Shown piece after piece: positions 1-64,000 of a DNA stretch of 64,000 bases. A program made the position numbers and the translations under genes. Numbering within the stretch: the first letter of the stretch is position 1; the number at the start of each line of letters is the position of its first letter. Under the pieces are notes generated by a model. The model made no database searches, was not told the origin of the DNA, and saw only the letters and a program-made list of their open reading frames with translations. Source of the stretch: an uncultured bacterium (lineage in GTDB: Bacteria > Patescibacteriota > Saccharimonadia > Saccharimonadales > Saccharimonadaceae); NCBI GenBank assembly GCA_903832635.1, contig CAILCF010000005.1:1-64000 (forward strand), written 5' to 3'.

Positions 1-21
1 AACAAAATCCTAATAACCAGA

Positions 22-121
22 CTATCCGAGTATGTTTGACCCGCCATACGGCGGGGAGTTACGCAGGATACATAGTTGTTAGGACTTTGTTTTAAACGCG
101 AAACGAGGTTGGTTGTCGTTT
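22..121 (+). repeat. Dispersed repeat copy R1 with variable hairpin
   Basis: Matches the minus strand of 12998-13091. Three blocks are shared: 18 nt at 22-39, the short blocks at 56-62 and 64-71, and a 32-nt identical block at 90-121 that includes CGAAACGAGGTTGGTTGTCG. Between the first two blocks this copy carries the perfect hairpin CCCGCC-atac-GGCGGG (40-55), which the other copy replaces with a different, shorter sequence. It lies just downstream of smpB and has no coding potential. Function is unknown. Confidence 0.7.
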
Positions 122-156
122 GTTGGGATGGCGGGGTGGATGCTAAGAAAGTTAGA

Positions 157-633
157 TTACGAGTTTTTAATTGCACTATTAATTTCACGTTCTTGGTCAC
201 GCCGCTTCATGGTTTCTCTTTTGTCATATGTTTTTTTACCTTTACCAAGGGCTATAACAAGTTTAATAAACCGCCCACCTGTCAGTAACTTAATTGGGAC
301 AATGGTCATTCCTGATTGTTTTCTTTCAGACAAGTTATTGATTTGTTTGCGACTTGCTAAAAGTTTTCGTGGAGATGTATCTATGGTTCGTGCACCCACT
401 TTCCCCTTCTCGTTCTGTTTCAGACTAAAACTGGCGTTATTTAACCACAGTTCATCATCACGAATATTTACGAAAGAACCCTTTAACTGAATATGACCGT
501 CGCGAGCAGCACGAGTCTCTATTCCTGTCAGGACGATGCCGACAACTAACTCATCATCTAAAAAGTAATCAAAAGAAGCCCGTCGGTTTACGATGGATTT
601 GGCAACTGGTTTCTTCTTCTTTTTTTGGGCCAT
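157..633 (-). CDS. smpB: SsrA-binding protein SmpB
   Basis: SmpB binds tmRNA and brings it to stalled ribosomes for trans-translation. The 158-residue protein has the normal family length. It keeps the N-terminal NRRASFDYFL segment, the beta-barrel GIVLTGIET region, the RKLLASRKQI helix and the basic C-terminal signature GKKTYDKRETMKRRDQERE, followed by a short tail. The start follows a TACAAT hexamer by 6 nt, so the mRNA is probably leaderless. No tmRNA gene was recognised next to it. Confidence 0.95.
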   Translation of the reverse strand: MAQKKKKKPVAKSIVNRRASFDYFLDDELVVGIVLTGIETRAARDGHIQLKGSFVNIRDDELWLNNASFSLKQNEKGKVGARTIDTSPRKLLASRKQINNLSERKQSGMTIVPIKLLTGGRFIKLVIALGKGKKTYDKRETMKRRDQEREINSAIKNS

Positions 634-662
634 AATGCTATTGTAACAGATTATAGAAAGTG

Positions 663-1358
663 TTATTGCTTGGCTTGGTATTTTTTATTCAAATATGCCA
701 TTGTGACAAATTGCCAGACGAACTGATGTAATGGTAATACCCTTAGCATTTGACCAATAACTGCAAAATCATTGTATGTTCCGGCTCGAAAACCGACCTT
801 TTCTGATTTTCTCGTATTTATTACATTTTTTAAATAAACGCTTTGGAAACTTCGACGATTACCTAGTAATGATTTGTTCATCAGTACTTCCAAGCTATAT
901 CCTACTTCCGGCCTGGACGAAATTAATGGATCCATCAGGAATTTTCTCGGAATGACACGTTCACCACTTATCCAGTCCAGTTGCAGCAACTTCATAATAA
1001 GAAACGAGTTGTTGCGATAACTTAGAGTCCAGTCGACCTGTCCTGTAAGTACCGGATTCGCCAGTTTCTCGATGGATTTTTCAGTTAAACCCTGAAGGTC
1101 GGCATCAAGAAGCATAATTAAATCGTTTTTTGCCGCATCAATCCCCTTTTTAACAGATAGTGTTTTACCAATATTTTTTTCATTTTCAATTAATTTTACG
1201 TTAAATTTCCTTACAACCTGTGATGTATTATCGACTGAACCATCATTTATTACGATAACTTCATCAATTAAAGGATGATTTTCGACAACCTTTAATACAT
1301 CAGCGATTCGAGGCGCTTCATTAAAGGCTGCGATTACGACGCTAATCTTATTTTTCAT
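663..1358 (-). CDS. Family 2 glycosyltransferase
   Basis: This looks like a GT-A fold glycosyltransferase of the dolichyl-phosphate-mannose-synthase type, moving a sugar from a nucleotide donor to a lipid or polysaccharide acceptor at the inner membrane. Visible motifs are VVIAAFNEA (residues 7-15), VINDGSVDNT and the DAD metal-binding motif in LLDADLQG (about residue 85). There is no C-terminal membrane segment. A TATAAT box lies 8 nt before the ATG, suggesting a leaderless mRNA. It is divergent from the GT4 gene that follows, and the pair probably serves one glycan pathway. The substrate cannot be read from sequence. Confidence 0.85.
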   Translation of the reverse strand: MKNKISVVIAAFNEAPRIADVLKVVENHPLIDEVIVINDGSVDNTSQVVRKFNVKLIENEKNIGKTLSVKKGIDAAKNDLIMLLDADLQGLTEKSIEKLANPVLTGQVDWTLSYRNNSFLIMKLLQLDWISGERVIPRKFLMDPLISSRPEVGYSLEVLMNKSLLGNRRSFQSVYLKNVINTRKSEKVGFRAGTYNDFAVIGQMLRVLPLHQFVWQFVTMAYLNKKYQAKQ

Positions 1359-1422
1359 TAATTTTAATTATACATCCTATTACACTAGTATCGTCCGATA
1401 TTTGACATGTTATAATCATGTT

Positions 1423-2592
1423 ATGAAAATATTAATATCATCCGATTTATATTGGCCAACAGTTAATGGCGTGTCAACGGCCGCACGTACCCTAGCCCAA
1501 GGATTGGCCGGTCGCGGGCACGAAGTATTGGTTATTGCACCCAGCCAGAATGGTAAAAAATATAAAGAAGTTGACGGCAACTACACAATAGCTAGAACGG
1601 CGTCGACAATTTTCCCTTTTTATCAAAACTTTAGGATATGTTTGTACCCTTATCGTGAAGTAAAAAAAATTATCCAAGATTTTCATCCCGACGTTGTCCA
1701 TATGATGGGATTTTTAATGATTAGCCAAGCCGTCATGAAATACAGTCAAAAATACGATATACCAATGGTCAGCACAAATCATGCAATGCCTGAAAATTTG
1801 ATGGATAATCTAAAAAGGCTGGCACCTCTTTCCCGTCCGATAAATTATGTAATGAAAGAATATATCGTCCGATTTCATAAAAAGACAGATTATTTTACGA
1901 TGCCAACGCAATCTGCCCTTGATATTTTTAAACTATCAACTAGAAAATTAAAGATTCCTGTCGAGGCAGTTTCTAACGGTATAGACCTTAGCCGGTTTAA
2001 CCCCACCCCACCTCCACAAAGCATATTTAATAAATATAAAATTCCTACTGATAAGCCCATTGTTTCCTATATTGGACGAGTTGATGCCGAAAAACACATT
2101 GCTGTGCTAATCGATGCTTTTAATCGAGTCTTAAAAAAACACGACGCCCATATGATTATTGTTGGAAAAGGAACCGAAACTGCAAACTTGCAACAGCAAG
2201 CCAGAGATTTGAATATTTACGATAAAATAACCTTCCCCGGTTGCGTGTCTGAACAAGAAATTGTTGATTTTCACAAACTAGGAAACGTATTTTGTATGGC
2301 GTCACCAGTCGAACTGCAAAGTATTGTGATGTTGGAAGCAATGGCAAGTGGAAAACCGGTCGTCGCAGTTGACGCCGGCCCGTTAAAAGAACTTTGTCAA
2401 GATGGTCGAAATGGAATACTTTGCGAAACCGATAACGATAAGGAAATTTCCGAAGCAATATTACGAATTATCGATGACCCAGTAATGGCGAAGAAAATGG
2501 GAGAAGAAAGTATTAAAATTGCCGCGACTCACGACATACAAAAAACACTGGAAAGATACGAACAAATTTACACGCAAGTAATCAACAAATAA
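1423..2592 (+). CDS. GT4-family glycosyltransferase
   Basis: A GT-B retaining glycosyltransferase similar to mannosyltransferases that build glycolipids such as phosphatidylinositol mannosides. The N-terminal Rossmann domain opens with MKILISSDLYWPTVNGVST, which has the glycine/serine acceptor loop. The C-terminal domain carries SYIGRVDAEKHI, GKGTE and the E-x7-E motif in PVELQSIVMLEAMASGKPVV. I chose the ATG at 1423 because it sits 6 nt after a TATAAT box and gives the canonical family start. An upstream in-frame start at 1402 is less likely. Its end overlaps the convergent hydrolase gene by 11 bp. Confidence 0.88.
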   Translation: MKILISSDLYWPTVNGVSTAARTLAQGLAGRGHEVLVIAPSQNGKKYKEVDGNYTIARTASTIFPFYQNFRICLYPYREVKKIIQDFHPDVVHMMGFLMISQAVMKYSQKYDIPMVSTNHAMPENLMDNLKRLAPLSRPINYVMKEYIVRFHKKTDYFTMPTQSALDIFKLSTRKLKIPVEAVSNGIDLSRFNPTPPPQSIFNKYKIPTDKPIVSYIGRVDAEKHIAVLIDAFNRVLKKHDAHMIIVGKGTETANLQQQARDLNIYDKITFPGCVSEQEIVDFHKLGNVFCMASPVELQSIVMLEAMASGKPVVAVDAGPLKELCQDGRNGILCETDNDKEISEAILRIIDDPVMAKKMGEESIKIAATHDIQKTLERYEQIYTQVINK

Positions 2593-3412
2593 ATTTTTGA
2601 ATCAATTCAGCTACTTTTTGCGGAGTCTCGTAGTGAGTTAAATGACCGGTTTTTTCTATAACTTCAAGTTCGGCATTTGGAAATAGTTTCACAAGTTCTC
2701 GCTGTTTCTTCAGGGGCGTAACAGTATCGAGCGCACCGGCTATTAAAAGTGTCGGTACATTTATATCACCTGCAACATCGCGAACACAGTCGTGGATTGA
2801 AGCATCAAATGCTTCATTGGCGACTCGTCGATTGGCAAATGTACTGAAGTGTTGCAGGTGTTGGTTGTGAATAAAAGCGCGAACTTTTTTATCGCGTGTT
2901 TTTGCAAGTGTGATACTCATGGCCATCACACTAAATTTTGACGACAAAAGTTTCATACCGGCAGATTCAGACAAAAGTCGGCTAAGCCAATAATAAAATA
3001 CAGCTATTTGTGTCAAGATTGCCTTTGCACCCTCCAGCGCTGAAACACCTATTGGGTTTACCATAATAAGTTTTGAAATCGTTTGTGGATATTTTTTTGC
3101 ATAATAACCAACGATAATACTTCCAAATGAATGTCCTAACAAAACCGGCGGTTCTGGCAATTTTAAATCGGACATGAATTTTTCCAGCCACACGACATAA
3201 TTTTCAACCGAATGCTCACCAGCTAATTCTTTGGAAATTCCAAAACCCGGCAAATCAGGAATGATAATCCTAAATTCGGTCAAGGAAGTGGCAATTAAAT
3301 CCAAGCCATGGTGTGTTCCGCGCAGACCATGAATCATTACGATTACTGGTAATTTCGAACCATCATTATAAACCCAATAATCGGTATCGGTTGTTTTCAG
3401 GTGTTCGCCCAT
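2582..3412 (-). CDS. Alpha/beta-fold hydrolase
   Basis: A 276-residue alpha/beta hydrolase. The oxyanion HG motif is in VIMIHGLRGT. The nucleophile elbow is GHSFG (about residues 92-96). The likely acid is Asp in IAGALDTVTP and the likely base is His in EKTGHLTHYE, so the catalytic triad is complete. There is no signal peptide, so it should be cytosolic. Family members include esterases, lipases and haloalkane dehalogenases, and the substrate is unknown. A TATAAT box ends 7 nt before the ATG, again leaderless. It is convergent with and overlaps the GT4 gene. Confidence 0.85.
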   Translation of the reverse strand: MGEHLKTTDTDYWVYNDGSKLPVIVMIHGLRGTHHGLDLIATSLTEFRIIIPDLPGFGISKELAGEHSVENYVVWLEKFMSDLKLPEPPVLLGHSFGSIIVGYYAKKYPQTISKLIMVNPIGVSALEGAKAILTQIAVFYYWLSRLLSESAGMKLLSSKFSVMAMSITLAKTRDKKVRAFIHNQHLQHFSTFANRRVANEAFDASIHDCVRDVAGDINVPTLLIAGALDTVTPLKKQRELVKLFPNAELEVIEKTGHLTHYETPQKVAELIQKFIC

Positions 3413-3464
3413 ATTGAATATTATACCCTACTATTTCCACCCCTGTTATGTTATGCTATACCGG

Positions 3465-5105
3465 ATGATTGCAGATATTAAAGTCAGCGAAAAAAGTTTT
3501 GGTTCCAAGATATTAATGACCGGAATCATTTTTAGTATTGATGATAGCGAAAAAGTGGGTCTGATAGGTCGCAACGGTGTCGGAAAATCTACGCTTTTTG
3601 GTATCTTGACGGGAAATGATAAAGATTTTAGCGGTGAAGTGATTTTTAAGCGAGGAACCGTAGTTGTGTCGACTGCGCAAGAGCACAACGACATGGGCGA
3701 TACAACTGTACTTCAATATGTTTTGGCTGGTTTGCCGGAATACTCAAAACTCAGTCACATCATCGAGACTTATCCGAATTCTATGGGCGATAATATGAAG
3801 CTGATTCACGAATACACTCAGGCTTTAAATAGGTTCAGTGATAAAGGCTTTTATCAAATTGAAGAACAAATCGAGCGTGAACTTGATAATTTTCAATTGC
3901 CTGATATCGCTCATCGAAAATTCCAAACACTTTCTGGTGGTGAAAAGAGATTGATTGAAGTGGTTAAAATTATGCATAGCGATGCCGATTTGGCGCTAGT
4001 GGATGAACCGACAAATCACATGGACTATACTGCAAAAAGTCAATATATCCAGTGGATGAAAGATGCTCGTGAAGCAATGTTAGTAATTACCCACGACCGA
4101 GACGTGCTAAATGAAGTCGACAGAATAGTCGAGTTAAAAGACGGCCATTGTGTCAGCTATAAGGGAAACTACACTGCATACTTGAAACAAAACGCAATAA
4201 GTACTGGTTCTAAAATGAACGATTTCGAAATGGTTGAAAAACGGATTGTAAATTTAAAACAAAAAGTTATTGACTACCAGCGCTTAAAAGAAAAATCGCG
4301 CAACCCGTCGACTATTCAAAGGTTTAAAAGACTTGAGGAAAACTCACGCATAGATTTGGCAGATTTGCAGAAAATCGAAAAACCGACTTTTTGGATTGAC
4401 AAAGATTCAGCTGAAAACCTAAATTACAAAATAGCTGCACAATACACAAAATTCAAAACCCGAAATATTCGTATGAATCTACATACAGATGAGTCTCGGA
4501 GCAAGCATATACTTATATCTGCTAGAGATTTGTCGCTGGGTTTTGGAACTCCCCTTTTTAGCGGAATAAATATTGATTTACGTGAGAGCGAAGCACTTGA
4601 ACTGCGTGGACGTAACGGTGCTGGTAAAACAACCCTTATAAAAGCACTTTTAGGTAACAAATCTGGCGACATCGTACAATTTTGTGGCGAAATTTCTCTT
4701 GATTCTCATGTACGTGTTGGTATATATGAACAAGAAATTTCACCAAAATATTTTGATTTACCTCTTGATAAAGCAATTGAGAAGTTGTATTTAGATAGAA
4801 GTCTTTCGATTTCAACTACAAAAATTCGAAGTTTAATAAGTGATTATTTATTTACCGAAAGCGACATAAAAACCCCCATCCATCTGTTATCGGGTGGACA
4901 AAAAGCCAGGTTTCAGTTGATTGCCATGTTATCAAACAGCCCTCAACTCCTGATTCTTGATGAACCGACCAACCACTTGGATTTGCCAAGTATCGAAGAG
5001 CTTGAAACGGCTTTAAAAAAATACAATGGTTCTGTGCTTTATGTCAGCCATGACGGTTATTTTTGTCGTGCCATGGGAGGCGAAGTGCTCCAAATCGGCG
5101 ATTAA
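3465..5105 (+). CDS. ABC-F family ATPase
   Basis: ABC-F proteins carry two ABC ATPase domains and no membrane part. They act on the ribosome as translation factors or in antibiotic protection. Domain 1 has Walker A GRNGVGKST, signature LSGGEKR and Walker B LALVDEPTNHMD. A charged linker of about 80 residues follows (around residues 240-330). Domain 2 has GRNGAGKTT, LSGGQKAR and LLILDEPTNHLDLPS. The start at 3465 gives the normal N-terminus MIADIKVSEKSFG and lies about 9 nt after a TATGCT box. Whether it is an Uup/EttA-type factor or a resistance protein cannot be told from sequence. Confidence 0.88.
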   Translation: MIADIKVSEKSFGSKILMTGIIFSIDDSEKVGLIGRNGVGKSTLFGILTGNDKDFSGEVIFKRGTVVVSTAQEHNDMGDTTVLQYVLAGLPEYSKLSHIIETYPNSMGDNMKLIHEYTQALNRFSDKGFYQIEEQIERELDNFQLPDIAHRKFQTLSGGEKRLIEVVKIMHSDADLALVDEPTNHMDYTAKSQYIQWMKDAREAMLVITHDRDVLNEVDRIVELKDGHCVSYKGNYTAYLKQNAISTGSKMNDFEMVEKRIVNLKQKVIDYQRLKEKSRNPSTIQRFKRLEENSRIDLADLQKIEKPTFWIDKDSAENLNYKIAAQYTKFKTRNIRMNLHTDESRSKHILISARDLSLGFGTPLFSGINIDLRESEALELRGRNGAGKTTLIKALLGNKSGDIVQFCGEISLDSHVRVGIYEQEISPKYFDLPLDKAIEKLYLDRSLSISTTKIRSLISDYLFTESDIKTPIHLLSGGQKARFQLIAMLSNSPQLLILDEPTNHLDLPSIEELETALKKYNGSVLYVSHDGYFCRAMGGEVLQIGD

Positions 5106-5167
5106 CCCTGTTTTTTTATCTTTTTGCTTATGTTATACTAAACGCATTAGTTATATGGGGTAATTGC

Positions 5168-8100
5168 GTGAGTCTCATTGGTTCATCTATCAGAAAAACA
5201 AATAATCGAAATCGTTCAAACGGCTTTGCTTTACCGACGATATTAATTGCATCAATAATCATGCTTGCTGTTCTGCTGGTATCTGTTATTTCAACTTCTG
5301 CTGTTACCGTATCATTACAGGCCCAATATTATAATCAAGTTGCGCAAAATGCCGGTGATGCCGGTTTGGCATATGCAAATGCATGTTTGGCTGCAAATGG
5401 TGGTATACCGCTTTGGACTGATGCTAACCCATTGACCCCAAGTACTGATTGTTCGGGTAATCAATTAGCCGGATTATCTTGCACGACTAATATAAATGAT
5501 CCTCGATGTTCCGTTTCGTCTAATGGGGGTGCTGTTGTAAGTTTATTGGTTGTAGGTGGTGGAGGTGCCGGTGGTGGTAATGGAAGCGGTCAGAATATCG
5601 GATCCGGTGGTGGTGGTGGTGGTGGTGTAGTTTATATTCCATCAATTAACTTGACGACACAACCAAATACGGTAGTCATCGGAGCCGGGGGTACAGGCTC
5701 TACGGGGGCTCCAACCCCAGGGGGATCAACTTCGTTTGGTCAAATCAGTGCAGCTGGCGGGGGTATAGGTTCTGGATATAATGGGAGTACAGGTTCATGG
5801 TATGCTGCCGGTACTGGTGGTTCAGGTGGCGGTGGAGATTATGCGTACAATTTGGGCGGCACAGGACTAGGAACGCAAGGAAATAGTGGCGGTAAAGGTC
5901 TATCTCCTGCCAATTATCCTGGCGGCGGCGGTGGGGGCGCTGGAGCTATTGGGTTGGATGCTCCAAATAACAACGCTGGCGGAAACGGTGGTGCTGGTTT
6001 ATCAAACAGTATATCCGGCGCCGCGGTTTATTACGGTGGTGGTGGTGGTGGTGGTCTTGGAAACAGCGGCAACTCTGGAGTGTTTGGCACGGGTGGAAGT
6101 GGTGGTGGCGGAAACGGATCAGCGAGTACTAACGGTGCAAGTGGCACAAATAATACAGGTGGCGGCGGCGGTGGGGCTGGTAATAATACCTCTATAGCGC
6201 CTTATTCTAATTCTGCGGGGGGGAGCGGTGGTTCCGGAGTTGTTATAATTTCCTTCCCTACCGGTTCAGTTAGCGCATCAGCGACAGGAACAACAAATAC
6301 TCCTTCCGGGGGGAATGATATATATAAATTTACTGGAAATGGGACATTTACTGTAAATTCTGTTAGTAGCGGAATCACTACTTCAACTTTTTCGGTCGGT
6401 GCTCCGACTGTCGTAAGTGGTGTTGTGACCAAAATGACCTCTATCGGGTCATCAAATCTATACAGATCATCTATAGGTAATTTATGGCGACAATATAACC
6501 AAACTCGGGTATATAACTCAAATACATATGCCGGGTCATCAATTACGGTGTATGCTTGGGGAGCTGGTGGGGCTGGTGGAACACCAGGTGGCTGGGTTTA
6601 TGGTGCACCAGGTGGCGCCGGTGGAGCTGCACAAGGGGTTTTGAAAAACCCTGTTGGGGCATACCCTGTAGTTGTAGGTGGCGGTGGAATTGTTAATGGC
6701 TATAATGGTGGTAATATTGGTTGTACTGTTGGGGGTGGAGCCTGTGCATCTACATTCAATAACACTGATAACCGATATGGAAGTGGTGGTGGTGGATATT
6801 CAGGTATATTTTCACAGACGATTCAGGGCGCACAGGCACTACTTATTGCCGGCGGTGGTGGTGGTGGTGGCAGCAGTCGTGCTGGAACTGGTAACGCTGG
6901 TGGAGCTGGTGGCGGTTCAGTTGGCCAAGATGGTAATGCACCGTGGAACGTTGCTTACAGAGGTCGCGGTGGTACTCAAACTTCAGCTGGTGCCAACGCA
7001 AGTTCTGACAGTCCGGGCGGTGGTGGCGGACAAACAATATTGCTTGGTGGGGCTCCATTAACATGGAGTTACGGTGGCGCCGGTGGCGGAGGATTTTACG
7101 GTGGTTCGGCCGGAGGCTATAATGAACCGAATACAATGGGCGGTGGTGGCGGTGGTTCTGGCACCTACAATCAGACATACGTCACTTCTCCACAGCTTTA
7201 CATCGGTTCTGGCACGACTCCTGGAAATCCAAATAGTTCTCTAAGGGGAACTGCCGGAAACGCAGGTGGTGTTGCCGGACCCGGTAGTTCTGGTGTAGTT
7301 GTTATCAGCTACCCTACCGGAACGGTGACAGCAACCGGTGGTACAATCACCTATTCAAATGGCTATACTTATCATACATTTACATCATCCGGGACATTTA
7401 CTGTCGGCCCAACCGTGAGGGTGTTGGTTGTTGGTGGTGGTGGCGGCGGTGGTGAGTGGGGTGGTGGCGGCGGTGGTGGTTTTGCTTATAATTCAGCCAT
7501 ATCGGTCAGTAACGGGACTCCTTATACGGTTACGGTTGGGGGGGGTGGTGCCGGTGGTACATCCGGAACTGTTCCAGGTACTAATGGTTCAGGATCATCA
7601 TTTTCAGTGTTATCGGTAGCTGGCGGTGGAGGCGGCGGAAAAGTTGATGCAGTAGGTATTGCTGGGGCCTCTGGCGGCGGCGGCGGCGCAAATAGTACCG
7701 TGGGACCGGTATTTGCGGGCGGAAGTGGAATTAGTGGACAAGGTTATGCAGGCGGGACAACAACTGGGTTAGGATGTAGTCCAAGTGGTGGCGGTGGCGG
7801 TGCCGGCGCGGTTGGTGGGAATAACGGCGTTTCATTAGGTGGAAATGGCGGTGTCGGTTTAGCAAATCCAATATCAGGTTCAATTTCTGGTCATAATGTT
7901 AGTGGAACGTATTATTTTTCCGGCGGTGGAGGTGGTGGGGCCTCTTGTGGTGCTGGTGGGTATGGTGGGTATGGTGGAGCTGGTTCTGGTAAGGTCCAAG
8001 GGACATCAGGACAAGATGCATTTGTAGCTAATTCCGGTGGCGGTGGCGGCGGCGGTGGGCCTCCTGGAGGTGCAGGTGCTGGAGGTATTGTGATAATTAG

Positions 8101-8218
8101 CTATCCAACCGGCTCGTTAATTGCGACCCCAACGTATACTGGCGGCGGTGCCACAACTACTTCAAATGGCTATACTATTCATACTTTTACGGGTTCCGGG
8201 TCTATAATTTTCCAATAA
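5168..8218 (+). CDS. Large glycine-rich pseudopilin-like exported protein
   Basis: A 1016-residue surface protein. The start is GTG at 5168, preceded by TGGGG at SD distance. The N-terminus has a basic leader, then [19 protein letters not shown], a hydrophobic helix of type IV pilin/PilX type. The rest holds three long glycine-rich modules. Each begins with a strand plus GGGGGG run and ends with a near-identical strand: [22 protein letters not shown] and [10 protein letters not shown]. Each is followed by a [15 protein letters not shown] strand, as in glycine-rich adhesin domains. Many runs of GGT/GGC codons and G tracts (for example G8 at 7538-7545) are present. It is probably an adhesin or pilus-associated fibre; host attachment is an inference. 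Confidence 0.75.
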
Positions 8219-9152
8219 TTTCGCGTACTCCCGATGTATTTTTGGTGTGCATCAACTCGTCACGAAGCTCGCTGGCACCAGGAAAATCACGGATATACAT
8301 CTTGAAAAAGCGTTTTAATGGGTCAAATTTCAGCGGTTCTGATTCGATTGAATATTTATCATGCAAATCCAGGTGAAGTTTTAATAAGCCTAGCAGCTCA
8401 TCCCTGCTATGAGTCCTATCCTCAACATGAAATGCGAACGGGTTCGTAAAAACTCCGCGACCAATCATAATCCCATCAACTCCGTATTTTTCAACCAATT
8501 CCAACCCATGTTGCCTGTCGCGGATATCGCCGTTGATTGTAAGCAGTGTATTAGGTGCAATTTCATCACGAAGTTTTTTAATTTCGGATATAAGTTCGAA
8601 GTGCGCGCCGACCTTGCTCATCTCTTTTCTGGTCCGTAAATGAACGGTCAAATTTACAATATCTTGACGAAGTAAAAATCCTACCCATTCTTCCCACTTG
8701 TCAATTGCGACGTCGCTAAGCCTAGTTTTTACACTGACAGGCAATCCACCATTTTTTGCTGCTTCAATTAATTCACCGGCAAGTTCCGGTGTTTTTATTA
8801 ATGCACTTCCCGACCCGGTTTTAATGACTGATTTATCTGGACAGCCCATGTTAATATCAATTCCAGAAAAACCCATCCTGGCAAGTTCAACGCTCATTTT
8901 TGCAAACTCATCGGGTTTTGTCCCCCAGATTTGGGCCACAATCGGTTTTTCATCATCCGTAAATAGCAGTCTTCTTTTGGTACTGTGTCTACCCTTGGGG
9001 CTGCAAAAACTGGATGCATTAACGAATTCAGTAAAGAATATGTCGGGTTTTGCTGCAGACGCGATGACGTGGCGGAATACAATATCCGTCACAGCTTCCA
9101 TTGGCGCCAGGATAAAAAAAGGTTTTTGCAGATTGTTCCAAAAATTCGTCAT
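8202..9152 (-). CDS. dus: tRNA-dihydrouridine synthase
   Basis: This enzyme reduces uridine to dihydrouridine in tRNA using FMN and NADPH. The TIM-barrel motifs are LAPMEAVTD at the N-terminus, the catalytic cysteine in [15 protein letters not shown], and the FMN phosphate-binding region DGIMIGRG. The 316-residue length is normal. I placed the start at 9152 (MTNFWNNLQ) because upstream in-frame codons fall in a structured RNA and match nothing in the family. A GAGAGGG sequence, the only SD candidate, lies inside a hairpin. The end overlaps the convergent glycine-rich gene by 17 bp. Confidence 0.9.
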
Positions 9153-9611
9153 CAAGTAAAGCGCCCTCTCGGAAGGCGCAAGCTCACACACTTGTGTCAG
9201 CCGAGAGGGGTAGTTCATGGGACAGAGATTCGAGGCAGCAATGCGATTCTTGGTTATTTGCAGTTTAGGGCCGTGGACGGTTGTCTTTCGACGTGTCTTG
9301 TGTGCTATTCGCATCTTGGTGAACCCGCATCAGAACGATGTCCCTCAGCTGGTTGTCCCTTTCGGGCACGTCGTTGGTTTGGGACGGTTGTGATTGCCGA
9401 ATTGATTTTTCGGACATGCGGGTTTCCACTCCTTGCTTTTCAGCGTGTTGGAATGATGCAAACTATCGCAGTCAGTTGTATCAGGCAACCTTGTTGCAGG
9501 TACGCCTTATCGTTCGACTTGTCTTGGTTTTTTGTCCAAGCTCTGCCTTGCCTCCTCTGTAAAATTTCAGTAGAGAGGATAAAATCCGTGTGAGGACCCT
9601 CAATCTACATT
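9153..9611 (-). ncRNA. Long structured leader RNA upstream of dus, or independent ncRNA
   Basis: About 460 nt lie between a near-consensus promoter and the dus start. The stretch is clearly richer in GC than its neighbours and is full of hairpins. Read on the minus strand they include CTTGG-CCAAG, GCAAC-aag-GTTGC, CCGAA-TTCGG, CCC-gaaa-GGG, and a domain closed by AACCCGCAT with ATGCGGGTT. Just before dus, CCCTCTCGG pairs with CCGAGAGGG, while GCGCC-GGCGC uses part of the same bases. The two hairpins exclude each other and cover the SD. I found no match to RNase P, tmRNA, SRP or 6S hallmarks. Confidence 0.45.
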
Positions 9612-9617
9612 AGTGTT

Positions 9618-9646
9618 ACAATAGCAAAATAACAGATACGTGTCAA
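9618..9646 (-). promoter_or_regulatory. Near-consensus sigma-70 promoter of the dus leader
   Basis: The minus strand reads TTGACA (9646-9641), a 17-nt spacer, then TATTGT (9623-9618). The -35 box begins directly after the uvrD stop codon, so the leader RNA has its own promoter rather than relying on readthrough. Expected +1 is near 9611. Confidence 0.75.
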
Positions 9647-12600
9647 TTAAATAGTACCATCAATCAGGTCTTGTTCAAACGCTAAAATACCTTTATAAGT
9701 CGGTTCGTATGCTGATACATCAGGTAGGTCAAGATTAAGAATATGAGTCCAAACCACATTGATTAATTTCGAAAAACGTTCTAATTCGTCTGAATCGTAT
9801 TCTACATCAAGAGAAATGATTTCCCCTGACATCGTTGGTTCAATGAAACTTATTGTACCGGAATTATTCTGATATTTATGATAATCCCGCGAATTTTCTA
9901 CCATTAATTTATAAAACAATAACTGCTGTTTATATTTGTGTAATTTGATTTTTTCGTATTCAGTTTTCCCAATCCAATTTCGTACCGGTTTCCCGGTTTT
10001 ATAGTCAGTAATAGACATCGTATTATTTATCATATCGATATCGGTCATATCTAATTTTCCTGTCAAATGGGCATCACCAACAATTGAATGCTGATTACTA
10101 AAATTTATCTCTGTTTGCTGAGTAACCTTGAACGTTCCATACATTTTTTCAAAGAAAATTTGTAATGCATCACTACCCTTTTGCAAATAGTTAGAGTAGT
10201 CATCTTTTTTCATATTCTGGTTTTTCAGATTTTTTTCAAATATAGAAATTATATCCTCGATTGCCATTTTTTTATTTGTTGATGCCAAATGGGTATGGGT
10301 GCTTTGAAGTGTGTCATGGATTGCTGTTCCAAATGCCGCATTCGGGCTTTTAGCGGAAGGAAAATGAAGCAAATTCTGCATCAAAAAAGTTGCAGGCCCA
10401 CCACGCGATACATCCAAGAAATTATGTAAATGAGTGATACTCAGATTATAGTTTTCAAGATCGGATCTTAATAATTTGTTTAGTTCACCACTTATCGGGT
10501 TGATTAATGGCTGATACCATGCCAATTCAGTCGATTCAATTAATTGGGTAAGGTCATCAGGTTCATCAATTTTTTGTATTGGCCATTTTGAATCAACCAA
10601 AAACGCTGCACGGAGAGTTTCTTTGCCACTATCGTTCGTTAAGCTGTAGCTGATATTCAAACTCCTTTTTGCCCTGGTAATTGCTACATAAAATAATCGT
10701 AGCCTCTCATCCTCAGTTTCCCCTGCTGGTGCAATTTGTAAGTTTTCAGGATAGCTAATCAGGCGATTTCGAGTGCGAGCGTGCTGACCCCATACGTTAT
10801 CAACCGCATTCGTGACATAAACCGTATCAAACTCCAACCCCTTTGATTTATGAGCCGTCATAATGTTTACGGCATCATCAGTTTGAACCGCACGTCGAAT
10901 AACACTGATTGTACTGCCGATTTTTCGATTCAATTCGATAAAATCAATAAATGTTGTTAAAGTTGGGGTTTGGTTTGGCTGATAATCACGCAACTTGGCA
11001 CGGATTGTCCTTAATGACTCAAGATACAGCAAGTATTCACCCGCATTTTTATCTAATTTATCCGTAGAAAAATAGTATTCGAAAATCGGGCTTTTAAACT
11101 TTTTGTCCTTTTCCTTTAGCAAAGAATCCGGTTTGCCGATAATTATATCCAACATATGTTCCAGTGGTGTGTCGTTTATTTGCGATGCAGTTGTAATCAT
11201 CCAATTATAAATTGGAATAAAAATGGGTGTTTTTGCCATTATTTCCAGCCAAAGCTGATGAGTACCATAGGCTTTCAGGCTTAGATCCCAGATTTCAGAT
11301 GGCTGGATTCCCCATGATTTATGAGCTAAAATCTGGGGCAGATTTGCATTGACATCAGATTGATTCCCCTTTGATATGTCAATCAACAATCGCGACAACT
11401 GCTGTAAAAATTTAATAAGGGTTACATCAAGGACGTTATCACGTCTTTCGTAATTTACTGGTATATTAGCATGCGAAAAATAAGGAAGTAACGAGTTAAT
11501 CTCGCTATGGCGTCTGGAAAATACGGCAATATCGCCCGGTTTTTCACCCGATTCTATTCGTTTTTTTATATCATTGACGATATATTGACGTTCGTCGGCA
11601 ATCGTCTTAGCTTCGTGAATTTTTGTGTGATTATTATCTTTGTTGTTCGCAGAAAGTTGTTTGTCAATATCCGAAAAACTGTTTTCAAGTCTTTCCTTGC
11701 CCTGAATAATTATATCTCGGCTTCCACTTAAAATATCTGGTGTACTGCGATAATTTTCAGTTAACGTGATATGAACTGATTTGGGATAATTTGTACGAAA
11801 ATTAATTATATTACTTACATCTGCACCCTGGAAACTGTAAATTGCCTGGTCATCATCACCGACGACCATTATATTCGGGGTGTCACCTTGAACCGGATTA
11901 TTTGTTAAATTATGTAGTATTCGCATCTGTGCCATATTTGTGTCTTGGAATTCATCAACCATGATATATTGGTATTTTTCCTGCAGGTTGAATCGAAGGT
12001 CATTAAAAACTCCCATGGCATGAACAACGCGTAAAATCATATCATCATAATCATAAAGTGCAGATTTTTGCATGTTTGTTAAGTATTTTTCGTAAACAAA
12101 ACTCAGGGCGCGAAGTTTAACCTGGCGTTCGCGAGTTTTTAGGATAAAATCACCTTTTTCATTCTTTTTGAACCAAATGTTTCGCCAGGCTGTTATCGGT
12201 TTTGTAGAATTTTCAGCTTCTGAATCTTTTATTGCGGATTCCAGAGAGTCTGCTAATATCTGCGACAATGGTGTTATTGTCGGCAAAATTGTTTGACTAC
12301 TGCTTCGACGGATTGAGCCGATATGTTTTTTTATTTGGGTTGCAGTTTGTTTGGAAATTCGGCTTGCAAATACCGGTGATAGTAATTGCTCGGTTTTTTC
12401 GATGACTGCGTTGTTCTCGTCCAGAATTGCAAGTAATTCATCATTTGTCAGACCGCTTTTTTTAAGTTCGGAAATAGCAATTAAGCTGTCAGATAAATGT
12501 GTGTATTCGTCATTTAATTTGCTGGCAAGTGGGTTGTTGTAGTTTAGTTGTTTAAATATTTCACTTATAATTTCGTAGCTACTGAGTTCGTCGGCAGGCA

Positions 12601-12934
12601 TAAAATGGGCGCCTTGATAGAAAAACTGTCCGTTTTGATTGATTACTTCAACACCAAAACTATGGAATGTATGGACAGCGACTTTATAGGCGTCTTTGCC
12701 GATGATTTCAGTCAGTCGCTGGCGCATTGCATTGGCTCCGCTATCGGTAAACGTTAAACAAAGAATATTTTCCGGCAAAGTATCGGTTTTTTGCAAAATA
12801 TTGGCAGTACGTACGCTTAAAAGTTCGGTTTTGCCCGTCCCCGGTCCGGCTATAACAATCACCGGCCCATCAATAATATCAACCGCTTTTTTTTGCGCTT
12901 CGTTAAGATAGGCATACCTCTTCGAAAAATCCAT
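9647..12934 (-). CDS. UvrD/PcrA-like helicase with C-terminal PD-(D/E)XK nuclease
   Basis: A 1095-residue superfamily I DNA helicase fused to a RecB-type nuclease, probably acting in double-strand-break or stalled-fork repair. Helicase motifs are Walker A AGPGTGKTE (about residue 30), motif II MVDEFQDTN, motif III VVGDDDQAIYSFQGA, motif V MTAHKSKGLEFDTVY and motif VI LFYVAITRAK. The last 200 residues carry the nuclease motifs GKLDMTD, ITDYKTGKP and QLLFYKLM. The architecture resembles AdnA/AddB-like enzymes. A TACAAT box ends 7 nt before the ATG, suggesting leaderless translation. No partner subunit is adjacent. Confidence 0.88.
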   Translation of the reverse strand: MDFSKRYAYLNEAQKKAVDIIDGPVIVIAGPGTGKTELLSVRTANILQKTDTLPENILCLTFTDSGANAMRQRLTEIIGKDAYKVAVHTFHSFGVEVINQNGQFFYQGAHFMPADELSSYEIISEIFKQLNYNNPLASKLNDEYTHLSDSLIAISELKKSGLTNDELLAILDENNAVIEKTEQLLSPVFASRISKQTATQIKKHIGSIRRSSSQTILPTITPLSQILADSLESAIKDSEAENSTKPITAWRNIWFKKNEKGDFILKTRERQVKLRALSFVYEKYLTNMQKSALYDYDDMILRVVHAMGVFNDLRFNLQEKYQYIMVDEFQDTNMAQMRILHNLTNNPVQGDTPNIMVVGDDDQAIYSFQGADVSNIINFRTNYPKSVHITLTENYRSTPDILSGSRDIIIQGKERLENSFSDIDKQLSANNKDNNHTKIHEAKTIADERQYIVNDIKKRIESGEKPGDIAVFSRRHSEINSLLPYFSHANIPVNYERRDNVLDVTLIKFLQQLSRLLIDISKGNQSDVNANLPQILAHKSWGIQPSEIWDLSLKAYGTHQLWLEIMAKTPIFIPIYNWMITTASQINDTPLEHMLDIIIGKPDSLLKEKDKKFKSPIFEYYFSTDKLDKNAGEYLLYLESLRTIRAKLRDYQPNQTPTLTTFIDFIELNRKIGSTISVIRRAVQTDDAVNIMTAHKSKGLEFDTVYVTNAVDNVWGQHARTRNRLISYPENLQIAPAGETEDERLRLFYVAITRAKRSLNISYSLTNDSGKETLRAAFLVDSKWPIQKIDEPDDLTQLIESTELAWYQPLINPISGELNKLLRSDLENYNLSITHLHNFLDVSRGGPATFLMQNLLHFPSAKSPNAAFGTAIHDTLQSTHTHLASTNKKMAIEDIISIFEKNLKNQNMKKDDYSNYLQKGSDALQIFFEKMYGTFKVTQQTEINFSNQHSIVGDAHLTGKLDMTDIDMINNTMSITDYKTGKPVRNWIGKTEYEKIKLHKYKQQLLFYKLMVENSRDYHKYQNNSGTISFIEPTMSGEIISLDVEYDSDELERFSKLINVVWTHILNLDLPDVSAYEPTYKGILAFEQDLIDGTI

Positions 12935-13349
12935 TACTTCTATTGTAGTTGATTAGATATAATTCTTCCATGTCTGTATCCTCCCCGTCATTGTAATAAA
13001 CGACAACCAACCTCGTTTCGCGTTTAAAATAACAGAAAATTATTCTTCGTATCCTGAGTAACTCGTCTGCGACTCAAACATACTCGGATAGCAATGAATA
13101 ATCATATGTTATTTTACGGCAACTCACCAGGTTATCTTATTATCACTATGACGTGAAGTCTACTGGAAATGCACGTTACGGGTGACGTTAGGTGGGGTCG
13201 CCCCTAAATTGTTTTATTGTAACCAATAAAAAATTTAAGGGGCAAACCGGACGGCAGGACCCGACAAAACTACGAAGAGAGTGGCAGTTTCGCGTGAACT
13301 TGGGGTTGGTGGACGGAGGAAAACGCACAAGGTGTTACAATAGAATTAT
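12935..13349. other. Gene-free stretch with repeat R2 and a long hairpin
   Basis: There are 415 bases between two divergent genes. It holds repeat copy R2 (12998-13091) and a long imperfect hairpin at 13201-13242, where a CCCCTAAATT arm pairs with an AATTTAAGGGG arm around a GTAACC loop. A GC-rich segment follows to about 13325. At the two ends lie TACAAT boxes for the flanking leaderless genes. I recognised no known RNA. The hairpin lacks a T tract on either strand, so it does not look like an ordinary terminator. Confidence 0.5.
12998..13091 (-). repeat. Dispersed repeat copy R2, inverted relative to R1
   Basis: On the minus strand this copy matches 22-121 in the same block order: 18 nt at 13091-13074, the GAGTTAC and CAGGATAC blocks at 13064-13049, and a 32-nt identical block at 13029-12998. 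The GC-rich perfect hairpin of R1 is replaced here by GTCGCAGAC. The two copies face each other about 12.9 kb apart. Confidence 0.7.
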
Positions 13350-13838
13350 ATGAGAGACAGGATGTATGATGAATTGGCGCTGGAGCGCTCGATAAAACAG
13401 TATTTTGGTGTTGATATCGATATCAGTCATGTTATTGTTTATAAAGTGCCGGTCAGTCGGACTGCATCTGCAACATTATTTCTGACTACTAAAAAACAAC
13501 TGCTGTTACATATTTCAGGACAATCAAAACTGTTGTTGGTTGACGTTAAGAAACTGGTCTCGCGTATGGGGTTAAAGGCTGATGTATATTTCCCTCCGCA
13601 GGGCCGACCAAACTATTTTGATGAAATAGGAATAAACAAATTTCACGAAGTTTTTCCTGGGCGAAAAAACATTACTGAATCAGACATTAATTTTTATCGA
13701 TTACTTGCGCCGTATAATCCAGCCCTGATACTAATCAGCGAAGTCAAAGACGGAAATATCTATCAATTTGACAGCGATTCCACGTCCGACTGGCGTCAGG
13801 CGGTCAAATTCGCTTATCGTCGTATCAGAACCAGTTAA
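13350..13838 (+). CDS. Conserved-looking hypothetical protein, 162 aa
   Basis: I do not recognise this protein. It has no signal peptide or membrane segment. It alternates predicted strands (HVIVYKVPVS, ATLFLTTKKQLLLHI, ALILISEV) with charged helices, consistent with a small soluble alpha/beta protein. The C-terminus is basic (FAYRRIRTS). A TACAAT box at 13336-13341 lies 8 nt before the ATG, so translation may be leaderless. ATG at 13362 is an alternative with a weak SD. It is convergent with the pilin gene, 13 bp away. Codon use looks like the neighbours, so it is likely a real gene. Confidence 0.7.
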   Translation: MRDRMYDELALERSIKQYFGVDIDISHVIVYKVPVSRTASATLFLTTKKQLLLHISGQSKLLLVDVKKLVSRMGLKADVYFPPQGRPNYFDEIGINKFHEVFPGRKNITESDINFYRLLAPYNPALILISEVKDGNIYQFDSDSTSDWRQAVKFAYRRIRTS

Positions 13839-13851
13839 TATGTTATTTCGA

Positions 13852-15792
13852 TTAATCTTTGACGCATCTTACAGGATTTGTGTTTGTTTTGGCGCTACTC
13901 TCTAGAGCTGATGTAGTCATATTAATATTCCACGCATAAGTAGTTTTATCGGTCCTCTGTTGACTAGATCTATATCCACCCCCACCACTAAAGGTATCAT
14001 GGTAATAGTATGGGGTGTGTAAGGCATAACCATTCCACATCCCTATTAGTTCATTAGGAGTCGGGGTACGTCCGCCAATCGCTTTACAATTATTTTGAGC
14101 AGGATAATTTTTCGGTTCTGTTCCAAAATCTACTCCAGGATTTGCCTGTGGGCTTACAAGATAATCACCACTTGCCTGAGGAGCGGAATTAACTGTATCG
14201 CTTGATTTATATCTTCGATATGTTCCATCATCAGCCCAGTATACCCAATTAGGAGCTCCACTCTGAGCACCCGGGTACCAATAATCTCGATAGTAATTTG
14301 TACTTCCAGCAACGTAACCGCTCCAACCTACGACAGGATTATAACAACGTGCAGATACATAATAAGTATAAGTATTTGGGGGTGTCACCATAGTCGTTGA
14401 GTTTGCATTCGTTGCTGAACCGTAGTCAGCGCCTTCCAAATACGTTGCACCTAAATATGTTTGCCCTACGTAATCAATTTGTGTGGCAGGGCCATTGCAA
14501 CTACCACTCCAACTAAAGCCGACTTGCGTTGCATAAACCCCATTATTCCAAACTGACGGGGTGTTAGCTGATATACCTGCAGCTGGGAAATTACCCGTAC
14601 AAGTAATTGTGCCGGTCATTGATATCGCAACAGGGTTGCTACCACCACCGGGACAACCTGAACCAGACCAACCACTAAAGTAATAATATGTGTTGGCCGA
14701 AGCCGAAATAACCGGGGCGTCCGGTGATGTCCCGCAATCATACCAATTATTGCCCCCACCTACCGAACCATTACCTGCGGAATTTACTGTTAAATAACAT
14801 GAAGGTGTCGCCACGTATGGGTTCGGGTTACCAGTTATTGATGATGTCCAACCACTATCGCCACCGGCGGCATTAAAACAGTGGGCCTGGACCACCAGGT
14901 TATAATGATGCCCATCATCCCAGGTAGAGGACGTAAATGATGTTGTTGCACTTGACACAGTAGCCCAACCGGAGTCATAACCACTTTCGGGGATAGTATA
15001 TTCGTAGCGATATTCAAGCGTGTTACCACCGGAACATGTAGCTCCTGGCCACGACCAAGTTGTGCTCGCAGAAGTTGTTAAAGTTGACGGAAATCCAATA
15101 GGCATAGCCACAGTTGCAAGTGCGGGGGTGGAAGTACAAGCCTTAGGACCATCCACCGTAATATTTTTATTTATTGCACCGCCACTACAGCCGACGCTAC
15201 CAGTCCAGCCTGTCTCTATCCAGAACTGATCGACTGACCCGCAGTCTATCGGAACCGATGTACCGGCAGAATATGAACCAGCACCTGTCGGTGTACAGTG
15301 GATACCGGTAAGTACTAACGGATAGTTCGGTGAAATTGAGTGATGGCGACTATCCAGCGGAATGATGGTCCCAGTGTTCTCTTCCTTGTATTTAAGCGTA
15401 TATGAGTTTCCACTGCCAAGGACGATATATCCGAACTGTGATGGCGAAGTCGGGTCCGTACATTGGACAGAGTTTGTTCCGGAAACTGCCGTTGGGGCCG
15501 TCAGCAGATTCGGATCAAGCCCCGGCAAGACTGTTGTTACAACCGTATTCGGAGTGACTGGTGATGCAATTGACGCACAACTGGGATACTCGCCATTTTT
15601 AGAGTAATATTTTTCAAGCGCTTCGGCGAGGGTGTTAATTTGTGATGAACGTTGGGTATTTCTGGCACCCTGTTGGATATTAGTGAATCCGACAATAGAA
15701 ATAGTCGCCAATATTGCGATAATAACTATAACTACCACCAATTCAATGATAGTGAAGCCGTTTCTATTTTTTATTTTAATCCCCTTACCCAC
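13852..15792 (-). CDS. Type IV pilin-like protein with Lcl-type C-terminal domain
   Basis: A secreted or pilus-associated protein of about 646 residues. The N-terminus carries a prepilin peptidase site, G^FTIIELVVVIVIIAILATIS, with Glu at position 5 of the mature chain. The pilin helix is followed by RNTQRSSQINTLAEALEKYY and NGEYPSC. The middle has beta-rich Ser/Thr/Gly repeats, including YYFSGWSGSGCPGG, similar to InlB B-repeats. The C-terminus has NCKAIGGRTPTPNEL and ends in VRCVKD, like DUF1566/Lcl domains. A TATAAT box (15821-15816) would start RNA after an upstream TTG, so I prefer GTG at 15792. It is probably an adhesive pilin. Confidence 0.8.
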   Translation of the reverse strand: MGKGIKIKNRNGFTIIELVVVIVIIAILATISIVGFTNIQQGARNTQRSSQINTLAEALEKYYSKNGEYPSCASIASPVTPNTVVTTVLPGLDPNLLTAPTAVSGTNSVQCTDPTSPSQFGYIVLGSGNSYTLKYKEENTGTIIPLDSRHHSISPNYPLVLTGIHCTPTGAGSYSAGTSVPIDCGSVDQFWIETGWTGSVGCSGGAINKNITVDGPKACTSTPALATVAMPIGFPSTLTTSASTTWSWPGATCSGGNTLEYRYEYTIPESGYDSGWATVSSATTSFTSSTWDDGHHYNLVVQAHCFNAAGGDSGWTSSITGNPNPYVATPSCYLTVNSAGNGSVGGGNNWYDCGTSPDAPVISASANTYYYFSGWSGSGCPGGGSNPVAISMTGTITCTGNFPAAGISANTPSVWNNGVYATQVGFSWSGSCNGPATQIDYVGQTYLGATYLEGADYGSATNANSTTMVTPPNTYTYYVSARCYNPVVGWSGYVAGSTNYYRDYWYPGAQSGAPNWVYWADDGTYRRYKSSDTVNSAPQASGDYLVSPQANPGVDFGTEPKNYPAQNNCKAIGGRTPTPNELIGMWNGYALHTPYYYHDTFSGGGGYRSSQQRTDKTTYAWNINMTTSALESSAKTNTNPVRCVKD

Positions 15793-15887
15793 AGTCTGTA
15801 TAATTCCTATTATCAATTATAATAACAAAGCAATCAACAGTGCTTCAGAACTATTTTATACTATTCAAATAAACATAACAATATTTA

Positions 15888-17837
15888 TTACGTTGGATAT
15901 TTGATCTGTACCAATCCAGAACCACCGTAACCACCGAGAGCAAAGTTAAGGGCTGCTCCACCGCCTGTGCCTGTATTCCCACCACCATTAGCACCGGAAG
16001 CATCTGGTAGCCTATAATTGTAGGTTACTTTCTCATAAACATAGTCAATATTAATGGTGGAAGTATTTGGACTGTTATTACTCGCATTATATATGGTAAC
16101 TCCATTGGCCCAACTATTCAGACAGGCTACCCATGATCCGGCATCACCAGTAACGGCCCAATGGGATTCTTTCTTTGCGCCGTATGTTCCGCTTACAAGG
16201 TCGGTGAAACTACCGCAATGTGTAAGCCAGTTAGCTTTGCCATAACTATTTTGGTTTACTACAATATCAGTGTAAAAATCAGTAATGATAGAGGTGCCTG
16301 GCAGAGCAAAGCCGAACCCATCCAACGACATATATGGACCATTAGCTTTAGTACTATTACTGGCTTGGTTGCTATCCCAGCCATTTAGGTATGCGCAAGT
16401 TGCGTTAGTGAACGATTGGTTAAAAGTGACCCCACCGCATTTATAAGTATCATCGGGGGTTGTTATGTTACCTGAACGGGTTTCTCCACCGGGAGCCCCA
16501 CCACCACCACCACCACTAACTACTCCCTGGAACGAAGACTGTGCACCGGCACCACCCCATGCACCACTAATTGCAGTGCTGGGATTGCCACCAGCACCAA
16601 CACTAGCTTGATAACTACCAACACTTAGAGGAGAAAATGCACCGCTAGTATTCCATGATGCATTGCCACCAGCCCCACCAGCTCCACCACCACCGCCGCC
16701 TAGAACGCTAGCACTCATATTTTGTTGTATCGTAGCAGCAGGGACGTTTAAGTAACCAGTATTGTAAAATGTCTGATAAGTCCAGCCCCCACTATATGAA
16801 ACCGTTCCTCCGGTTATGGAAGGCCTAGAGTAGCTCTTTGAGCTATTTGAATCGACTACTGTCCAATCACTAAATGTGGGAGCCGCGTTGTAACATTGAG
16901 CTTGAACAGTTACGAGGTAAGTTATTCCTTCGGTATAAGTCGTAAAGATCAATGATGGAGTTGTAGTTATAACTCCAAGAGGGGTCTGATCAACACCGTT
17001 GAGAAAATAGTGGTATTGGTACTGAATCGTACTGGTTCCACAGTCGATTGCACCCCAAGTCCATGTAGTTTGTCCGTAGCTTGGTGAGTTTACGTTCATA
17101 GTCACTAATGGCGTAGCCGGAGTCGTAAGGGGGATAGGTGTAAAGTGAGCCGTACATGTCTTTGGTCCGTCCATATAAATACTGGGATTAGTAATATTCC
17201 AATTGCAGCCGCTACCTGCGCTACCGTCCCATCCGGAATTTCCAGGTAGTGGTTTATCAATCGGTCTAAGTTGGCAGAATGGTAGGGTGGGTGAAGCCAA
17301 TATAGGCTGGGTTGTTAAGGCCGGAATAGAACCACCCCCGCTAACGCTACCACCACATAAAGCCGTGTCGGCGACAAGATTTAAGTTGTAATTTGGTGTG
17401 TTTGCGTGATGACGACTATCGAGGATTGGGGCATTAGCACTACCCTCTTCCCTGTACTGAAGAGAATAATTGTTTGTACCATACAGATACCCAAAATGAA
17501 TAGTATCTCCGGCTATAGGAGCCGAACATTGAAAAGAGTTTGTTCCAGCAGAAACCGTTGGTGCGGTTAAGTTGTTCGGGTCTAATCCCGGCAAAACTGT
17601 CGATACGACTAAGGCCGAACTTTGAGTCATTTGAGTACAATTGGGGTACTCGCCGTTTTTCATAAAATATTTTTCCAAAGATTCGGCAATCGTGTTCATT
17701 TGCGATGAGCGTTGAGTATTCCTCGCACTTTGTTGGATACCGGTAAAACCGACGATTGAAATAGTCGCCAAGATTGCAATAATAACAATCACTACCACAA
17801 GTTCGATTATTGTGAAGCCGGCCGAGGGCTTTTTCAT
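15888..17837 (-). CDS. Type IV pilin-like protein with glycine-rich C-terminus
   Basis: A 649-residue paralogue of the preceding pilin-like protein. The leader MKKPSAG is followed by FTIIELVVVIVIIAILATIS and the same RNTQRSSQMNTIAESLEKYF and NGEYPNC blocks. The C-terminal half differs. It has a GGWTYQTFYNTGYLNV strand followed by GGGGGGAGG segments and ends in GGSGLVQIKYPT, which matches the glycine-rich modules of the 5168-8218 protein. Cysteine pairs in the middle may form disulfides outside the cell. The ATG is 4 nt after the stop of the small membrane gene, so the two are probably co-transcribed. It likely forms a minor pilin or adhesin tip. Confidence 0.82.
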   Translation of the reverse strand: MKKPSAGFTIIELVVVIVIIAILATISIVGFTGIQQSARNTQRSSQMNTIAESLEKYFMKNGEYPNCTQMTQSSALVVSTVLPGLDPNNLTAPTVSAGTNSFQCSAPIAGDTIHFGYLYGTNNYSLQYREEGSANAPILDSRHHANTPNYNLNLVADTALCGGSVSGGGSIPALTTQPILASPTLPFCQLRPIDKPLPGNSGWDGSAGSGCNWNITNPSIYMDGPKTCTAHFTPIPLTTPATPLVTMNVNSPSYGQTTWTWGAIDCGTSTIQYQYHYFLNGVDQTPLGVITTTPSLIFTTYTEGITYLVTVQAQCYNAAPTFSDWTVVDSNSSKSYSRPSITGGTVSYSGGWTYQTFYNTGYLNVPAATIQQNMSASVLGGGGGGAGGAGGNASWNTSGAFSPLSVGSYQASVGAGGNPSTAISGAWGGAGAQSSFQGVVSGGGGGGAPGGETRSGNITTPDDTYKCGGVTFNQSFTNATCAYLNGWDSNQASNSTKANGPYMSLDGFGFALPGTSIITDFYTDIVVNQNSYGKANWLTHCGSFTDLVSGTYGAKKESHWAVTGDAGSWVACLNSWANGVTIYNASNNSPNTSTINIDYVYEKVTYNYRLPDASGANGGGNTGTGGGAALNFALGGYGGSGLVQIKYPT

Positions 17838-17841
17838 TTGA

Positions 17842-18180
17842 TTAATAACCCTTACATGCAGACTTTACGCCTGCCAAGCATTGCTGGGCAGCGACATCAA
17901 CCTGAGCGTTTGTATTGGCGTCTGATTTTGGCTCCTCTTTAAGCTTTTCTTTGGCCTGGGACAATAATAACTTTCTTTCGGTTGTATTGCCGGCCATTCT
18001 GGCCGCTTCCGCCTCTTTTCTTAGAGTGTCTGCTGATTTATTAGTTGTAGGTAAACTGGTTTTTACCGAATTATTTTTGTTATTATTTGAATTGATAATC
18101 ATTATAGTTGCCGTTGTTGCGATGGCAATAACTAATACTGCAACGATTGCCAAAATAATCGTTTTTCTATTTTTAATCAT
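17842..18180 (-). CDS. Small single-pass membrane protein in pilin operon
   Basis: Unrecognised family, 112 residues. The start at 18180 follows an AGGGG SD and gives MIKNRKTIILAIVAVLVIA, a signal-anchor helix. After that come an Asn/Ser-rich linker, a charged helix (RKEAEAARMAGNTTERKLLLSQAKEKL) and a C-terminal pair of cysteines in QQCLAGVKSACKGY. A longer reading from 18234 is possible but puts charged residues before the helix without an SD. It lies directly upstream of the glycine-rich pilin, so a pilus assembly or accessory role is inferred only from position. Confidence 0.7.
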   Translation of the reverse strand: MIKNRKTIILAIVAVLVIAIATTATIMIINSNNNKNNSVKTSLPTTNKSADTLRKEAEAARMAGNTTERKLLLSQAKEKLKEEPKSDANTNAQVDVAAQQCLAGVKSACKGY

Positions 18181-18269
18181 AACCCCTACATCCATCTGAT
18201 ATTTCCCTTGTCTACAGGGTATTATAGCAAGCATATGCAGGATAATGCAAGAACAAATATATTAAAACT

Positions 18270-19589
18270 CTAATTTCTGATTTCCAAGATAACCAAGTGT
18301 TCTATATGTGGGGTTCTGGGGAAAAAGTTGTAGCCCCGATGGTACAAAATACCGTATTTTTCAGATAAAATTGCTACATCTCGGGCTTGGGTTACTGGGT
18401 TGCATGATAAGTATATAATTCTTTCGGGAGATTCGGCTAACAATTTTTCAACAACATCCTTATGCAATCCGGCTCTTGGAGGGTCGACGATAATCGTTGA
18501 ATTGCTATTAATATAATCAAGAGCATTTTCGCTTGAAGCTAAAAGCAACCTGACGCTCTTTTTGGTTTTCAAGTTTTGAATATTTTGCCTTGCTTCGGCA
18601 ACAGCATTTTCGTTGATTTCAATCAATGTTACATCATCTGAACCGATAGTAAGGCCAATCGTCCCAACTCCGCTATACATATCAACCAATGGTTTTCCCT
18701 TTTTAACCCACTTTTTCATATCCGTTAGAGCCTGGGTATATACAGGAATATTAATCTGAAAAAAACCGTCAATCGTATAGATAAATTGAGTATCAAAAAT
18801 CGTATCGGTCAAATGAGTTGTTCCCCACTCTTGTAACTTTTTATTTATCACACTGGCTGGACTTAGAGGATTCGAGAAGATTAGTTCGAACCCAATCATA
18901 TTGGCTGATGTTTTCAAAAATTCTAAATCAGATTTGGTCAGCAAAGCAAAATTTTGTTCTTTGACATACAGTTGCATAGCGACGTTACCCGATTCGTTAC
19001 ACCTAATAATGACAGTTTTTAACATAAAAGCATGAATATTCAATTTAGTACGCAACAAATCACGCAAAGCAAGAGCCGCTTTATTAATGTTCGGATTTGC
19101 CAAACTTGTTCCATTTACCGGCATCTTTCCGTGGCTACCGCGTCTAAAAAAGGCCAAATCTAGCAGCTCGGTGTTTTTGTTCCAATACCAACTGAATTCG
19201 ATTTTATTTCGATATTCATATTGTTGATTATCAGTAAATACACTTATTGGTTCGGGTAAAACAATATCATGAAGCTCAAAAGCCTCTTCAATAAGCGCAG
19301 ATTTAAAATGTTGCTCGCTGTCAAAATCCATAATTTGCCAGGGGCTGGTTGATAGATAACTCTCCGGGTCGCGAGGTTCGATACGATTTTTGCTCGGTTC
19401 GATAACCTTAAAGACGAAACCTTCGGCCATCTTTGATCTTTTCTTGGTCAATTGGACTTCGACCAGTTCCCCTGGTAACCCGCCCCAAACAAATAACTTC
19501 CGACCATTTTCTTCGGTCGCAATCGTTTGTCCACCGCCAACTATTTTTTCTAGTCTGACTGTGATTATCGGCAAAGTCTTTTTTATCAC
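18270..19589 (-). CDS. 23S rRNA/tRNA (uracil-5)-methyltransferase, TrmA/RlmD family
   Basis: Transfers a methyl group from SAM to C5 of uridine in RNA. The N-terminal TRAM-like beta domain (about residues 1-60) has VWGGLPGELVEVQL. The SAM fold shows VDMYSGVGTIGL, TLIEINENAVAEA, IIVDPPRAGL and the catalytic cysteine in IIYLSCNP. The C-terminal base Glu is in TPHIEHLVILE. The Cys4 iron-sulfur motif found in some RlmD enzymes is absent. The 439-residue length is normal. The start is GTG, 6 nt after a TATACT box. RlmD, RlmCD and TrmA cannot be separated by eye. Confidence 0.88.
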   Translation of the reverse strand: MIKKTLPIITVRLEKIVGGGQTIATEENGRKLFVWGGLPGELVEVQLTKKRSKMAEGFVFKVIEPSKNRIEPRDPESYLSTSPWQIMDFDSEQHFKSALIEEAFELHDIVLPEPISVFTDNQQYEYRNKIEFSWYWNKNTELLDLAFFRRGSHGKMPVNGTSLANPNINKAALALRDLLRTKLNIHAFMLKTVIIRCNESGNVAMQLYVKEQNFALLTKSDLEFLKTSANMIGFELIFSNPLSPASVINKKLQEWGTTHLTDTIFDTQFIYTIDGFFQINIPVYTQALTDMKKWVKKGKPLVDMYSGVGTIGLTIGSDDVTLIEINENAVAEARQNIQNLKTKKSVRLLLASSENALDYINSNSTIIVDPPRAGLHKDVVEKLLAESPERIIYLSCNPVTQARDVAILSEKYGILYHRGYNFFPRTPHIEHLVILEIRN

Positions 19590-19612
19590 CTATTCAGTAT
19601 AACTTAACACTA

Positions 19613-20326
19613 TTAATATCCATCAAACTCTTCACTTCGAATATTATCCTCATTTGCCCCAATTTCTACCAGCAACTTTCGCATTGCTTTGATCATTTCC
19701 GGAGGACCGGCCAAATAATATATTGGCGGAATAATATCAGAAATGTATTTCTTCAGCATATCTGAATTAATATGTCCTCTTTCGCCTATCCTATTATCGG
19801 CTACGTTGCCTGTATAAACAGGGACAAAGGTAAAATTCGGATTAATATCTGCAAATTCTTCGAAATCACTGGTATAAGGTGCATCATCAGGTGTTCGGTT
19901 CGAATATATCAGAGTAATTTTATGTGCTAAATGATTATTGGTGGCATCAGCAATGATACTGCGGATTGGAGTAACCCCAATCCCACCAATAATAAACACA
20001 GCAGGAGTCGTATCTGTTTTATGCAGTTTGAAATCACCATGTGGAGCAGCCATCTTGATCTCAGAACCGATCGGTAATCTTTTTAGCACGTTTTTAAAGG
20101 TGCTATCACGCATTCTTGTCGCAATAACCAAATCTTTTTCAAATGGAGCATTAACGAAAGAAAAAGTCCTTAGGTTACCCTTGTCGTCGGTCTTTGGCGG
20201 GTCGATTAAAGTAAAATCGCCATTTTGGCCGGCAATAAACTCAAAACCAGACGGTCTTTCCCAATGAAACGCCATCGTGCCATTGGCAATAACTTCCTTT
20301 TTCACTAATTTAACGTCTTGTATCAT
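19613..20326 (-). CDS. FAD/NAD(P)-dependent oxidoreductase, ferredoxin-reductase type
   Basis: A 237-residue flavoprotein moving electrons between NAD(P)H and a protein or small acceptor. The FAD-binding barrel includes AGQNGDFTLIDP and RTFSFVNAP (RxFS-type motif). The NAD(P) domain has FIIGGIGVTPIRSI and the C-terminal YYLAGPPEMIKAMRK. There is no 2Fe-2S domain, so an external carrier or direct reduction is expected. The ATG at 20326 lies 8 nt after TATAAT; the preceding TTG is less likely. It sits 23 bp upstream of the methyltransferase gene. Confidence 0.83.
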   Translation of the reverse strand: MIQDVKLVKKEVIANGTMAFHWERPSGFEFIAGQNGDFTLIDPPKTDDKGNLRTFSFVNAPFEKDLVIATRMRDSTFKNVLKRLPIGSEIKMAAPHGDFKLHKTDTTPAVFIIGGIGVTPIRSIIADATNNHLAHKITLIYSNRTPDDAPYTSDFEEFADINPNFTFVPVYTGNVADNRIGERGHINSDMLKKYISDIIPPIYYLAGPPEMIKAMRKLLVEIGANEDNIRSEEFDGY

Positions 20327-20384
20327 CAACTATAATTATAGCATTTGTCCTTACGGGACATATTTTCAACCTTAAAAATTAATC

Positions 20385-21026
20385 CTAAGCTAATTTGATG
20401 ATAGCGAAAAATTGTACTGCAGCCGCGGCAATAACGAATAAATGCCATGAAAAATGAGCAAATGGTTTTTTGAATGCAAAAGGTATTGTACCAACAGTGT
20501 ACAAGATACCGCCAATAAACAATAACCAAATTACAGTTGAATTTACTAACCCCATTTTTGGGATTAAAAACAGGCCCATCCACCCAAAACCTATATACAA
20601 CATTACACCCGTCAATTTCATTCTTCTTGGTAATACCAGAGTGGTTGTAATGGAAATCCCAGCGACAGCAATCGTCCAAACTGCAATTAAAAACAATATT
20701 TCAGCCAAGCCGCTATACAAATAAACTATAAATGGAGTAAAACTACCAGCTATAAGGATAAAAATACTGCTATGATCAATTGCCTGGAATACCTTTTTTG
20801 CCTTGGTAAAAGTTAATGCATGATAAAGCGTCGAAGCTAACATCAAGATAATCAAACTAATTGCGTATATTATAAAACCAATTTTGAAAGAATTCGACCA
20901 AGAAAAGATGTAAATTCCCGCAACCAAACCCACGCACGCTGCTATTGCACCGATACCATGGGTGATACTATTAAAAATCTCTTCGACGATAATTTGGGCT
21001 GACTTATTATTTCCAGAACTAACCAC
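20385..21026 (-). CDS. Hemolysin III family (PAQR/YqfA-like) membrane protein
   Basis: A 213-residue integral membrane protein with about seven transmembrane helices. PAQR signatures include the first-helix HGIGAI, the ASTLYHAL motif, the AIDHSSIFILIAGSFTP segment and the late SWHLFVIAAA histidine, which together form the metal site in this family. The biochemical role in bacteria is not settled; homologues affect membrane fluidity and some show haemolytic activity. The GTG start lies 7 nt after TATAAT, so it is probably leaderless. Confidence 0.87.
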   Translation of the reverse strand: MVSSGNNKSAQIIVEEIFNSITHGIGAIAACVGLVAGIYIFSWSNSFKIGFIIYAISLIILMLASTLYHALTFTKAKKVFQAIDHSSIFILIAGSFTPFIVYLYSGLAEILFLIAVWTIAVAGISITTTLVLPRRMKLTGVMLYIGFGWMGLFLIPKMGLVNSTVIWLLFIGGILYTVGTIPFAFKKPFAHFSWHLFVIAAAAVQFFAIIKLA

Positions 21027-21048
21027 TAACTCTATTATAGCCGAGAAT

Positions 21049-21204
21049 CTATATCTTTGCCCAATACTTATCTATCAACTTTTGGATATTTGGAGTCGGT
21101 TTTCGACAATCGCAATTTTTAAGATGTTCGATATGCCATTTTGCCCTTTTCGCTTCCGTAGCGTTGATGGGCATTTTGTTTTTTTCATGCCATTGCTTAT
21201 TCAT
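21049..21204 (-). CDS. 51-residue small Trp-His/Cys-rich protein
   Basis: A short ORF between hemolysin III and the GC-rich transcript. Key residues are WHEKNKMP near the start, an RAKWHIEHLKNCDCRK core and a C-terminal DKYWAK. The W-H-x-E-H and C-x-C arrangement looks like a small conserved, possibly metal-binding protein, but I cannot name it. A TATACT box (21216-21211) ends 6 nt before the ATG, the same leaderless arrangement as the neighbours. Its upstream region is shared with a divergent strong promoter. Confidence 0.65.
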   Translation of the reverse strand: MNKQWHEKNKMPINATEAKRAKWHIEHLKNCDCRKPTPNIQKLIDKYWAKI

Positions 21205-21225
21205 AACCTAAGTATACTACACGTA

Positions 21226-21254
21226 TTGACTAATAATTATGTTTGTGTTAATAT
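21226..21254 (+). promoter_or_regulatory. Near-consensus sigma-70 promoter of the GC-rich transcript
   Basis: TTGACT at 21226-21231, a 17-nt spacer, and TAATAT at 21249-21254. The expected RNA start is near 21261, at the edge of the GC-rich stretch. Confidence 0.7.
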
Positions 21255-21301
21255 ATTTGTTAATCTCAGGTGTTTGCCTGAGAAGCAAACAGGAGGTGCC
21301 A

Positions 21302-21385
21302 ATGGGCCCGCCCAATCGAGTTCGTCGCACCGGGATGAAAATGTTTTCCAGCACGACGATCGTGATCGGCATCAGCACGGCGTGA
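21302..21385 (+). CDS. Possible 27-residue peptide in GC-rich transcript
   Basis: An ATG lies 5 nt after a perfect AGGAGG. The peptide begins MGPPNRVRRTGMKMFSS, is basic at the N-terminus and hydrophobic at the C-terminus (IVIGISTA), and ends in TGA. It could be a leader peptide or a small membrane-active peptide. Evidence is only the SD, the promoter and the reading frame. Confidence 0.3.
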   Translation: MGPPNRVRRTGMKMFSSTTIVIGISTA

Positions 21386-21693
21386 CACGCCGCGACATCC
21401 CCCGGGCACTGACCCATCGACGGGTCATGTGATCGATGACAAGGAAGAACAATGCATTATACATGGTGTCCGTACTAGGTACGTTCTTCATCATCAAGCA
21501 CTTCCCCTATCGGAACCAGCCCCTGTTTCATCGGCAGTACCTCGAGCAGGTTGTCACCCGCTCGACTTGCCAACTAAGTGGCTCGCTCCCGCGGGTCACA
21601 GGAGCGGTGGAAGAAAGAGCGCCGAGTCTCGGCATCAAAGGGCCTTAGCCCAAAGACCCCGAGCTCCTCGGTTCCCACTTCACCACCGACTCC

Positions 21694-21727
21694 CCCGGCC
21701 GGTCCTCCTGTACGGAGACCGGCCGGG
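21694..21727 (+). terminator. Strong GC hairpin at the 3' end of the GC-rich transcript
   Basis: An 11-bp perfect stem, CCCGGCCGGTC (21694-21704) with GACCGGCCGGG (21717-21727). It is followed 13 nt later by a short T run (21739-21743) and then by a second terminator. The stem is far more stable than others in the window. Confidence 0.55.
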
Positions 21728-21745
21728 CATAACCCATGTTTTTAT

Positions 21746-21766
21746 GCCTATCTATTAGGCTTTTTT
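21746..21766 (+). terminator. Rho-independent terminator
   Basis: GCCTA-tctat-TAGGC followed by six T. It overlaps the last codons of the convergent bactofilin-like gene (stop at 21755-21757) and would end the GC-rich transcript. Confidence 0.6.
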
Positions 21767-22918
21767 AATACTCTTTTTTGCTACGATATTCGTACGTTCT
21801 AATAACTGTTTGCCGCGAGTCAGAATCATACCCATACCGAACAAATATGCGCCCAATAGAGTAAAGAATCCGATTATTGGGATGAAGTATGTTATTACAA
21901 GTATTCCTGTACCCAACGCCATTATCCCCAAAGGTTGTTTTGATTTAGGCATAATCAGATGGCCCAGCATATAACCGGCAAATGGTGTGGTCAGTAGCAT
22001 TACAACAAACCAAGCCAGTAGTGTCAAGAATGCCAGTGGCATCCCAATGAACGTAACTAGTAAGATGACAATTGATATTGGTATCAAGAAAGCCGCCAGT
22101 ATTCCTACCAGAATTGTCATTCCAGGTTTTTTCTTTGCTTTTTCAGTTGCTTCGGCAAATATCCTTGGGAATAATGCAACTAATACCAAGGATGTAACAA
22201 TCCAGGCAATCAAGCTATAAACAAACCATCCAAAGGCAAATGCCAGCGGTGCGTAATAATTTGTGTTGGCCGTTTCTTTAGGAGCGGTCCTGGTGACTGT
22301 CCCAGCAACTTTTCCACCATCGGCTATAACAGGATCGTTTTTGCTGGTATATTCGATGTTGCCACCAACTACACCGACCGGACCAATATTCAGATTTACA
22401 ACATATCCCTTAATGTTACCACCAATGTTTCCATTAACGTTTAAGTCTGTTGCACCAGCTACAATGTCACGTTTTATAACACCGTTTATGGTAACATCTG
22501 TGCTACCACCCAACAGGTCACGCCCAATTGAGGCGTTTTTGTCAATAACTAATGTCTGAGCACCAATTGTGGCGCTTCCGCTGACGGTACTATTTAAAGT
22601 AACAGTCTGCCCAGCCAAACGGATATCTCCGTTTATAATCCCAGTTACAAGAACGGTTTGACCAGCACAAAATACATCACCATTAATAGTTCCACTGATT
22701 GTCAGTGTCTGGCCAGCGCAATAAACGTCACCATTGACAGTTCCGGCAATATCAACATTGTTTCCGGCCACAAACAGCATACTGTTAACTGTTTCGTTTG
22801 TAGAAACCCCTACGCTGTCTCCTGCTTTGAAGCTTTGTGCACTTGCCAATCCGACTACAGCCAAAGCTGACACGAACACAAGGCACAAACTGAGGGCAAT
22901 TATTTTAATATTTTTCAT
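21755..22918 (-). CDS. Bactofilin-like beta-helix membrane protein
   Basis: A 387-residue protein with an N-terminal signal peptide ending near GLASAQS. A polymer-forming (bactofilin-type) right-handed beta-helix follows, made of short repeats such as AGQTLTISGTINGDVFC and GQTVTLNSTVSGSA (about residues 40-210). The second half has about four transmembrane helices (residues 230-370) and a basic tail. Exported bactofilin-domain proteins of this design may scaffold the cell envelope. The start is supported by GGGAGG 7 nt upstream. The 3' end overlaps a terminator of the opposite strand. Confidence 0.8.
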   Translation of the reverse strand: MKNIKIIALSLCLVFVSALAVVGLASAQSFKAGDSVGVSTNETVNSMLFVAGNNVDIAGTVNGDVYCAGQTLTISGTINGDVFCAGQTVLVTGIINGDIRLAGQTVTLNSTVSGSATIGAQTLVIDKNASIGRDLLGGSTDVTINGVIKRDIVAGATDLNVNGNIGGNIKGYVVNLNIGPVGVVGGNIEYTSKNDPVIADGGKVAGTVTRTAPKETANTNYYAPLAFAFGWFVYSLIAWIVTSLVLVALFPRIFAEATEKAKKKPGMTILVGILAAFLIPISIVILLVTFIGMPLAFLTLLAWFVVMLLTTPFAGYMLGHLIMPKSKQPLGIMALGTGILVITYFIPIIGFFTLLGAYLFGMGMILTRGKQLLERTNIVAKKSIKKA

Positions 22919-23017
22919 TCCCCGACCTCCCTTAATTTATACTTACATTATACGCTTGTTTAATTCAAAATGTGTAACTTGAAATTCTAACCTTAATAGT
23001 GTAAATTAAGCCATTGA

Positions 23018-24133
23018 ATGACACAGACTGTAAATACAAAAATTTATAATAAAAAGATAGGACAAAAAACGCAAAAAGCCCTGGACTTACTTCGTGTTCC
23101 GGGGACTGATTTATATCGAGCCGCCCATCCCGGATATCCAGGAAACTTTTCGCGCGATAGTTTGACGTATGGAATGCTAGCTGGTGATAAACACGCACTG
23201 TATGCTCAAATCGAATACTCTGCAAAATACCAAGGGACGAAAAAGAACCCGGTTACGGGTGAAGAACCTGGGAAAATCCATCACGAATTGCCAGAAGTGA
23301 TAATTAACAATAAAAGTTCTGCATATAATGCATGCGACACAACTGCCCTATTTTTATTAGCAATTGCCAGTCTGTATGAATCCGGTGATGAAGAAATTTT
23401 AAAGAAATATTCTAAAAACATTCAAGCCGGAATTTTATATATTAAATCTCATATACGTGGAGGGCTATTTTACGAAAACCCGGCATACTGCGGGAGTGAA
23501 ACGTTTGCATTGAATGTGACCTACTGGAAAGACTCGGAATTAAATTATCATAATCCAATTCCTCATTATCCCATCGTCTTTTCATTGGCTCACTTTCAAA
23601 ATGCGGCTGCCATTGCAGCAATAGGACGGGCAATAGGACGGTCTGATTTATCTGACTTTTCAATAAGGATGGTAGACAGCGGGTTAAATATTCTATGGAA
23701 ACAAGATCACTTCATAACGGCACTTGATGGTGATTGCAATGAGATCGATTCAATAAATAGTGATTCATTACATGCATTACTATATATTGACCCGGATTAT
23801 ATACCAGATGGGTATGCAGAAAAGATTCAACAATATATGAGCAAATTAGATACAAAAGCCGGTTACTTGTCCGGAATTGCGTGGAAAAATGGCATTGACG
23901 ACTACCACACCAGATATATTTGGGTTCATGAACAAGCACTTTTACATGCTGCATCCAAAAAGCACAATCTTGAAAAATGTGCGGAGGTCGCAGTAAGGAC
24001 AACTGATTTTATCAATTCATTTCCAGAATTAATTGACCCAAAAAGTGGGTATATACCCGCTGGCAATCAACCGCAACTTTGGGCTATTGGTGCAAGCCTG
24101 TATTTCGAAAATCCAATACAATCACTTTTGTAA
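23018..24133 (+). CDS. Six-hairpin glycosidase-like protein (amylo-alpha-1,6-glucosidase type)
   Basis: A 371-residue cytosolic protein with the helical (alpha/alpha)6-barrel pattern of glycogen-debranching and GH15-like enzymes. Family-like segments are GYPGNFSRDSLTYGML near the N-terminus, AYNACDTTALFLLA with a likely catalytic-region Asp, and TRYIWVHEQALLH and LWAIGAS near the end. There is no signal peptide. It may process glycogen-like glucan or an imported oligosaccharide. Catalytic acids cannot be assigned confidently by eye. The start is an ATG without an obvious SD. Confidence 0.65.
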   Translation: MTQTVNTKIYNKKIGQKTQKALDLLRVPGTDLYRAAHPGYPGNFSRDSLTYGMLAGDKHALYAQIEYSAKYQGTKKNPVTGEEPGKIHHELPEVIINNKSSAYNACDTTALFLLAIASLYESGDEEILKKYSKNIQAGILYIKSHIRGGLFYENPAYCGSETFALNVTYWKDSELNYHNPIPHYPIVFSLAHFQNAAAIAAIGRAIGRSDLSDFSIRMVDSGLNILWKQDHFITALDGDCNEIDSINSDSLHALLYIDPDYIPDGYAEKIQQYMSKLDTKAGYLSGIAWKNGIDDYHTRYIWVHEQALLHAASKKHNLEKCAEVAVRTTDFINSFPELIDPKSGYIPAGNQPQLWAIGASLYFENPIQSLL

Positions 24134-24135
24134 TA

Positions 24136-24765
24136 TTATTCCGGTCGGTTGCCTATTAATCGCTTTTTGATACGGTCAAAGACATTATTTTTTACAGGCA
24201 CTTCAGAACAAATTTTTTCCCATTTTGCTGCTAATACATTATGCCCGATTTTTTTACGAATTTCTTCATTTTTTTCAAATACATCAAAAACCGCCTGGTC
24301 AATAATCTCGATGACTTCTTCAAAACCTGGCTCACCGAATAAAATATGACCATTACCAGTATGAAATATTGCCGGTTCTGAACCATTGAATTCAATCCTA
24401 CCAAGCAGAGTGAAATTGGGTTTATCGTGTTCAGTAAGGCCGTCATTTGCCCTGGCTCTGATAACAAGTTCATTTGTCCATCTGTAAATGTATGTCAAAT
24501 CTGATTTATCTGAATTTTTTACCGTCGGGAATTCGATTAATGCTTCAATTGAGATACCCGGTCTGTCTGCAATAGGTACAAATGTCCTAATATCTTTACC
24601 GGGTAGAACCGATTCGTCAAAGTGTTTAAATATATCCTTTGCAATTAAAACTCTTTCATCCGGTGATTTAATTGAGTACACCAGTGAAGCGTTTTGTATC
24701 TGCAGTTCCCTATTGTCAAGGGCTTCGACTAATTCTGCAGTAAATTTTCCATTTTCAGTATCCAT
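24136..24765 (-). CDS. Hypothetical protein, 209 aa
   Basis: Not recognised. A soluble acidic protein with no signal peptide or membrane helix, and mixed strands and helices. Features include RWTNELVIRARAND in the middle and an amphipathic C-terminal helix (EEVIEIIDQAVFDVFEKNEEI). It starts 11 nt downstream of the 24777-25085 gene, so the two form one transcription unit. It ends 2 bp from the convergent glycosidase stop. Confidence 0.6.
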   Translation of the reverse strand: MDTENGKFTAELVEALDNRELQIQNASLVYSIKSPDERVLIAKDIFKHFDESVLPGKDIRTFVPIADRPGISIEALIEFPTVKNSDKSDLTYIYRWTNELVIRARANDGLTEHDKPNFTLLGRIEFNGSEPAIFHTGNGHILFGEPGFEEVIEIIDQAVFDVFEKNEEIRKKIGHNVLAAKWEKICSEVPVKNNVFDRIKKRLIGNRPE

Positions 24766-24776
24766 AAATTCACTAC

Positions 24777-25085
24777 CTATGCCTTTGGGATATCAGGAAA
24801 CTTTTCGTTCATTTCCTCGACTGTTACGTGCTCACGAAGAATCAATAAGACTGTCCCAGCACCTACAATTGCTGCCTTTTTTTCACATTCGCTTAAATCG
24901 TCTCTGGCTTCATACTTGTCATATAAATAACAGGTCAGTTCTGTAAACGCAGGAAATTCATCGAATGTAGCATCGAACATTTGTATATATTCGTTACTTG
25001 AAGTAACTAATTTTTTTTGGACAGATTCAGCGACCCTGATAAGCTGTTCGCTATCAATATTTAAAAATTCACTCTTCAATGTCAT
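24777..25085 (-). CDS. Hypothetical protein, 102 aa
   Basis: Not recognised. An almost all-helical, acidic soluble protein. It begins MTLKSEFLNIDSEQLIRVAE and ends with a helix (LREHVTVEEMNEKFPDIPKA). A TATAAA box lies 6 nt before the ATG, consistent with a leaderless transcript. It is the first gene of a pair with the 209-residue hypothetical protein. Confidence 0.6.
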   Translation of the reverse strand: MTLKSEFLNIDSEQLIRVAESVQKKLVTSSNEYIQMFDATFDEFPAFTELTCYLYDKYEARDDLSECEKKAAIVGAGTVLLILREHVTVEEMNEKFPDIPKA

Positions 25086-25129
25086 AGTTAATTTATAACA
25101 TAAAAAACATATTTGTTCAAATTAGATTT

Positions 25130-25906
25130 CTATTTATTTAATCTGCGGATTGACGATAAGGATGGTAATAGTACGGGAACTTCAGATTTATATTTTTGGT
25201 ATGCTTTTTCTTTACTCCATTTTTTATCGGATGATTTTTCGAGTAATGGGACTCCACTAACAAAAATTAATAGAACTGAAATATAAATTGGACCTATCAG
25301 TGCCAATATTCCCTGGCCAAACGTAAGTGAAGGTATGCAAAATAGGTATACTCCAATCCAAATTAATATCTCACCCAGGTAATTCGGATGTCGGGATGTG
25401 CGCCATACACCAACATCAATCCAGTTTGGTAATCTTTGGTTCTTAAATTGATATTTTTGGAAATCAGCGACTGATTCTAATATAATGCCAACAATAAATA
25501 CTAATACGCCGATAATTGAAACTGAGTTAAATGTAGTACTGTTTTGAGACCACAGCAATACGCAAGGTATTAGTATTATAAAAACAGTAATGCCCTGTAG
25601 CAACCAGAATCTTAAAAATTTAATAAACTTCTCTCGCATTCCATCAAATCGAGAGTCTTTTTTAATTTTGTTAATTCGAATAAATAAAAAGATTCCTAAA
25701 CGAAATGCCCATATCAATACCAGAGTTAATCCAATGAATTGTGCCAAATATTTTGGACTAAATATATATCCGACCAAAGAGACGGCAATAAACGTTACGG
25801 CATAAGAAATATCGGTTAGTTTATCAGTTTTATAAATAAATGCAGGAATAAACATTAATAGATTAATACCGACTGAAATTACAAAAATCAATAACACAAA
25901 GTTCAT
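25130..25906 (-). CDS. DUF1295 / steroid 5-alpha-reductase-like membrane protein
   Basis: A 258-residue protein with about six transmembrane helices and the conserved C-terminal block VWRTSRHPNYLGEILIW. That His-Pro-Asn-Tyr motif marks the DUF1295/isoprenylcysteine methyltransferase-like superfamily. Members reduce or methylate lipid substrates; the bacterial function is undefined. TATAAT ends 6 nt before the ATG, so translation is probably leaderless. It follows the small membrane gene and the MFS gene in the same direction. Confidence 0.82.
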   Translation of the reverse strand: MNFVLLIFVISVGINLLMFIPAFIYKTDKLTDISYAVTFIAVSLVGYIFSPKYLAQFIGLTLVLIWAFRLGIFLFIRINKIKKDSRFDGMREKFIKFLRFWLLQGITVFIILIPCVLLWSQNSTTFNSVSIIGVLVFIVGIILESVADFQKYQFKNQRLPNWIDVGVWRTSRHPNYLGEILIWIGVYLFCIPSLTFGQGILALIGPIYISVLLIFVSGVPLLEKSSDKKWSKEKAYQKYKSEVPVLLPSLSSIRRLNK

Positions 25907-25923
25907 ATATAAATTATACCCTT

Positions 25924-26160
25924 CTAGCGCCAGTTCGGGAATTTTTTATCTATTAATACGCGCCAAATGATGTTTAGAATAATAATTAGCAAAACGTATG
26001 AAATATTAAATATTGTTTTATCCAGAGTATGTATAGGAATTAAGAATAAAAAATAAAACAATATGACATATAAAAAAAGAGCCACAGCTACATATAATAA
26101 TTGGAGTTTCCAAATTATTAATGAAATTCCCAGGAATTTCTTATTTTTTTTACGGTTCAT
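25924..26160 (-). CDS. Small membrane protein, 78 aa
   Basis: Not recognised. A basic N-terminus (MNRKKNKKF) is followed by two or three hydrophobic helices and a basic C-terminus ending DKKFPNWR. It starts 2 nt after the MFS stop, so it is very likely translated from the same mRNA. A helper role for the transporter is possible but only from position. Confidence 0.6.
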   Translation of the reverse strand: MNRKKNKKFLGISLIIWKLQLLYVAVALFLYVILFYFLFLIPIHTLDKTIFNISYVLLIIILNIIWRVLIDKKFPNWR

Positions 26161-26162
26161 AT

Positions 26163-27755
26163 TTACTTATTAATCACAGGAATTTTATCTGGTAACTTTT
26201 TAGAAAGTAAAATTGAAAATATCGAAATTATGAATAGGAAGAAAATCCCAAGTCGTAGACCATCAAGTTCTTCCTGGGCATAAATATTTGCAATTTGCGA
26301 TGCATCGCTTTGCGATGCACCCTTACTGAGAGCAATTGACTCGACTTGGCTACTGGGAACTATTGCGACTGTGGTTATTTGAGAAATACTATCCTTGATA
26401 TTGCTTGGTAGGGTACTAGCTGAAACACTTGATATAAACCCGGTTGTCAAAGTAGAGATAACCAATGAACCAACCAACGCAGTCCCAAGTGATGAACCCA
26501 GATTTTGAAAAGTGCCCTGTAATCCACCCACTTCATTAGTTTGATCATCCCTAACCGCAGAGGTGTTTATGTTACCCAGTTGTGAAGCCAATAAACCTAA
26601 GCCCGCACCTACAAAAAACATTGATGCAGCGAAGCCCCAACTTTTTAGTTCGGTATCGAGCGACACGAGTAAGAATAAACTCCCAAAAACTAGTAGAACT
26701 TGCCCTATTCTTACAATTTGTCGAGGGCTTTTTGTAGTTGAAAATCTTGTTCCCACAATTGACGCAAGTATTAAAGCAACGGACAGAGGGAATATTTTAA
26801 TTCCGGTTTGCAAAGCGTCCAAGCCCAGCACCATCTGTAAATATACAGGGACCACAAAAAATACAGCAGCTGTAATCATATACTGTGACATTAGGACAGA
26901 CAAACCTGAACGCAAGTGTTTAATCGATAACATAGAAACTTGAAGCAGTGGGTTTTTATCTGCATTTTCCAGTCGAACTTGACGGTTATAAAACAGCCAT
27001 ATCAAAATTGAACCGATAATCAATAGGTATGCAACAATAGATATTCCAAGTGGTGCAATCTCAACACCGGCAATAACCGGCTTTGATGTTGGTATAACCC
27101 AACCCCAAACTTTACTTTGTAACATCCCAAAAACAATCATAGCCATTCCTAGCGCTGATAAAACGGCGCTTGGTATATCCAAAGGCCTGGTGTCTCTTTT
27201 CGTACTTGCCTTGAAATTGCGCGCAAAAAACATCACAAATATCATTACTATTGTTTCGATAAGGAATACATATCTCCAGGACAGATATGTTGTCATAAAA
27301 CCTCCGATAAGTGGTCCGGCAGCAGCGGCTGCTCCACTGATACCACCTATTACCGCAAAAGCTTTGACGCGATCACTACCCCTGTAGTTTTGAGCTATTA
27401 GAGCCGCTATTGCAGGGATAACCAAAACAGCACCCAAACCTTCGATAATGGACCAGCCCAAAAATAATTGAGTAATATTTTGGCTGAAAGAAGTTATCAA
27501 TGAACCAATCCCATATACGATGGATCCGATAATAAATGCCCTAACGAGTCCCCATTTTGCACACAATTTTGCCCCTATCATCATTAACGCAGCCATCGTA
27601 AGTGTGTAAAATGTGATAGCAGCTTGCATAGAGTTTACGGTCGTATTCAAATCAGCTACGACTTTTGAAATTGACACATTCATAACCGTACTGTCCAAAA
27701 TCATCACGAACTGTGCTAATGCTAGGATTGATACCAGTCTCCACTTTTTATTCAT
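26163..27755 (-). CDS. MFS drug exporter, DHA2 (EmrB/QacA) type
   Basis: A 530-residue proton-driven exporter with about 14 transmembrane helices. The first helix carries the family motif LAQFVMILDSTVMNVSISKV. Motif A-like CAKWGLVRAF and motif C (GGISGAAAAAGPLIGGFM) are visible. The start was moved to ATG 27755 (MNKKWRL) because it lies 6 nt after a TATAAT box; the upstream TTG at 27794 is weak. Probable substrates are lipophilic toxins or drugs. Downstream are the small membrane protein and the DUF1295 protein. Confidence 0.87.
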   Translation of the reverse strand: MNKKWRLVSILALAQFVMILDSTVMNVSISKVVADLNTTVNSMQAAITFYTLTMAALMMIGAKLCAKWGLVRAFIIGSIVYGIGSLITSFSQNITQLFLGWSIIEGLGAVLVIPAIAALIAQNYRGSDRVKAFAVIGGISGAAAAAGPLIGGFMTTYLSWRYVFLIETIVMIFVMFFARNFKASTKRDTRPLDIPSAVLSALGMAMIVFGMLQSKVWGWVIPTSKPVIAGVEIAPLGISIVAYLLIIGSILIWLFYNRQVRLENADKNPLLQVSMLSIKHLRSGLSVLMSQYMITAAVFFVVPVYLQMVLGLDALQTGIKIFPLSVALILASIVGTRFSTTKSPRQIVRIGQVLLVFGSLFLLVSLDTELKSWGFAASMFFVGAGLGLLASQLGNINTSAVRDDQTNEVGGLQGTFQNLGSSLGTALVGSLVISTLTTGFISSVSASTLPSNIKDSISQITTVAIVPSSQVESIALSKGASQSDASQIANIYAQEELDGLRLGIFFLFIISIFSILLSKKLPDKIPVINK

Positions 27756-27863
27756 CTTTTTATTATAATCCTTTTTTCGATTCGAAACAATCAAAATTAT
27801 TTATAAATTTAGGACCATTATCCCTATGCTTGAATTAACTATTAAAGAGCTTACAATAAAAGT

Positions 27864-29183
27864 ATGACGCCAAAAAAGAATAACAATAGTATAAAAAGAG
27901 GCGTTAGCATAGAAGAGCGTTTATCTAAACTAGAAAGTGACGTTGCGATGATAAAAAAAACTATTGAAACTAAAAAAACATCTGATCATAAAAAACTTAT
28001 TCTTTGGACATCTTCAGCGTTATTAGTAATTTCATCATTGTTTTTTGTATTCTCTATTGCTGGTTTTTGGTTAAAAACTAATGTTGTTAACACCGATGTT
28101 TGGGTAAGTAAAACCAGCGAAGTGATTCAGAACCCAAGTGTTAGAAGTGATATTTCGACTTCCCTATCTAATGCAATCTTTACAAAAGTTGATGTTAATA
28201 GCTATGTCTCGGACTTGCTACCAGAAAAGGCAAAGCCCTTGGCAGGGCCAATAAGTAACAGTTTGCAAAGTTTTACTCAGCAACAAATCAATAAAGCAAT
28301 GCAATCTCAAACATTTATTAATACATGGGAGCAGTTAAACCGAAAAGCTCATAGTGGATTGATTAACAGTTTAGATAAAGCAAATACAAACAGTTTAAAT
28401 AATAATGATTTAATGTATTTTAGCGGCGATAAGTTGATGCTGAATTTTAATCCAATCTATACAAATATCAGAAACAAGCTATCTTCAAGAGGTCTAACTT
28501 TCGTGGATAAAGTAACTCCAAGCCAGATAAATAAACAGATTCAAGTCGCACAGGTACAGCAAATGCCAACAGTATTATTTGCTTTCAATATTATTAATAA
28601 AGCTGCATTGTTGATGATAATTCCAATGTTACTTTTTGGAATAGGCGGACTACTATTGGCTCCAGACCGACGAAAAGGTCTGATGATTTTTGGAATTTCA
28701 AGTATTGTTTTACTTGTACTGAATGTCCAAGCTGTTTATTTAACCCAATATCCATTTATCGCAGGATTGAACAGTGCCCTTCAAAACTCCAACAGTGCAT
28801 CAGCCCAAGCGATTTTTGATATTTATACCAAAGACTTAATATATTATGATCGAGTTGCGATAGTTCTGATGTTAGTTCTGATTGCTTTTACTTTTTTGGC
28901 AGGTCCGGCAAAAATGTCAGTATGGATTCGTGCACAAATATCAAAGCTTTTTGATTCGAAATCCGATTCACAAGTTGTAAAATGGCTTGTCAAGAATACC
29001 AATTACATAATTGCAGGATTACTAATATTTACGTTTATACTAACGGTGTTCCCTCTGATAAATAGCGTTTGGTATCTGCTGACACTATTTGTCGTAGTTG
29101 GTATTTTGTGCATCGGATTAATTAGCCTAAAAAATACTCAGAAAACAAAAAAACCACAATCGAAAAAATCATCAAAAAAATAA
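27864..29183 (+). CDS. Integral membrane protein with large external loop
   Basis: A 439-residue protein. A coiled N-terminal segment (EERLSKLESDVAMIKKTI) precedes a first transmembrane helix (about residues 45-70). Next is a 150-residue extracytoplasmic region starting NTDVWVSKTSEVIQNPSVRSD, then four to five further helices and a Lys-rich tail. The region after the first helix resembles a family of actinobacterial membrane proteins I know only as hypothetical. A TTGAAT, 16-nt spacer, TACAAT promoter lies 6 nt before the ATG, so it is leaderless. Confidence 0.7.
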   Translation: MTPKKNNNSIKRGVSIEERLSKLESDVAMIKKTIETKKTSDHKKLILWTSSALLVISSLFFVFSIAGFWLKTNVVNTDVWVSKTSEVIQNPSVRSDISTSLSNAIFTKVDVNSYVSDLLPEKAKPLAGPISNSLQSFTQQQINKAMQSQTFINTWEQLNRKAHSGLINSLDKANTNSLNNNDLMYFSGDKLMLNFNPIYTNIRNKLSSRGLTFVDKVTPSQINKQIQVAQVQQMPTVLFAFNIINKAALLMIIPMLLFGIGGLLLAPDRRKGLMIFGISSIVLLVLNVQAVYLTQYPFIAGLNSALQNSNSASAQAIFDIYTKDLIYYDRVAIVLMLVLIAFTFLAGPAKMSVWIRAQISKLFDSKSDSQVVKWLVKNTNYIIAGLLIFTFILTVFPLINSVWYLLTLFVVVGILCIGLISLKNTQKTKKPQSKKSSKK

Positions 29184-29199
29184 TCAATTAAATATTTAA

Positions 29200-30276
29200 T
29201 TAACTAGCTTGTAGTTTTTTGGGATGAGTTGAAACGTAAATATCAATCGTGGTCATCAACAAGATTACAATAAGTGGACCGTATACTATCCCAAGTGTTC
29301 CGAAATAGAAAATGCCACAGAATGTTGCCAAAGTAGTGACTGCAGGAATCAGGTTAGCTTTTTTGGGTATAAGATGAGGTCTAAGCACACTATCGATATT
29401 GCAAATCACGGTTAGATAAATGAGCAAGCACCAAAATCCTCCCCAAAAATCACCAGTTATCATTGCAATAATTCCAATCGGGATTACTACAATACCACTC
29501 CCAAGAGGGACCATGCCAAGAAGAGTTAATACTATAACGAAAATGAAAAAATACGGCCACAGTCCAAGCGTAACCCCCAAAAGAAGCGCTGAACTAACTG
29601 CGGTAGTTATCGATATTATAAACTGACCCTTTAGGCTTGCCGTAACAATCAATCCCGATTTTTCAAAATATTTGTCGTTTTGTTCGTCTTCGAAAGGACT
29701 AATTGATTTTGCAAGTCTGACAATGGATTTATTGTGTTTTAAAAATGCCATGAATAGGAATAGATATACAATCGTGCTTGTAAAGAATTTCGGCAAATTA
29801 CTAAGAAATCCCAGCATAGCATTCCCAATAGAGTTAATAATATTCGGTATAACTTCGTGTGCAATTTTTGTGACCTCAGAGCTACTTATTGCAGTTGGTG
29901 TTCCAACAAAGGGTGCCAACATCTTATTAATATTTGTAACGGCAGGACCACTCAGTTGATACAAAGTACTCCCCGGCTGAACGCTTAAATGTTGCAAGGT
30001 GTTAACCAACGAAATTGCTTGATTAACTACAACAATTGTTATGAAAATTAACGGAATGATAAATATTAAAGAGCTAATAATTAAAATTAGTATAGCGGAA
30101 ACACTTTCGGACATATGTTTTGAAAATCTGCGGTGCAGTGGTGAAAATAAGAATGACATAAGTGCCGCAATGCAGATTGTACCTAAATATGGTTGGAAAA
30201 AAAGAAATGCAACTACAACAGCAATCAGTGCAATAACAGTCCAGTTCGGCTGATTGGATGTGATGGTTTTTTTCAA
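29200..30276 (-). CDS. AI-2E family transporter (PerM-like)
   Basis: A 358-residue membrane protein with the AI-2E permease layout: three N-terminal helices, a soluble segment (about residues 85-150), then a helix-rich C-terminal half. Family motifs include the LLGMVPLGSG loop and YGPLIVILLMT near the end. Members export small molecules or act as Na+/H+ antiporters, and specificity is unclear. The start is a TTG codon in my reading, with a purine-rich GGGGAGA upstream. A second paralogue lies at 47312-48379. Confidence 0.8.
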   Translation of the reverse strand: MKKTITSNQPNWTVIALIAVVVAFLFFQPYLGTICIAALMSFLFSPLHRRFSKHMSESVSAILILIISSLIFIIPLIFITIVVVNQAISLVNTLQHLSVQPGSTLYQLSGPAVTNINKMLAPFVGTPTAISSSEVTKIAHEVIPNIINSIGNAMLGFLSNLPKFFTSTIVYLFLFMAFLKHNKSIVRLAKSISPFEDEQNDKYFEKSGLIVTASLKGQFIISITTAVSSALLLGVTLGLWPYFFIFVIVLTLLGMVPLGSGIVVIPIGIIAMITGDFWGGFWCLLIYLTVICNIDSVLRPHLIPKKANLIPAVTTLATFCGIFYFGTLGIVYGPLIVILLMTTIDIYVSTHPKKLQAS

Positions 30277-30367
30277 TGCTTCAGGAATGAGATCTCTCCC
30301 CTTTTATATAACTACTAATATATCACAATAATTAACTGTCGTCTTTTCAAATCCGTTATAGATATGT

Positions 30368-30442
30368 CTATAGTAATCCGCGTCGGCGTCGGCGTCTATG
30401 CACACCTGCTATTGATACTGGTGTAAGTGGTCTTCCTAGCAT
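30368..30442 (-). CDS. 24-residue arginine-rich small protein
   Basis: The ATG follows AGGAGG by 5 nt, and the SD overlaps the stop of the DUF6325 gene, so translational coupling is likely. The peptide starts MLGRPLTPVSIAGVH and then has six arginines in a row before GLL and TAG. It may bind nucleic acid or membrane lipid. It is short, but the SD and spacing are as good as any in the window. Confidence 0.5.
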   Translation of the reverse strand: MLGRPLTPVSIAGVHRRRRRRGLL

Positions 30443-30451
30443 TTTATCCTC

Positions 30452-30889
30452 CTACTTTTTTACTTTCGCTTCTTTAACTTCTTTGACTGCAGCCTCTACT
30501 ATATCCGGATGGATTCGGCCTTCGTCAAGTAGAATTGCATCATTTTTTAGTAATGCTTTCTTTAGACCCTTTGCCCAGAGTTGTTCAATGACTAAAATCC
30601 CAGCAGAAGTGTCTTTGTCCATTGACTTTCCAAGTTTCTGAACGTCGTCTTCGGTAAGTAGTGGCATGTCACCCTCGTGACCGATAGCTTTTGCTACATC
30701 TTGGAGCTCTTTGTGCTGATCTTCTATTTCAGCCATTGTGACTTCGCCGTCAGAGTCTTTGATTACAAAAAGTAAATCAACCACCCTTATGGCTCCACTT
30801 TTAACTGCTTTTTCAAGCTCTGAAAGAATACTCCCATCAAAGTTATTACCTTTAAAACCGACCGCGATATAATCAATTGGCCCTAACAT
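30452..30889 (-). CDS. DUF6325 family protein
   Basis: A 145-residue soluble protein matching the family mostly known from Actinobacteria. It opens MLGPIDYIAVGFKGNNFDG, continues GAIRVVDLLFVIKDSDG, and ends in a helix with HPDIVEAAVKEVKEAKVKK. Family function is unknown; genes are often beside small membrane or SHOCT-type proteins in stress-related clusters. A strong GGAGG SD lies 4-5 nt before the ATG. The 24-residue Arg-rich ORF follows it directly. Confidence 0.8.
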   Translation of the reverse strand: MLGPIDYIAVGFKGNNFDGSILSELEKAVKSGAIRVVDLLFVIKDSDGEVTMAEIEDQHKELQDVAKAIGHEGDMPLLTEDDVQKLGKSMDKDTSAGILVIEQLWAKGLKKALLKNDAILLDEGRIHPDIVEAAVKEVKEAKVKK

Positions 30890-31020
30890 TTACCCTCCTT
30901 TCAATAACAATTATTACATTCACTATATTACTATATTAATAATTTTCATGTAAGAAAACTAACATTTTTTTAATATGCCATATGAGACAATCAAAGAATA
31001 AACGTAGAGGAGGATTAAAT

Positions 31021-31248
31021 ATGCCAGTACTATCAGCTTTTTATTGGACGATTATTTGGATCTTTATGATTCTTGTTTGGGTGGCAATCGCATTTTGGCC
31101 AGCACGAGTTGCTTCAGGCAAGGGCCATAGTTTTTGGGGTTATTTCATATTTAGCATAATCTTTTTTCCATTAGCCCTGATTGTTGCTTATATGGTATCG
31201 GACAACTCCGTCCAACAATCTAAACAAACTCCAACTGAAGAATTATAA
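31021..31248 (+). CDS. Small two-helix membrane protein, paralogue of 33918-34184
   Basis: 75 residues from the ATG at 31021, chosen because AGAGGAGG lies 7 nt upstream. It has two transmembrane helices around the loop FWPARVASGKGHSFWGYF. The gene at 33918 has FWPAFVAKRKGYSFVLFF at the same place, so the two share a family. Its function is unknown. The first helix is preceded by a short external stretch, and a Gln/Thr-rich tail follows. A terminator is placed 20 bp after the stop. Confidence 0.7.
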   Translation: MPVLSAFYWTIIWIFMILVWVAIAFWPARVASGKGHSFWGYFIFSIIFFPLALIVAYMVSDNSVQQSKQTPTEEL

Positions 31249-31268
31249 AATAATATTAATAAAAAAAC

Positions 31269-31296
31269 CCTCTCGATTCAATCAAGAGGATTTTTT
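31269..31296. terminator. Bidirectional terminator between convergent membrane genes
   Basis: The stem CCTCT/AGAGG has an inner GATT/AATC pairing and is followed by six T on the plus strand. Seven A precede it, giving a T tract for the minus strand. It fits both 31021-31248 and the convergent 31312-31713 gene. Confidence 0.75.
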
Positions 31297-31311
31297 GCGT
31301 ACGGATTAAGT

Positions 31312-31713
31312 TTACAAGGCTTTCATCTCGTTTGCGTGAACAACTACTGCGTAAATAACCAATACATCAATTGTAATGATCACTAATGACCAGATTGGAT
31401 AAATTGGTATAAACGCCAAGTTTGCCAGAGCACTTAATACTGCAATAATTATAGCGAATATACGGCCGTACGTATTCCCACTTAGAAGTGAGCTGGCAGC
31501 CAAAATTGCTAGAATTCCACCAAAAATATGGACCCATCCCCATGTAGTAATGTCCGCATAATATAGTGTTGTTGGCGTTAGAATAAATAGTTTGTCATTA
31601 AATAATGCAGCAAATCCTGCGATTACATGGAAAAAACCAGCAAGGTAAAGCATTACGCTTGCGAATCCAATCCAACCCGTCCACCCTGTAACTTCATAAT
31701 TATTTTTTGCCAT
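31312..31713 (-). CDS. DUF7144 family membrane protein
   Basis: A 133-residue protein with four transmembrane helices. It matches the DUF7144 pattern: TGWTGWIGFASVMLYLAGFFH at the start, WGWVHIFGGILAILA in the middle and PIWSLVIITIDVLVIYAVVVH at the end. The family is common in Actinobacteria; its function is unknown. TAAGGAGG is placed 7 nt upstream of the ATG. It sits among other small membrane proteins that also have strong SD sites. Confidence 0.8.
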   Translation of the reverse strand: MAKNNYEVTGWTGWIGFASVMLYLAGFFHVIAGFAALFNDKLFILTPTTLYYADITTWGWVHIFGGILAILAASSLLSGNTYGRIFAIIIAVLSALANLAFIPIYPIWSLVIITIDVLVIYAVVVHANEMKAL

Positions 31714-31817
31714 ATTTTTGTACCTCCTTATTATAATTTAATTATGTTCCTTATTAAAAATACTGTCAATATTTTGATATTTAATGCCAATGTTAAATTA
31801 GATAATTGGAACATAAT

Positions 31818-31845
31818 AAAAAGGATTGCCCTTTCGGACAACCCT
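31818..31845 (-). terminator. Rho-independent terminator of the HdeD-like gene
   Basis: On the minus strand, GGGTTGTCC-gaaa-GGGCAATCC forms a 9-bp stem (two G-U pairs) with a GAAA tetraloop, followed by five T. It lies 22 bp after the HdeD-like stop. Confidence 0.8.
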
Positions 31846-31866
31846 ATTTATAAAAAGTTTATATAT

Positions 31867-32406
31867 TTAGGCTTTTTTTGCTGTTAGGCCTTTGTTTGCG
31901 TTGTTTACTTCAAACGCTGTAATAATCAGTGTTATTCCACCGATAATAACGCTAAGTCCGATAAACCAGATTAAAGCAACGGCACCTTTGGATGGGTTTA
32001 CAAAGATATAGAATCCAAACAATGCATAAATCACACCGGAAACAATAAGCCACCAATTATTCTTTCCCTCAGCTCCTGCCACGATTTGTAGTAAACCTGC
32101 AGAGATTGCCCATAGTGCAATAACATAAAGTGCAACAAGTCCGCTAATTTGTGGATTTGCTAGTACATACAAACCAGCGACGGCACTGATTCCACCTACT
32201 AATACGCCAGCAATCCATTTACCCCGATGATCAATCAGCGAACCGACAATCATAACCAGGCCACTTATAACCAAATACAATCCTAATACAATTAAAAAAG
32301 CCAGTAATGTCATACCTGGCCACGATAATATAATCCCACCAAAAATTACTGATAATGCCCCCCAAATACCCAGTGCCCAAGCAACTCCTTTTAGTTCCTT
32401 TTGCAT
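31867..32406 (-). CDS. HdeD family (DUF308) membrane protein
   Basis: A 179-residue protein with six transmembrane helices in two DUF308 repeats, each with a GI..lv.P..al..l pattern: WGALSVIFGGIILSWPG and GISAVAGLYVLANPQ, then GVIYALFGFYIFVNPSKG. HdeD is linked to acid or membrane stress in enterobacteria, but the mechanism is unclear. AAAGGAGG lies just upstream of the ATG. It belongs to the cluster of SD-led small membrane genes at 30.4-34.2 kb. Confidence 0.85.
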   Translation of the reverse strand: MQKELKGVAWALGIWGALSVIFGGIILSWPGMTLLAFLIVLGLYLVISGLVMIVGSLIDHRGKWIAGVLVGGISAVAGLYVLANPQISGLVALYVIALWAISAGLLQIVAGAEGKNNWWLIVSGVIYALFGFYIFVNPSKGAVALIWFIGLSVIIGGITLIITAFEVNNANKGLTAKKA

Positions 32407-32501
32407 TTATCCTCCTTTTATTAACTGATATTTTAACTATACTACGATTTGGAGTTTTAACAAACCATAAGCGTTTAGCTTATATTAGCTACAAAAATAT
32501 C

Positions 32502-32924
32502 CTAGTCTCCTAGCTTGATATATATCAGTTCCAGCAACTTTTGAGCAATCGTTAAAATTACTACCATTATTAATAAACCAATGAAACCGCTTATTTCAAC
32601 CGTTCCGCGAAAAACAAAATCAATGACCCATAAAAAGACAAATTTTGACAGGAAAATAACCAACCAAACACAAAAAACAAGCCAAACCTTATTTATGGGA
32701 TTTTCGTGACCATTAAACCAATCCACTACCCTATCTTTGACCATGTAGGTTAGGTACGTCAGAATTTGCATCACTATCGCTAAGGAAAAAGTTATTGAGT
32801 ATGTGCCTGTATGCAAGAAATTTGTATAGTCATTAAAAAATCCCAGAACCACGGAATAAAGTAAAATGCCAACAATCATATTACGAAATATTTCTTGTTT
32901 GTTTGAAACAGATGTTTTCTTCAT
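32502..32924 (-). CDS. Four-helix membrane protein, hypothetical
   Basis: 140 residues from ATG 32924 (MKKTSVSNKQE), the first methionine after a short hydrophobic run. It has four predicted transmembrane helices with a loop VKDRVVDWFNGHENP in the middle. I do not recognise the family. No clear SD is seen. An AT-rich stretch upstream includes TATAAT about 15 nt before the ATG. Confidence 0.6.
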   Translation of the reverse strand: MKKTSVSNKQEIFRNMIVGILLYSVVLGFFNDYTNFLHTGTYSITFSLAIVMQILTYLTYMVKDRVVDWFNGHENPINKVWLVFCVWLVIFLSKFVFLWVIDFVFRGTVEISGFIGLLIMVVILTIAQKLLELIYIKLGD

Positions 32925-33021
32925 GGATATACTAATATTATACATCTTAATAAATTCATAAATATTAATAGAAAACCAAGTAAATCAAAAAATGGTATAT
33001 TAGTTCCAAGAGAACTATTAA

Positions 33022-33828
33022 ATGGGAAAAAGGCAAACGTATATTTTTAATCCACTCAAAGCATTGAAAAATGTTTTAGTAATACTTCTTTTTGTTTATA
33101 TTACCGTATATATTATTTCTTTTATTGAGCGAAATACGTTTGGACAAGGAGAGAATTATGTTGTTGGTATTCTCGCGATTTGGATATTCTTGGCGTATTT
33201 TGCAATCCCCAGAATCCATCGATGGTTGACGAAAATTTACCTACCTAATTACTATATTGCCAGGACCAGAACCGGTGATGGTTTGTTGGGTGATCCCATA
33301 AACCTAGCTTTTAACGGAACCGAAAAACAAATAATAGAATTAATGAAAGATGCAGGATGGACATCTGCAGACAAACTAAGCCTTAAATCGACTTTAAAAA
33401 TGATTAGGTCGACTGCTACAAGAAGAAGTTATTTAAGCGCACCTGTAAGTTCATTGTACCTTTTTAACAAAAAACAAGACCTCGCTTTTCAACAAGAAGT
33501 TGGAGGGACGACCTCAAAGAGGCATCATATAAGATTTTGGAAATGTCCTGATGGTTGGTTCTTGCCAGGAGGTTTTAAGGCGGATTGGTTGGCGGCGGCC
33601 ACATTTGATAGAAGAGTGGGTTTTTCGACCTTTACTTTACAAATAACTCACAAGATTGAATCAGACGTAGATAAAGAGCGTGATTTTGTACTCCAGAGCT
33701 TAGAAAATACTAAAAGAGGAATTATCATTAATAAGGTTGAAAATTTTACGTCATCATATCACGACCGAAATGGCGGTGGTGATTTTATTGATACAGACGG
33801 TGCGTTACCATTTATTACAATCAAATAG
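33022..33828 (+). CDS. LssY C-terminal domain membrane protein
   Basis: A 268-residue protein. Two transmembrane helices (residues 18-35 and 45-65) precede a soluble domain matching LssY_C: RTRTGDGLLGDPINLAFNG, MKDAGWTSADKLSLKSTLKMI and FDRRVGFSTFTLQITHKI. LssY was named from a Legionella secretion locus; the domain function is unknown and often follows PAP2 phosphatases, which are absent here. The first methionine lies 22 nt after a TATATT sequence. The next gene is the small two-helix protein, same direction. Confidence 0.8.
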   Translation: MGKRQTYIFNPLKALKNVLVILLFVYITVYIISFIERNTFGQGENYVVGILAIWIFLAYFAIPRIHRWLTKIYLPNYYIARTRTGDGLLGDPINLAFNGTEKQIIELMKDAGWTSADKLSLKSTLKMIRSTATRRSYLSAPVSSLYLFNKKQDLAFQQEVGGTTSKRHHIRFWKCPDGWFLPGGFKADWLAAATFDRRVGFSTFTLQITHKIESDVDKERDFVLQSLENTKRGIIINKVENFTSSYHDRNGGGDFIDTDGALPFITIK

Positions 33829-33917
33829 TTTTGCTTTAATATATATTTACCAAAATTGGTAAGTTTAATAGCTATGCTATAGTAAAAATATATAATGTAA
33901 ACAAGGAATTATAAATT

Positions 33918-34184
33918 ATGTGGTTTCTACTTGGTGCAATTGGATGGATAATTTTTGCTTTTTGGCCTGCATTTGTTGCTAAAAGGAAGGGTTATAGTTT
34001 TGTATTGTTTTTTATTCTAAGTTTATTTTTCTTTGTTATAACTTTGATTATTGCCTACCTATTAAATGACAAGACAAAAACCGCTCAGGATATCATCGAT
34101 GATCAAATAGCCGAGGATGCTCTGGACAAGGATGAAAAAGAAGAGATAGCAAGACTAAATCGAAAGAAGAAACGTAAAAGCTAA
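33918..34184 (+). CDS. Small two-helix membrane protein, paralogue of 31021-31248
   Basis: An 88-residue protein with two transmembrane helices flanking FWPAFVAKRKGYSF, like the 31021 gene. It differs by a longer charged C-terminal tail (about residues 55-88) ending NRKKKRKS, which is likely cytoplasmic. SD AAGGAAT lies before the ATG, and a TATAAT box lies 25-30 nt upstream. Function unknown. Confidence 0.7.
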   Translation: MWFLLGAIGWIIFAFWPAFVAKRKGYSFVLFFILSLFFFVITLIIAYLLNDKTKTAQDIIDDQIAEDALDKDEKEEIARLNRKKKRKS

Positions 34185-34247
34185 ATAACGTCACTATAAC
34201 GTTGATTTTTAGTATAAACCTTTTGAAAAACAAGTCTGTTTAAAACA

Positions 34248-34408
34248 ATCCTTGGCTGGTGATTAGGGATTCGGTCACGTTCCGCGACCCCGAAACTTCA
34301 CGATTGGCAAACCAGTTGCCATCGGAAGGTTTCCTTGTGACCCGCAGACTTGCGGGTCTCACCCCCGAATGCTCACTCGAGTGTTTGAACCCCACAGTCT
34401 CGGCAATA
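34248..34408. other. Tandem-hairpin region beside tRNA-Gln
   Basis: A GC-rich gene-free stretch next to the tRNA. Hairpins on the plus strand are ATTCGG..TCACG-ttc-CGCGA..CCGAA, GATTGGCAA-accag-TTGCCATC, GGAA-ggt-TTCC, GACCCGCA-gact-TGCGGGTC and the palindrome CACTCGAGTG. A terminator follows at 34411-34426. The minus strand repeats a 12-nt piece of the tRNA (GCATTCGGGGGT). It may be a plus-strand small RNA ending at the shared terminator, or a degraded tRNA-linked element. No clear promoter was found. Confidence 0.35.
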
Positions 34409-34410
34409 AA

Positions 34411-34426
34411 AATAGAGCCCAAAAGG
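34411..34426. terminator. Terminator after tRNA-Gln, possibly bidirectional
   Basis: On the minus strand GAGTCC-tttt-GGGCTC is followed by TATTTTTATT, placed 14 nt after the tRNA 3' end. On the plus strand the same hairpin is followed by AATTTTTATT. Confidence 0.7.
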
Positions 34427-34439
34427 ACTCAATTTTTAT

Positions 34440-34514
34440 TGGCTGGGATGGAGGGATTCGAACCCCCGAATGCCAGGACCAGAACCTGGTGCCTTACCAC
34501 TTGGCGACATCCCA
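34440..34514 (-). tRNA. tRNA-Gln (anticodon CTG)
   Basis: On the minus strand the cloverleaf reads: acceptor TGGGATG/CATCCCA, D-arm GCC-AAGTGGTAA-GGC, anticodon stem CCAGG/CCTGG with loop TTCTGGT (anticodon CTG), variable CATTC, T-arm GGGGG-TTCGAAT-CCCTC, discriminator G, and an encoded CCA. It decodes CAG. A terminator follows, and the kinase-like gene lies upstream in the same direction. Confidence 0.96.
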
Positions 34515-34542
34515 TCGTCACTTATTTTATAACACCTTAGGA

Positions 34543-35274
34543 TTACTGTACAGCAGCGGCCACTTTATCAATGTATTCGATTGACATATCTGGTGGTGTT
34601 CGAACTTCCTGGGGTACAGTATCGACAATTACAAATGGACCACCATGCTGAGTAAATCCAAAATTGTCGGCGCCTAACATGTCAGGGACCCAACCTGTTC
34701 TCTTAGCCATTTCGTAGGCCTTATCGGTAAAACCTCCGACCTCCTTTTTCTGAGACTTGCTAAGATTTGTGAATCCGTCCGCGCAATTAATCCTAAGTGG
34801 TGAGAATCTCTCTACATAAGGTTGAACCGACGCTACTATATTTTTTGATTTGTACGGATGTTCTGTTACAATAAATTCTTGAGTCAACGCATAGTCGTCA
34901 AGATATTCCAGTAATATTTCCTGACTGTTCTGAAGTTGTTTTACACAATCTTGCTGCTGCGTCTCTGACATTCGTTCTGTTGCACGTATTAGTTTTATCG
35001 CACTATCCCCCATCCGAATCACGGTTGAAGAATATCCCATTCCTATTACTTCAATTCCACGTTTTTCATAAGGTCTTGCCAACATACTACGAACAAATTG
35101 GGGTCTAAATCTGATTACATTATGCATCGCCAAGGCAGCCAAACGGTGTTTACCGCTGTTTTCAGAGCGTTCAAGCCTTTTTTGACGTTCGGCCCAAGCT
35201 TGTTCATCGGACGCTAAGGCCATTGCGCAGGCTCCGCTGATAACATCAACTGCTTTGTCAACTTTTTCTATCAT
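34543..35274 (-). CDS. Protein-kinase-like-fold protein, hypothetical
   Basis: 243 residues from ATG 35274, which lies 7 nt after TATAGT. The middle has IGMGYSSTVIRMGDSAIKLIR, which looks like a kinase glycine-rich loop with the ATP-binding lysine. A later GWVPDMLGADNFGF..FVIVDT resembles a catalytic-loop plus metal-binding Asp pattern of aminoglycoside or small-molecule kinases. The canonical HRD/HGD motif is not clear. It could be a divergent small-molecule kinase or a pseudokinase. It is divergent from purA and convergent with the tRNA region. Confidence 0.5.
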   Translation of the reverse strand: MIEKVDKAVDVISGACAMALASDEQAWAERQKRLERSENSGKHRLAALAMHNVIRFRPQFVRSMLARPYEKRGIEVIGMGYSSTVIRMGDSAIKLIRATERMSETQQQDCVKQLQNSQEILLEYLDDYALTQEFIVTEHPYKSKNIVASVQPYVERFSPLRINCADGFTNLSKSQKKEVGGFTDKAYEMAKRTGWVPDMLGADNFGFTQHGGPFVIVDTVPQEVRTPPDMSIEYIDKVAAAVQ

Positions 35275-35324
35275 TAAACAAACTATAACATAAAAATTAA
35301 TAAATAACAAACTCGATTAATCTG

Positions 35325-35353
35325 TTGTAAATTTACGCTCGCTTTATTATACT
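35325..35353 (+). promoter_or_regulatory. Promoter of the adenylosuccinate synthetase gene
   Basis: TTGTAA at 35325-35330, a 17-nt spacer and TATACT at 35348-35353. The predicted +1 is near 35360, next to the GTG start codon at 35362, so the message should be leaderless. Confidence 0.6.
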
Positions 35354-35361
35354 TGGTAGCC

Positions 35362-36669
35362 GTGGCAGTAGATGTAATTATTGGACTTCAGCGTGGTGAC
35401 GAGGGTAAGGGTCGTTTTGTTGATATGCTTTCGGAAACCCATGATATTGTGGCTCGGTTTAATGGCGGTAATAACGCCGGTCATACAGTAGTATTGCCCG
35501 ATGGCCGTGATTTGGCCTTACATTTAGTACCATCAGGGATTGCTCACCCGCATGCTATGAATATTATTGGCAATGGGACTTTGATAAATCCGGTAAAACT
35601 TAACGAAGAGATTGCAGATATTAGATCGAAAGGAATAAATGTGTCACGGGACAATTTAAAGATTAGTTCGGCGGCCCATTTGATACTTCCCCATCACATT
35701 TATGACGATGAAATTCGAGAATCCGGTAAAGGTGGCCAAGGTAGTACCAAAGCCGGAATTGCACAAGTATCATCATTTAAAGCTATGCGAATAGGTGTCC
35801 GAACTGAAATTATTAAAAACGACATAAAAAAACTTAAACAAATTGTGTCTGAAGGGCTTGAGGCTCAAAGACCACTTCGTGAATTAGCAGGTTTAAAACA
35901 AATCGATGAATCAATGGTTACAAAAAATTATGTTGAAAATGCAGAAATATTAGCTGAATTTATTACTGATACGGTATTTTATTTAAATCAGCAATTGAGG
36001 AAACCATCACCGGCCCGAGTTTTAGCAGAAGGTGCTCAAGCATTCCTTTTAGATATTGACCACGGAATGTATCCATTTACAAGTTCCTCGTCAACAACCT
36101 CCGGAGGAGTGTCAACGGGTTTGGGCGTTCCCCCATCATTTATTGATAAAGTAACTGGTGTCGCCAAGGCGGTTCAATCTCATGTTGGCGGAGGTCCTTT
36201 TGTAACAGAGATACTTGATAAAGAAATTTTACAAAAACTTCATGGTGATATGAATACGATTGATGCCGAAAAAGGCACCACGACAGGAAGGATTCGTCGA
36301 TTAGGTTATTTTGATCTACCACAAGTACGTCGAGCACTAATGGTAAACGGTGAAGAGGACAAACTTGCGATGGCACTTTCCAAACTTGATTGGGTCCAAC
36401 GTTTCGGTGAAAAAATACCGATTTGTGTTGCATATGAAAGAAAAGGTAAAATTTTAGAGATTGCCCCTGATGCTGCATATAAATTAGAACAAAGCAAGCC
36501 GGTATATGAATATTTGCCGAATTGGACAGAAGATATTAGAAATGTTAGAAAATTTGAAGACTTACCAGAAAATGCTCAAAAATATATAAAATTTATTGAG
36601 GAAAAAACTGGAGTATCAATAAAAATGATTGGCGTTGGTCCACAACGCGATCAAGTGATAATCCATTGA
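35362..36669 (+). CDS. purA: Adenylosuccinate synthetase, divergent
   Basis: PurA joins IMP and aspartate with GTP to make adenylosuccinate, the first step from IMP to AMP. Conserved parts are GDEGKG with the catalytic Asp, NGGNNAGHT with the catalytic His, NIIGNGT, LLDIDHGMYPFTSSSSTTSGG and GTTTGRIRRLGYFDL. Differences from the usual sequence are GLQRGDEGKGR instead of GxQWGDEGKGK, and an altered IMP loop (GKGGQGSTKAGIAQ replaces IGTTGRGIGP). The retained Asp argues against the phage PurZ type. I chose GTG 35362 because the RNA start maps to it. No other purine genes are near. Confidence 0.85.
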   Translation: MAVDVIIGLQRGDEGKGRFVDMLSETHDIVARFNGGNNAGHTVVLPDGRDLALHLVPSGIAHPHAMNIIGNGTLINPVKLNEEIADIRSKGINVSRDNLKISSAAHLILPHHIYDDEIRESGKGGQGSTKAGIAQVSSFKAMRIGVRTEIIKNDIKKLKQIVSEGLEAQRPLRELAGLKQIDESMVTKNYVENAEILAEFITDTVFYLNQQLRKPSPARVLAEGAQAFLLDIDHGMYPFTSSSSTTSGGVSTGLGVPPSFIDKVTGVAKAVQSHVGGGPFVTEILDKEILQKLHGDMNTIDAEKGTTTGRIRRLGYFDLPQVRRALMVNGEEDKLAMALSKLDWVQRFGEKIPICVAYERKGKILEIAPDAAYKLEQSKPVYEYLPNWTEDIRNVRKFEDLPENAQKYIKFIEEKTGVSIKMIGVGPQRDQVIIH

Positions 36670-36755
36670 TTTTTTGTAGACACTAGGCGTAAAATGGTGT
36701 ATTATTAGTATGATAAGTATGATATCGTAAATATCTTGAAAGGGCAAAAATAAAC

Positions 36756-38495
36756 GTGCGACAACTAGCAAAATATTTCAAACCCTATATTTTCATGTTG
36801 ATTATTTTAATCTTTTTTGTTTGGGGACAAGCTTATGTTAACCTGTCACTGCCCGACTACATGTCAAAAATTATTACTAACGGTATTGTGAAAAAGGATT
36901 TGGCAGCAGTTTGGAGTAATGGCATATCAATGTTGTTACTAACGCTATTGGGCGGACTTTTTACTATAATTGTTGGTTTTTTGGCTGCCCGAATTTCGGC
37001 CGGTTATACACATCGATTGCGTGGAGCTGTGTTTAAAAAAGTCGAAGGATTTTCTTTAAATGAGTTTAACAGTTTTTCTTCATCATCTCTCATTACCAGG
37101 TCAACTAATGATATGCAACAAATCCAAAACGTTATGGCCATGGTGCTGAGGATGGCGTTGTTGGGACCATTTATGGGGATAGGAGCAATTATCAAAGCCT
37201 ATCAGTTAGCTCCATCAATGACCTGGATAATGATTGGTGCAATCGGCGTTATGGTAGCACTTATTATCATGTTGTTTTTAGTGGTAATTCCGAAATTTAC
37301 GGTAATCCAACAACTAGTAGACAAATTAAGTTTGCAAACACGTGAGATGTTAACAGGTGTTCGAGTTATTCGTGCTTATAATAACGACGAAACTCAACAA
37401 GAAAAGTTTGATAAAACAAATCTACAATCAGTAAAGCTGAATATATTCGTAAATCGCATTATGACATTAATGCAACCAGTTATGACACTCGTTATGGGCC
37501 TTGCATCACTTGGGGTTGTATGGGTTGGCGCTTATTTAATTAATGACGGTAGTTTGCAGGTAGGAAGTTTGTTTGCATTAATGCAATATGTTATGCAAAC
37601 GATATTTGCCTTTTTAATGATTTCGATGATGTTTATTATGGTCCCAAGAGCCGCTGTATCCGGTCGTCGTATCAATGAAGTTCTAGCAACTGAACCGACA
37701 ATAGTTGATTCCAAATACCCTACCCGATTGCCAGAAAAAATTAATGGGATTATTGAGTTTAATAAAGTTAATTTCGAATATGTCGGTTCGGAACAACCGG
37801 TATTATCCTCTGTTTCTTTTACTGCACTACCTGGTCAAACGACTGCTATTATCGGTGGTACGGGAAGTGGTAAATCAACTATATTAAATTTAATTCCTAG
37901 GCTTTATGATGTATCTAGCGGATCAATCACAGTTGACGGTGTTGATATTAGAAATTTGCCACAGATAGAGCTTCATAGCCATATTGGCTATATTCCTCAA
38001 AAGGCATCGTTATTTTCTGGAACTGTTGGTACTAATATAGCCTATGGAAGTCCGGACGCTGATGACAGCGATCTTTATCAAGCAGCCGATACTGCCCAAG
38101 CCAAAGATTTTATAAACAAACTTCCCGATAAAATGGACAATCCTATTTCGCAAGCAGGCAGCAATATATCGGGCGGTCAAAAACAGCGCCTTTCTATTGC
38201 CCGGGCACTAGCTAAAAAACCTGAGATATATTTATTTGATGATAGTTTTTCAGCCCTTGATTACAAGACCGATTCTACACTGCGTAAAGCACTTGCTGAC
38301 AAGATTTCACAAGCGACATTAATTATTGTTGCTCAACGAATTAGTACGATTATGCACGCAGATAAAATAATTGTTTTGGATGAAGGGAAGATTGTTGGTA
38401 TGGGCACGCATCGCGGACTTCTAAAGTCGTCTTCAGTATATCGTGAAATTGCTGAGTCTCAATTGTCTGCATTAGAGCTTCAGGGGGAAAACTAA
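36756..38495 (+). CDS. ABC exporter half-transporter, degenerate-site subunit
   Basis: A 579-residue protein with six transmembrane helices (residues 10-300) and an ABC domain. Walker A is GGTGSGKST, the signature ISGGQKQRL is canonical, and Walker B IYLFDDSFSALD has Asp where the catalytic Glu usually sits. The switch histidine is replaced by Gln in IIVAQRIS. That is the mark of the non-hydrolysing site of a heterodimeric exporter such as TM287/288 or LmrCD. The start is GTG with AAAGGG upstream. The partner gene begins 2 bp downstream. Confidence 0.88.
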   Translation: MRQLAKYFKPYIFMLIILIFFVWGQAYVNLSLPDYMSKIITNGIVKKDLAAVWSNGISMLLLTLLGGLFTIIVGFLAARISAGYTHRLRGAVFKKVEGFSLNEFNSFSSSSLITRSTNDMQQIQNVMAMVLRMALLGPFMGIGAIIKAYQLAPSMTWIMIGAIGVMVALIIMLFLVVIPKFTVIQQLVDKLSLQTREMLTGVRVIRAYNNDETQQEKFDKTNLQSVKLNIFVNRIMTLMQPVMTLVMGLASLGVVWVGAYLINDGSLQVGSLFALMQYVMQTIFAFLMISMMFIMVPRAAVSGRRINEVLATEPTIVDSKYPTRLPEKINGIIEFNKVNFEYVGSEQPVLSSVSFTALPGQTTAIIGGTGSGKSTILNLIPRLYDVSSGSITVDGVDIRNLPQIELHSHIGYIPQKASLFSGTVGTNIAYGSPDADDSDLYQAADTAQAKDFINKLPDKMDNPISQAGSNISGGQKQRLSIARALAKKPEIYLFDDSFSALDYKTDSTLRKALADKISQATLIIVAQRISTIMHADKIIVLDEGKIVGMGTHRGLLKSSSVYREIAESQLSALELQGEN

Positions 38496-38497
38496 CG

Positions 38498-40345
38498 ATG
38501 GAAAATAAATCGACGCAACAACCTACTAGACGACCGATGATGGGATTTAGAGGTGGACCAATGGCTATGGGTGGTAAACCGGAAAAGCCAAAACATTTCA
38601 AGAAAACTATGCTTACTGTACTGAAATACCTAAGACCTTATTGGATATATATGGGATTCGTAGCGGTGTGTGCAATTATTAGTACTTCATTTGCTATTGC
38701 TAGTCCGAAGGTATTGGGAAACATGACAGATGAGATTATCAAGGGATTGTTCAGCCCCGCAGGAATCAATTTCGATAACATTGCTATTATTGGTTTTTGG
38801 CTGATTGGACTTTTCACATTGAGTGCGATATTTAGCTATATTCAAAGTTGGATAATGGCTTCGATATCACAAAAAATTACATACAAGTTTCGTCGTGATA
38901 TTTCTGAAAAAATTGCTAGATTACCTCTTCGATATTTTGACCGCCATGAAAATGGAGATATTGTCAGCCATATTACGAACGATGTTGAAACAATCAGCCA
39001 AAACTTGAATCAAAGCATGACGCAACTTGTAACATCTGTCGTAATGATTATCGGAATACTTATTATGATGTTATCAATTAGCTGGCAATTGACAATGATT
39101 GCCATTTTGATCCTGCCAACTAGCATGATTATTATTACGGTTATTGTAAAAAGATCGCAGCGATACTACACAAAACAACAAGCTGCGCTAGGAGAAATTG
39201 ATGGTCATATTGATGAGATGTTTTCAAATCATGCAATTGTAAAAACATTTAATGGTGAAGCTAGCGCGATAAAAACATTCGATCATATAAATAGAAAACT
39301 GCATAATAGTGGTTGGAAATCACAATTTTGGTCAGGATTAATGATGCCAATAATGCAGTTCATTAGTAATCTGGGTTATGTAGCTGTTGCTGTAGTTGGA
39401 GGATGGCTAGCAATAAATGGGAAAGTAACTATTGGTGATATACAGGCATTTATTCAGTACATGAGTCAGTTTACGCAGCCAATTTCTCAAACTGCAAATA
39501 TTGCCAATGTATTACAAGCGACTGCTGCAGCTGCCGAACGCATTTTTGAATTTCTAGATGCCAAGGAAGAAAAGAAAGAAAATGCTCGTGAAAGCATAGA
39601 CCCGGAGTCAGTTATTGGTGAGGTATCTTTTAATAGCGTTTATTTTGGATACGACAAAGAACAACCGGTTATTAAGGACTTCACTATCCATATAAAACCG
39701 AAACAAAATATCGCAATTGTCGGACCGACGGGTGCTGGGAAAACAACCATCGTAAATTTACTGATGAGATTTTATGATATAGACAGCGGAATAATAAAAA
39801 TTGACGGAATTGATAGCAGCGCAATGAACCGACACGATGTTCGTCAATTGTTTGGGATGGTACTGCAGGACACTTGGTTATTCCAAGGAACTATTGCCGA
39901 AAATATTGCTTATGGCAAGCCGAACGCAACACATGAAGAAATTGTCGATGCTGCCAAGGCTGCACACGTTGATCATTTGATTAATACTCTTCCAGCAGGT
40001 TATAAAACAATTATCAGTGAAACAGCAGACAGTATTTCGGCTGGTGAAAAGCAACTGCTGACAATCGCACGTGCAATACTAGCTGATTCTCCGATGTTAA
40101 TTTTAGATGAAGCAACTAGCTCTGTTGATACGCGAACCGAACTATTAATACAATCTGCCATGGATAAGCTAAGTCATGGACGTACCAGCTTTGTAATTGC
40201 TCACCGATTATCAACAATTCGTAACGCTGATGTAATCTTGGTAATGCGCGATGGGAATATTGTAGAGCATGGCTCCCATGAAGGATTGTTGGCAGAAAAA
40301 GGATATTACGCAGAACTGTATAATAGCCAGTTTATCAATTCATAG
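38498..40345 (+). CDS. ABC exporter half-transporter, catalytic-site subunit
   Basis: A 615-residue partner of the upstream exporter. After a 35-residue basic cytoplasmic extension rich in Gly, Pro and Met come six helices and an ABC domain. Walker A is GPTGAGKTT and Walker B LILDEATSSVD keeps the Glu. The switch His is present in FVIAHRLS. The signature is altered to ISAGEKQLL. The altered signature pairs with the Glu-less Walker B of the other subunit, giving one normal and one degenerate ATP site. AGGGGG precedes the start. Substrates are unknown; multidrug or lipid export is typical. Confidence 0.88.
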   Translation: MENKSTQQPTRRPMMGFRGGPMAMGGKPEKPKHFKKTMLTVLKYLRPYWIYMGFVAVCAIISTSFAIASPKVLGNMTDEIIKGLFSPAGINFDNIAIIGFWLIGLFTLSAIFSYIQSWIMASISQKITYKFRRDISEKIARLPLRYFDRHENGDIVSHITNDVETISQNLNQSMTQLVTSVVMIIGILIMMLSISWQLTMIAILILPTSMIIITVIVKRSQRYYTKQQAALGEIDGHIDEMFSNHAIVKTFNGEASAIKTFDHINRKLHNSGWKSQFWSGLMMPIMQFISNLGYVAVAVVGGWLAINGKVTIGDIQAFIQYMSQFTQPISQTANIANVLQATAAAAERIFEFLDAKEEKKENARESIDPESVIGEVSFNSVYFGYDKEQPVIKDFTIHIKPKQNIAIVGPTGAGKTTIVNLLMRFYDIDSGIIKIDGIDSSAMNRHDVRQLFGMVLQDTWLFQGTIAENIAYGKPNATHEEIVDAAKAAHVDHLINTLPAGYKTIISETADSISAGEKQLLTIARAILADSPMLILDEATSSVDTRTELLIQSAMDKLSHGRTSFVIAHRLSTIRNADVILVMRDGNIVEHGSHEGLLAEKGYYAELYNSQFINS

Positions 40346-40376
40346 TACAAATATTGCTGGGTTAGAAAGAAATTAT

Positions 40377-40407
40377 AGACGCCTTCATATCAGCTATGAA
40401 GGCGTCT
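40377..40407. terminator. Perfect 13-bp hairpin between convergent genes
   Basis: AGACGCCTTCATA (40377-40389) and TATGAAGGCGTCT (40395-40407) with loop TCAGC. T tracts are weak (TATAATTTCTTT on the minus strand). It sits between the ABC exporter and the GreA-like gene and probably ends both transcripts. Confidence 0.6.
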
Positions 40408-40448
40408 GGATTGCATACTGCATTGCTTGAGGATGCTATTTCTAACAG

Positions 40449-40928
40449 CTAGGTTATTCGAACCAACTGGAATTGGTTAATTCTTTTCCCATTTCCCCAT
40501 TCCACGGTATCTTTAATAGATTTTCCTATTAGGTTCTTTCCAAGTGGACTTAGTGTTGAGATGCGACCATCGCTTGGATCTGCTTCAACGCTATCAACCA
40601 ATTTAAACCGGAAAAAATGGCCGTGTCTATCAATCAAATCAACAACTGAACCGATAGCAACCCGTATTTGTGAGCGTTTCTTTGGTAGAAGTTTTGATGT
40701 TGATAGCACTAGTTTTTTATCATCTATTTTAGAGTCGATGATATCGAGTTCTGCCAGTAATTCAATTCTACTTAGTCGTTCATCTCGGCCCATGGTTTTA
40801 TCGAGATCACGGAGGGATTTTAACACCCTTTGTTTATCGTTTTCTAACTGTACAATCTCCCTTTTAAATTCTTTCATACCCTTTTTAGTAAGTAATGTGA
40901 TTTTGTCTTTGCTGATGGTGGTATTCAT
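40449..40928 (-). CDS. GreA/GreB-like transcription elongation factor
   Basis: A 159-residue protein of Gre type, binding RNA polymerase and stimulating cleavage of stalled transcripts. The N-terminal coiled coil (about residues 15-80) begins LTKKGMKEFKREIVQLEND and has the tip acidic residues in LDKTMGRDERLSRIELLAELD. The C-terminal FKBP-like domain has GSVVDLIDRHG, ISTLSPLGKNLIGKSIKDTVEW. An AGGAGG SD precedes the ATG. The coil tip is less acidic than in typical GreA, so it could be a Gre-like regulator such as Rnk/Gfh. Confidence 0.78.
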   Translation of the reverse strand: MNTTISKDKITLLTKKGMKEFKREIVQLENDKQRVLKSLRDLDKTMGRDERLSRIELLAELDIIDSKIDDKKLVLSTSKLLPKKRSQIRVAIGSVVDLIDRHGHFFRFKLVDSVEADPSDGRISTLSPLGKNLIGKSIKDTVEWGNGKRINQFQLVRIT

Positions 40929-41059
40929 ATTCTGAAGCCTCCTCTTTTTATTGTTTTCGTACTTTCATTATTTCAAACAATACTGAAACAATGCTTAGAA
41001 CTTTGAAAATATATTAATGTAGCTATTAGTGGTTAATATCTTTATAATAATTAGTGAAG

Positions 41060-43378
41060 ATGAGAGATTTTTGGGTTATCTTTAGACGAAATGCCTTGTC
41101 ACCTATTGTGATTGCAATTTTAATTCTGGCGATAATCCTAATGGTTTTAAATGACTTTCGAGATGCATTGTTTTTATCAGTAGTAATTATAGTTAATACT
41201 TTATTGGCAATTATCCAAGAGGTGCGAGCCGCAAGAGTTTTGAAAAAACTTGAGCTAATGAGTGCACCGACTGCACGACGAATTACAACAGACGGTGTAG
41301 TTGAGGAAGTTCCATTTGATAAACTAAGTTCCGGTAATCTGGTCATTCTCGGTTTGGGAGATGAAGTCCCGGCTGATGGTATATTAATTTCCAGTGCAGG
41401 ATTAGAGACTGATGAGGGAATATTGACCGGAGAATCTGCCTCTGTAGATAAAAATGTTGGCTCAATGGTATATGCCGCCAGTGCAGTAATTGCTGGAAGT
41501 GCAACTATGAAAGTTGAATCGGTTGGCCAAAACACAAAAATTGGTAATATGGCATCAACATTAAAACGCTATAACCCAGTCTTGACACCTATTCAACACT
41601 CGATTTCGGTTGCGATTACCTGGTTAACTTTTGGTGCTTTGGCATTGTCAATCTTGATACTGGTAATATATTATTTCGCTGGTCAGGATTTTGTAGTTAT
41701 TTTTAAAACTATCGCTTCCGGGGCAGTTGTTATTGTTCCCGAAGGGTTGCTACTTGCCAGTTCCCTGCTTTTTGCTTACGGATCCCTAAAACTGGCTCAA
41801 GCCAAGGTACTACCGCAAAAATTGGCTGCTATTGAGGCTATGGCTCTTTTGGATGTTCTTTGTGTCGATAAAACCGGTACCCTGACTAGTGATAAAATCC
41901 AATTTGAAAAATATGAAGCTTTCAATGATTCAGAACCTAAAATTTCAGAATTGATAAGCATTGTAGTAAATGAAACCGGTAGCGGTAGTTCAACTGGTGA
42001 AGCATTAAAAGCTGGCTTAGAAATTCCCAGTCGACACAAGGTAATACAAACATTGGCATTTTCATCAGCTAGAAAAATGAGTGGCGTAAAGGTCAAATTG
42101 GGCAATAATATATATAATGTTGTTATTGGAGCGCCTGAATACGTCAGCGAATTTGCACATCTTGATAATTCCCATCGGCAACGGGTTGATGAGTTAACGA
42201 ATGAAGGTAAACGAGTTTTATTAGTCGCATTATCAAAAGATGAAAAAACTTCCATTAAGGATTTAGGAAAAGATTCTGGGAAAGCCATGGGCTTATTAGT
42301 CCTGTCGAACGATTTAAGAACCGGCGTCGAAAAAACGGTTAGATATTTACAAAAAAATGGAGTAAGTCTTCGCGTTATCAGCGGGGATAACCCAAATACC
42401 GTAAAATACGTTGCTGGTCTGGCTGGCATTTCAAATCATGAAACTATTCTGACAGGATCTGAGCTGTTGCAGATTAAAAAAAGAGATTGGAATAAAACAG
42501 TGTCAAATACAACAATATTTGCGCGAGTTTTACCTGAACAAAAAGAACAGTTGATTGAAACATTTAAGTTACTTAACAATTTTACCGGTATGGTTGGTGA
42601 TGGTGTGAATGATGCTTTGGCTCTTAAAAAGTCCGATTTGGGTGTGGCAATGTATTCCGGTGCAGTTGCTACCAGACGTGTAGCGGATATTGTTCTTTTA
42701 GACAACTCATTTAATTCATTACCTATTGGAATGAGGCTGGGAAATAGAATAATCCAAGCGATTGAACTTATTGCAACGCTATTCTTTCACAAGATTATTT
42801 TTGGATTGGTCTTGATATTGACGACATTACTTTTTGGTTTAGTCTACCCATTTGAGCCTAGGCATATAACCTTTATGAATATCCTATTGGTAACCCTTCC
42901 GACTTTGATGTGGACGTTATTCCCGCCATCTCCGAGGCAACGGTTATCGCCCCGTTATTTTTGGCGAAATACTTTGTTTGCCGTAACGCCGATTGCTGTA
43001 CTCTCCGGCATAATGATAACTTCATCATATACGCTTCTTCATTTGATGCATCCGACTGACATAAATGGCGTTTCAACAGCAACAGTTATAATTGCTACAT
43101 TCTTCGGTGTATATCTGGTTTATCTGGTACCAAGAATGTTTAATGTTAGAAATAATCGAAAGTCACAAATTGCACGAATCTTATATACCGTAATGGTATT
43201 TGGAGTAATAACTATAAGTTTCGGATTTGATTATTTTAGAGATTTCTTTAACTTTACTATGCCTGCCGGTCAAAATTCATGGCCACTCTTAATTATGGTT
43301 GTTGGCACGGCATACCTTCAATGGATTATTGCTGGAAGGGCTGGAAAAAGGATTCGACTGCAAGATCAAGAGTTTTAA
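41060..43378 (+). CDS. P-type cation ATPase, CtpE-like
   Basis: A 772-residue HAD-type pump. Motifs are ILTGESASVDK (actuator TGES), the phosphorylation site CVDKTGTLT, MVGDGVNDALALKKSDLG (hinge) and IVPEGL in the fourth membrane helix. The PEGLLLASSLLFAYGSLKLAQ and LPAIEA-like sequence is closest to the mycobacterial CtpE class, reported as calcium uptake pumps. Compared with typical members it begins close to the first membrane helix, so the cytosolic N-terminal segment is short. A TATAAT box lies about 12 nt before the ATG. The end overlaps the convergent ABC gene by 4 bp. Confidence 0.85.
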   Translation: MRDFWVIFRRNALSPIVIAILILAIILMVLNDFRDALFLSVVIIVNTLLAIIQEVRAARVLKKLELMSAPTARRITTDGVVEEVPFDKLSSGNLVILGLGDEVPADGILISSAGLETDEGILTGESASVDKNVGSMVYAASAVIAGSATMKVESVGQNTKIGNMASTLKRYNPVLTPIQHSISVAITWLTFGALALSILILVIYYFAGQDFVVIFKTIASGAVVIVPEGLLLASSLLFAYGSLKLAQAKVLPQKLAAIEAMALLDVLCVDKTGTLTSDKIQFEKYEAFNDSEPKISELISIVVNETGSGSSTGEALKAGLEIPSRHKVIQTLAFSSARKMSGVKVKLGNNIYNVVIGAPEYVSEFAHLDNSHRQRVDELTNEGKRVLLVALSKDEKTSIKDLGKDSGKAMGLLVLSNDLRTGVEKTVRYLQKNGVSLRVISGDNPNTVKYVAGLAGISNHETILTGSELLQIKKRDWNKTVSNTTIFARVLPEQKEQLIETFKLLNNFTGMVGDGVNDALALKKSDLGVAMYSGAVATRRVADIVLLDNSFNSLPIGMRLGNRIIQAIELIATLFFHKIIFGLVLILTTLLFGLVYPFEPRHITFMNILLVTLPTLMWTLFPPSPRQRLSPRYFWRNTLFAVTPIAVLSGIMITSSYTLLHLMHPTDINGVSTATVIIATFFGVYLVYLVPRMFNVRNNRKSQIARILYTVMVFGVITISFGFDYFRDFFNFTMPAGQNSWPLLIMVVGTAYLQWIIAGRAGKRIRLQDQEF

Positions 43379-44043
43379 ACAGCGATTTTTCCATCTTTGA
43401 GCGTGAAAGTCCGGTCTGTCTTCCCGGCAATATCCATATCGTGTGTAACAGCTAGAATTGTTGTATTTTCTTTTCTAGACAAGCTATGAAGCATATCAAA
43501 TATCATTTTTCCGGTTTTACTATCCAAATTGCCAGTCGGCTCATCAGCCAAAATAATTGATGGATGGTTAGCTAATGCGCGTGCGATTGAAACACGTTGT
43601 TGTTGACCTCCACTAAGTCTTGTCGGCCTACGGAGCATTTCGTCCGGAGTTATCCCAACTTCTTCAAGTAATTGCACTGCCCTTTTTTTTCGCTTTCCTG
43701 AAGCCATTCCACCAAATTCGAGTGCAAGCATTACATTCTCTAGGGCCGAAAGATTCGGAATTAAATTATATTGTTGAAAAACAAATCCGATTTTTTTAGC
43801 TCGATAGACGGTTTGTTTGCTGGCAGAAAGTTTCGAAATATCAACCTCATCAACCTTAATAGAACCGCTTGTTGGCGTATCAAGTGCCCCGAGCATACTT
43901 AATAATGTACTTTTCCCGCTACCTGATTTTCCAATGATACTTGCAAATTCTCCTGTTTTAATTGAGATATTTACATTTTCAAGTGCAGTAACTTTTCCGC
44001 TTGGGCTTTCGAATGATTTTGTAAGATTTTTTACTTCCAACAT
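43375..44043 (-). CDS. ABC transporter ATPase, LolD/MacB type
   Basis: A 222-residue ATPase. Walker A is GKSGSGKST, Q-loop VFQQYNLIPNLSALENV, signature LSGGQQQRVSIARAL, Walker B IILADEPTGNLDSKTG and switch VTHD. These are the hallmarks of the LolD/MacB/FtsE class that powers FtsX-like permeases. The start was set at ATG 44043 (MLEVKNLTKSF), preceded by AGGAAATA; the upstream methionine would add 19 unneeded residues. It is 8 bp after the permease gene and forms one transporter with it. Confidence 0.9.
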   Translation of the reverse strand: MLEVKNLTKSFESPSGKVTALENVNISIKTGEFASIIGKSGSGKSTLLSMLGALDTPTSGSIKVDEVDISKLSASKQTVYRAKKIGFVFQQYNLIPNLSALENVMLALEFGGMASGKRKKRAVQLLEEVGITPDEMLRRPTRLSGGQQQRVSIARALANHPSIILADEPTGNLDSKTGKMIFDMLHSLSRKENTTILAVTHDMDIAGKTDRTFTLKDGKIAV

Positions 44044-44051
44044 ATTATTTC

Positions 44052-45416
44052 CTATTCTGTCCTTAGCACTTCGGCTGGACTTATTCTTGCTATAAACCAT
44101 GATGGTACTGCACTGCCTACAATTGCGATTAATAGTGTAATCCCTACAGATATCGCAAATACCTGCGGTGTTATACTACTTGTAACCTGAGTCAAATTAG
44201 AGCCGACACGATTGAATCCTCCTCTGATAAATCCCCCTGGCCCACCGGAAGTTCGTGCGATAAGTTGTGATGAACTACTGCTATTTTGACTGCTACTTAC
44301 CAGTGAACTTGTCATAGGTCCACTGACCAGTACGCCAAGGGTTAGTCCGATAATAGAGCCAACAACAGTTATTGTAAGTGCTTCACTGATAAACTGAGCC
44401 ATAACCTTCTTGTTGGTCCCACCGATTGCCTTGATGACACCAATTTCTTTACGTCGTTCTCGGACAATCATAATCATAGCTAATAAAATTATAATTGCTC
44501 CGGCGATTGCTGAACCAATCACGCTGGCTAATGCCAAACTTGAGATACTTTGTAATGATGCAACACTATCTTCTGCTTGTTGAGCCTGGCTGACAATATC
44601 GGCCTTATTGCCGAGTGTAGATTTAAGCGAATTAACCGATGCGTTAACGTTACTTCCGCTATCTACTTTTGCAATTACACTGCTAACCTGACCAGGTTGT
44701 CCTGAGAGGTTTTGAACGGTTGCAAGTGGCATAATAATACCACTGTCCTGGAATGTGTTACCAGTTGTATATATTCCATTTACGGTAAAAGTTTTTCCAT
44801 ATGCAGTGAAAGTTTTTCCGACAATTAGGTTATTTTTTGAAGCTAAATCTTTGCCAAGTAATGCGACATAAGCTGTGCTGTTCCCATCAATAGTTGCTCC
44901 ACTTGTAATTGAAAGTTTAGCACCATTTGTTGAGATTGAGTTTGGATTGGTTGTTCCCGTTACAGTTGTGTGCGGCGTTGGCGCCGGACGTGATGCCAGT
45001 TCAGCGCTAGTCGGTCCATTTGAAGTCGACGAGCTGGAATTATTGCTTTCAAATCGTGCTTGTCTAGCGCCAAAATTTCCCAACGTCAAAGAAGGTGTCA
45101 AATTAGTATCGGTTGAAGCTAGCTGATCATTTAAAGTCGCTGTTGTACTGGTAATATGAGAGGTTTTAACAATTTGGTCAACTTGAGTACTTGTTAAGTT
45201 ATTCCCACCACCTGCAAACCCAAAAACGCCTGCTGGACTGATTGTTATATTAGTTCCAGCAGTTGATTTAACTTGATCAATTTTTGCATTTACACTACTG
45301 CGCGCAACAAGCATACTTAGTATAAGTCCGATACTTATCGCAAGCATTAGTATAATTGCACCTGACCGCATTGGACTGCGGAAGGCATTCTTAATTCCCC
45401 TTGTAACTACATTCAT
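44052..45416 (-). CDS. FtsX/MacB-like ABC permease
   Basis: A 454-residue permease. The first helix (about residues 15-40) is followed by a 230-residue external MacB-PCD domain with Ser/Thr/Asn-rich stretches, and three C-terminal helices in the FtsX domain (VRERRKEIGVIKAIGGTNKKV, then two more). An insertion rich in Gly and Arg (GGPGGFIRGGFNRVG) lies between the last helices. The C-terminus ends ISPAEVLRTE, the normal family end. AGGAG precedes the ATG. It sits between the sensor kinase and the ATPase, so it is probably controlled by the two-component system. Confidence 0.85.
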   Translation of the reverse strand: MNVVTRGIKNAFRSPMRSGAIILMLAISIGLILSMLVARSSVNAKIDQVKSTAGTNITISPAGVFGFAGGGNNLTSTQVDQIVKTSHITSTTATLNDQLASTDTNLTPSLTLGNFGARQARFESNNSSSSTSNGPTSAELASRPAPTPHTTVTGTTNPNSISTNGAKLSITSGATIDGNSTAYVALLGKDLASKNNLIVGKTFTAYGKTFTVNGIYTTGNTFQDSGIIMPLATVQNLSGQPGQVSSVIAKVDSGSNVNASVNSLKSTLGNKADIVSQAQQAEDSVASLQSISSLALASVIGSAIAGAIIILLAMIMIVRERRKEIGVIKAIGGTNKKVMAQFISEALTITVVGSIIGLTLGVLVSGPMTSSLVSSSQNSSSSSQLIARTSGGPGGFIRGGFNRVGSNLTQVTSSITPQVFAISVGITLLIAIVGSAVPSWFIARISPAEVLRTE

Positions 45417-45460
45417 ATTTTCTCCTGTATAGTAATTAAATTATATATACAGTGTATTTT

Positions 45461-46492
45461 TTATTTCTGAGTTTTTGCTTGAACTGAAGAATTGAGGGGT
45501 AAAAGAATAGAAAAGGTAGTCAAGACATCCGGAGTACTAGTAACTTTTAGTTCACCATTGTGGACTTCGACAATGCTTTTTGCTAAGGCTAACCCAAGTC
45601 CATATCCTTTGTGCTCGCCGTTAGTACGGGAAGAGTCTGCTCTGTAAAACCTATCAAATACATAGGGAATTTTTTCAGGGCTGATTCCTTGGCCGGAATT
45701 GGATATCTCAAAACTGGCAAATACATCCTTTTTTTTAATAGTAATTTCAATATCTGAATCTTTCGGGCTATATTGAATAGCATTGTCAACCAATACTTTT
45801 ATTAGGTTGTATAGCGCTGCTTCGTTAGCGTAAACAATTTGCTGACCTTTGGATGTAATGTGTATTCGCTTTGCTGATTTATTAAATTTCTTAATTGTTT
45901 CACCTACAACCTTGTTCAAATTTACAGAACCGAGTTTAATTGGTGAGCTATCCAATCTAGACAAACTCAGAAGCATTTCGGATAGCTTTGTTAATTTATC
46001 AACTTCTTCAAGATTACTTGATAAAACCTCTTTTAATGTATCTGAATTTGCATCTTTATCACGGAGAGCAACCTCAAGTTCGGTTTTCATTACGGCCAGA
46101 GGAGTTCGAAGTTCATGGCTGGCATCACTAGTAAATCGGGACTGAGCATTGTGAGCTTTTTCAATTGGAGCCAAACTTCTACGCGCAAAAAAGTAACTTC
46201 CAACGCCACCGATTAATAGAACGCCAAAATTAATATACAACAACTCAATAGACAGATTCGAGGATGCTTTCCCTTGTTCGGACAATCTAATTGTTGCTAA
46301 TGATAAAGGCTGCATAGGTAGCTGATTTGGGTATGTCAAGTTAGCACCTTCAAAACTTGTTTCCAATCGCTCCAATCGAGCCCCAAGTTCATTGGTTGCA
46401 ACTTGAAAAATAATTATGCTGAAAATTACACTAAATAACATTAGTGTTAATAAATACCACCCGGTTAGGCGGAGGGTTGCTGATCTGAACAT
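45461..46492 (-). CDS. Sensor histidine kinase
   Basis: A 343-residue membrane kinase. It has two transmembrane helices (LTGWYLLTLMLFSVIFSII and the second around residues 100-120) flanking a short external loop of about 55 residues. The H-box HELRTPLAVMKTE carries the phosphorylated His. The catalytic domain has LVDNAIQYSP (N box), NSGQGISPEKIPYVFDRFYRAD (G1/F) and GYGLGLALAKSIVE (G2). The start at 46492 follows the regulator stop by 13 bp. It may sense envelope stress or antimicrobial compounds, given the adjacent ABC genes. Confidence 0.88.
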   Translation of the reverse strand: MFRSATLRLTGWYLLTLMLFSVIFSIIIFQVATNELGARLERLETSFEGANLTYPNQLPMQPLSLATIRLSEQGKASSNLSIELLYINFGVLLIGGVGSYFFARRSLAPIEKAHNAQSRFTSDASHELRTPLAVMKTELEVALRDKDANSDTLKEVLSSNLEEVDKLTKLSEMLLSLSRLDSSPIKLGSVNLNKVVGETIKKFNKSAKRIHITSKGQQIVYANEAALYNLIKVLVDNAIQYSPKDSDIEITIKKKDVFASFEISNSGQGISPEKIPYVFDRFYRADSSRTNGEHKGYGLGLALAKSIVEVHNGELKVTSTPDVLTTFSILLPLNSSVQAKTQK

Positions 46493-46505
46493 AGTTGGTA
46501 AATTC

Positions 46506-47180
46506 TTATTTTGCTTCAATTTTGTAGCCGAATCCCCTAATTGTTTGTAGGAGATGTGTTTTGAAGGGATCGTCAATCTTTTGACGTAGGTACTTCATAT
46601 ACACCTCGACAGTGTTTGGCAATACGTCGGCATTATAATCCCACACATGGCTGATAATTGTGTCTTTGTTGCTTGGTCGCCCCTGGTTACGTAAAAGAAA
46701 TTCTAAAAGTGCAAATTCTTTACCGGTTAGGTTTATTTGGGTTTCGCCACGCTTGACTTCAAAAGTAACCGTATTTAGTGACAGGTCACCAGCAGTCAAA
46801 ACCGTTTGTTGGACCTCAACCGGACGTCGTAATAATGCTCGTACACGAGCTAATAATTCTTCTAATGCAAAAGGTTTTGCAAGATAGTCGTCTGCTCCGG
46901 AATCAAGCCCGGCAGTCCTATCTGCAATGCTTCCCTTAGCTGTCAATAACAAAACCGGAGTGTGAATTTTTTCTTTTCTCATGGCCTTAACAATTGCCAG
47001 ACCGTCGTATTCACCCGGAATCATCCAATCAATAATACATAAATCATAAGGTTCAGTAGTAGCCATTGCGTAACCGTCGTCGCCATCGTAAGATACATCT
47101 ACGGCGTAATTATCTTGTTGCAAAGCCCTTTTCAAGGCTTGAGCAATCTTGTGTTCATCTTCTACAATTAAAACTCTCAT
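46506..47180 (-). CDS. OmpR/PhoB-family response regulator
   Basis: A 224-residue regulator. The receiver has the acidic pocket LIVEDEHKI, the phosphorylated Asp in DLCIIDWMIPG, Thr/Ser in LLLTAKGS and Lys in YLAKPF. The C-terminal winged helix has LTGKEFALLEFLLRNQG and the closing TIRGFGYKIEAK. ATG 47180 lies 6 nt after TATAAT, so it is leaderless. It heads the unit regulator-kinase-permease-ATPase. Confidence 0.92.
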   Translation of the reverse strand: MRVLIVEDEHKIAQALKRALQQDNYAVDVSYDGDDGYAMATTEPYDLCIIDWMIPGEYDGLAIVKAMRKEKIHTPVLLLTAKGSIADRTAGLDSGADDYLAKPFALEELLARVRALLRRPVEVQQTVLTAGDLSLNTVTFEVKRGETQINLTGKEFALLEFLLRNQGRPSNKDTIISHVWDYNADVLPNTVEVYMKYLRQKIDDPFKTHLLQTIRGFGYKIEAK

Positions 47181-47311
47181 ACTACTATTATACACCCAAA
47201 TAGGCTTAGTGTTCGCTTAAGATATTGGAAAAAAATGCATATAATTACCAAAAACTAAGGATTGTTTCAGCCAAAACGATAAGAAATCGAAATTAGTGTA
47301 TAATACGTTTT

Positions 47312-48379
47312 ATGAAGGTAAAAATAGAAATAGATACACGAACATTTGTTAGATTTTGGCTTGTTGTAATCGGATTCGCATTGGCAGCACTTCTTATCTA
47401 CAGTGCAAGGACGGCATTAATAATTATTGGGACGGCTTTCTTTTTAGCCATTGCCCTGAGTCCTCCAGTAAATCGATTAGCAAAAATACTACCTGGGAAA
47501 AGTAGAGTTTTAAGTACCGCAATATCTTATATTATTGTTATTCTAATTCTTGGTACAGTATTATTTCTTGTGATTCCACCGATTGTCGAACAAACTGGTA
47601 GATTTACTCAAAATATACCAGGTTTTATTAACTCTGCTACGAATCAATCTACAGGAATCAGCAACTTTATTAGACAATACCACCTACAACCAGAGGTTGA
47701 TAAGGTTTTTGAGTCAATAAAAAATAACTCAACACATTTTGTATCTGGAATTGGTTCAGTCCTTGTATATGGTATTGGGTCGGTATTATCAGTTATTACA
47801 GCATCTATTTTGGTCATAGCATTAACCTTCCTGATGTTAGTCGAGGGACCAGCATGGATGGAACGAATATGGGGACTTTACCGTGATAAAAACCAAATGG
47901 AGCATCATCGAAAAATCATTGGAAAAATGTACAAGTCCGTTACTAGCTATGTTGTTGGTCAGTTATCGGTATCTACGATTGCGGGTGTCGTAGCCGGATT
48001 GTTGGTATTGATTCTGAGTGTAATATTTATTATTCCGACAAACCTGGCTATACCTGTTGCAACACTTATCTTTATATTCTCTCTTATACCACTTTTCGGA
48101 GAAACGGTTGGATCACTCCTTGTTACTTTTATTCTAGCGATAAACAATGTCACCGCAGCCATTATATTTCTGGTATTCTTTATTATTTACCAACAAATTG
48201 AAGCAAACTATATATCTCCAAAAATTCAATCCAAACGGAACGATTTAACTGTTCTAACAATCTTGATAGCAGTTACAATTGGTATTTACCTGTTTGGAAT
48301 TATTGGTGGAATCATTTCAATACCAATTGCCAGCTGTATTAATGTTTTAGTTGAAGATCGCCTTTTAAAAGGCAAATGA
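47312..48379 (+). CDS. AI-2E family transporter (PerM-like), second copy
   Basis: A 355-residue permease of the AI-2E superfamily, with two or three N-terminal helices, a soluble segment around residues 90-150 (QTGRFTQNIPGFINSA) and a helix-rich second half. The family motif LIPLFGETVGS and the NYISPKIQSKRNDL segment are present. TATAAT lies 7 nt before the ATG. It differs clearly from the copy at 29200, so the two may have different roles. The end is 2 bp from the convergent cysS stop. Confidence 0.83.
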   Translation: MKVKIEIDTRTFVRFWLVVIGFALAALLIYSARTALIIIGTAFFLAIALSPPVNRLAKILPGKSRVLSTAISYIIVILILGTVLFLVIPPIVEQTGRFTQNIPGFINSATNQSTGISNFIRQYHLQPEVDKVFESIKNNSTHFVSGIGSVLVYGIGSVLSVITASILVIALTFLMLVEGPAWMERIWGLYRDKNQMEHHRKIIGKMYKSVTSYVVGQLSVSTIAGVVAGLLVLILSVIFIIPTNLAIPVATLIFIFSLIPLFGETVGSLLVTFILAINNVTAAIIFLVFFIIYQQIEANYISPKIQSKRNDLTVLTILIAVTIGIYLFGIIGGIISIPIASCINVLVEDRLLKGK

Positions 48380-48380
48380 A

Positions 48381-49856
48381 CTAGTCGCTAACTTTATTTG
48401 AATATTCCCAGATGGTTTCGTTTTGGCTATCGCGAAGAACGATACCTCTGTCAAGCAGTTGATTGCGAATTTCATCTGCTTTATCCCATTGTTTTAAGTC
48501 ACGAAAAGTGTTTCTTTGAATAATAAACTGTTTGGTTTCATCATCAATATCAGGGGTTGTTTCAAGAAGTTTAAGTCCTAATACATCGTCAATAGTTTGT
48601 AACAGTTGTATTAATGCTGCTTGATTAATCGATGCAAGTTTTTTTGATAACAATGTTGAAAAAGCATCGTCAATAATTTTTAAACCCTCAGGAGTACCCA
48701 GGTCATCGTTTAATGCCTCTATTAAAGCTTGTGGGGTTGCATAAAGTGAAACAGTTTTTTCGTCTTGGTTCGTATCGGCATCGGATTTAATTGTGTCATG
48801 AGTCTGATGACGAAGCGCGGCAATGTTGCGCCAATTAAGTAACCGATTCTTGGCAGCTTGTAGACCTTCAAAAGTAAAATTACCTTCATTCCTGTAGTTA
48901 CCTTGTAAGACAAACATTCGAAAATCCAATGGACTAAAGCCTTTTTTCACTAAATCTGATAAAGTGAAATAATTTCCGAGTGATTTGCTTATTTTGGTAC
49001 CGTTAACTTTTAAAAACTCGTTATGCAACCAATAGTTACAAAATTTGACTCCATTGGCGGCTTCAGACTGCGCAATTTCGTTTGTGTGATGAACCGGTAT
49101 ATGATCGATTCCGCCTGTGTGTATGTCTAATGTTTCGCCCAAAATTGCCATAGATATAGCACTACATTCCAAATGCCAACCAGGAAAACCCATAACCTTC
49201 TGTGTACCAGAATCAAGCAAATCTGAAGGAGCTTCCCATTCCATATCACGTTTTGTACCGGTAGGAGTAAACTTCCATAAGGCAAAATCACTATGATTTC
49301 GCTTTTCAGGATTGAATTCTACTCGTGCGCCGGCTTTTTGTGCATCAAGGTCAAGGTGTGCAAAATCGGCGTAAGTTGGAAATTTTGAAGTATCAAAATA
49401 TATCCCATCATCAATTTGATACGTATAACCTTTTTCTTTTAATTTTCGAATTAGGTTTAGTTGGTCAGGGATATAGTCAGAAGCTTTTGCTAGGTATTGT
49501 GGTTGAATAAAATTTAATTGATTAATATCACTTATAAAAGCTTTTGTATAGAATGATGCAATTTCCCAGGCGTTTTTTCCGTCACGTTTGGCACCTTTTT
49601 CCAATTTATCTTCACCTTCATCCGCATCACTCGTCAAATGGCCGACATCAGTAATATTCATTACTCTGACTACTTGGTAATTATTTGCCATAAGAACACG
49701 AACTAATGTATCCCAATATATATAACTGGCAAGGTTCCCGATTGTTGCATAATCATAAACTGTTGGGCCGCAAGTATAAATCAAAGCTTTTCCGGGTGTC
49801 TGCGGCTTGAACTCATCAATTTCCCCACTCAGGGTGTTATGAAATTTTAGAGTCAT
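48381..49856 (-). CDS. cysS: Cysteinyl-tRNA synthetase
   Basis: Charges tRNA-Cys. This is a class I enzyme of 491 residues with the family opening LKFHNTLSGEIDEF. The zinc ligands look conserved: Cys in YTCGPTVYDY, Cys in WHLECSAIS, and His/Glu in VHHTNEIAQSEA. The KMSKS motif is KISKSLGN. The HIGH motif is TIGN, so the first His is Thr. The C-terminal DALR-like domain is present, with an insertion of about 15 polar residues (HQTHDTIKSDADTNQDEK). The start codon overlaps the upstream DHH gene by 20 bp. Confidence 0.92.
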   Translation of the reverse strand: MTLKFHNTLSGEIDEFKPQTPGKALIYTCGPTVYDYATIGNLASYIYWDTLVRVLMANNYQVVRVMNITDVGHLTSDADEGEDKLEKGAKRDGKNAWEIASFYTKAFISDINQLNFIQPQYLAKASDYIPDQLNLIRKLKEKGYTYQIDDGIYFDTSKFPTYADFAHLDLDAQKAGARVEFNPEKRNHSDFALWKFTPTGTKRDMEWEAPSDLLDSGTQKVMGFPGWHLECSAISMAILGETLDIHTGGIDHIPVHHTNEIAQSEAANGVKFCNYWLHNEFLKVNGTKISKSLGNYFTLSDLVKKGFSPLDFRMFVLQGNYRNEGNFTFEGLQAAKNRLLNWRNIAALRHQTHDTIKSDADTNQDEKTVSLYATPQALIEALNDDLGTPEGLKIIDDAFSTLLSKKLASINQAALIQLLQTIDDVLGLKLLETTPDIDDETKQFIIQRNTFRDLKQWDKADEIRNQLLDRGIVLRDSQNETIWEYSNKVSD

Positions 49857-50835
49857 CTGTGTATCCTTTTATAGCTTTATCGGTTGCTTCTAAAAGTTCA
49901 GGAATAATTGTCTCGATTGGTTCATAAACCCGAAAACCGGCTGCGTATTCGTGGCCACCACCACCAAAAAAACCGGCAATTTCGGATGATATGGGCTGGT
50001 TACTGCGTAATTTTCCGGTTAGCTTTCCATCAGGATATGTCTTTATTGCAACACCGACAATAACACCCTCTACTAGACGCATCTCATCAAGAACAAGCAC
50101 GCTTGGATTATATTGATCGCTGTATTTCTGTATTTCTTCCCATGATATTCGGATTAAAGCCAATTTGCCGTCAAGAAAGTATTCGATTCTTTCCAATAAC
50201 TCTCCTTTATACCTCAAAATATCCGGTGATTTCTTCATATATTCACGACGTTGCTTTTCAATTTTTGAACTACTGGCGCCAAGTTCAGTTAACTTACCTG
50301 CAATAAAAAACGTTCTTGGTGTAACTTTTTGGACAGTAAAGCCAAGACTGTCACTTAAAATTGCAACCAGTAAGTTTTCAGCCGCTTGATTATTAATTGG
50401 CCAATTTGAGCGTGTAGCTAGTTCGTAAATAATTTCGCTGGTAGCGACGGCATCTTCGACAAGCGCTTCGTAGCTAAAGCTAAGTTTGGCGTCAGATACG
50501 TGGTGATCAATCATTAAAACCGGATGGGATTCAAAAAAACTACGTACAACTGGACTGTCAAGAACCTTAGTTAGTAAAACTTCAGCCATGGTATCAACTA
50601 CGATTGCCATATCAAACGATGAATCAAACTGGCTTTCTATTCGGTCCCAACCTTTAATATATCGCATATATTTTGGTATCTCGACGGGACAATATAAACT
50701 AACTTCTTTTCCTAAATCTCCTAGTATTTCTTCTAAAGCCAAAGCGCTTCCTAGCGAATCGCCATCAGGGTTTTCGGCTTGAATAATAATTATTTTTTTG
50801 GACGAATCAATCAGTTGTTTTGCCTTTTCAAACAT
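49837..50835 (-). CDS. DHH-family phosphoesterase (NrnA-like)
   Basis: A 332-residue protein of the DHH/DHHA1 superfamily, which hydrolyses short oligonucleotides, pAp or cyclic dinucleotide products. Visible motifs are PDGDSLGS (DxD metal ligands), VVDTM, the DHH signature in LMIDHHVSD, and GGGGHEYAAGF (DHHA1). In the first motif the usual His, three residues before the Pro-Asp, is Ala (QAENPDGD), so one metal ligand is missing. It overlaps cysS by 20 bp and touches recR at its start. Confidence 0.8.
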   Translation of the reverse strand: MFEKAKQLIDSSKKIIIIQAENPDGDSLGSALALEEILGDLGKEVSLYCPVEIPKYMRYIKGWDRIESQFDSSFDMAIVVDTMAEVLLTKVLDSPVVRSFFESHPVLMIDHHVSDAKLSFSYEALVEDAVATSEIIYELATRSNWPINNQAAENLLVAILSDSLGFTVQKVTPRTFFIAGKLTELGASSSKIEKQRREYMKKSPDILRYKGELLERIEYFLDGKLALIRISWEEIQKYSDQYNPSVLVLDEMRLVEGVIVGVAIKTYPDGKLTGKLRSNQPISSEIAGFFGGGGHEYAAGFRVYEPIETIIPELLEATDKAIKGYTDDSKIS

Positions 50836-51449
50836 TAGAATAACCTTCTGCCTTCAAGTGCATGAGTAAGGGTAATTTGACCAGCATATTCCAAATCGAC
50901 ACCGACTGGAATACCACGAGCAAGTCTGGTCAACTTTACCTTTATACCGGAATCAACGATGTTTTTTTGCAAAAATAATGCCGTAGACTCGCCCTCTACA
51001 CTCGCATTCGTAGCTATAATAACTTCAGATACTTTATCCTTTTTAATTCTTTTTAATAGTTCAGGTATATGAAGTTGTTCGGGCCCAATGCCATCAATCG
51101 GGCTGATTGCTCCGCCCAGTACGTGATAGGTCCCGTTAAATTGTCCGGTTCGCTCTAGTGCAACAATATCCAAAGGTTCTTCAACCACGGCAACCAAGGA
51201 TTTATCTCTGGAGGTGTCGCTGTAAAGAGGTGAAATTGATTCATCTGCACCAATCAAAGCAAATGTAACCGGACAATTTTTTACACCACTATGCAGCCTA
51301 AGAACAGCATCGGCTAATTTTTTACTAATATGTTTGTCGCTTCGTAACAAGTAATATGCATATCGCTCGGCGGTACGTGAACCAACCCCGGGAAGATTCC
51401 CCAGTTCATCAATTGCATCGACTAGTGCTGAAGGGAGTAATTGTGTCAA
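50835..51449 (-). CDS. recR: Recombination protein RecR, zinc finger reduced
   Basis: RecR with RecO/RecF helps load RecA on gapped DNA. The 204-residue protein has the N-terminal helix-hairpin-helix LGNLPGVGSRTAERYAYYLL. The Toprim domain shows VVEEPLDIVALERTG and YHVLGGAISPIDGIGP, and the C-terminal TRLARGIPVGVDLEYAGQITLTHAL ends near-canonically. The four-cysteine zinc motif is not intact: only one Cys (VKNCPVTFALIGADESIS) remains. It lies between ybaB and the DHH gene, as in many bacteria. Confidence 0.92.
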   Translation of the reverse strand: MTQLLPSALVDAIDELGNLPGVGSRTAERYAYYLLRSDKHISKKLADAVLRLHSGVKNCPVTFALIGADESISPLYSDTSRDKSLVAVVEEPLDIVALERTGQFNGTYHVLGGAISPIDGIGPEQLHIPELLKRIKKDKVSEVIIATNASVEGESTALFLQKNIVDSGIKVKLTRLARGIPVGVDLEYAGQITLTHALEGRRLF

Positions 51450-51458
51450 TTTTATTTC

Positions 51459-51749
51459 CTATAAACCCAGATTACCCAGGCTGCCCATAAGTGGTTTCAT
51501 TTTCTCAGCGGCAACTTCTTGGGCTTTTTGTAGTCCATCTCGAAGTGCAATTTCAAGCCAGTGTTCAAGTTGTTCGATATCATCCAAATCTACTTGTTCT
51601 GGGTTAATTGAAATATTTTTAATTTTTAGTTCTCCGGTTACCTGTACGACTACTGCGCCATCGCCAGCTTCAACTTCGATAATTTCTTTTTTTAGTTCGT
51701 TTTGCGCTTTACGCAAATTATTCATCATTTTTACTTGGTCAAATGCCAT
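51459..51749 (-). CDS. ybaB: YbaB/EbfC nucleoid-associated protein
   Basis: A 96-residue DNA-binding protein. It forms tweezer-like dimers and is often upstream of recR, as here (9 bp gap). The start MAFDQVKMMNNLRKAQNELKKEI is the family coiled coil. The beta-sheet GDGAVVVQVTGELKIKNISI and the helix EIALRDGLQKAQEVAAEKM complete the fold. Confidence 0.92.
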   Translation of the reverse strand: MAFDQVKMMNNLRKAQNELKKEIIEVEAGDGAVVVQVTGELKIKNISINPEQVDLDDIEQLEHWLEIALRDGLQKAQEVAAEKMKPLMGSLGNLGL

Positions 51750-51797
51750 ATATTTTTACTCCTTAACTATATAATACGTTTCATCTATTAGTATACG

Positions 51798-53231
51798 TTA
51801 ACCAGACACCTTTTTATAGACATAAAATCGGTTACTATCATCTTTTCTTGACGAGCAGATAATCCTGTCTATCATATATCCCCTAAAATCACTTTTTGCC
51901 GAGCGGGTTGCCAAGAATGAGTCTCCGGAAGAGTTGTTTGAAATAACCATTGGTTTATTGTATTCCGCTACTACTCGATAAAATGCAAGTTCATTTCTAG
52001 TTACAACGATAGTTTTTGTATGCTTTGGTATCAAACGTAAATCTACACTGAAATTAGGTACGATATTCGGGTCATAAAGATAACCGTAAATATATCTATT
52101 CGCTCCTGACGATACTAAAATTAATACCAAGATTACAACCGGTATTAATCCACCAATTCTTGCATAAGGGTTATTTGGGAACAATTTATACCAATGTGAT
52201 AATAATCCATCCAAACCGGTTGCCAAAAGCATAACTAAGGCTAAAAATGTTATAGCTATATAATTTGGGTTTAAAACAATAATAGGGATAAGAATTAGTA
52301 TCCAAATTATGACCACATAGTTTTTTGCCGTAATTCTGGTTTTGATAACAAAATATGCACCTAGTAAAATTATAAGGATTGATCCGAAACCAAAAAACGG
52401 AGTAATGACAGTACCTTTACTCATATTTACAAATCCAAAGAATTGAATAGCAATCGAATTTATATTAGCTATTAAATCCGGCCAATTATTTGGGATTCCC
52501 AGTAGGGTTAATCCAATATTGGGATTTTTAATGATAGCAATCCCCAAAGGTGCAATTAGTAATAACAGAACTACTACCCCGGCAATAATCCTTGTTAATG
52601 GCAATTGCTTTATCACAAAACGTAAGTGAGGGTGAATTAATATTGACCCGGATACAACTAATAAAATGTATACACTGAGGGGTGTATATAAACTAAGTGC
52701 CGCCAGAACAAAAAACAACGCGACTAAAGTTTTTCTATAACGTTGACTATTTGTTATTAAACTTGCAATATAAATTATCCAAATCGGCCAGAATAGAAAT
52801 AATATATCTGGGGTCCCATATTGAGCTAAAAATAGAAATTGGCTAGTAGTTATCGCTATCAATGATGTCAAGATAGCAATTCCGGGCTTGAACCATTGTC
52901 GAAGGAGTAAAACCAATCCAACAGCGGTTAAAAAACCTAAAATAACCGAAGGCAACTTAATACTAAATAATGAAACTCCTAGTATAGCAAAACAAATATG
53001 TTGAAATAAATGGTATGGCAGATTAATCGCATTTACAGACCAAAAATCTTTGTACGTAACAGACGCGCTTTTCACAACTGATTGCATCTCTGCGTTGGAT
53101 AAACCACCAGGTACAAAATTGCTAATAAAAACTAAAATTAAAACAAGACCAATCCCTAAAAGCCCATAACCGATATAATATCGCCACTTGTAAACTAAAA
53201 ACTCAGACATATTAAACTTACCAAGATTCAT
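51798..53231 (-). CDS. Membrane glycosyltransferase, GT39/ArnT-like
   Basis: A 477-residue protein with about 11 transmembrane helices, resembling dolichyl-phosphate-mannose-protein or lipid A aminoarabinose transferases. The first external loop (after helix 1) holds MQSVVKSASVTYKDFWSVNAINLPYHL, where catalytic acidic residues normally sit; here one Asp is visible. Then comes HICFAILGVSLFSIKLPSV and a soluble C-terminal tail (residues 400-477). The start was moved to ATG 53231, 7 nt after TATAAT; the longer reading overlaps dnaB. It probably glycosylates envelope lipids or pilins. Confidence 0.7.
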   Translation of the reverse strand: MNLGKFNMSEFLVYKWRYYIGYGLLGIGLVLILVFISNFVPGGLSNAEMQSVVKSASVTYKDFWSVNAINLPYHLFQHICFAILGVSLFSIKLPSVILGFLTAVGLVLLLRQWFKPGIAILTSLIAITTSQFLFLAQYGTPDILFLFWPIWIIYIASLITNSQRYRKTLVALFFVLAALSLYTPLSVYILLVVSGSILIHPHLRFVIKQLPLTRIIAGVVVLLLLIAPLGIAIIKNPNIGLTLLGIPNNWPDLIANINSIAIQFFGFVNMSKGTVITPFFGFGSILIILLGAYFVIKTRITAKNYVVIIWILILIPIIVLNPNYIAITFLALVMLLATGLDGLLSHWYKLFPNNPYARIGGLIPVVILVLILVSSGANRYIYGYLYDPNIVPNFSVDLRLIPKHTKTIVVTRNELAFYRVVAEYNKPMVISNNSSGDSFLATRSAKSDFRGYMIDRIICSSRKDDSNRFYVYKKVSG

Positions 53232-53262
53232 TAGACTAATTATATCACGCTGAGAGGGACGT

Positions 53263-54612
53263 TTAGGCGTCGTGTTTACGGTCAAGCGATGTAAAGCGCA
53301 AGCGTTCAGGATCAAAGTATAATTCAACTTTGCCAGTTGGTCCATTTCGATGCTTGGCAATAAATAAATCAGTGATATTTTCGCGTTCAGTCTCGGGGTT
53401 ATAATATGCCTCGCGGTAAATAAACATGACAATATCGGCATCTTGCTCAATCGAGCCTGATTCTCGTAGGTCTGCCAGTTGAGGAATTTGCGGACTTCGT
53501 GATTCGACTGAACGAGATAACTGACTTAGCCCAATAACCGGCACATTTAGTTCACGAGCGATTAATTTAAGTCCCCTAGAAATTTCGCCAACTTCTTGAA
53601 CCCGGTTACCATCACTCCGACCACTACCTTGCATAAGTTGTAAGTAGTCAACAATTACAAGCCCTAGCGGTTGTTCATGATTAGCTCGACGAGCTTTGGT
53701 CCTCATCTCTAATACTGACAATCCCGGTGTATCATCAATAAATATTGGTGCTTCTGCTAGTTCACCCATAGCCTCGGAAAGTTTGCTGAAATCATCATCT
53801 GAAAGGTTCCCCGTTCTAATATTCCATGCATCGACACCAGAAGAATCGGCCAACATGCGGTCGACCAACTGTTCTTTGCTCATTTCCAGACTGAAAAACA
53901 AGACTGGTTGTTTGGCGATTGTAGCAACATTATATGCCAAATTGGTTACAAGTGTGGTTTTACCCATTGCTGGTCTGGATGCCAGAACTATAAGGTCGCT
54001 ACGCTGTAATCCGGCAGTCATTGTATCCAAATCTCTATATCCTGTTCGAACACCACGAAGTGAACCTTTGTTGCGGTGCAATTCTTCCATGCGGTCGAAA
54101 CTTTCGGTCAAAATACTTTCAATGCTGACGATGTCTTGCTTTAATGATTGGTCACTAACAGAAAATAATTCGGATTCGGCTTTTTCCAATAATTCTTCGG
54201 TGGTAGTTTCTTCGTTATAGCCAAGTTCCGATATATCGGCGCTGGCTTTGATTAAACGTCTGCGAATAGCTTTTTGTGCAACTAACTGAGCATAAGCTTC
54301 AGCGTGTGCCGATGTTGGTACATAATTGGTTAAATCTGTTAAATATGCCGAGCCACCGATAATATCTAATTCTTTTTTGCGTTTTAACTCATCTGTTAAT
54401 GTTAATAAATCAACCGGTTTGTGTTTTTCATATAAACTCATCATTGCAGCGTAAATTGTGCTGTGACGCTTTTCGTAAAAATCCTTTTCTGTAACATGCT
54501 CGGAAATATCTGCTAAGGTTTCTTCATCAATTAATACAGCACCAAGTAAACTTTTCTCGGCGTCTATATTTTGTGGCGGTATTTTCCCCGCAATTACTTC
54601 CTTATTTGCCAT
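53263..54612 (-). CDS. dnaB: Replicative DNA helicase
   Basis: The hexameric fork helicase, 449 residues, with no intein. The N-terminal domain has PPQNIDAEKSLLGAVLID and the C-terminal RecA-like domain has Walker A ASRPAMGKTTL, FFSLEMSKEQLVDRML, Walker B LVIVDYLQLM and DLRESGSIEQDADIV with the arginine-finger region near FIAKHRNGPTG. It is downstream of dnaX with an 11-bp gap, so the replisome genes are co-expressed. Confidence 0.96.
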   Translation of the reverse strand: MANKEVIAGKIPPQNIDAEKSLLGAVLIDEETLADISEHVTEKDFYEKRHSTIYAAMMSLYEKHKPVDLLTLTDELKRKKELDIIGGSAYLTDLTNYVPTSAHAEAYAQLVAQKAIRRRLIKASADISELGYNEETTTEELLEKAESELFSVSDQSLKQDIVSIESILTESFDRMEELHRNKGSLRGVRTGYRDLDTMTAGLQRSDLIVLASRPAMGKTTLVTNLAYNVATIAKQPVLFFSLEMSKEQLVDRMLADSSGVDAWNIRTGNLSDDDFSKLSEAMGELAEAPIFIDDTPGLSVLEMRTKARRANHEQPLGLVIVDYLQLMQGSGRSDGNRVQEVGEISRGLKLIARELNVPVIGLSQLSRSVESRSPQIPQLADLRESGSIEQDADIVMFIYREAYYNPETERENITDLFIAKHRNGPTGKVELYFDPERLRFTSLDRKHDA

Positions 54613-54623
54613 CTCGCAGTAAC

Positions 54624-56111
54624 TTAAATGGACTCAATCGAGACCTCTTCTCCTCCACCCATAATAACAGCTACTGCAGCAGCTTGGCTATCCTGGGGTG
54701 GAAGAGGTGTGGGAATCGTGTGGATATCAAGTCCAAAAACGCCTATTTCTTGGATACATTTTGAAAGTAGTACGCTATATTTCGTATCGTCCAGTTTTTT
54801 CTTGTAGAATTTATTATTTGCATATATTGTCAGTTCATTATCGTCGATTTTATGTCCACAATTAGACAGCACACAATAAAGAGCGATATGATTCTTTCGC
54901 GCATAATCTAGAAGTTTAGACCAATCCAATAACTTATTCTTTGCGGGTCCTGCCGGTCGGTCCGCCCCTGATTCTCGAACAGTTTTATTGTCCGAAGAAT
55001 CGGGCGCCACCCCGCCAACCGTCACCCGTGGCTTTCTGGTTGTTTCTGACTCTGTTGCCTCACTCGGTTTATCTTCAGTCGCCTTTTTTTCTAACTCTTT
55101 GATTGAAGCACTAAATTCGTGGGTAGATGCCAATAACGCAGCAGATTTTGGAGTGTTTTTTGCAGTTGTAGCCATGCCCAACACACTTAAAAGTTTTAAC
55201 TGAGGTTGTGGGCTTTTAGCTACATCAATTAATGAATCAAGCAGTGGAATCAATTGAGGTTTATCATAAATATTTTCGCTAATGTTATTAGTCAGTTGAT
55301 TGACTATAACTGTGCTTTCTACACCTTCGTCAAAAGTTCGGTTAAGCAGTGTTACCAATTTTTCCAGGTCATGTGTGTCTATGGCAACCAGGATTTGGTT
55401 AATTGTTTCAGTTGGTGCCAGTCCCAGCATATCTTCAATTAACTGAACCGAAATCGTGTTTGATTTAGAATCGACTAAACTAGACATCTGGTCAAGTAAG
55501 CTAATACTATCCCTAAAACTACCGTCGCTACGGATTGCGATAAGTTTTAAGGCATCATCGGAAATTTTGATTCCTTCTTTTTTGGCAATAAATGATAAAT
55601 GCTTGACGGCATCTTCGACTCGGATTGGTCGAAAACTGAATCTTTGTACGCGACTAATTATTGTTGGTGGTAATTTTTCAACATTGGTCGTCGCTAAAAT
55701 GAATATAACATGTTCAGGTGGCTCTTCTAAAGTTTTAAGCAAAGCATTAAAAGCAGCCTTAGATAGCATGTGGACTTCATCAATAATATATATTTTTTTA
55801 TCAGCAGAAAATGGGGCGATTTGAACTTTTTCTCTTAAATCCCGGACATCTTCAACGCCATTATTACTGGCTGCATCTATTTCGATGATATCAAGGTTTG
55901 TAACTTCTTCGTCATATTTCAGATTATTTATTTCATGAGCTAAAATACGAGCAACAGATGTCTTACCGACTCCGCGTGGACCGGATAATAAATAGGCGTG
56001 AGAAATGTGGCCTTCTGCAATAGCACGAGATAAAATATCCGTTATGTGCTTTTGTCCTATCACCTCATCGAGCGATTTGCTGCGATATTTTCGGTACAAT
56101 GCTTTTGACAC
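54624..56111 (-). CDS. dnaX: DNA polymerase III subunit gamma/tau, zinc module missing
   Basis: The clamp loader ATPase. The 495-residue protein has Walker A SGPRGVGKTS, EIDAASNNGVEDVRDLRE, Walker B YIIDEVHMLS, LLKTLEEPPEHVIFILATTN and the SRC-like SRVQRFSFRP. Between Walker A and EIDAAS the usual four-cysteine zinc module is absent, and the segment is only INNLKYDEEVTNLDII. No Cys occurs before about residue 400. The tail (residues 340-400) is charged and low-complexity, followed by a folded tau-like domain. The start is GTG after GAGGGAG. Confidence 0.94.
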   Translation of the reverse strand: MSKALYRKYRSKSLDEVIGQKHITDILSRAIAEGHISHAYLLSGPRGVGKTSVARILAHEINNLKYDEEVTNLDIIEIDAASNNGVEDVRDLREKVQIAPFSADKKIYIIDEVHMLSKAAFNALLKTLEEPPEHVIFILATTNVEKLPPTIISRVQRFSFRPIRVEDAVKHLSFIAKKEGIKISDDALKLIAIRSDGSFRDSISLLDQMSSLVDSKSNTISVQLIEDMLGLAPTETINQILVAIDTHDLEKLVTLLNRTFDEGVESTVIVNQLTNNISENIYDKPQLIPLLDSLIDVAKSPQPQLKLLSVLGMATTAKNTPKSAALLASTHEFSASIKELEKKATEDKPSEATESETTRKPRVTVGGVAPDSSDNKTVRESGADRPAGPAKNKLLDWSKLLDYARKNHIALYCVLSNCGHKIDDNELTIYANNKFYKKKLDDTKYSVLLSKCIQEIGVFGLDIHTIPTPLPPQDSQAAAVAVIMGGGEEVSIESI

Positions 56112-56220
56112 TGTTTGTTTTCTCCCTCAACTCAATTGTCTGTTTTGATTATACGCACATTTCTATGCTTATAATGCCGTATTTTTTACCATTTTTGTTT
56201 TCACCTCTGTGAATGATTCC

Positions 56221-56248
56221 AGTATAACGCTTTTGTTTACAATGTCAA
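56221..56248 (-). promoter_or_regulatory. Promoter of the dnaX-dnaB operon
   Basis: On the minus strand TTGACA (56248-56243), a 16-nt spacer and TATACT (56226-56221). The -35 box lies just after the terminator of the upstream gene. Confidence 0.75.
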
Positions 56249-56249
56249 C

Positions 56250-56276
56250 AAAAGTAGCCTGATTCAGACTACTTTT
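56250..56276 (-). terminator. Terminator of the 56289-56879 gene
   Basis: AAAAGTAG (56250-56257) and CTACTTTT (56269-56276) form a stem around CCTGATTCAGA. On the minus strand the hairpin ends TTTTGTTG. It is directly joined to the dnaX promoter. Confidence 0.7.
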
Positions 56277-56288
56277 AATTGTGTAAAA

Positions 56289-56879
56289 CTAAATTTGTGG
56301 GCATGTTCCAAGTACAGTAGGTACGTGGTACTTAGTACAAGCGGCAGCCGAAATAGCCGTAGGTGCCTGACCTTCGAAAAGTTCGGTCCAAGCATTGTTC
56401 TCATACATTGCCGTAATAACGTAGCCGCCGGTAGCTGCGTTTGCTGGCATTACTGAACAACTTCCAAAATATTTATCCTTTTCAAATGTACTAGATTCAT
56501 TTGTTAAATCGGTCGTTCCTACTGATTTGTTATCTTTAGCGCAAAAAGTTAACAAAGTCTCAAACTTTCCGTTAACATTCGATTGTTGACTTGAGGTTGA
56601 GCCTGTTGTGGTTTTTGTGGCTACTTGCGTTTCCAGGGTTTTCACATTTGACTGCAGGCTGGTTATCTTAACAGTCTTTGTAGTGATTTGTGCATTTAGT
56701 GACTTACTGTTGCTGTCGTTTTGATTTGACATGTATGCCCAAACTGCAGCTCCGGATAAGGCAGCTGCAAGTATTGCCACTAAAACAAATAATAAAATCT
56801 TTTTCCAATTAATTACCTTTTTTGCTGATGGATTAACAAACCCACCGTTAAACTGCTGTGATTCTGATTCAGGTTGCAT
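56289..56879 (-). CDS. Single-pass membrane protein, hypothetical
   Basis: A 196-residue protein. The N-terminus is polar, then a transmembrane helix (residues 27-50, KKILLFVLVAILAAALSGAAVW). The external part has a short coiled coil (KITSLQSNVKTLETQVATK), a Ser/Thr/Gln linker and a globular domain with four cysteines ending YHVPTVLGTCPQI. I do not recognise it. GGGGGG at SD distance precedes the ATG. It is probably surface exposed with disulfides. Confidence 0.68.
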   Translation of the reverse strand: MQPESESQQFNGGFVNPSAKKVINWKKILLFVLVAILAAALSGAAVWAYMSNQNDSNSKSLNAQITTKTVKITSLQSNVKTLETQVATKTTTGSTSSQQSNVNGKFETLLTFCAKDNKSVGTTDLTNESSTFEKDKYFGSCSVMPANAATGGYVITAMYENNAWTELFEGQAPTAISAAACTKYHVPTVLGTCPQI

Positions 56880-56956
56880 TATCCCCCCTTAATTATTTCT
56901 TAACAACATAATAACAGCTTATGCTATTAAAATCTATTTATAAATTGCAGATTCGG

Positions 56957-57475
56957 TTACAATGCGGCTTCGACAGCAGCCCAATCAGCATCCGGATTGT
57001 CGGCTGGGACGATAATAGTGACTTGATCGCCGACATTGATGCGGAAATATGTGACACTTGCCAGTAGGATACGATATTCACGGCCGTTAGCCTCGACATA
57101 ATATGCGCCGTCATGTTGAACTAACGTGCCAATAATTTGCTTTCGTTCAATTGGGCTGATTTGTTTGTAAACAAAACCGCCGTCATCTGTAATAGTAAGT
57201 TTCAAAATATCGCCTTCAACCAATTTCGACTTGCTGGCGTAATTAGCTGGGACAGGATATTCTTTGCCGTCTGGACCCGCCATTCGTTGTCCGTCAAATA
57301 CGCCTTCGATAACTTTACCCTTAACGTCTTCGGCATTGCTGGACTTTGGCGTAATTGGTGCGCCGTCATCACCTGTGATACTTATTAATAATTCCCTGGC
57401 AGCAGCAAGATTCGTTTCAGCATCTTGCATCAAGCTGTGTAATCGTTTTATTTGCTTTTCTGGTAATTCAGACAT
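56957..57475 (-). CDS. Conserved hypothetical protein, CPR-type
   Basis: A 172-residue soluble protein that I recognise only as a type recurring in CPR genomes. An N-terminal helix (KQIKRLHSLMQDAETNLAAARELL) is followed by beta-rich segments such as KVIEGVFDGQRMAGPDGKEYPVPANYASKSKLVEGDILKL, then a second repeat of similar beta character (YYVEANGREYRILLASVTYFRI). The start was set at ATG 57475 (MSELPEK), with AAGGA upstream. It lies between the ribosomal L7/L12 gene and the hypothetical membrane gene. Function unknown; the fold may be OB/SH3-like. Confidence 0.72.
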   Translation of the reverse strand: MSELPEKQIKRLHSLMQDAETNLAAARELLISITGDDGAPITPKSSNAEDVKGKVIEGVFDGQRMAGPDGKEYPVPANYASKSKLVEGDILKLTITDDGGFVYKQISPIERKQIIGTLVQHDGAYYVEANGREYRILLASVTYFRINVGDQVTIIVPADNPDADWAAVEAAL

Positions 57476-57628
57476 GGTTACTCGCAATTCCTTTTGTCTT
57501 TATTTTTGACCTGATATTACTTAATATATATCAATTTTCGAATGTTATGTCAATAAGTAAATAGTTTTTTCCACATGATTTTATGATGTGACGCGTTAAG
57601 CGTTGTATATTTTATACTTGCCATCTAA

Positions 57629-57660
57629 ACAAAAATACCGTCCAAAAAATGAACGGTATA
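57629..57660 (-). terminator. Terminator of the rplJ-rplL operon
   Basis: The minus-strand stem ATACCGT (57659-57653) with ACGGTAT (57641-57635) has a T-rich loop and is followed by TTTTTG. It lies about 40 bp after rplL. Confidence 0.75.
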
Positions 57661-57700
57661 AATGTCGATTACAATATATGGTCAAATAAAAGACGTAAAA

Positions 57701-58102
57701 CTAAGCTAGTTCGACGACTGCGCCTGCTTCTTCAAGCAATTTTTTAGCGTTTTCAGCTTCTTCTTTGTTAGCTTTTTCTTTAACCGTTGAAGGAACACCG
57801 TCAACAATTGCTTTTGCTTCACCTAGTCCTAAACCAGTGATTTCTTTGACTGCCTTAATGACAGCTACTTTTTGGTTCCCGGCTTCTTTTAGGTTAATGG
57901 TAAATTCTGTTTTACCTTCTTCTTCTGCCGGAGCGGATTCTGCAGCTGGTGCTGCGACAGCTGCAACCGGAGCAGCAGCACTTACGCCCCACTCACCTTC
58001 CAGGTGTTTTACGATTTGACTTAGTTCCAATGCCGAAAGTTTGTTAAGTTCATCAACAATCTTTGTCTGAGCAGCGGAAAGTTTGACTTCTTTATCAGCC
58101 AT
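57701..58102 (-). CDS. rplL: 50S ribosomal protein L7/L12
   Basis: The stalk protein, 133 residues. It has the N-terminal dimer helix, an Ala/Pro/Glu hinge ([20 protein letters not shown]) and the C-terminal factor-binding domain with [32 protein letters not shown]. It follows rplJ by 63 bp, with AAGGAGA near the start. Confidence 0.97.
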
Positions 58103-58165
58103 GATTATATTCTCCTTCGCGTTATAGCGAAATTTTAATTGGTATTATTAGTTACAAAACTAGAA

Positions 58166-58693
58166 TTAAATTGATTCAGCATGCTGTGACAATAACCGAG
58201 TAAATCCACTTTGTGTGCCATTTGCGACATTTAGGAATCCACTGAGCGGACTGGCGATAACACTGACCAATTGACCACGAAGTTGGTCTTTGGTTGGCAG
58301 TGCTGCTATTGCCGTGACGGTTACGGTATCAAGTGCTGCCCCCGAATCATCAAAACCAATAATCAGTTTTAATGCCGGATGACTTTTAGCAAATTTTGCT
58401 AAAACTTGGGCAGGTGCGACTTCATCTGTGCTTGAAAACGCATAAACAAGTTGTCCTGTCAGCAAGCTTGTGTCAGCTGCTTTAAATTTCTTGTCTGCAC
58501 CAAGTGCAACGCGAACCAAACGGTTTTTAGCCACTATGATTCTAACATTTTCTTCCCGAGCAGCTGCTCGAAGCTTTTGCATATCAGCAACGTTCAGGCC
58601 TGTATAAGCTGCGCCTACCGAGCCCTTTGCTGTAGCGAACAATTCTGCTAATTCTGCAACCAAAGTATTCTTTTTATCGCGTGTAATTGCCAT
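58166..58693 (-). CDS. rplJ: 50S ribosomal protein L10
   Basis: The 175-residue stalk base protein. It starts MAITRDKKNTLVAELAELF and has AAYTGLNVADMQKLRAAARE, RIIVAKNRLVRVAL and the C-terminal helices that bind L7/L12. ATG 58693 was chosen because AAAGGA precedes it and the extension to 58759 has no homology. Expression should be controlled by the L10 leader in the 5' UTR. Confidence 0.97.
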   Translation of the reverse strand: MAITRDKKNTLVAELAELFATAKGSVGAAYTGLNVADMQKLRAAAREENVRIIVAKNRLVRVALGADKKFKAADTSLLTGQLVYAFSSTDEVAPAQVLAKFAKSHPALKLIIGFDDSGAALDTVTVTAIAALPTKDQLRGQLVSVIASPLSGFLNVANGTQSGFTRLLSQHAESI

Positions 58694-58764
58694 AAAAATC
58701 CTTTCTTTAGTTGATATTTTTAGGTATATTTGACCAAATTGTAAAAGTTCAGACGGCAATGCGA

Positions 58765-58780
58765 TCCGCCGTACGGCGGA
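58765..58780. repeat. Perfect 16-nt GC palindrome in rplJ leader
   Basis: TCCGCCGTACGGCGGA is self-complementary. Its core CCGCC-RTAC-GGCGG is shared with the hairpin in repeat R1 (41-54). It lies between the attenuator terminator and rplJ and could form an extra hairpin. Confidence 0.6.
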
Positions 58781-58781
58781 A

Positions 58782-58910
58782 ACAAAAAAGTCCTTGGAGC
58801 TCGCACTGCCAAAGACTAAATTCCGAAAAAATGTAGTTATACATATTCCTAGGTAGCTTCGCTGTCCGGCGAATTAAGTGTTTCCACAGCTACTGTCTTT
58901 GGTGATGTCT
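58782..58910 (-). promoter_or_regulatory. Ribosomal protein L10 leader with attenuator terminator
   Basis: The rplJ 5' UTR. On the minus strand it contains ACCAAAGACAGTAGC and, after a hairpin, AGCTACCTAGGAA, which match the L10 leader pattern where the L10-L7/L12 complex binds its own mRNA. It is followed by a terminator: AGTCTTTGG (58817-58809) pairs with CCAAGGACT (58797-58789) and is followed by TTTTTTG. Excess L10 should stop transcription here. Confidence 0.7.
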
Positions 58911-58916
58911 AGGGGT

Positions 58917-58946
58917 AGTATAGCAAATTTATACATCTGTTGTCAA
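58917..58946 (-). promoter_or_regulatory. rplJ operon promoter
   Basis: On the minus strand TTGACA (58946-58941), an 18-nt spacer and TATACT (58922-58917). It is divergent from and near the thyA upstream region. Confidence 0.75.
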
Positions 58947-59032
58947 TAATGCAGTATCTGACGGCAAATTACTTAATTATTACTGGTATAATATTAGATA
59001 GAATTAATCAAGAACATTTGAGGGGTAATAAA

Positions 59033-60022
59033 GTGGTAGATAAAGAACAGTTAGAACCGTTTAGATATAATATTGACCGTGAACCCGATACACAATATCA
59101 CGATTTATTATTAAGAATTAGAAAGTCTGGTAAAAAAGCCCTTTCTGGAATGGATTCTGCTTCTGAAGAAATATTAGGACACATGATGAGGTTCGATTTG
59201 GCTGAAGGCGGCTTTCCTTTGATAACCGAGCGCGATTTAACTATGGGCTCATCTGTTGAGAATATTGAAAATCATGAACAAAATCCTGGACTTCGGCCAG
59301 TAACCGGGCCAATTAAACAAGCATTGGGTGAAATAATTGGTTTTATGCATGGTGCGCGGACACAGGAAGAACTGGAAGAATATGGTTGTAAGTTCTGGAA
59401 ACCATGGACGGTTGGTGAAGAAGCTGAGCGTAAAGCAAAAAAACGAGGTCTAGCGGTTGGCGATTTGGGCCCAGGCTCTTATGGTGCCGCTTTCCATGAT
59501 TTTCCAGATGGAGAAAAAACTTTCGACCAATACGCAAATATGATTGAACAAATAAAAAGTAGACCAGAACTTCGAACTCATATAATTAGTCCATTTATAC
59601 CTCCAAAAATCAGTCGTGCTCCAGAACGCCAACAAGAAGCTTTGATTGTTCCCTGTCATGGACTTCAACACTACAACATTGACACTTTTAATCAGGAAAT
59701 TTCACTAGTACACTGGCAAAGGAGTGCGGACGTACCAGTCGGCTTGCCATTTAATATGGTTCATTATGCTGCACTTCTTATGATGGTTGGACAAGTCACC
59801 GGATACAAACCAAAGGAATTAGTATTCCAAATATCTAATGCGCATATTTATGATCAGCATTTCGATAAGGTTGACGAACTGCTTGATCGCAAACCTTTTC
59901 CATTTCCTCGCCTAACGATTGATTCTTCTGTGACTAAACTTGAAGATTTTAGAGCTGAACATTTCAAGATCCAAGATTACGTCGCCCACCCTCCTATGAA
60001 CATGGGGGGGACACCTGTATAA
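59033..60022 (+). CDS. thyA: Thymidylate synthase-like protein, divergent
   Basis: ThyA methylates dUMP to dTMP using methylene-tetrahydrofolate. The 329-residue protein has the catalytic Cys in IVPCHGLQHY, the QRSADVPVGLPFNMVHYAAL block (phosphate Arg and the Asn that selects dUMP) and FQISNAHIYDQH. Two dUMP phosphate ligands look altered: the N-terminal loop RTGT is SASE (GMDSASEEILGHMMRF), and the SRR pair is LRTH. An extra segment (GSSVENIENHEQNPGLRP) follows the first helix. The start is GTG 59033 with GAGGGG upstream. folA follows by 5 bp, supporting a folate link. Substrate drift is possible. Confidence 0.85.
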   Translation: MVDKEQLEPFRYNIDREPDTQYHDLLLRIRKSGKKALSGMDSASEEILGHMMRFDLAEGGFPLITERDLTMGSSVENIENHEQNPGLRPVTGPIKQALGEIIGFMHGARTQEELEEYGCKFWKPWTVGEEAERKAKKRGLAVGDLGPGSYGAAFHDFPDGEKTFDQYANMIEQIKSRPELRTHIISPFIPPKISRAPERQQEALIVPCHGLQHYNIDTFNQEISLVHWQRSADVPVGLPFNMVHYAALLMMVGQVTGYKPKELVFQISNAHIYDQHFDKVDELLDRKPFPFPRLTIDSSVTKLEDFRAEHFKIQDYVAHPPMNMGGTPV

Positions 60023-60027
60023 AAAGC

Positions 60028-60510
60028 ATGGTTGTCGCGTATGATCGCGAAAGGGCTATTGGTAAAAGTGGTGGCCTTTTATGGGAACGTGGTGAAATGC
60101 ATGGCGACATTACCCATTTTAAAGAACTTACAACCGGTTCGGCTGTAATAATGGGACGTAAAACTCTTGATTCAATAGGTTTTGCACTTCCAAATCGTCA
60201 GAATATAGTAATTACCAGAGGCAATAATATAGAAATTCCCGGTATTCAAACTGCTCACTCCTTAGACGAAGCATATTCTATGGCTGGTGGGGTAGACGAA
60301 TCTTTCATAATGGGTGGCGGAGAAATTTATAATCAAGTAATAAATAATGTCGAAAAAATTTATGCTACGGAAGTGGATGCGGTAATCCAAGGGGCGGATA
60401 CATTCTTTCCAAAACTAGATAATAGTTGGCAAAAAACAGGTGAACAACAATTTTCGATTGATAATGATAATATATATCCATATAGTTTTGTGACCTATGA
60501 AAAAAGATAA
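60028..60510 (+). CDS. folA: Dihydrofolate reductase
   Basis: Reduces dihydrofolate to tetrahydrofolate with NADPH, which regenerates the cofactor used by ThyA next door. The 160-residue chain has VAYDRERAIGKSGGLLW (LPW is LLW), the substrate Asp in HGDITHFKELT, VIMGRKTLDSIG, IVITRGN and FIMGGGEIYNQ. The ATG lies 5 nt after the thyA stop with no SD, so translation may be coupled. Its 3' end overlaps the HIT gene by 14 bp. Confidence 0.9.
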   Translation: MVVAYDRERAIGKSGGLLWERGEMHGDITHFKELTTGSAVIMGRKTLDSIGFALPNRQNIVITRGNNIEIPGIQTAHSLDEAYSMAGGVDESFIMGGGEIYNQVINNVEKIYATEVDAVIQGADTFFPKLDNSWQKTGEQQFSIDNDNIYPYSFVTYEKR

Positions 60511-60943
60511 ATCATTTGTTAATTTAAATAACGCTAGGCTTGACGAACAACGTCGGGTTATGCAAGATATTGTAGAAAATCAGGAATGCCCATTTTGCCC
60601 TGAATATATTGACAAATACCACAAACAAAAAACTCTTAGAGAAGGTAAACACTGGAGAATAACAAAAAACCAGTGGCCTTATAAATACACCGATATTCAT
60701 TTGTTAGCTATAGCAAATTATCATGCCGAAAAATTATCAGACTTGAAAAAGGGTGCGTTTGACGAACTTCAGGAACATATGGTTTGGGCTGAAAAAGAAT
60801 TCAAAATTAATACCGGAGGTATTGGGATTCGATTTGGTGATATGTCAGGAAGTGGTGCAACTGTAAATCACCTACACGCTCACCTAATTGTCCCGTCTGC
60901 AGACAAGCCAGCAGATAAAAAAGTAAGATTCAAGATTAGCTAG
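60497..60943 (+). CDS. HIT-family nucleotide hydrolase/transferase
   Basis: A 148-residue protein. HIT motif H-x-H-x-H is in VNHLHAHLIVP, with the catalytic middle His. The N-terminal ECPFCPEYIDKYH resembles a zinc-binding turn (CxxC) seen in many HIT proteins. Family members split nucleoside phosphoramidates or Ap4A. It overlaps folA by 14 bp, so it belongs to the thyA-folA unit. It is convergent with the deaminase gene (8 bp overlap). Confidence 0.85.
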   Translation: MKKDKSFVNLNNARLDEQRRVMQDIVENQECPFCPEYIDKYHKQKTLREGKHWRITKNQWPYKYTDIHLLAIANYHAEKLSDLKKGAFDELQEHMVWAEKEFKINTGGIGIRFGDMSGSGATVNHLHAHLIVPSADKPADKKVRFKIS

Positions 60944-61823
60944 TCGGATAAGGTTTTAGTATGCGGGAATCTTCTGGCTCAAGTTTTGTATTAACTTTTA
61001 CGATTTCGACTCCAAAATCTTTTAAAATGCTTTGTCCGTCAAGCATCGCATATCCATCAATGTAATAACATGCCTTAAGACCACTTTGAGCAATTAACTT
61101 TGCGCAGTTTGGGCATGGGAATGTACTTACAAAGATTGAACTACCTTCTAATGCAATACCCTTTTTTGAAGCCTCGGCAATAATATGTGCTTCTGAGTGC
61201 ATATCGATTGAAAGATCAATCGACTCCCCTCTTATTGAGGTAATTCTTGGATCACCGTCAATAAGTGATGTATATTCTGTCGGGACAGAAGTATTGTGAG
61301 CTTGAAGGCAAATATTTTCTTCGCTATCGACGACTACCGCCCCTACGTGTCTCCACCAGTTTGTGCTTTTAGAAAGCTCTTGACTCAATGTAGTTACAAT
61401 CGGATCATTACCATCAAGACTAATGATTCGATCGGGCACAATTAACATGTTTTCGGAAGAATTATCTCGATCCCATCTTAAAAAAACCGGTTCAGTTGTA
61501 ATGTCGGCATCAGGGTAAGTCTCTGCAATCCATCGAGTTATATCGTCATCGGGCATTATAATTGGTTTATTTAAGGCTTCATATAACGCTGATTTTCCCA
61601 TAAGTACAGCACTCCTACCCAAGCCGGTTATTGCATTTTTTGCATCTTCTGGGCTTAGAGCTCGGATGTCTTTTCGTAAATATGAGATATTTTCTAATAT
61701 TTCATTTGTAAAGATACCGATTTCGGCATTAGGATGTCGACTGAATGCTTCAATGTAACCTTCGTGAATAACAGGTATATAACCGGCAAACAGTTCCGGG
61801 TTGCTATCTCTTTTTTCGATCAC
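60936..61823 (-). CDS. Cytidine/deoxycytidylate deaminase-like protein with extra N-terminal domain
   Basis: A 295-residue protein. The C-terminal half has the deaminase zinc motif: His-Ser-Glu in DMHSEAHIIAEAS and PCPNCAKLI, with GAVVVDSEENICLQAHN before it. It may make dUMP from dCMP for ThyA, or edit another cytosine. The first 150 residues (FAGYIPVIHEGYIEAFSRHP and LRKDIRALSPEDAKNAI) are not a known deaminase part; they look Rossmann-like, possibly a nucleotidyltransferase relic. It overlaps the upstream cytidylyltransferase-like gene by 20 bp. Confidence 0.8.
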   Translation of the reverse strand: MIEKRDSNPELFAGYIPVIHEGYIEAFSRHPNAEIGIFTNEILENISYLRKDIRALSPEDAKNAITGLGRSAVLMGKSALYEALNKPIIMPDDDITRWIAETYPDADITTEPVFLRWDRDNSSENMLIVPDRIISLDGNDPIVTTLSQELSKSTNWWRHVGAVVVDSEENICLQAHNTSVPTEYTSLIDGDPRITSIRGESIDLSIDMHSEAHIIAEASKKGIALEGSSIFVSTFPCPNCAKLIAQSGLKACYYIDGYAMLDGQSILKDFGVEIVKVNTKLEPEDSRILKPYPTS

Positions 61824-62466
61824 TTAATACTCTTCCTATTTTACGTCTAAGTTCAGGATCAGCATGATGCTCCTCTAATAATCTTTCTACAGGTTCTTTG
61901 ATTTTGCTTGACCATCCGATTTGTAAACGACGTATTTGGGCGGACGTTGAAGTAGTTGCTTGTGGTTCTAAAACAACGACTTGTCCGCAGATTTCTTCCA
62001 GCTCTTTGATTTTATCTTTATCGTATGTTTCTTTAGTCACAATTAATGTATCTGGTTTAATATTTCGAATTAGTTCCCAGTGTGGGTCTTCGGGTTGTTT
62101 TAAGGTAATAATGTCAACCGACCTTAGGTGTGCAAGCATATTTACACGTTCAGACTCTGGAACAACGGGTCTGTCAGGTCCTTTGCGTTGTCGGACTTTT
62201 GTATCGCTATCGACTCCGACAATTAATACATCACCATATGATTTAGCTACTTCAAGATACTTTGCATGTCCTACATGGAGTAGGTCGAAGGTACCTGAAG
62301 TAAGAACTATTCGTTGTTGTAAAGTTCTGAGCGCCTCGACATATTCACCTAATTTTTCGTGATTTTCAACAAATCGAGCCTCAGGACTTGATCCATTACC
62401 TAGAACTCCACGTTCAGATAGTCTATGATGTATTCCCACCTCTGATTCGTCGTTATGTTCAGACAT
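61804..62466 (-). CDS. Cytidylyltransferase-like protein (RfaE/TagD type)
   Basis: A 220-residue protein with the nucleotidyltransferase motifs LTSGTFDLLHVGHAKYLEVAKSYGDVLIVGVDSD (HxGH) and VVPESERVNMLAHLRSVD. The C-terminal TSTSAQIRR corresponds to ISTT-like KMSKS motifs. Members activate heptose-1-phosphate, glycerol-3-phosphate or FMN. The substrate is unknown here. It is preceded by rplA (22 bp) and overlaps the deaminase gene. Confidence 0.82.
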   Translation of the reverse strand: MSEHNDESEVGIHHRLSERGVLGNGSSPEARFVENHEKLGEYVEALRTLQQRIVLTSGTFDLLHVGHAKYLEVAKSYGDVLIVGVDSDTKVRQRKGPDRPVVPESERVNMLAHLRSVDIITLKQPEDPHWELIRNIKPDTLIVTKETYDKDKIKELEEICGQVVVLEPQATTSTSAQIRRLQIGWSSKIKEPVERLLEEHHADPELRRKIGRVLSDRKKR

Positions 62467-62488
62467 ATCAACTCCAGATATTAATTGT

Positions 62489-63520
62489 TTAGTTTACGTT
62501 GTTCTCAATCTTTATCCCAGGGCCTTGGGTGGCACTGATTGAAGTGGTTTTAACGTATGTACCTTTCAAACCGGTTGGTTTTTGGGACTTTAGACTGTCA
62601 AAGAATGCATTAGCATTTTCCTCGAGTTTCTTAGCTCCAAATGAGACTTTACCGATACTTAGGTGGATTATTCCTTGCTTGTCAACTCGATATTCGACTT
62701 TTCCTGCTTTTGCTTCAGTCACGGCCTTGGCAACATTGGACGCTACAGAACCGCTTTTTGGATTTGGCATCAAACCGCGTGGACCAAGTAGTCGGGCATA
62801 TTTACCAAGTTTTGGCATATATTGTGGTGTTGCAACCAAAATATCAAAATCAATCTCTTCTTTATCAAGTTTTTGTAAAAAGTCCTCATCACCAACAATA
62901 TCGGCACCTGCCTTTTTGGCTGCTGCATGTTCCGTTTCCGGAGCAAATACAGCTACGCGAACTGTCTTGCCTGTTCCATTTGGCAGACTTACGGTAGCAC
63001 GAATATTTTGATCAGCTTGACGGGGATCTACTCCTAACCGAACATGTATTTCCAGGCTTGCATCAAATTTACTCGGATTAGTCTTTACTGCGATTTCTAA
63101 TGCCTCGTACAGCGGATATATGACTGATTTATCGACAAATTCTGCAGCACTTTGGTACTTTTTACCACGACGTTCAATCAATGGTCGCGTAACAGGTTTT
63201 GGACCCTTTTTTATATGAGATGAGGTTTCAGAAGTATGTGGTGCGGATTCACCCTTTTCTTTACGCTCTTCTTTGGCAATTTTTTCTTCAACTTCTTTAA
63301 TTGCCTTTTCGCTACGCTTGCCGGCTTTGGCCAGTTTAGCGTCAGCATCAGGAGTTTCGGCTTTGACCGCAGTTTCCTTTTCGATTTTGGCAACCTTTTC
63401 GGGTTTTAGTTTCGCTTCAGCTGATTTAATTGCAGTCTCAATTTCAGCGATTGTGTTTTTACTAGTTACATCTAATTTAAGCTTTTTCGCTTTTTCTAAA
63501 AGCTCAGGTTTTTTTGCCAT
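62489..63520 (-). CDS. rplA: 50S ribosomal protein L1 with long charged N-terminal extension
   Basis: The L1 stalk protein. The normal domain runs from about residue 115 (RGKKYQSAAEFVDKSVIYPL) to the end, with HVRLGVDPRQADQNIR, ATPQYMPKLGKYARLLGPRGLMPNPKSG and the KVEYRVDKQGIIHLSIGK block. Before it lie about 110 residues that are Lys/Glu/Ala-rich with repeats such as KAEAKLKPEKVAKIEKE, likely disordered or helical. Total length 343 versus about 230 usual. AAAGGA precedes the ATG. rplK is upstream in the same direction. Confidence 0.94.
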   Translation of the reverse strand: MAKKPELLEKAKKLKLDVTSKNTIAEIETAIKSAEAKLKPEKVAKIEKETAVKAETPDADAKLAKAGKRSEKAIKEVEEKIAKEERKEKGESAPHTSETSSHIKKGPKPVTRPLIERRGKKYQSAAEFVDKSVIYPLYEALEIAVKTNPSKFDASLEIHVRLGVDPRQADQNIRATVSLPNGTGKTVRVAVFAPETEHAAAKKAGADIVGDEDFLQKLDKEEIDFDILVATPQYMPKLGKYARLLGPRGLMPNPKSGSVASNVAKAVTEAKAGKVEYRVDKQGIIHLSIGKVSFGAKKLEENANAFFDSLKSQKPTGLKGTYVKTTSISATQGPGIKIENNVN

Positions 63521-63617
63521 TTAGATTAATAATCCTTTCTGTGGTAATATCGATGCTTCAAACATCTCCCAACATTGATTTAATTAACAAAATTATAACA
63601 GATACGTGGTAAAAAAG

Positions 63618-64000
63618 CTAGCCTTCGACTTCAACACCCATCGAGCGAGCTGTGCCGGCAATAACTTTAATTCGGCCTTCTTCGTCAATTGCATTTAATT
63701 GATCTTTTTTAACCTCGGCAATTTCAGCTAGTTGTGCGCGAGTAATTTTGCCCACTTTTTCGCTATGTGGTTTACCGCTACCCTTTTTAAGGCCGGTTTT
63801 TTCCAGGATTAAATCGTCAACCGGTTGTCCTAATGATTTCCATGTAAATGTTCTATCTTCGTAAACTTGAAGGTGTACAATAACATCCTTGCCCATAAGG
63901 CTTTTTGTGGCTTCGTTAAACGGATTAATAAAATCCATCATATTAAGACCCCATTGGCCCAATGTCGAGCCTACCGGAGGGCCAGCCGTTGCACGACCAG
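63618..64000 (-). CDS. rplK: 50S ribosomal protein L11, 5' end cut by window
   Basis: L11 binds 23S rRNA at the GTPase-associated centre. The reading frame is open to the window edge (GRATAGPPVGSTLGQWGLNMMDF matches the family GPPVGPALGQ motif), so the N-terminus lies outside. It ends KVIAGTARSMGVEVEG, the canonical C-terminus. An internal ATG at 63962 is not the real start. Confidence 0.95.
   Translation of the reverse strand, partial: GRATAGPPVGSTLGQWGLNMMDFINPFNEATKSLMGKDVIVHLQVYEDRTFTWKSLGQPVDDLILEKTGLKKGSGKPHSEKVGKITRAQLAEIAEVKKDQLNAIDEEGRIKVIAGTARSMGVEVEG

Follow-up and report, generated by a model that had tools for sequence, protein, structure and literature searches.

A candidate gene for a large, structured and essentially noncoding RNA in a small lineage of Saccharibacteria

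Large structured RNAs and a GC-rich intergenic block

OLE, GOLLD, ROOL and raiA are large orphan structured noncoding RNAs of bacteria. Here, we describe a block of ~510 nucleotides at positions 21226-21766 of the window, i.e. the 64-kb stretch of DNA that was analysed, which resembles these RNAs in its length of hundreds of nucleotides, its complex fold and a structure that is conserved without a conserved peptide. In contrast to them, it has no match in Rfam, is found in two species only and has no known associated partner gene. Likewise, the block is reminiscent of tmRNA in being structured, of similar size and equipped with an internal short ORF, whereas this ORF has its own Shine-Dalgarno (SD) sequence and AUG, and there is no match to the tmRNA model. 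The GC-IGR pipeline (PMC11109978) derives ncRNA candidates from long, GC-rich and structured intergenic regions, including motifs with few representatives; Saccharibacteria are not mentioned in the main text of that paper. The block was found by a logic shared with this pipeline. However, as it is not located upstream of a gene, it is not a riboswitch-type candidate like those obtained there. Our literature search retrieved no report on lineage-specific structured RNAs in candidate-phyla bacteria.

The window belongs to a 236-kb contig of a genome of 793 kb that is 94% complete. The block has a GC content of 57% compared to 40% for the genome (means of 40.2% for the whole genome and 38% for the intergenic regions), and across positions 21300-21700 the value climbs from ~36% to 55-62%, in line with the GC-rich stretch of ~500 nucleotides reported in a first-pass annotation of this DNA. 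On its left side the block is flanked by the HlyIII gene (PF03006) and a gene of 51 amino acids (window 21052-21204, minus strand; MNKQWHEKNKMPINATEAKRAKWHIEHLKNCDCRKPT..), both divergent from the block; the latter gave no match in Pfam and is kept with coding periodicity in the related genome G003. The right neighbour encodes a bactofilin (PF04519) and is convergent with the block. In both species this gene comes next, and no gene on the same strand follows the block.

Further GC-rich stretches are present in this genome, several of them cassettes of radical-SAM and peptide genes. At G000:C5 ~86954-88471 (L062 2954-4471, minus strand), a high-GC radical-SAM gene adjoins a short gene for a Cys-containing peptide (..NACCGSAFSEQSHVA) together with a very strong terminator, and the locus looks like a RiPP cassette. 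At G000:C2 ~85247-86774 (L091 5247-6774, plus strand), the short peptide MKIIIPTKADLEKVGGKVALTQNSVGGCGCTSCECR is followed by a radical-SAM protein, which represents another RiPP-like cassette; a further one of this kind is apparently located at C2:77.9-79.6 kb. High GC by itself is therefore no marker of RNA genes in this genome. The case for a structured RNA in the block rests on constraint and shared structure rather than on composition.

Taken together, we consider the block to be probably the gene for an independently transcribed, structured and essentially noncoding RNA of ~507 nucleotides (~560 nucleotides in G003), which would occur in one small Saccharibacteria lineage, extend from a promoter to tandem terminators and probably act in trans. 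The best reading of the sequences is a new, narrowly distributed RNA that has no counterpart in the RNA-family library.

Transcription signals and shared RNA structure

The promoter TTGACT-17-TAATAT noted in the first-pass annotation was found exactly where it had been placed, just 5′ of the block on the plus strand (21226-21254; TTGACT at 21226-21231, TAATAT at 21249-21254), with a TG preceding the -10 element. In G003, TTGACT is retained and the -10 region reads GTTAAGATAT. An extended version of this promoter (~TATTGACTTATnATTACGTTTGTGnTAAnATA) recurs before unrelated genes throughout the Saccharibacteria family and order, e.g. at L004, L005, L027, L028 and L031, and likely represents a strong housekeeping promoter consensus. 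As judged from the -10 element, the predicted structured RNA of ~507 nucleotides would start at 21261 and end with the second terminator at 21767 (plus strand). The 11-bp GC stem and the T-tract terminator described previously were both located on the same strand. The stem, T1 (21694-21727), is built from the arms 21694-21704/21717-21727 and comprises 11 bp in both species despite a different sequence; in G003, a T run follows directly. The intrinsic terminator T2 (21746-21767), GCCTATCTATTAGGC-TTTTTT, extends into the final codons of the bactofilin gene, which is convergent. Hence, the block has sequence signals for its own promoter and terminator on one strand, as expected for an independently transcribed ncRNA.

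The minimum free energy calculated for positions 21255-21775 is -208 kcal/mol compared to -165 +/- 6 kcal/mol for dinucleotide shuffles (z -6.8). Since the RNAalifold energy of the two sequences was dominated by the covariation bonus and did not discriminate, we employed shared base pairs, calculated as the product of the base-pair probabilities of the two species. On the plus strand, 40.5 shared pairs are expected, whereas 60 column shuffles yielded 2.5 +/- 2.3 (maximum 11.6) and the minus strand 14; alignments of coding sequences with a comparable level of identity gave 0.4-11.8. The shared structure is strand-specific, although many predicted pairs differ between the species or stay ambiguous.

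The elements of this fold all lie on the plus strand. The 5′ hairpin P1 (21264-21283, 8 bp) is kept with 8/8 bp in G003, with one double and one single change (A-U>G-U and G-C>A-U). P2 (21378-21392) consists of shared pairs and presents the stop codon UGA of a short ORF, termed sORF a, at its loop. P3 (21410-21427) combines a conserved AUCGAC loop with a stem that is altered in G003, and P4 is part of the highly conserved stretch AAGGRAGRAC..ATGCAYTATANNTGGTGTCCGTAC (21441-21478), which also comprises a possible ORF of 8-10 codons. Further downstream, the 9-bp hairpin P5 (21578-21599) with a UCCC loop carries four changes that preserve pairing, one of them double and three one-sided. The long-range helix P6 (21601-21693; 21601-21604/21690-21693 and 21606-21610/21683-21687), which closes the 3′ domain, has a double change and a single one. 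The P5 loop could also form a pseudoknot with GGAG at 21601, but this pairing competes with P6 and is not part of the fold proposed here.

Pair-preserving changes relative to G003 are thus present in P1, P5, P6 and T1. When the partners within P5 and P6 were slid by 1-3 columns, the paired cells fell from 100% to 40-54%. As two sequences alone are known, the number of covarying pairs is low and formal tests of covariation are underpowered; accordingly, 106 of 500 shuffles reached the observed value. Secondary structure is conserved beyond the sequence at the moderate strength that two sequences afford, and the suggestion to search for covariation of the hairpins in relatives was rewarded by compensatory changes in one relative. 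With selection at the nucleotide level, shared structure on the plus strand and compensatory changes, the idea of a structured RNA with several hairpins is corroborated.

Conservation in G003 and searches for further copies

The block is conserved in one Saccharibacteria genome of the same genus, G003, at the same locus between HlyIII and bactofilin. The homologue has a length of 560 nucleotides and 59% GC, compared to 507 nucleotides and 57% GC here, and the two sequences are 68-73% identical along the whole length; both halves of the block align far above shuffles (Z of 16 and 11). In contrast, fourfold-degenerate sites of the flanking genes are identical at 33% (152/456) and hence saturated; this total rests on four genes with 26-38% each. 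The value for hemIII is invalid, as the slice taken from G003 was out of frame, and its single site leaves the total unaffected. Given this saturation, neutral DNA would no longer be alignable. The block is therefore subject to purifying selection, and both species have retained its elevated GC content.

Beyond the promoter and short chance stretches, blastn searches of the genus, family and order retrieved G003 alone, and the element is present in 2 of the 28 genomes of the genus. In G024, which belongs to the same genus, HlyIII adjoins a different gene and the element is absent. Matches confined to the promoter (L004, L005, L027, L028, L031 and others) were rejected as homologues, because the unrelated genes that follow them indicate a common promoter without homology. 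A covariance model of the 3′ domain, applied to 394 genomes of the family and 393 of the class, returned the two training genomes only. In both kinds of search, weak copies may have escaped detection owing to the stricter filters used for more than 40 genomes. A pattern derived from the second short ORF, sORF b, was scanned across GTDB and yielded G003 and four scattered matches in unrelated phyla, which by our own estimate is roughly what chance alone would produce; none was confirmed by the 3′-domain model. Among viral contigs, two patterns gave nothing, and one pattern of 18 nucleotides gave two chance-like matches that the model does not support.

The proposed Infernal/Rfam search assigned the block to no known family: in Rfam 15, nothing reached the gathering threshold for the whole block, and no plausible match appeared when the search was relaxed to E 10, the best sub-threshold matches (E 0.65-4) being far under the cut-offs. 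Elsewhere in the window, the ribosomal protein L10 leader (RF00557; 58775-58920, minus strand) scores above its gathering threshold. The same reduced genome has a SAM riboswitch (RF00162) at L079 15176-15275 (minus strand).

Short ORFs, alternative explanations and possible function

The ideal AGGAGG motif that had been reported after the first hairpins lies at 21291-21296. It is part of the SD-like sequence AGGAGGTG (21291-21304, plus strand, including the ATG at 21302), of which GGAGGTG and the ATG are kept in G003, and it is placed ~30 nucleotides into the predicted transcript. The ATG opens sORF a (21302-21385, plus strand), which has 27 codons here and 31 in G003. Oddly, its start, stop and frame persist in both species, but the peptide does not: identity by codon position amounts to 14, 16 and 21 of 26, i.e. 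the third position is the most conserved one, and 17 nonsynonymous codon changes contrast with 1 synonymous change. The second short ORF, sORF b, lies within the stretch 21441-21478, would encode the near-identical peptides MHYTWCPY and, in G003, MHYKWCPYKL, and coincides with the P4 hairpin. Across the block, mismatches are distributed over the three phases as 38/45/47 (p 0.42), indicating the absence of a 3-nt periodicity, whereas the adjacent gene of 51 amino acids, used as a control, displays a clear one (8/2/15 by codon position). The block thus lacks a coding signature, with sORF b being ambiguous, and the selection appears RNA-like rather than peptide-like. In line with the first-pass annotation, the short ORFs do have GC-ending codons; as peptides, however, they are not conserved.

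These data bear on the possibility that the block is an mRNA encoding one or two tiny peptides (27-31 and 8-10 amino acids) with a structured leader and trailer, comparable to the GC-rich peptide and radical-SAM cassettes of this genome. We regard this as unlikely. The conserved SD sequence and ATG would fit, as would one alignment in which all gaps within sORF a have lengths divisible by three and its stop is aligned; the excess of nonsynonymous changes and the lack of codon periodicity argue against it, and no maturase or transporter gene is adjacent. A peptide product is possible mainly for sORF b, the conservation of which is equally explained by P4. A different role for the ORF, in which ribosomes on sORF a select between folds and thereby decide on termination or processing, would account for the SD sequence and ORF next to hairpins and for the position of the sORF a stop codon within the loop of P2. 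Such a translation-coupled attenuator or riboregulator also draws on the competing 5′ hairpins of the first-pass annotation. Both can be drawn in the present sequence, but in contrast to the first hairpin the second one is not conserved, retaining 4 of 7 bp in G003, which leaves the switch idea unsupported. As no same-strand gene lies downstream in either species, a role as leader is excluded, and we consider attenuation very unlikely. The small-peptide mRNA with attenuator envisaged originally is accordingly weakened on both counts.

The contrast in composition and the presence of other GC-rich islands could likewise point to decayed or recently acquired high-GC DNA, e.g. from an actinobacterial host, or to an assembly chimera at the GC boundary, as had been considered. 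Both are contradicted by G003: purifying selection and a retained GC content at a shared locus, in a species that was assembled separately and is synonymously saturated relative to this one, exclude recent acquisition as well as a chimera, and no DNA similar to the block was found in phages or plasmids, the Actinobacteria being covered by the exact-pattern scan alone. We therefore hold this origin to be extremely improbable. Size, GC content and structure would also be compatible with a divergent universal RNA, i.e. tmRNA, RNase P RNA, SRP RNA or 6S RNA, and the models for small SRP RNA (RF00169) and 6S RNA found no match anywhere in the 94%-complete genome. SRP RNA may, however, require the large-SRP model or reside in the missing part of the genome. 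The models for tmRNA (RF00023) and RNase P RNA (RF00010) do not match the block, and both RNAs are encoded elsewhere (G000:C1:19421-19832 and C1:22593-22949, respectively). No Rfam model matches the block plausibly, and its presence in 2 of the 28 genomes of the genus is at odds with a universal RNA, a reading whose probability we rate as practically negligible.

For the structured, essentially noncoding RNA that we favour, transcription would start at ~21261 from the strong promoter and stop at one of the two tandem intrinsic terminators, T1 or T2. The transcript is predicted to fold into the 5′ capping hairpin P1, three small hairpins (P2-P4) and, towards the 3′ end, a domain formed by P5 and the long-range P6. 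As no same-strand gene follows that could be controlled, its most likely role is that of a stable RNA with a structural or regulatory function in trans, probably together with a protein. Binding of ribosomes to the 5′ part and their passage along it are suggested by the conserved SD-AUG and by an ORF in which the frame is kept and the sequence is not; the effect would then come about through position or folding rather than through the peptide. A bolder extension, which we regard as distinctly unlikely, is a new class of large structured RNAs in episymbiotic Saccharibacteria, on which ribosomes load at the conserved SD-AUG and translation forms part of folding or function while the peptide is irrelevant.

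Candidate-phyla bacteria have tiny genomes, and for a genome of ~800 kb an RNA of ~500 nucleotides that selection keeps at a single locus would be a considerable expense. Provided that it is expressed, the RNA would offer a defined regulatory or structural candidate for experiments in this host-dependent group.
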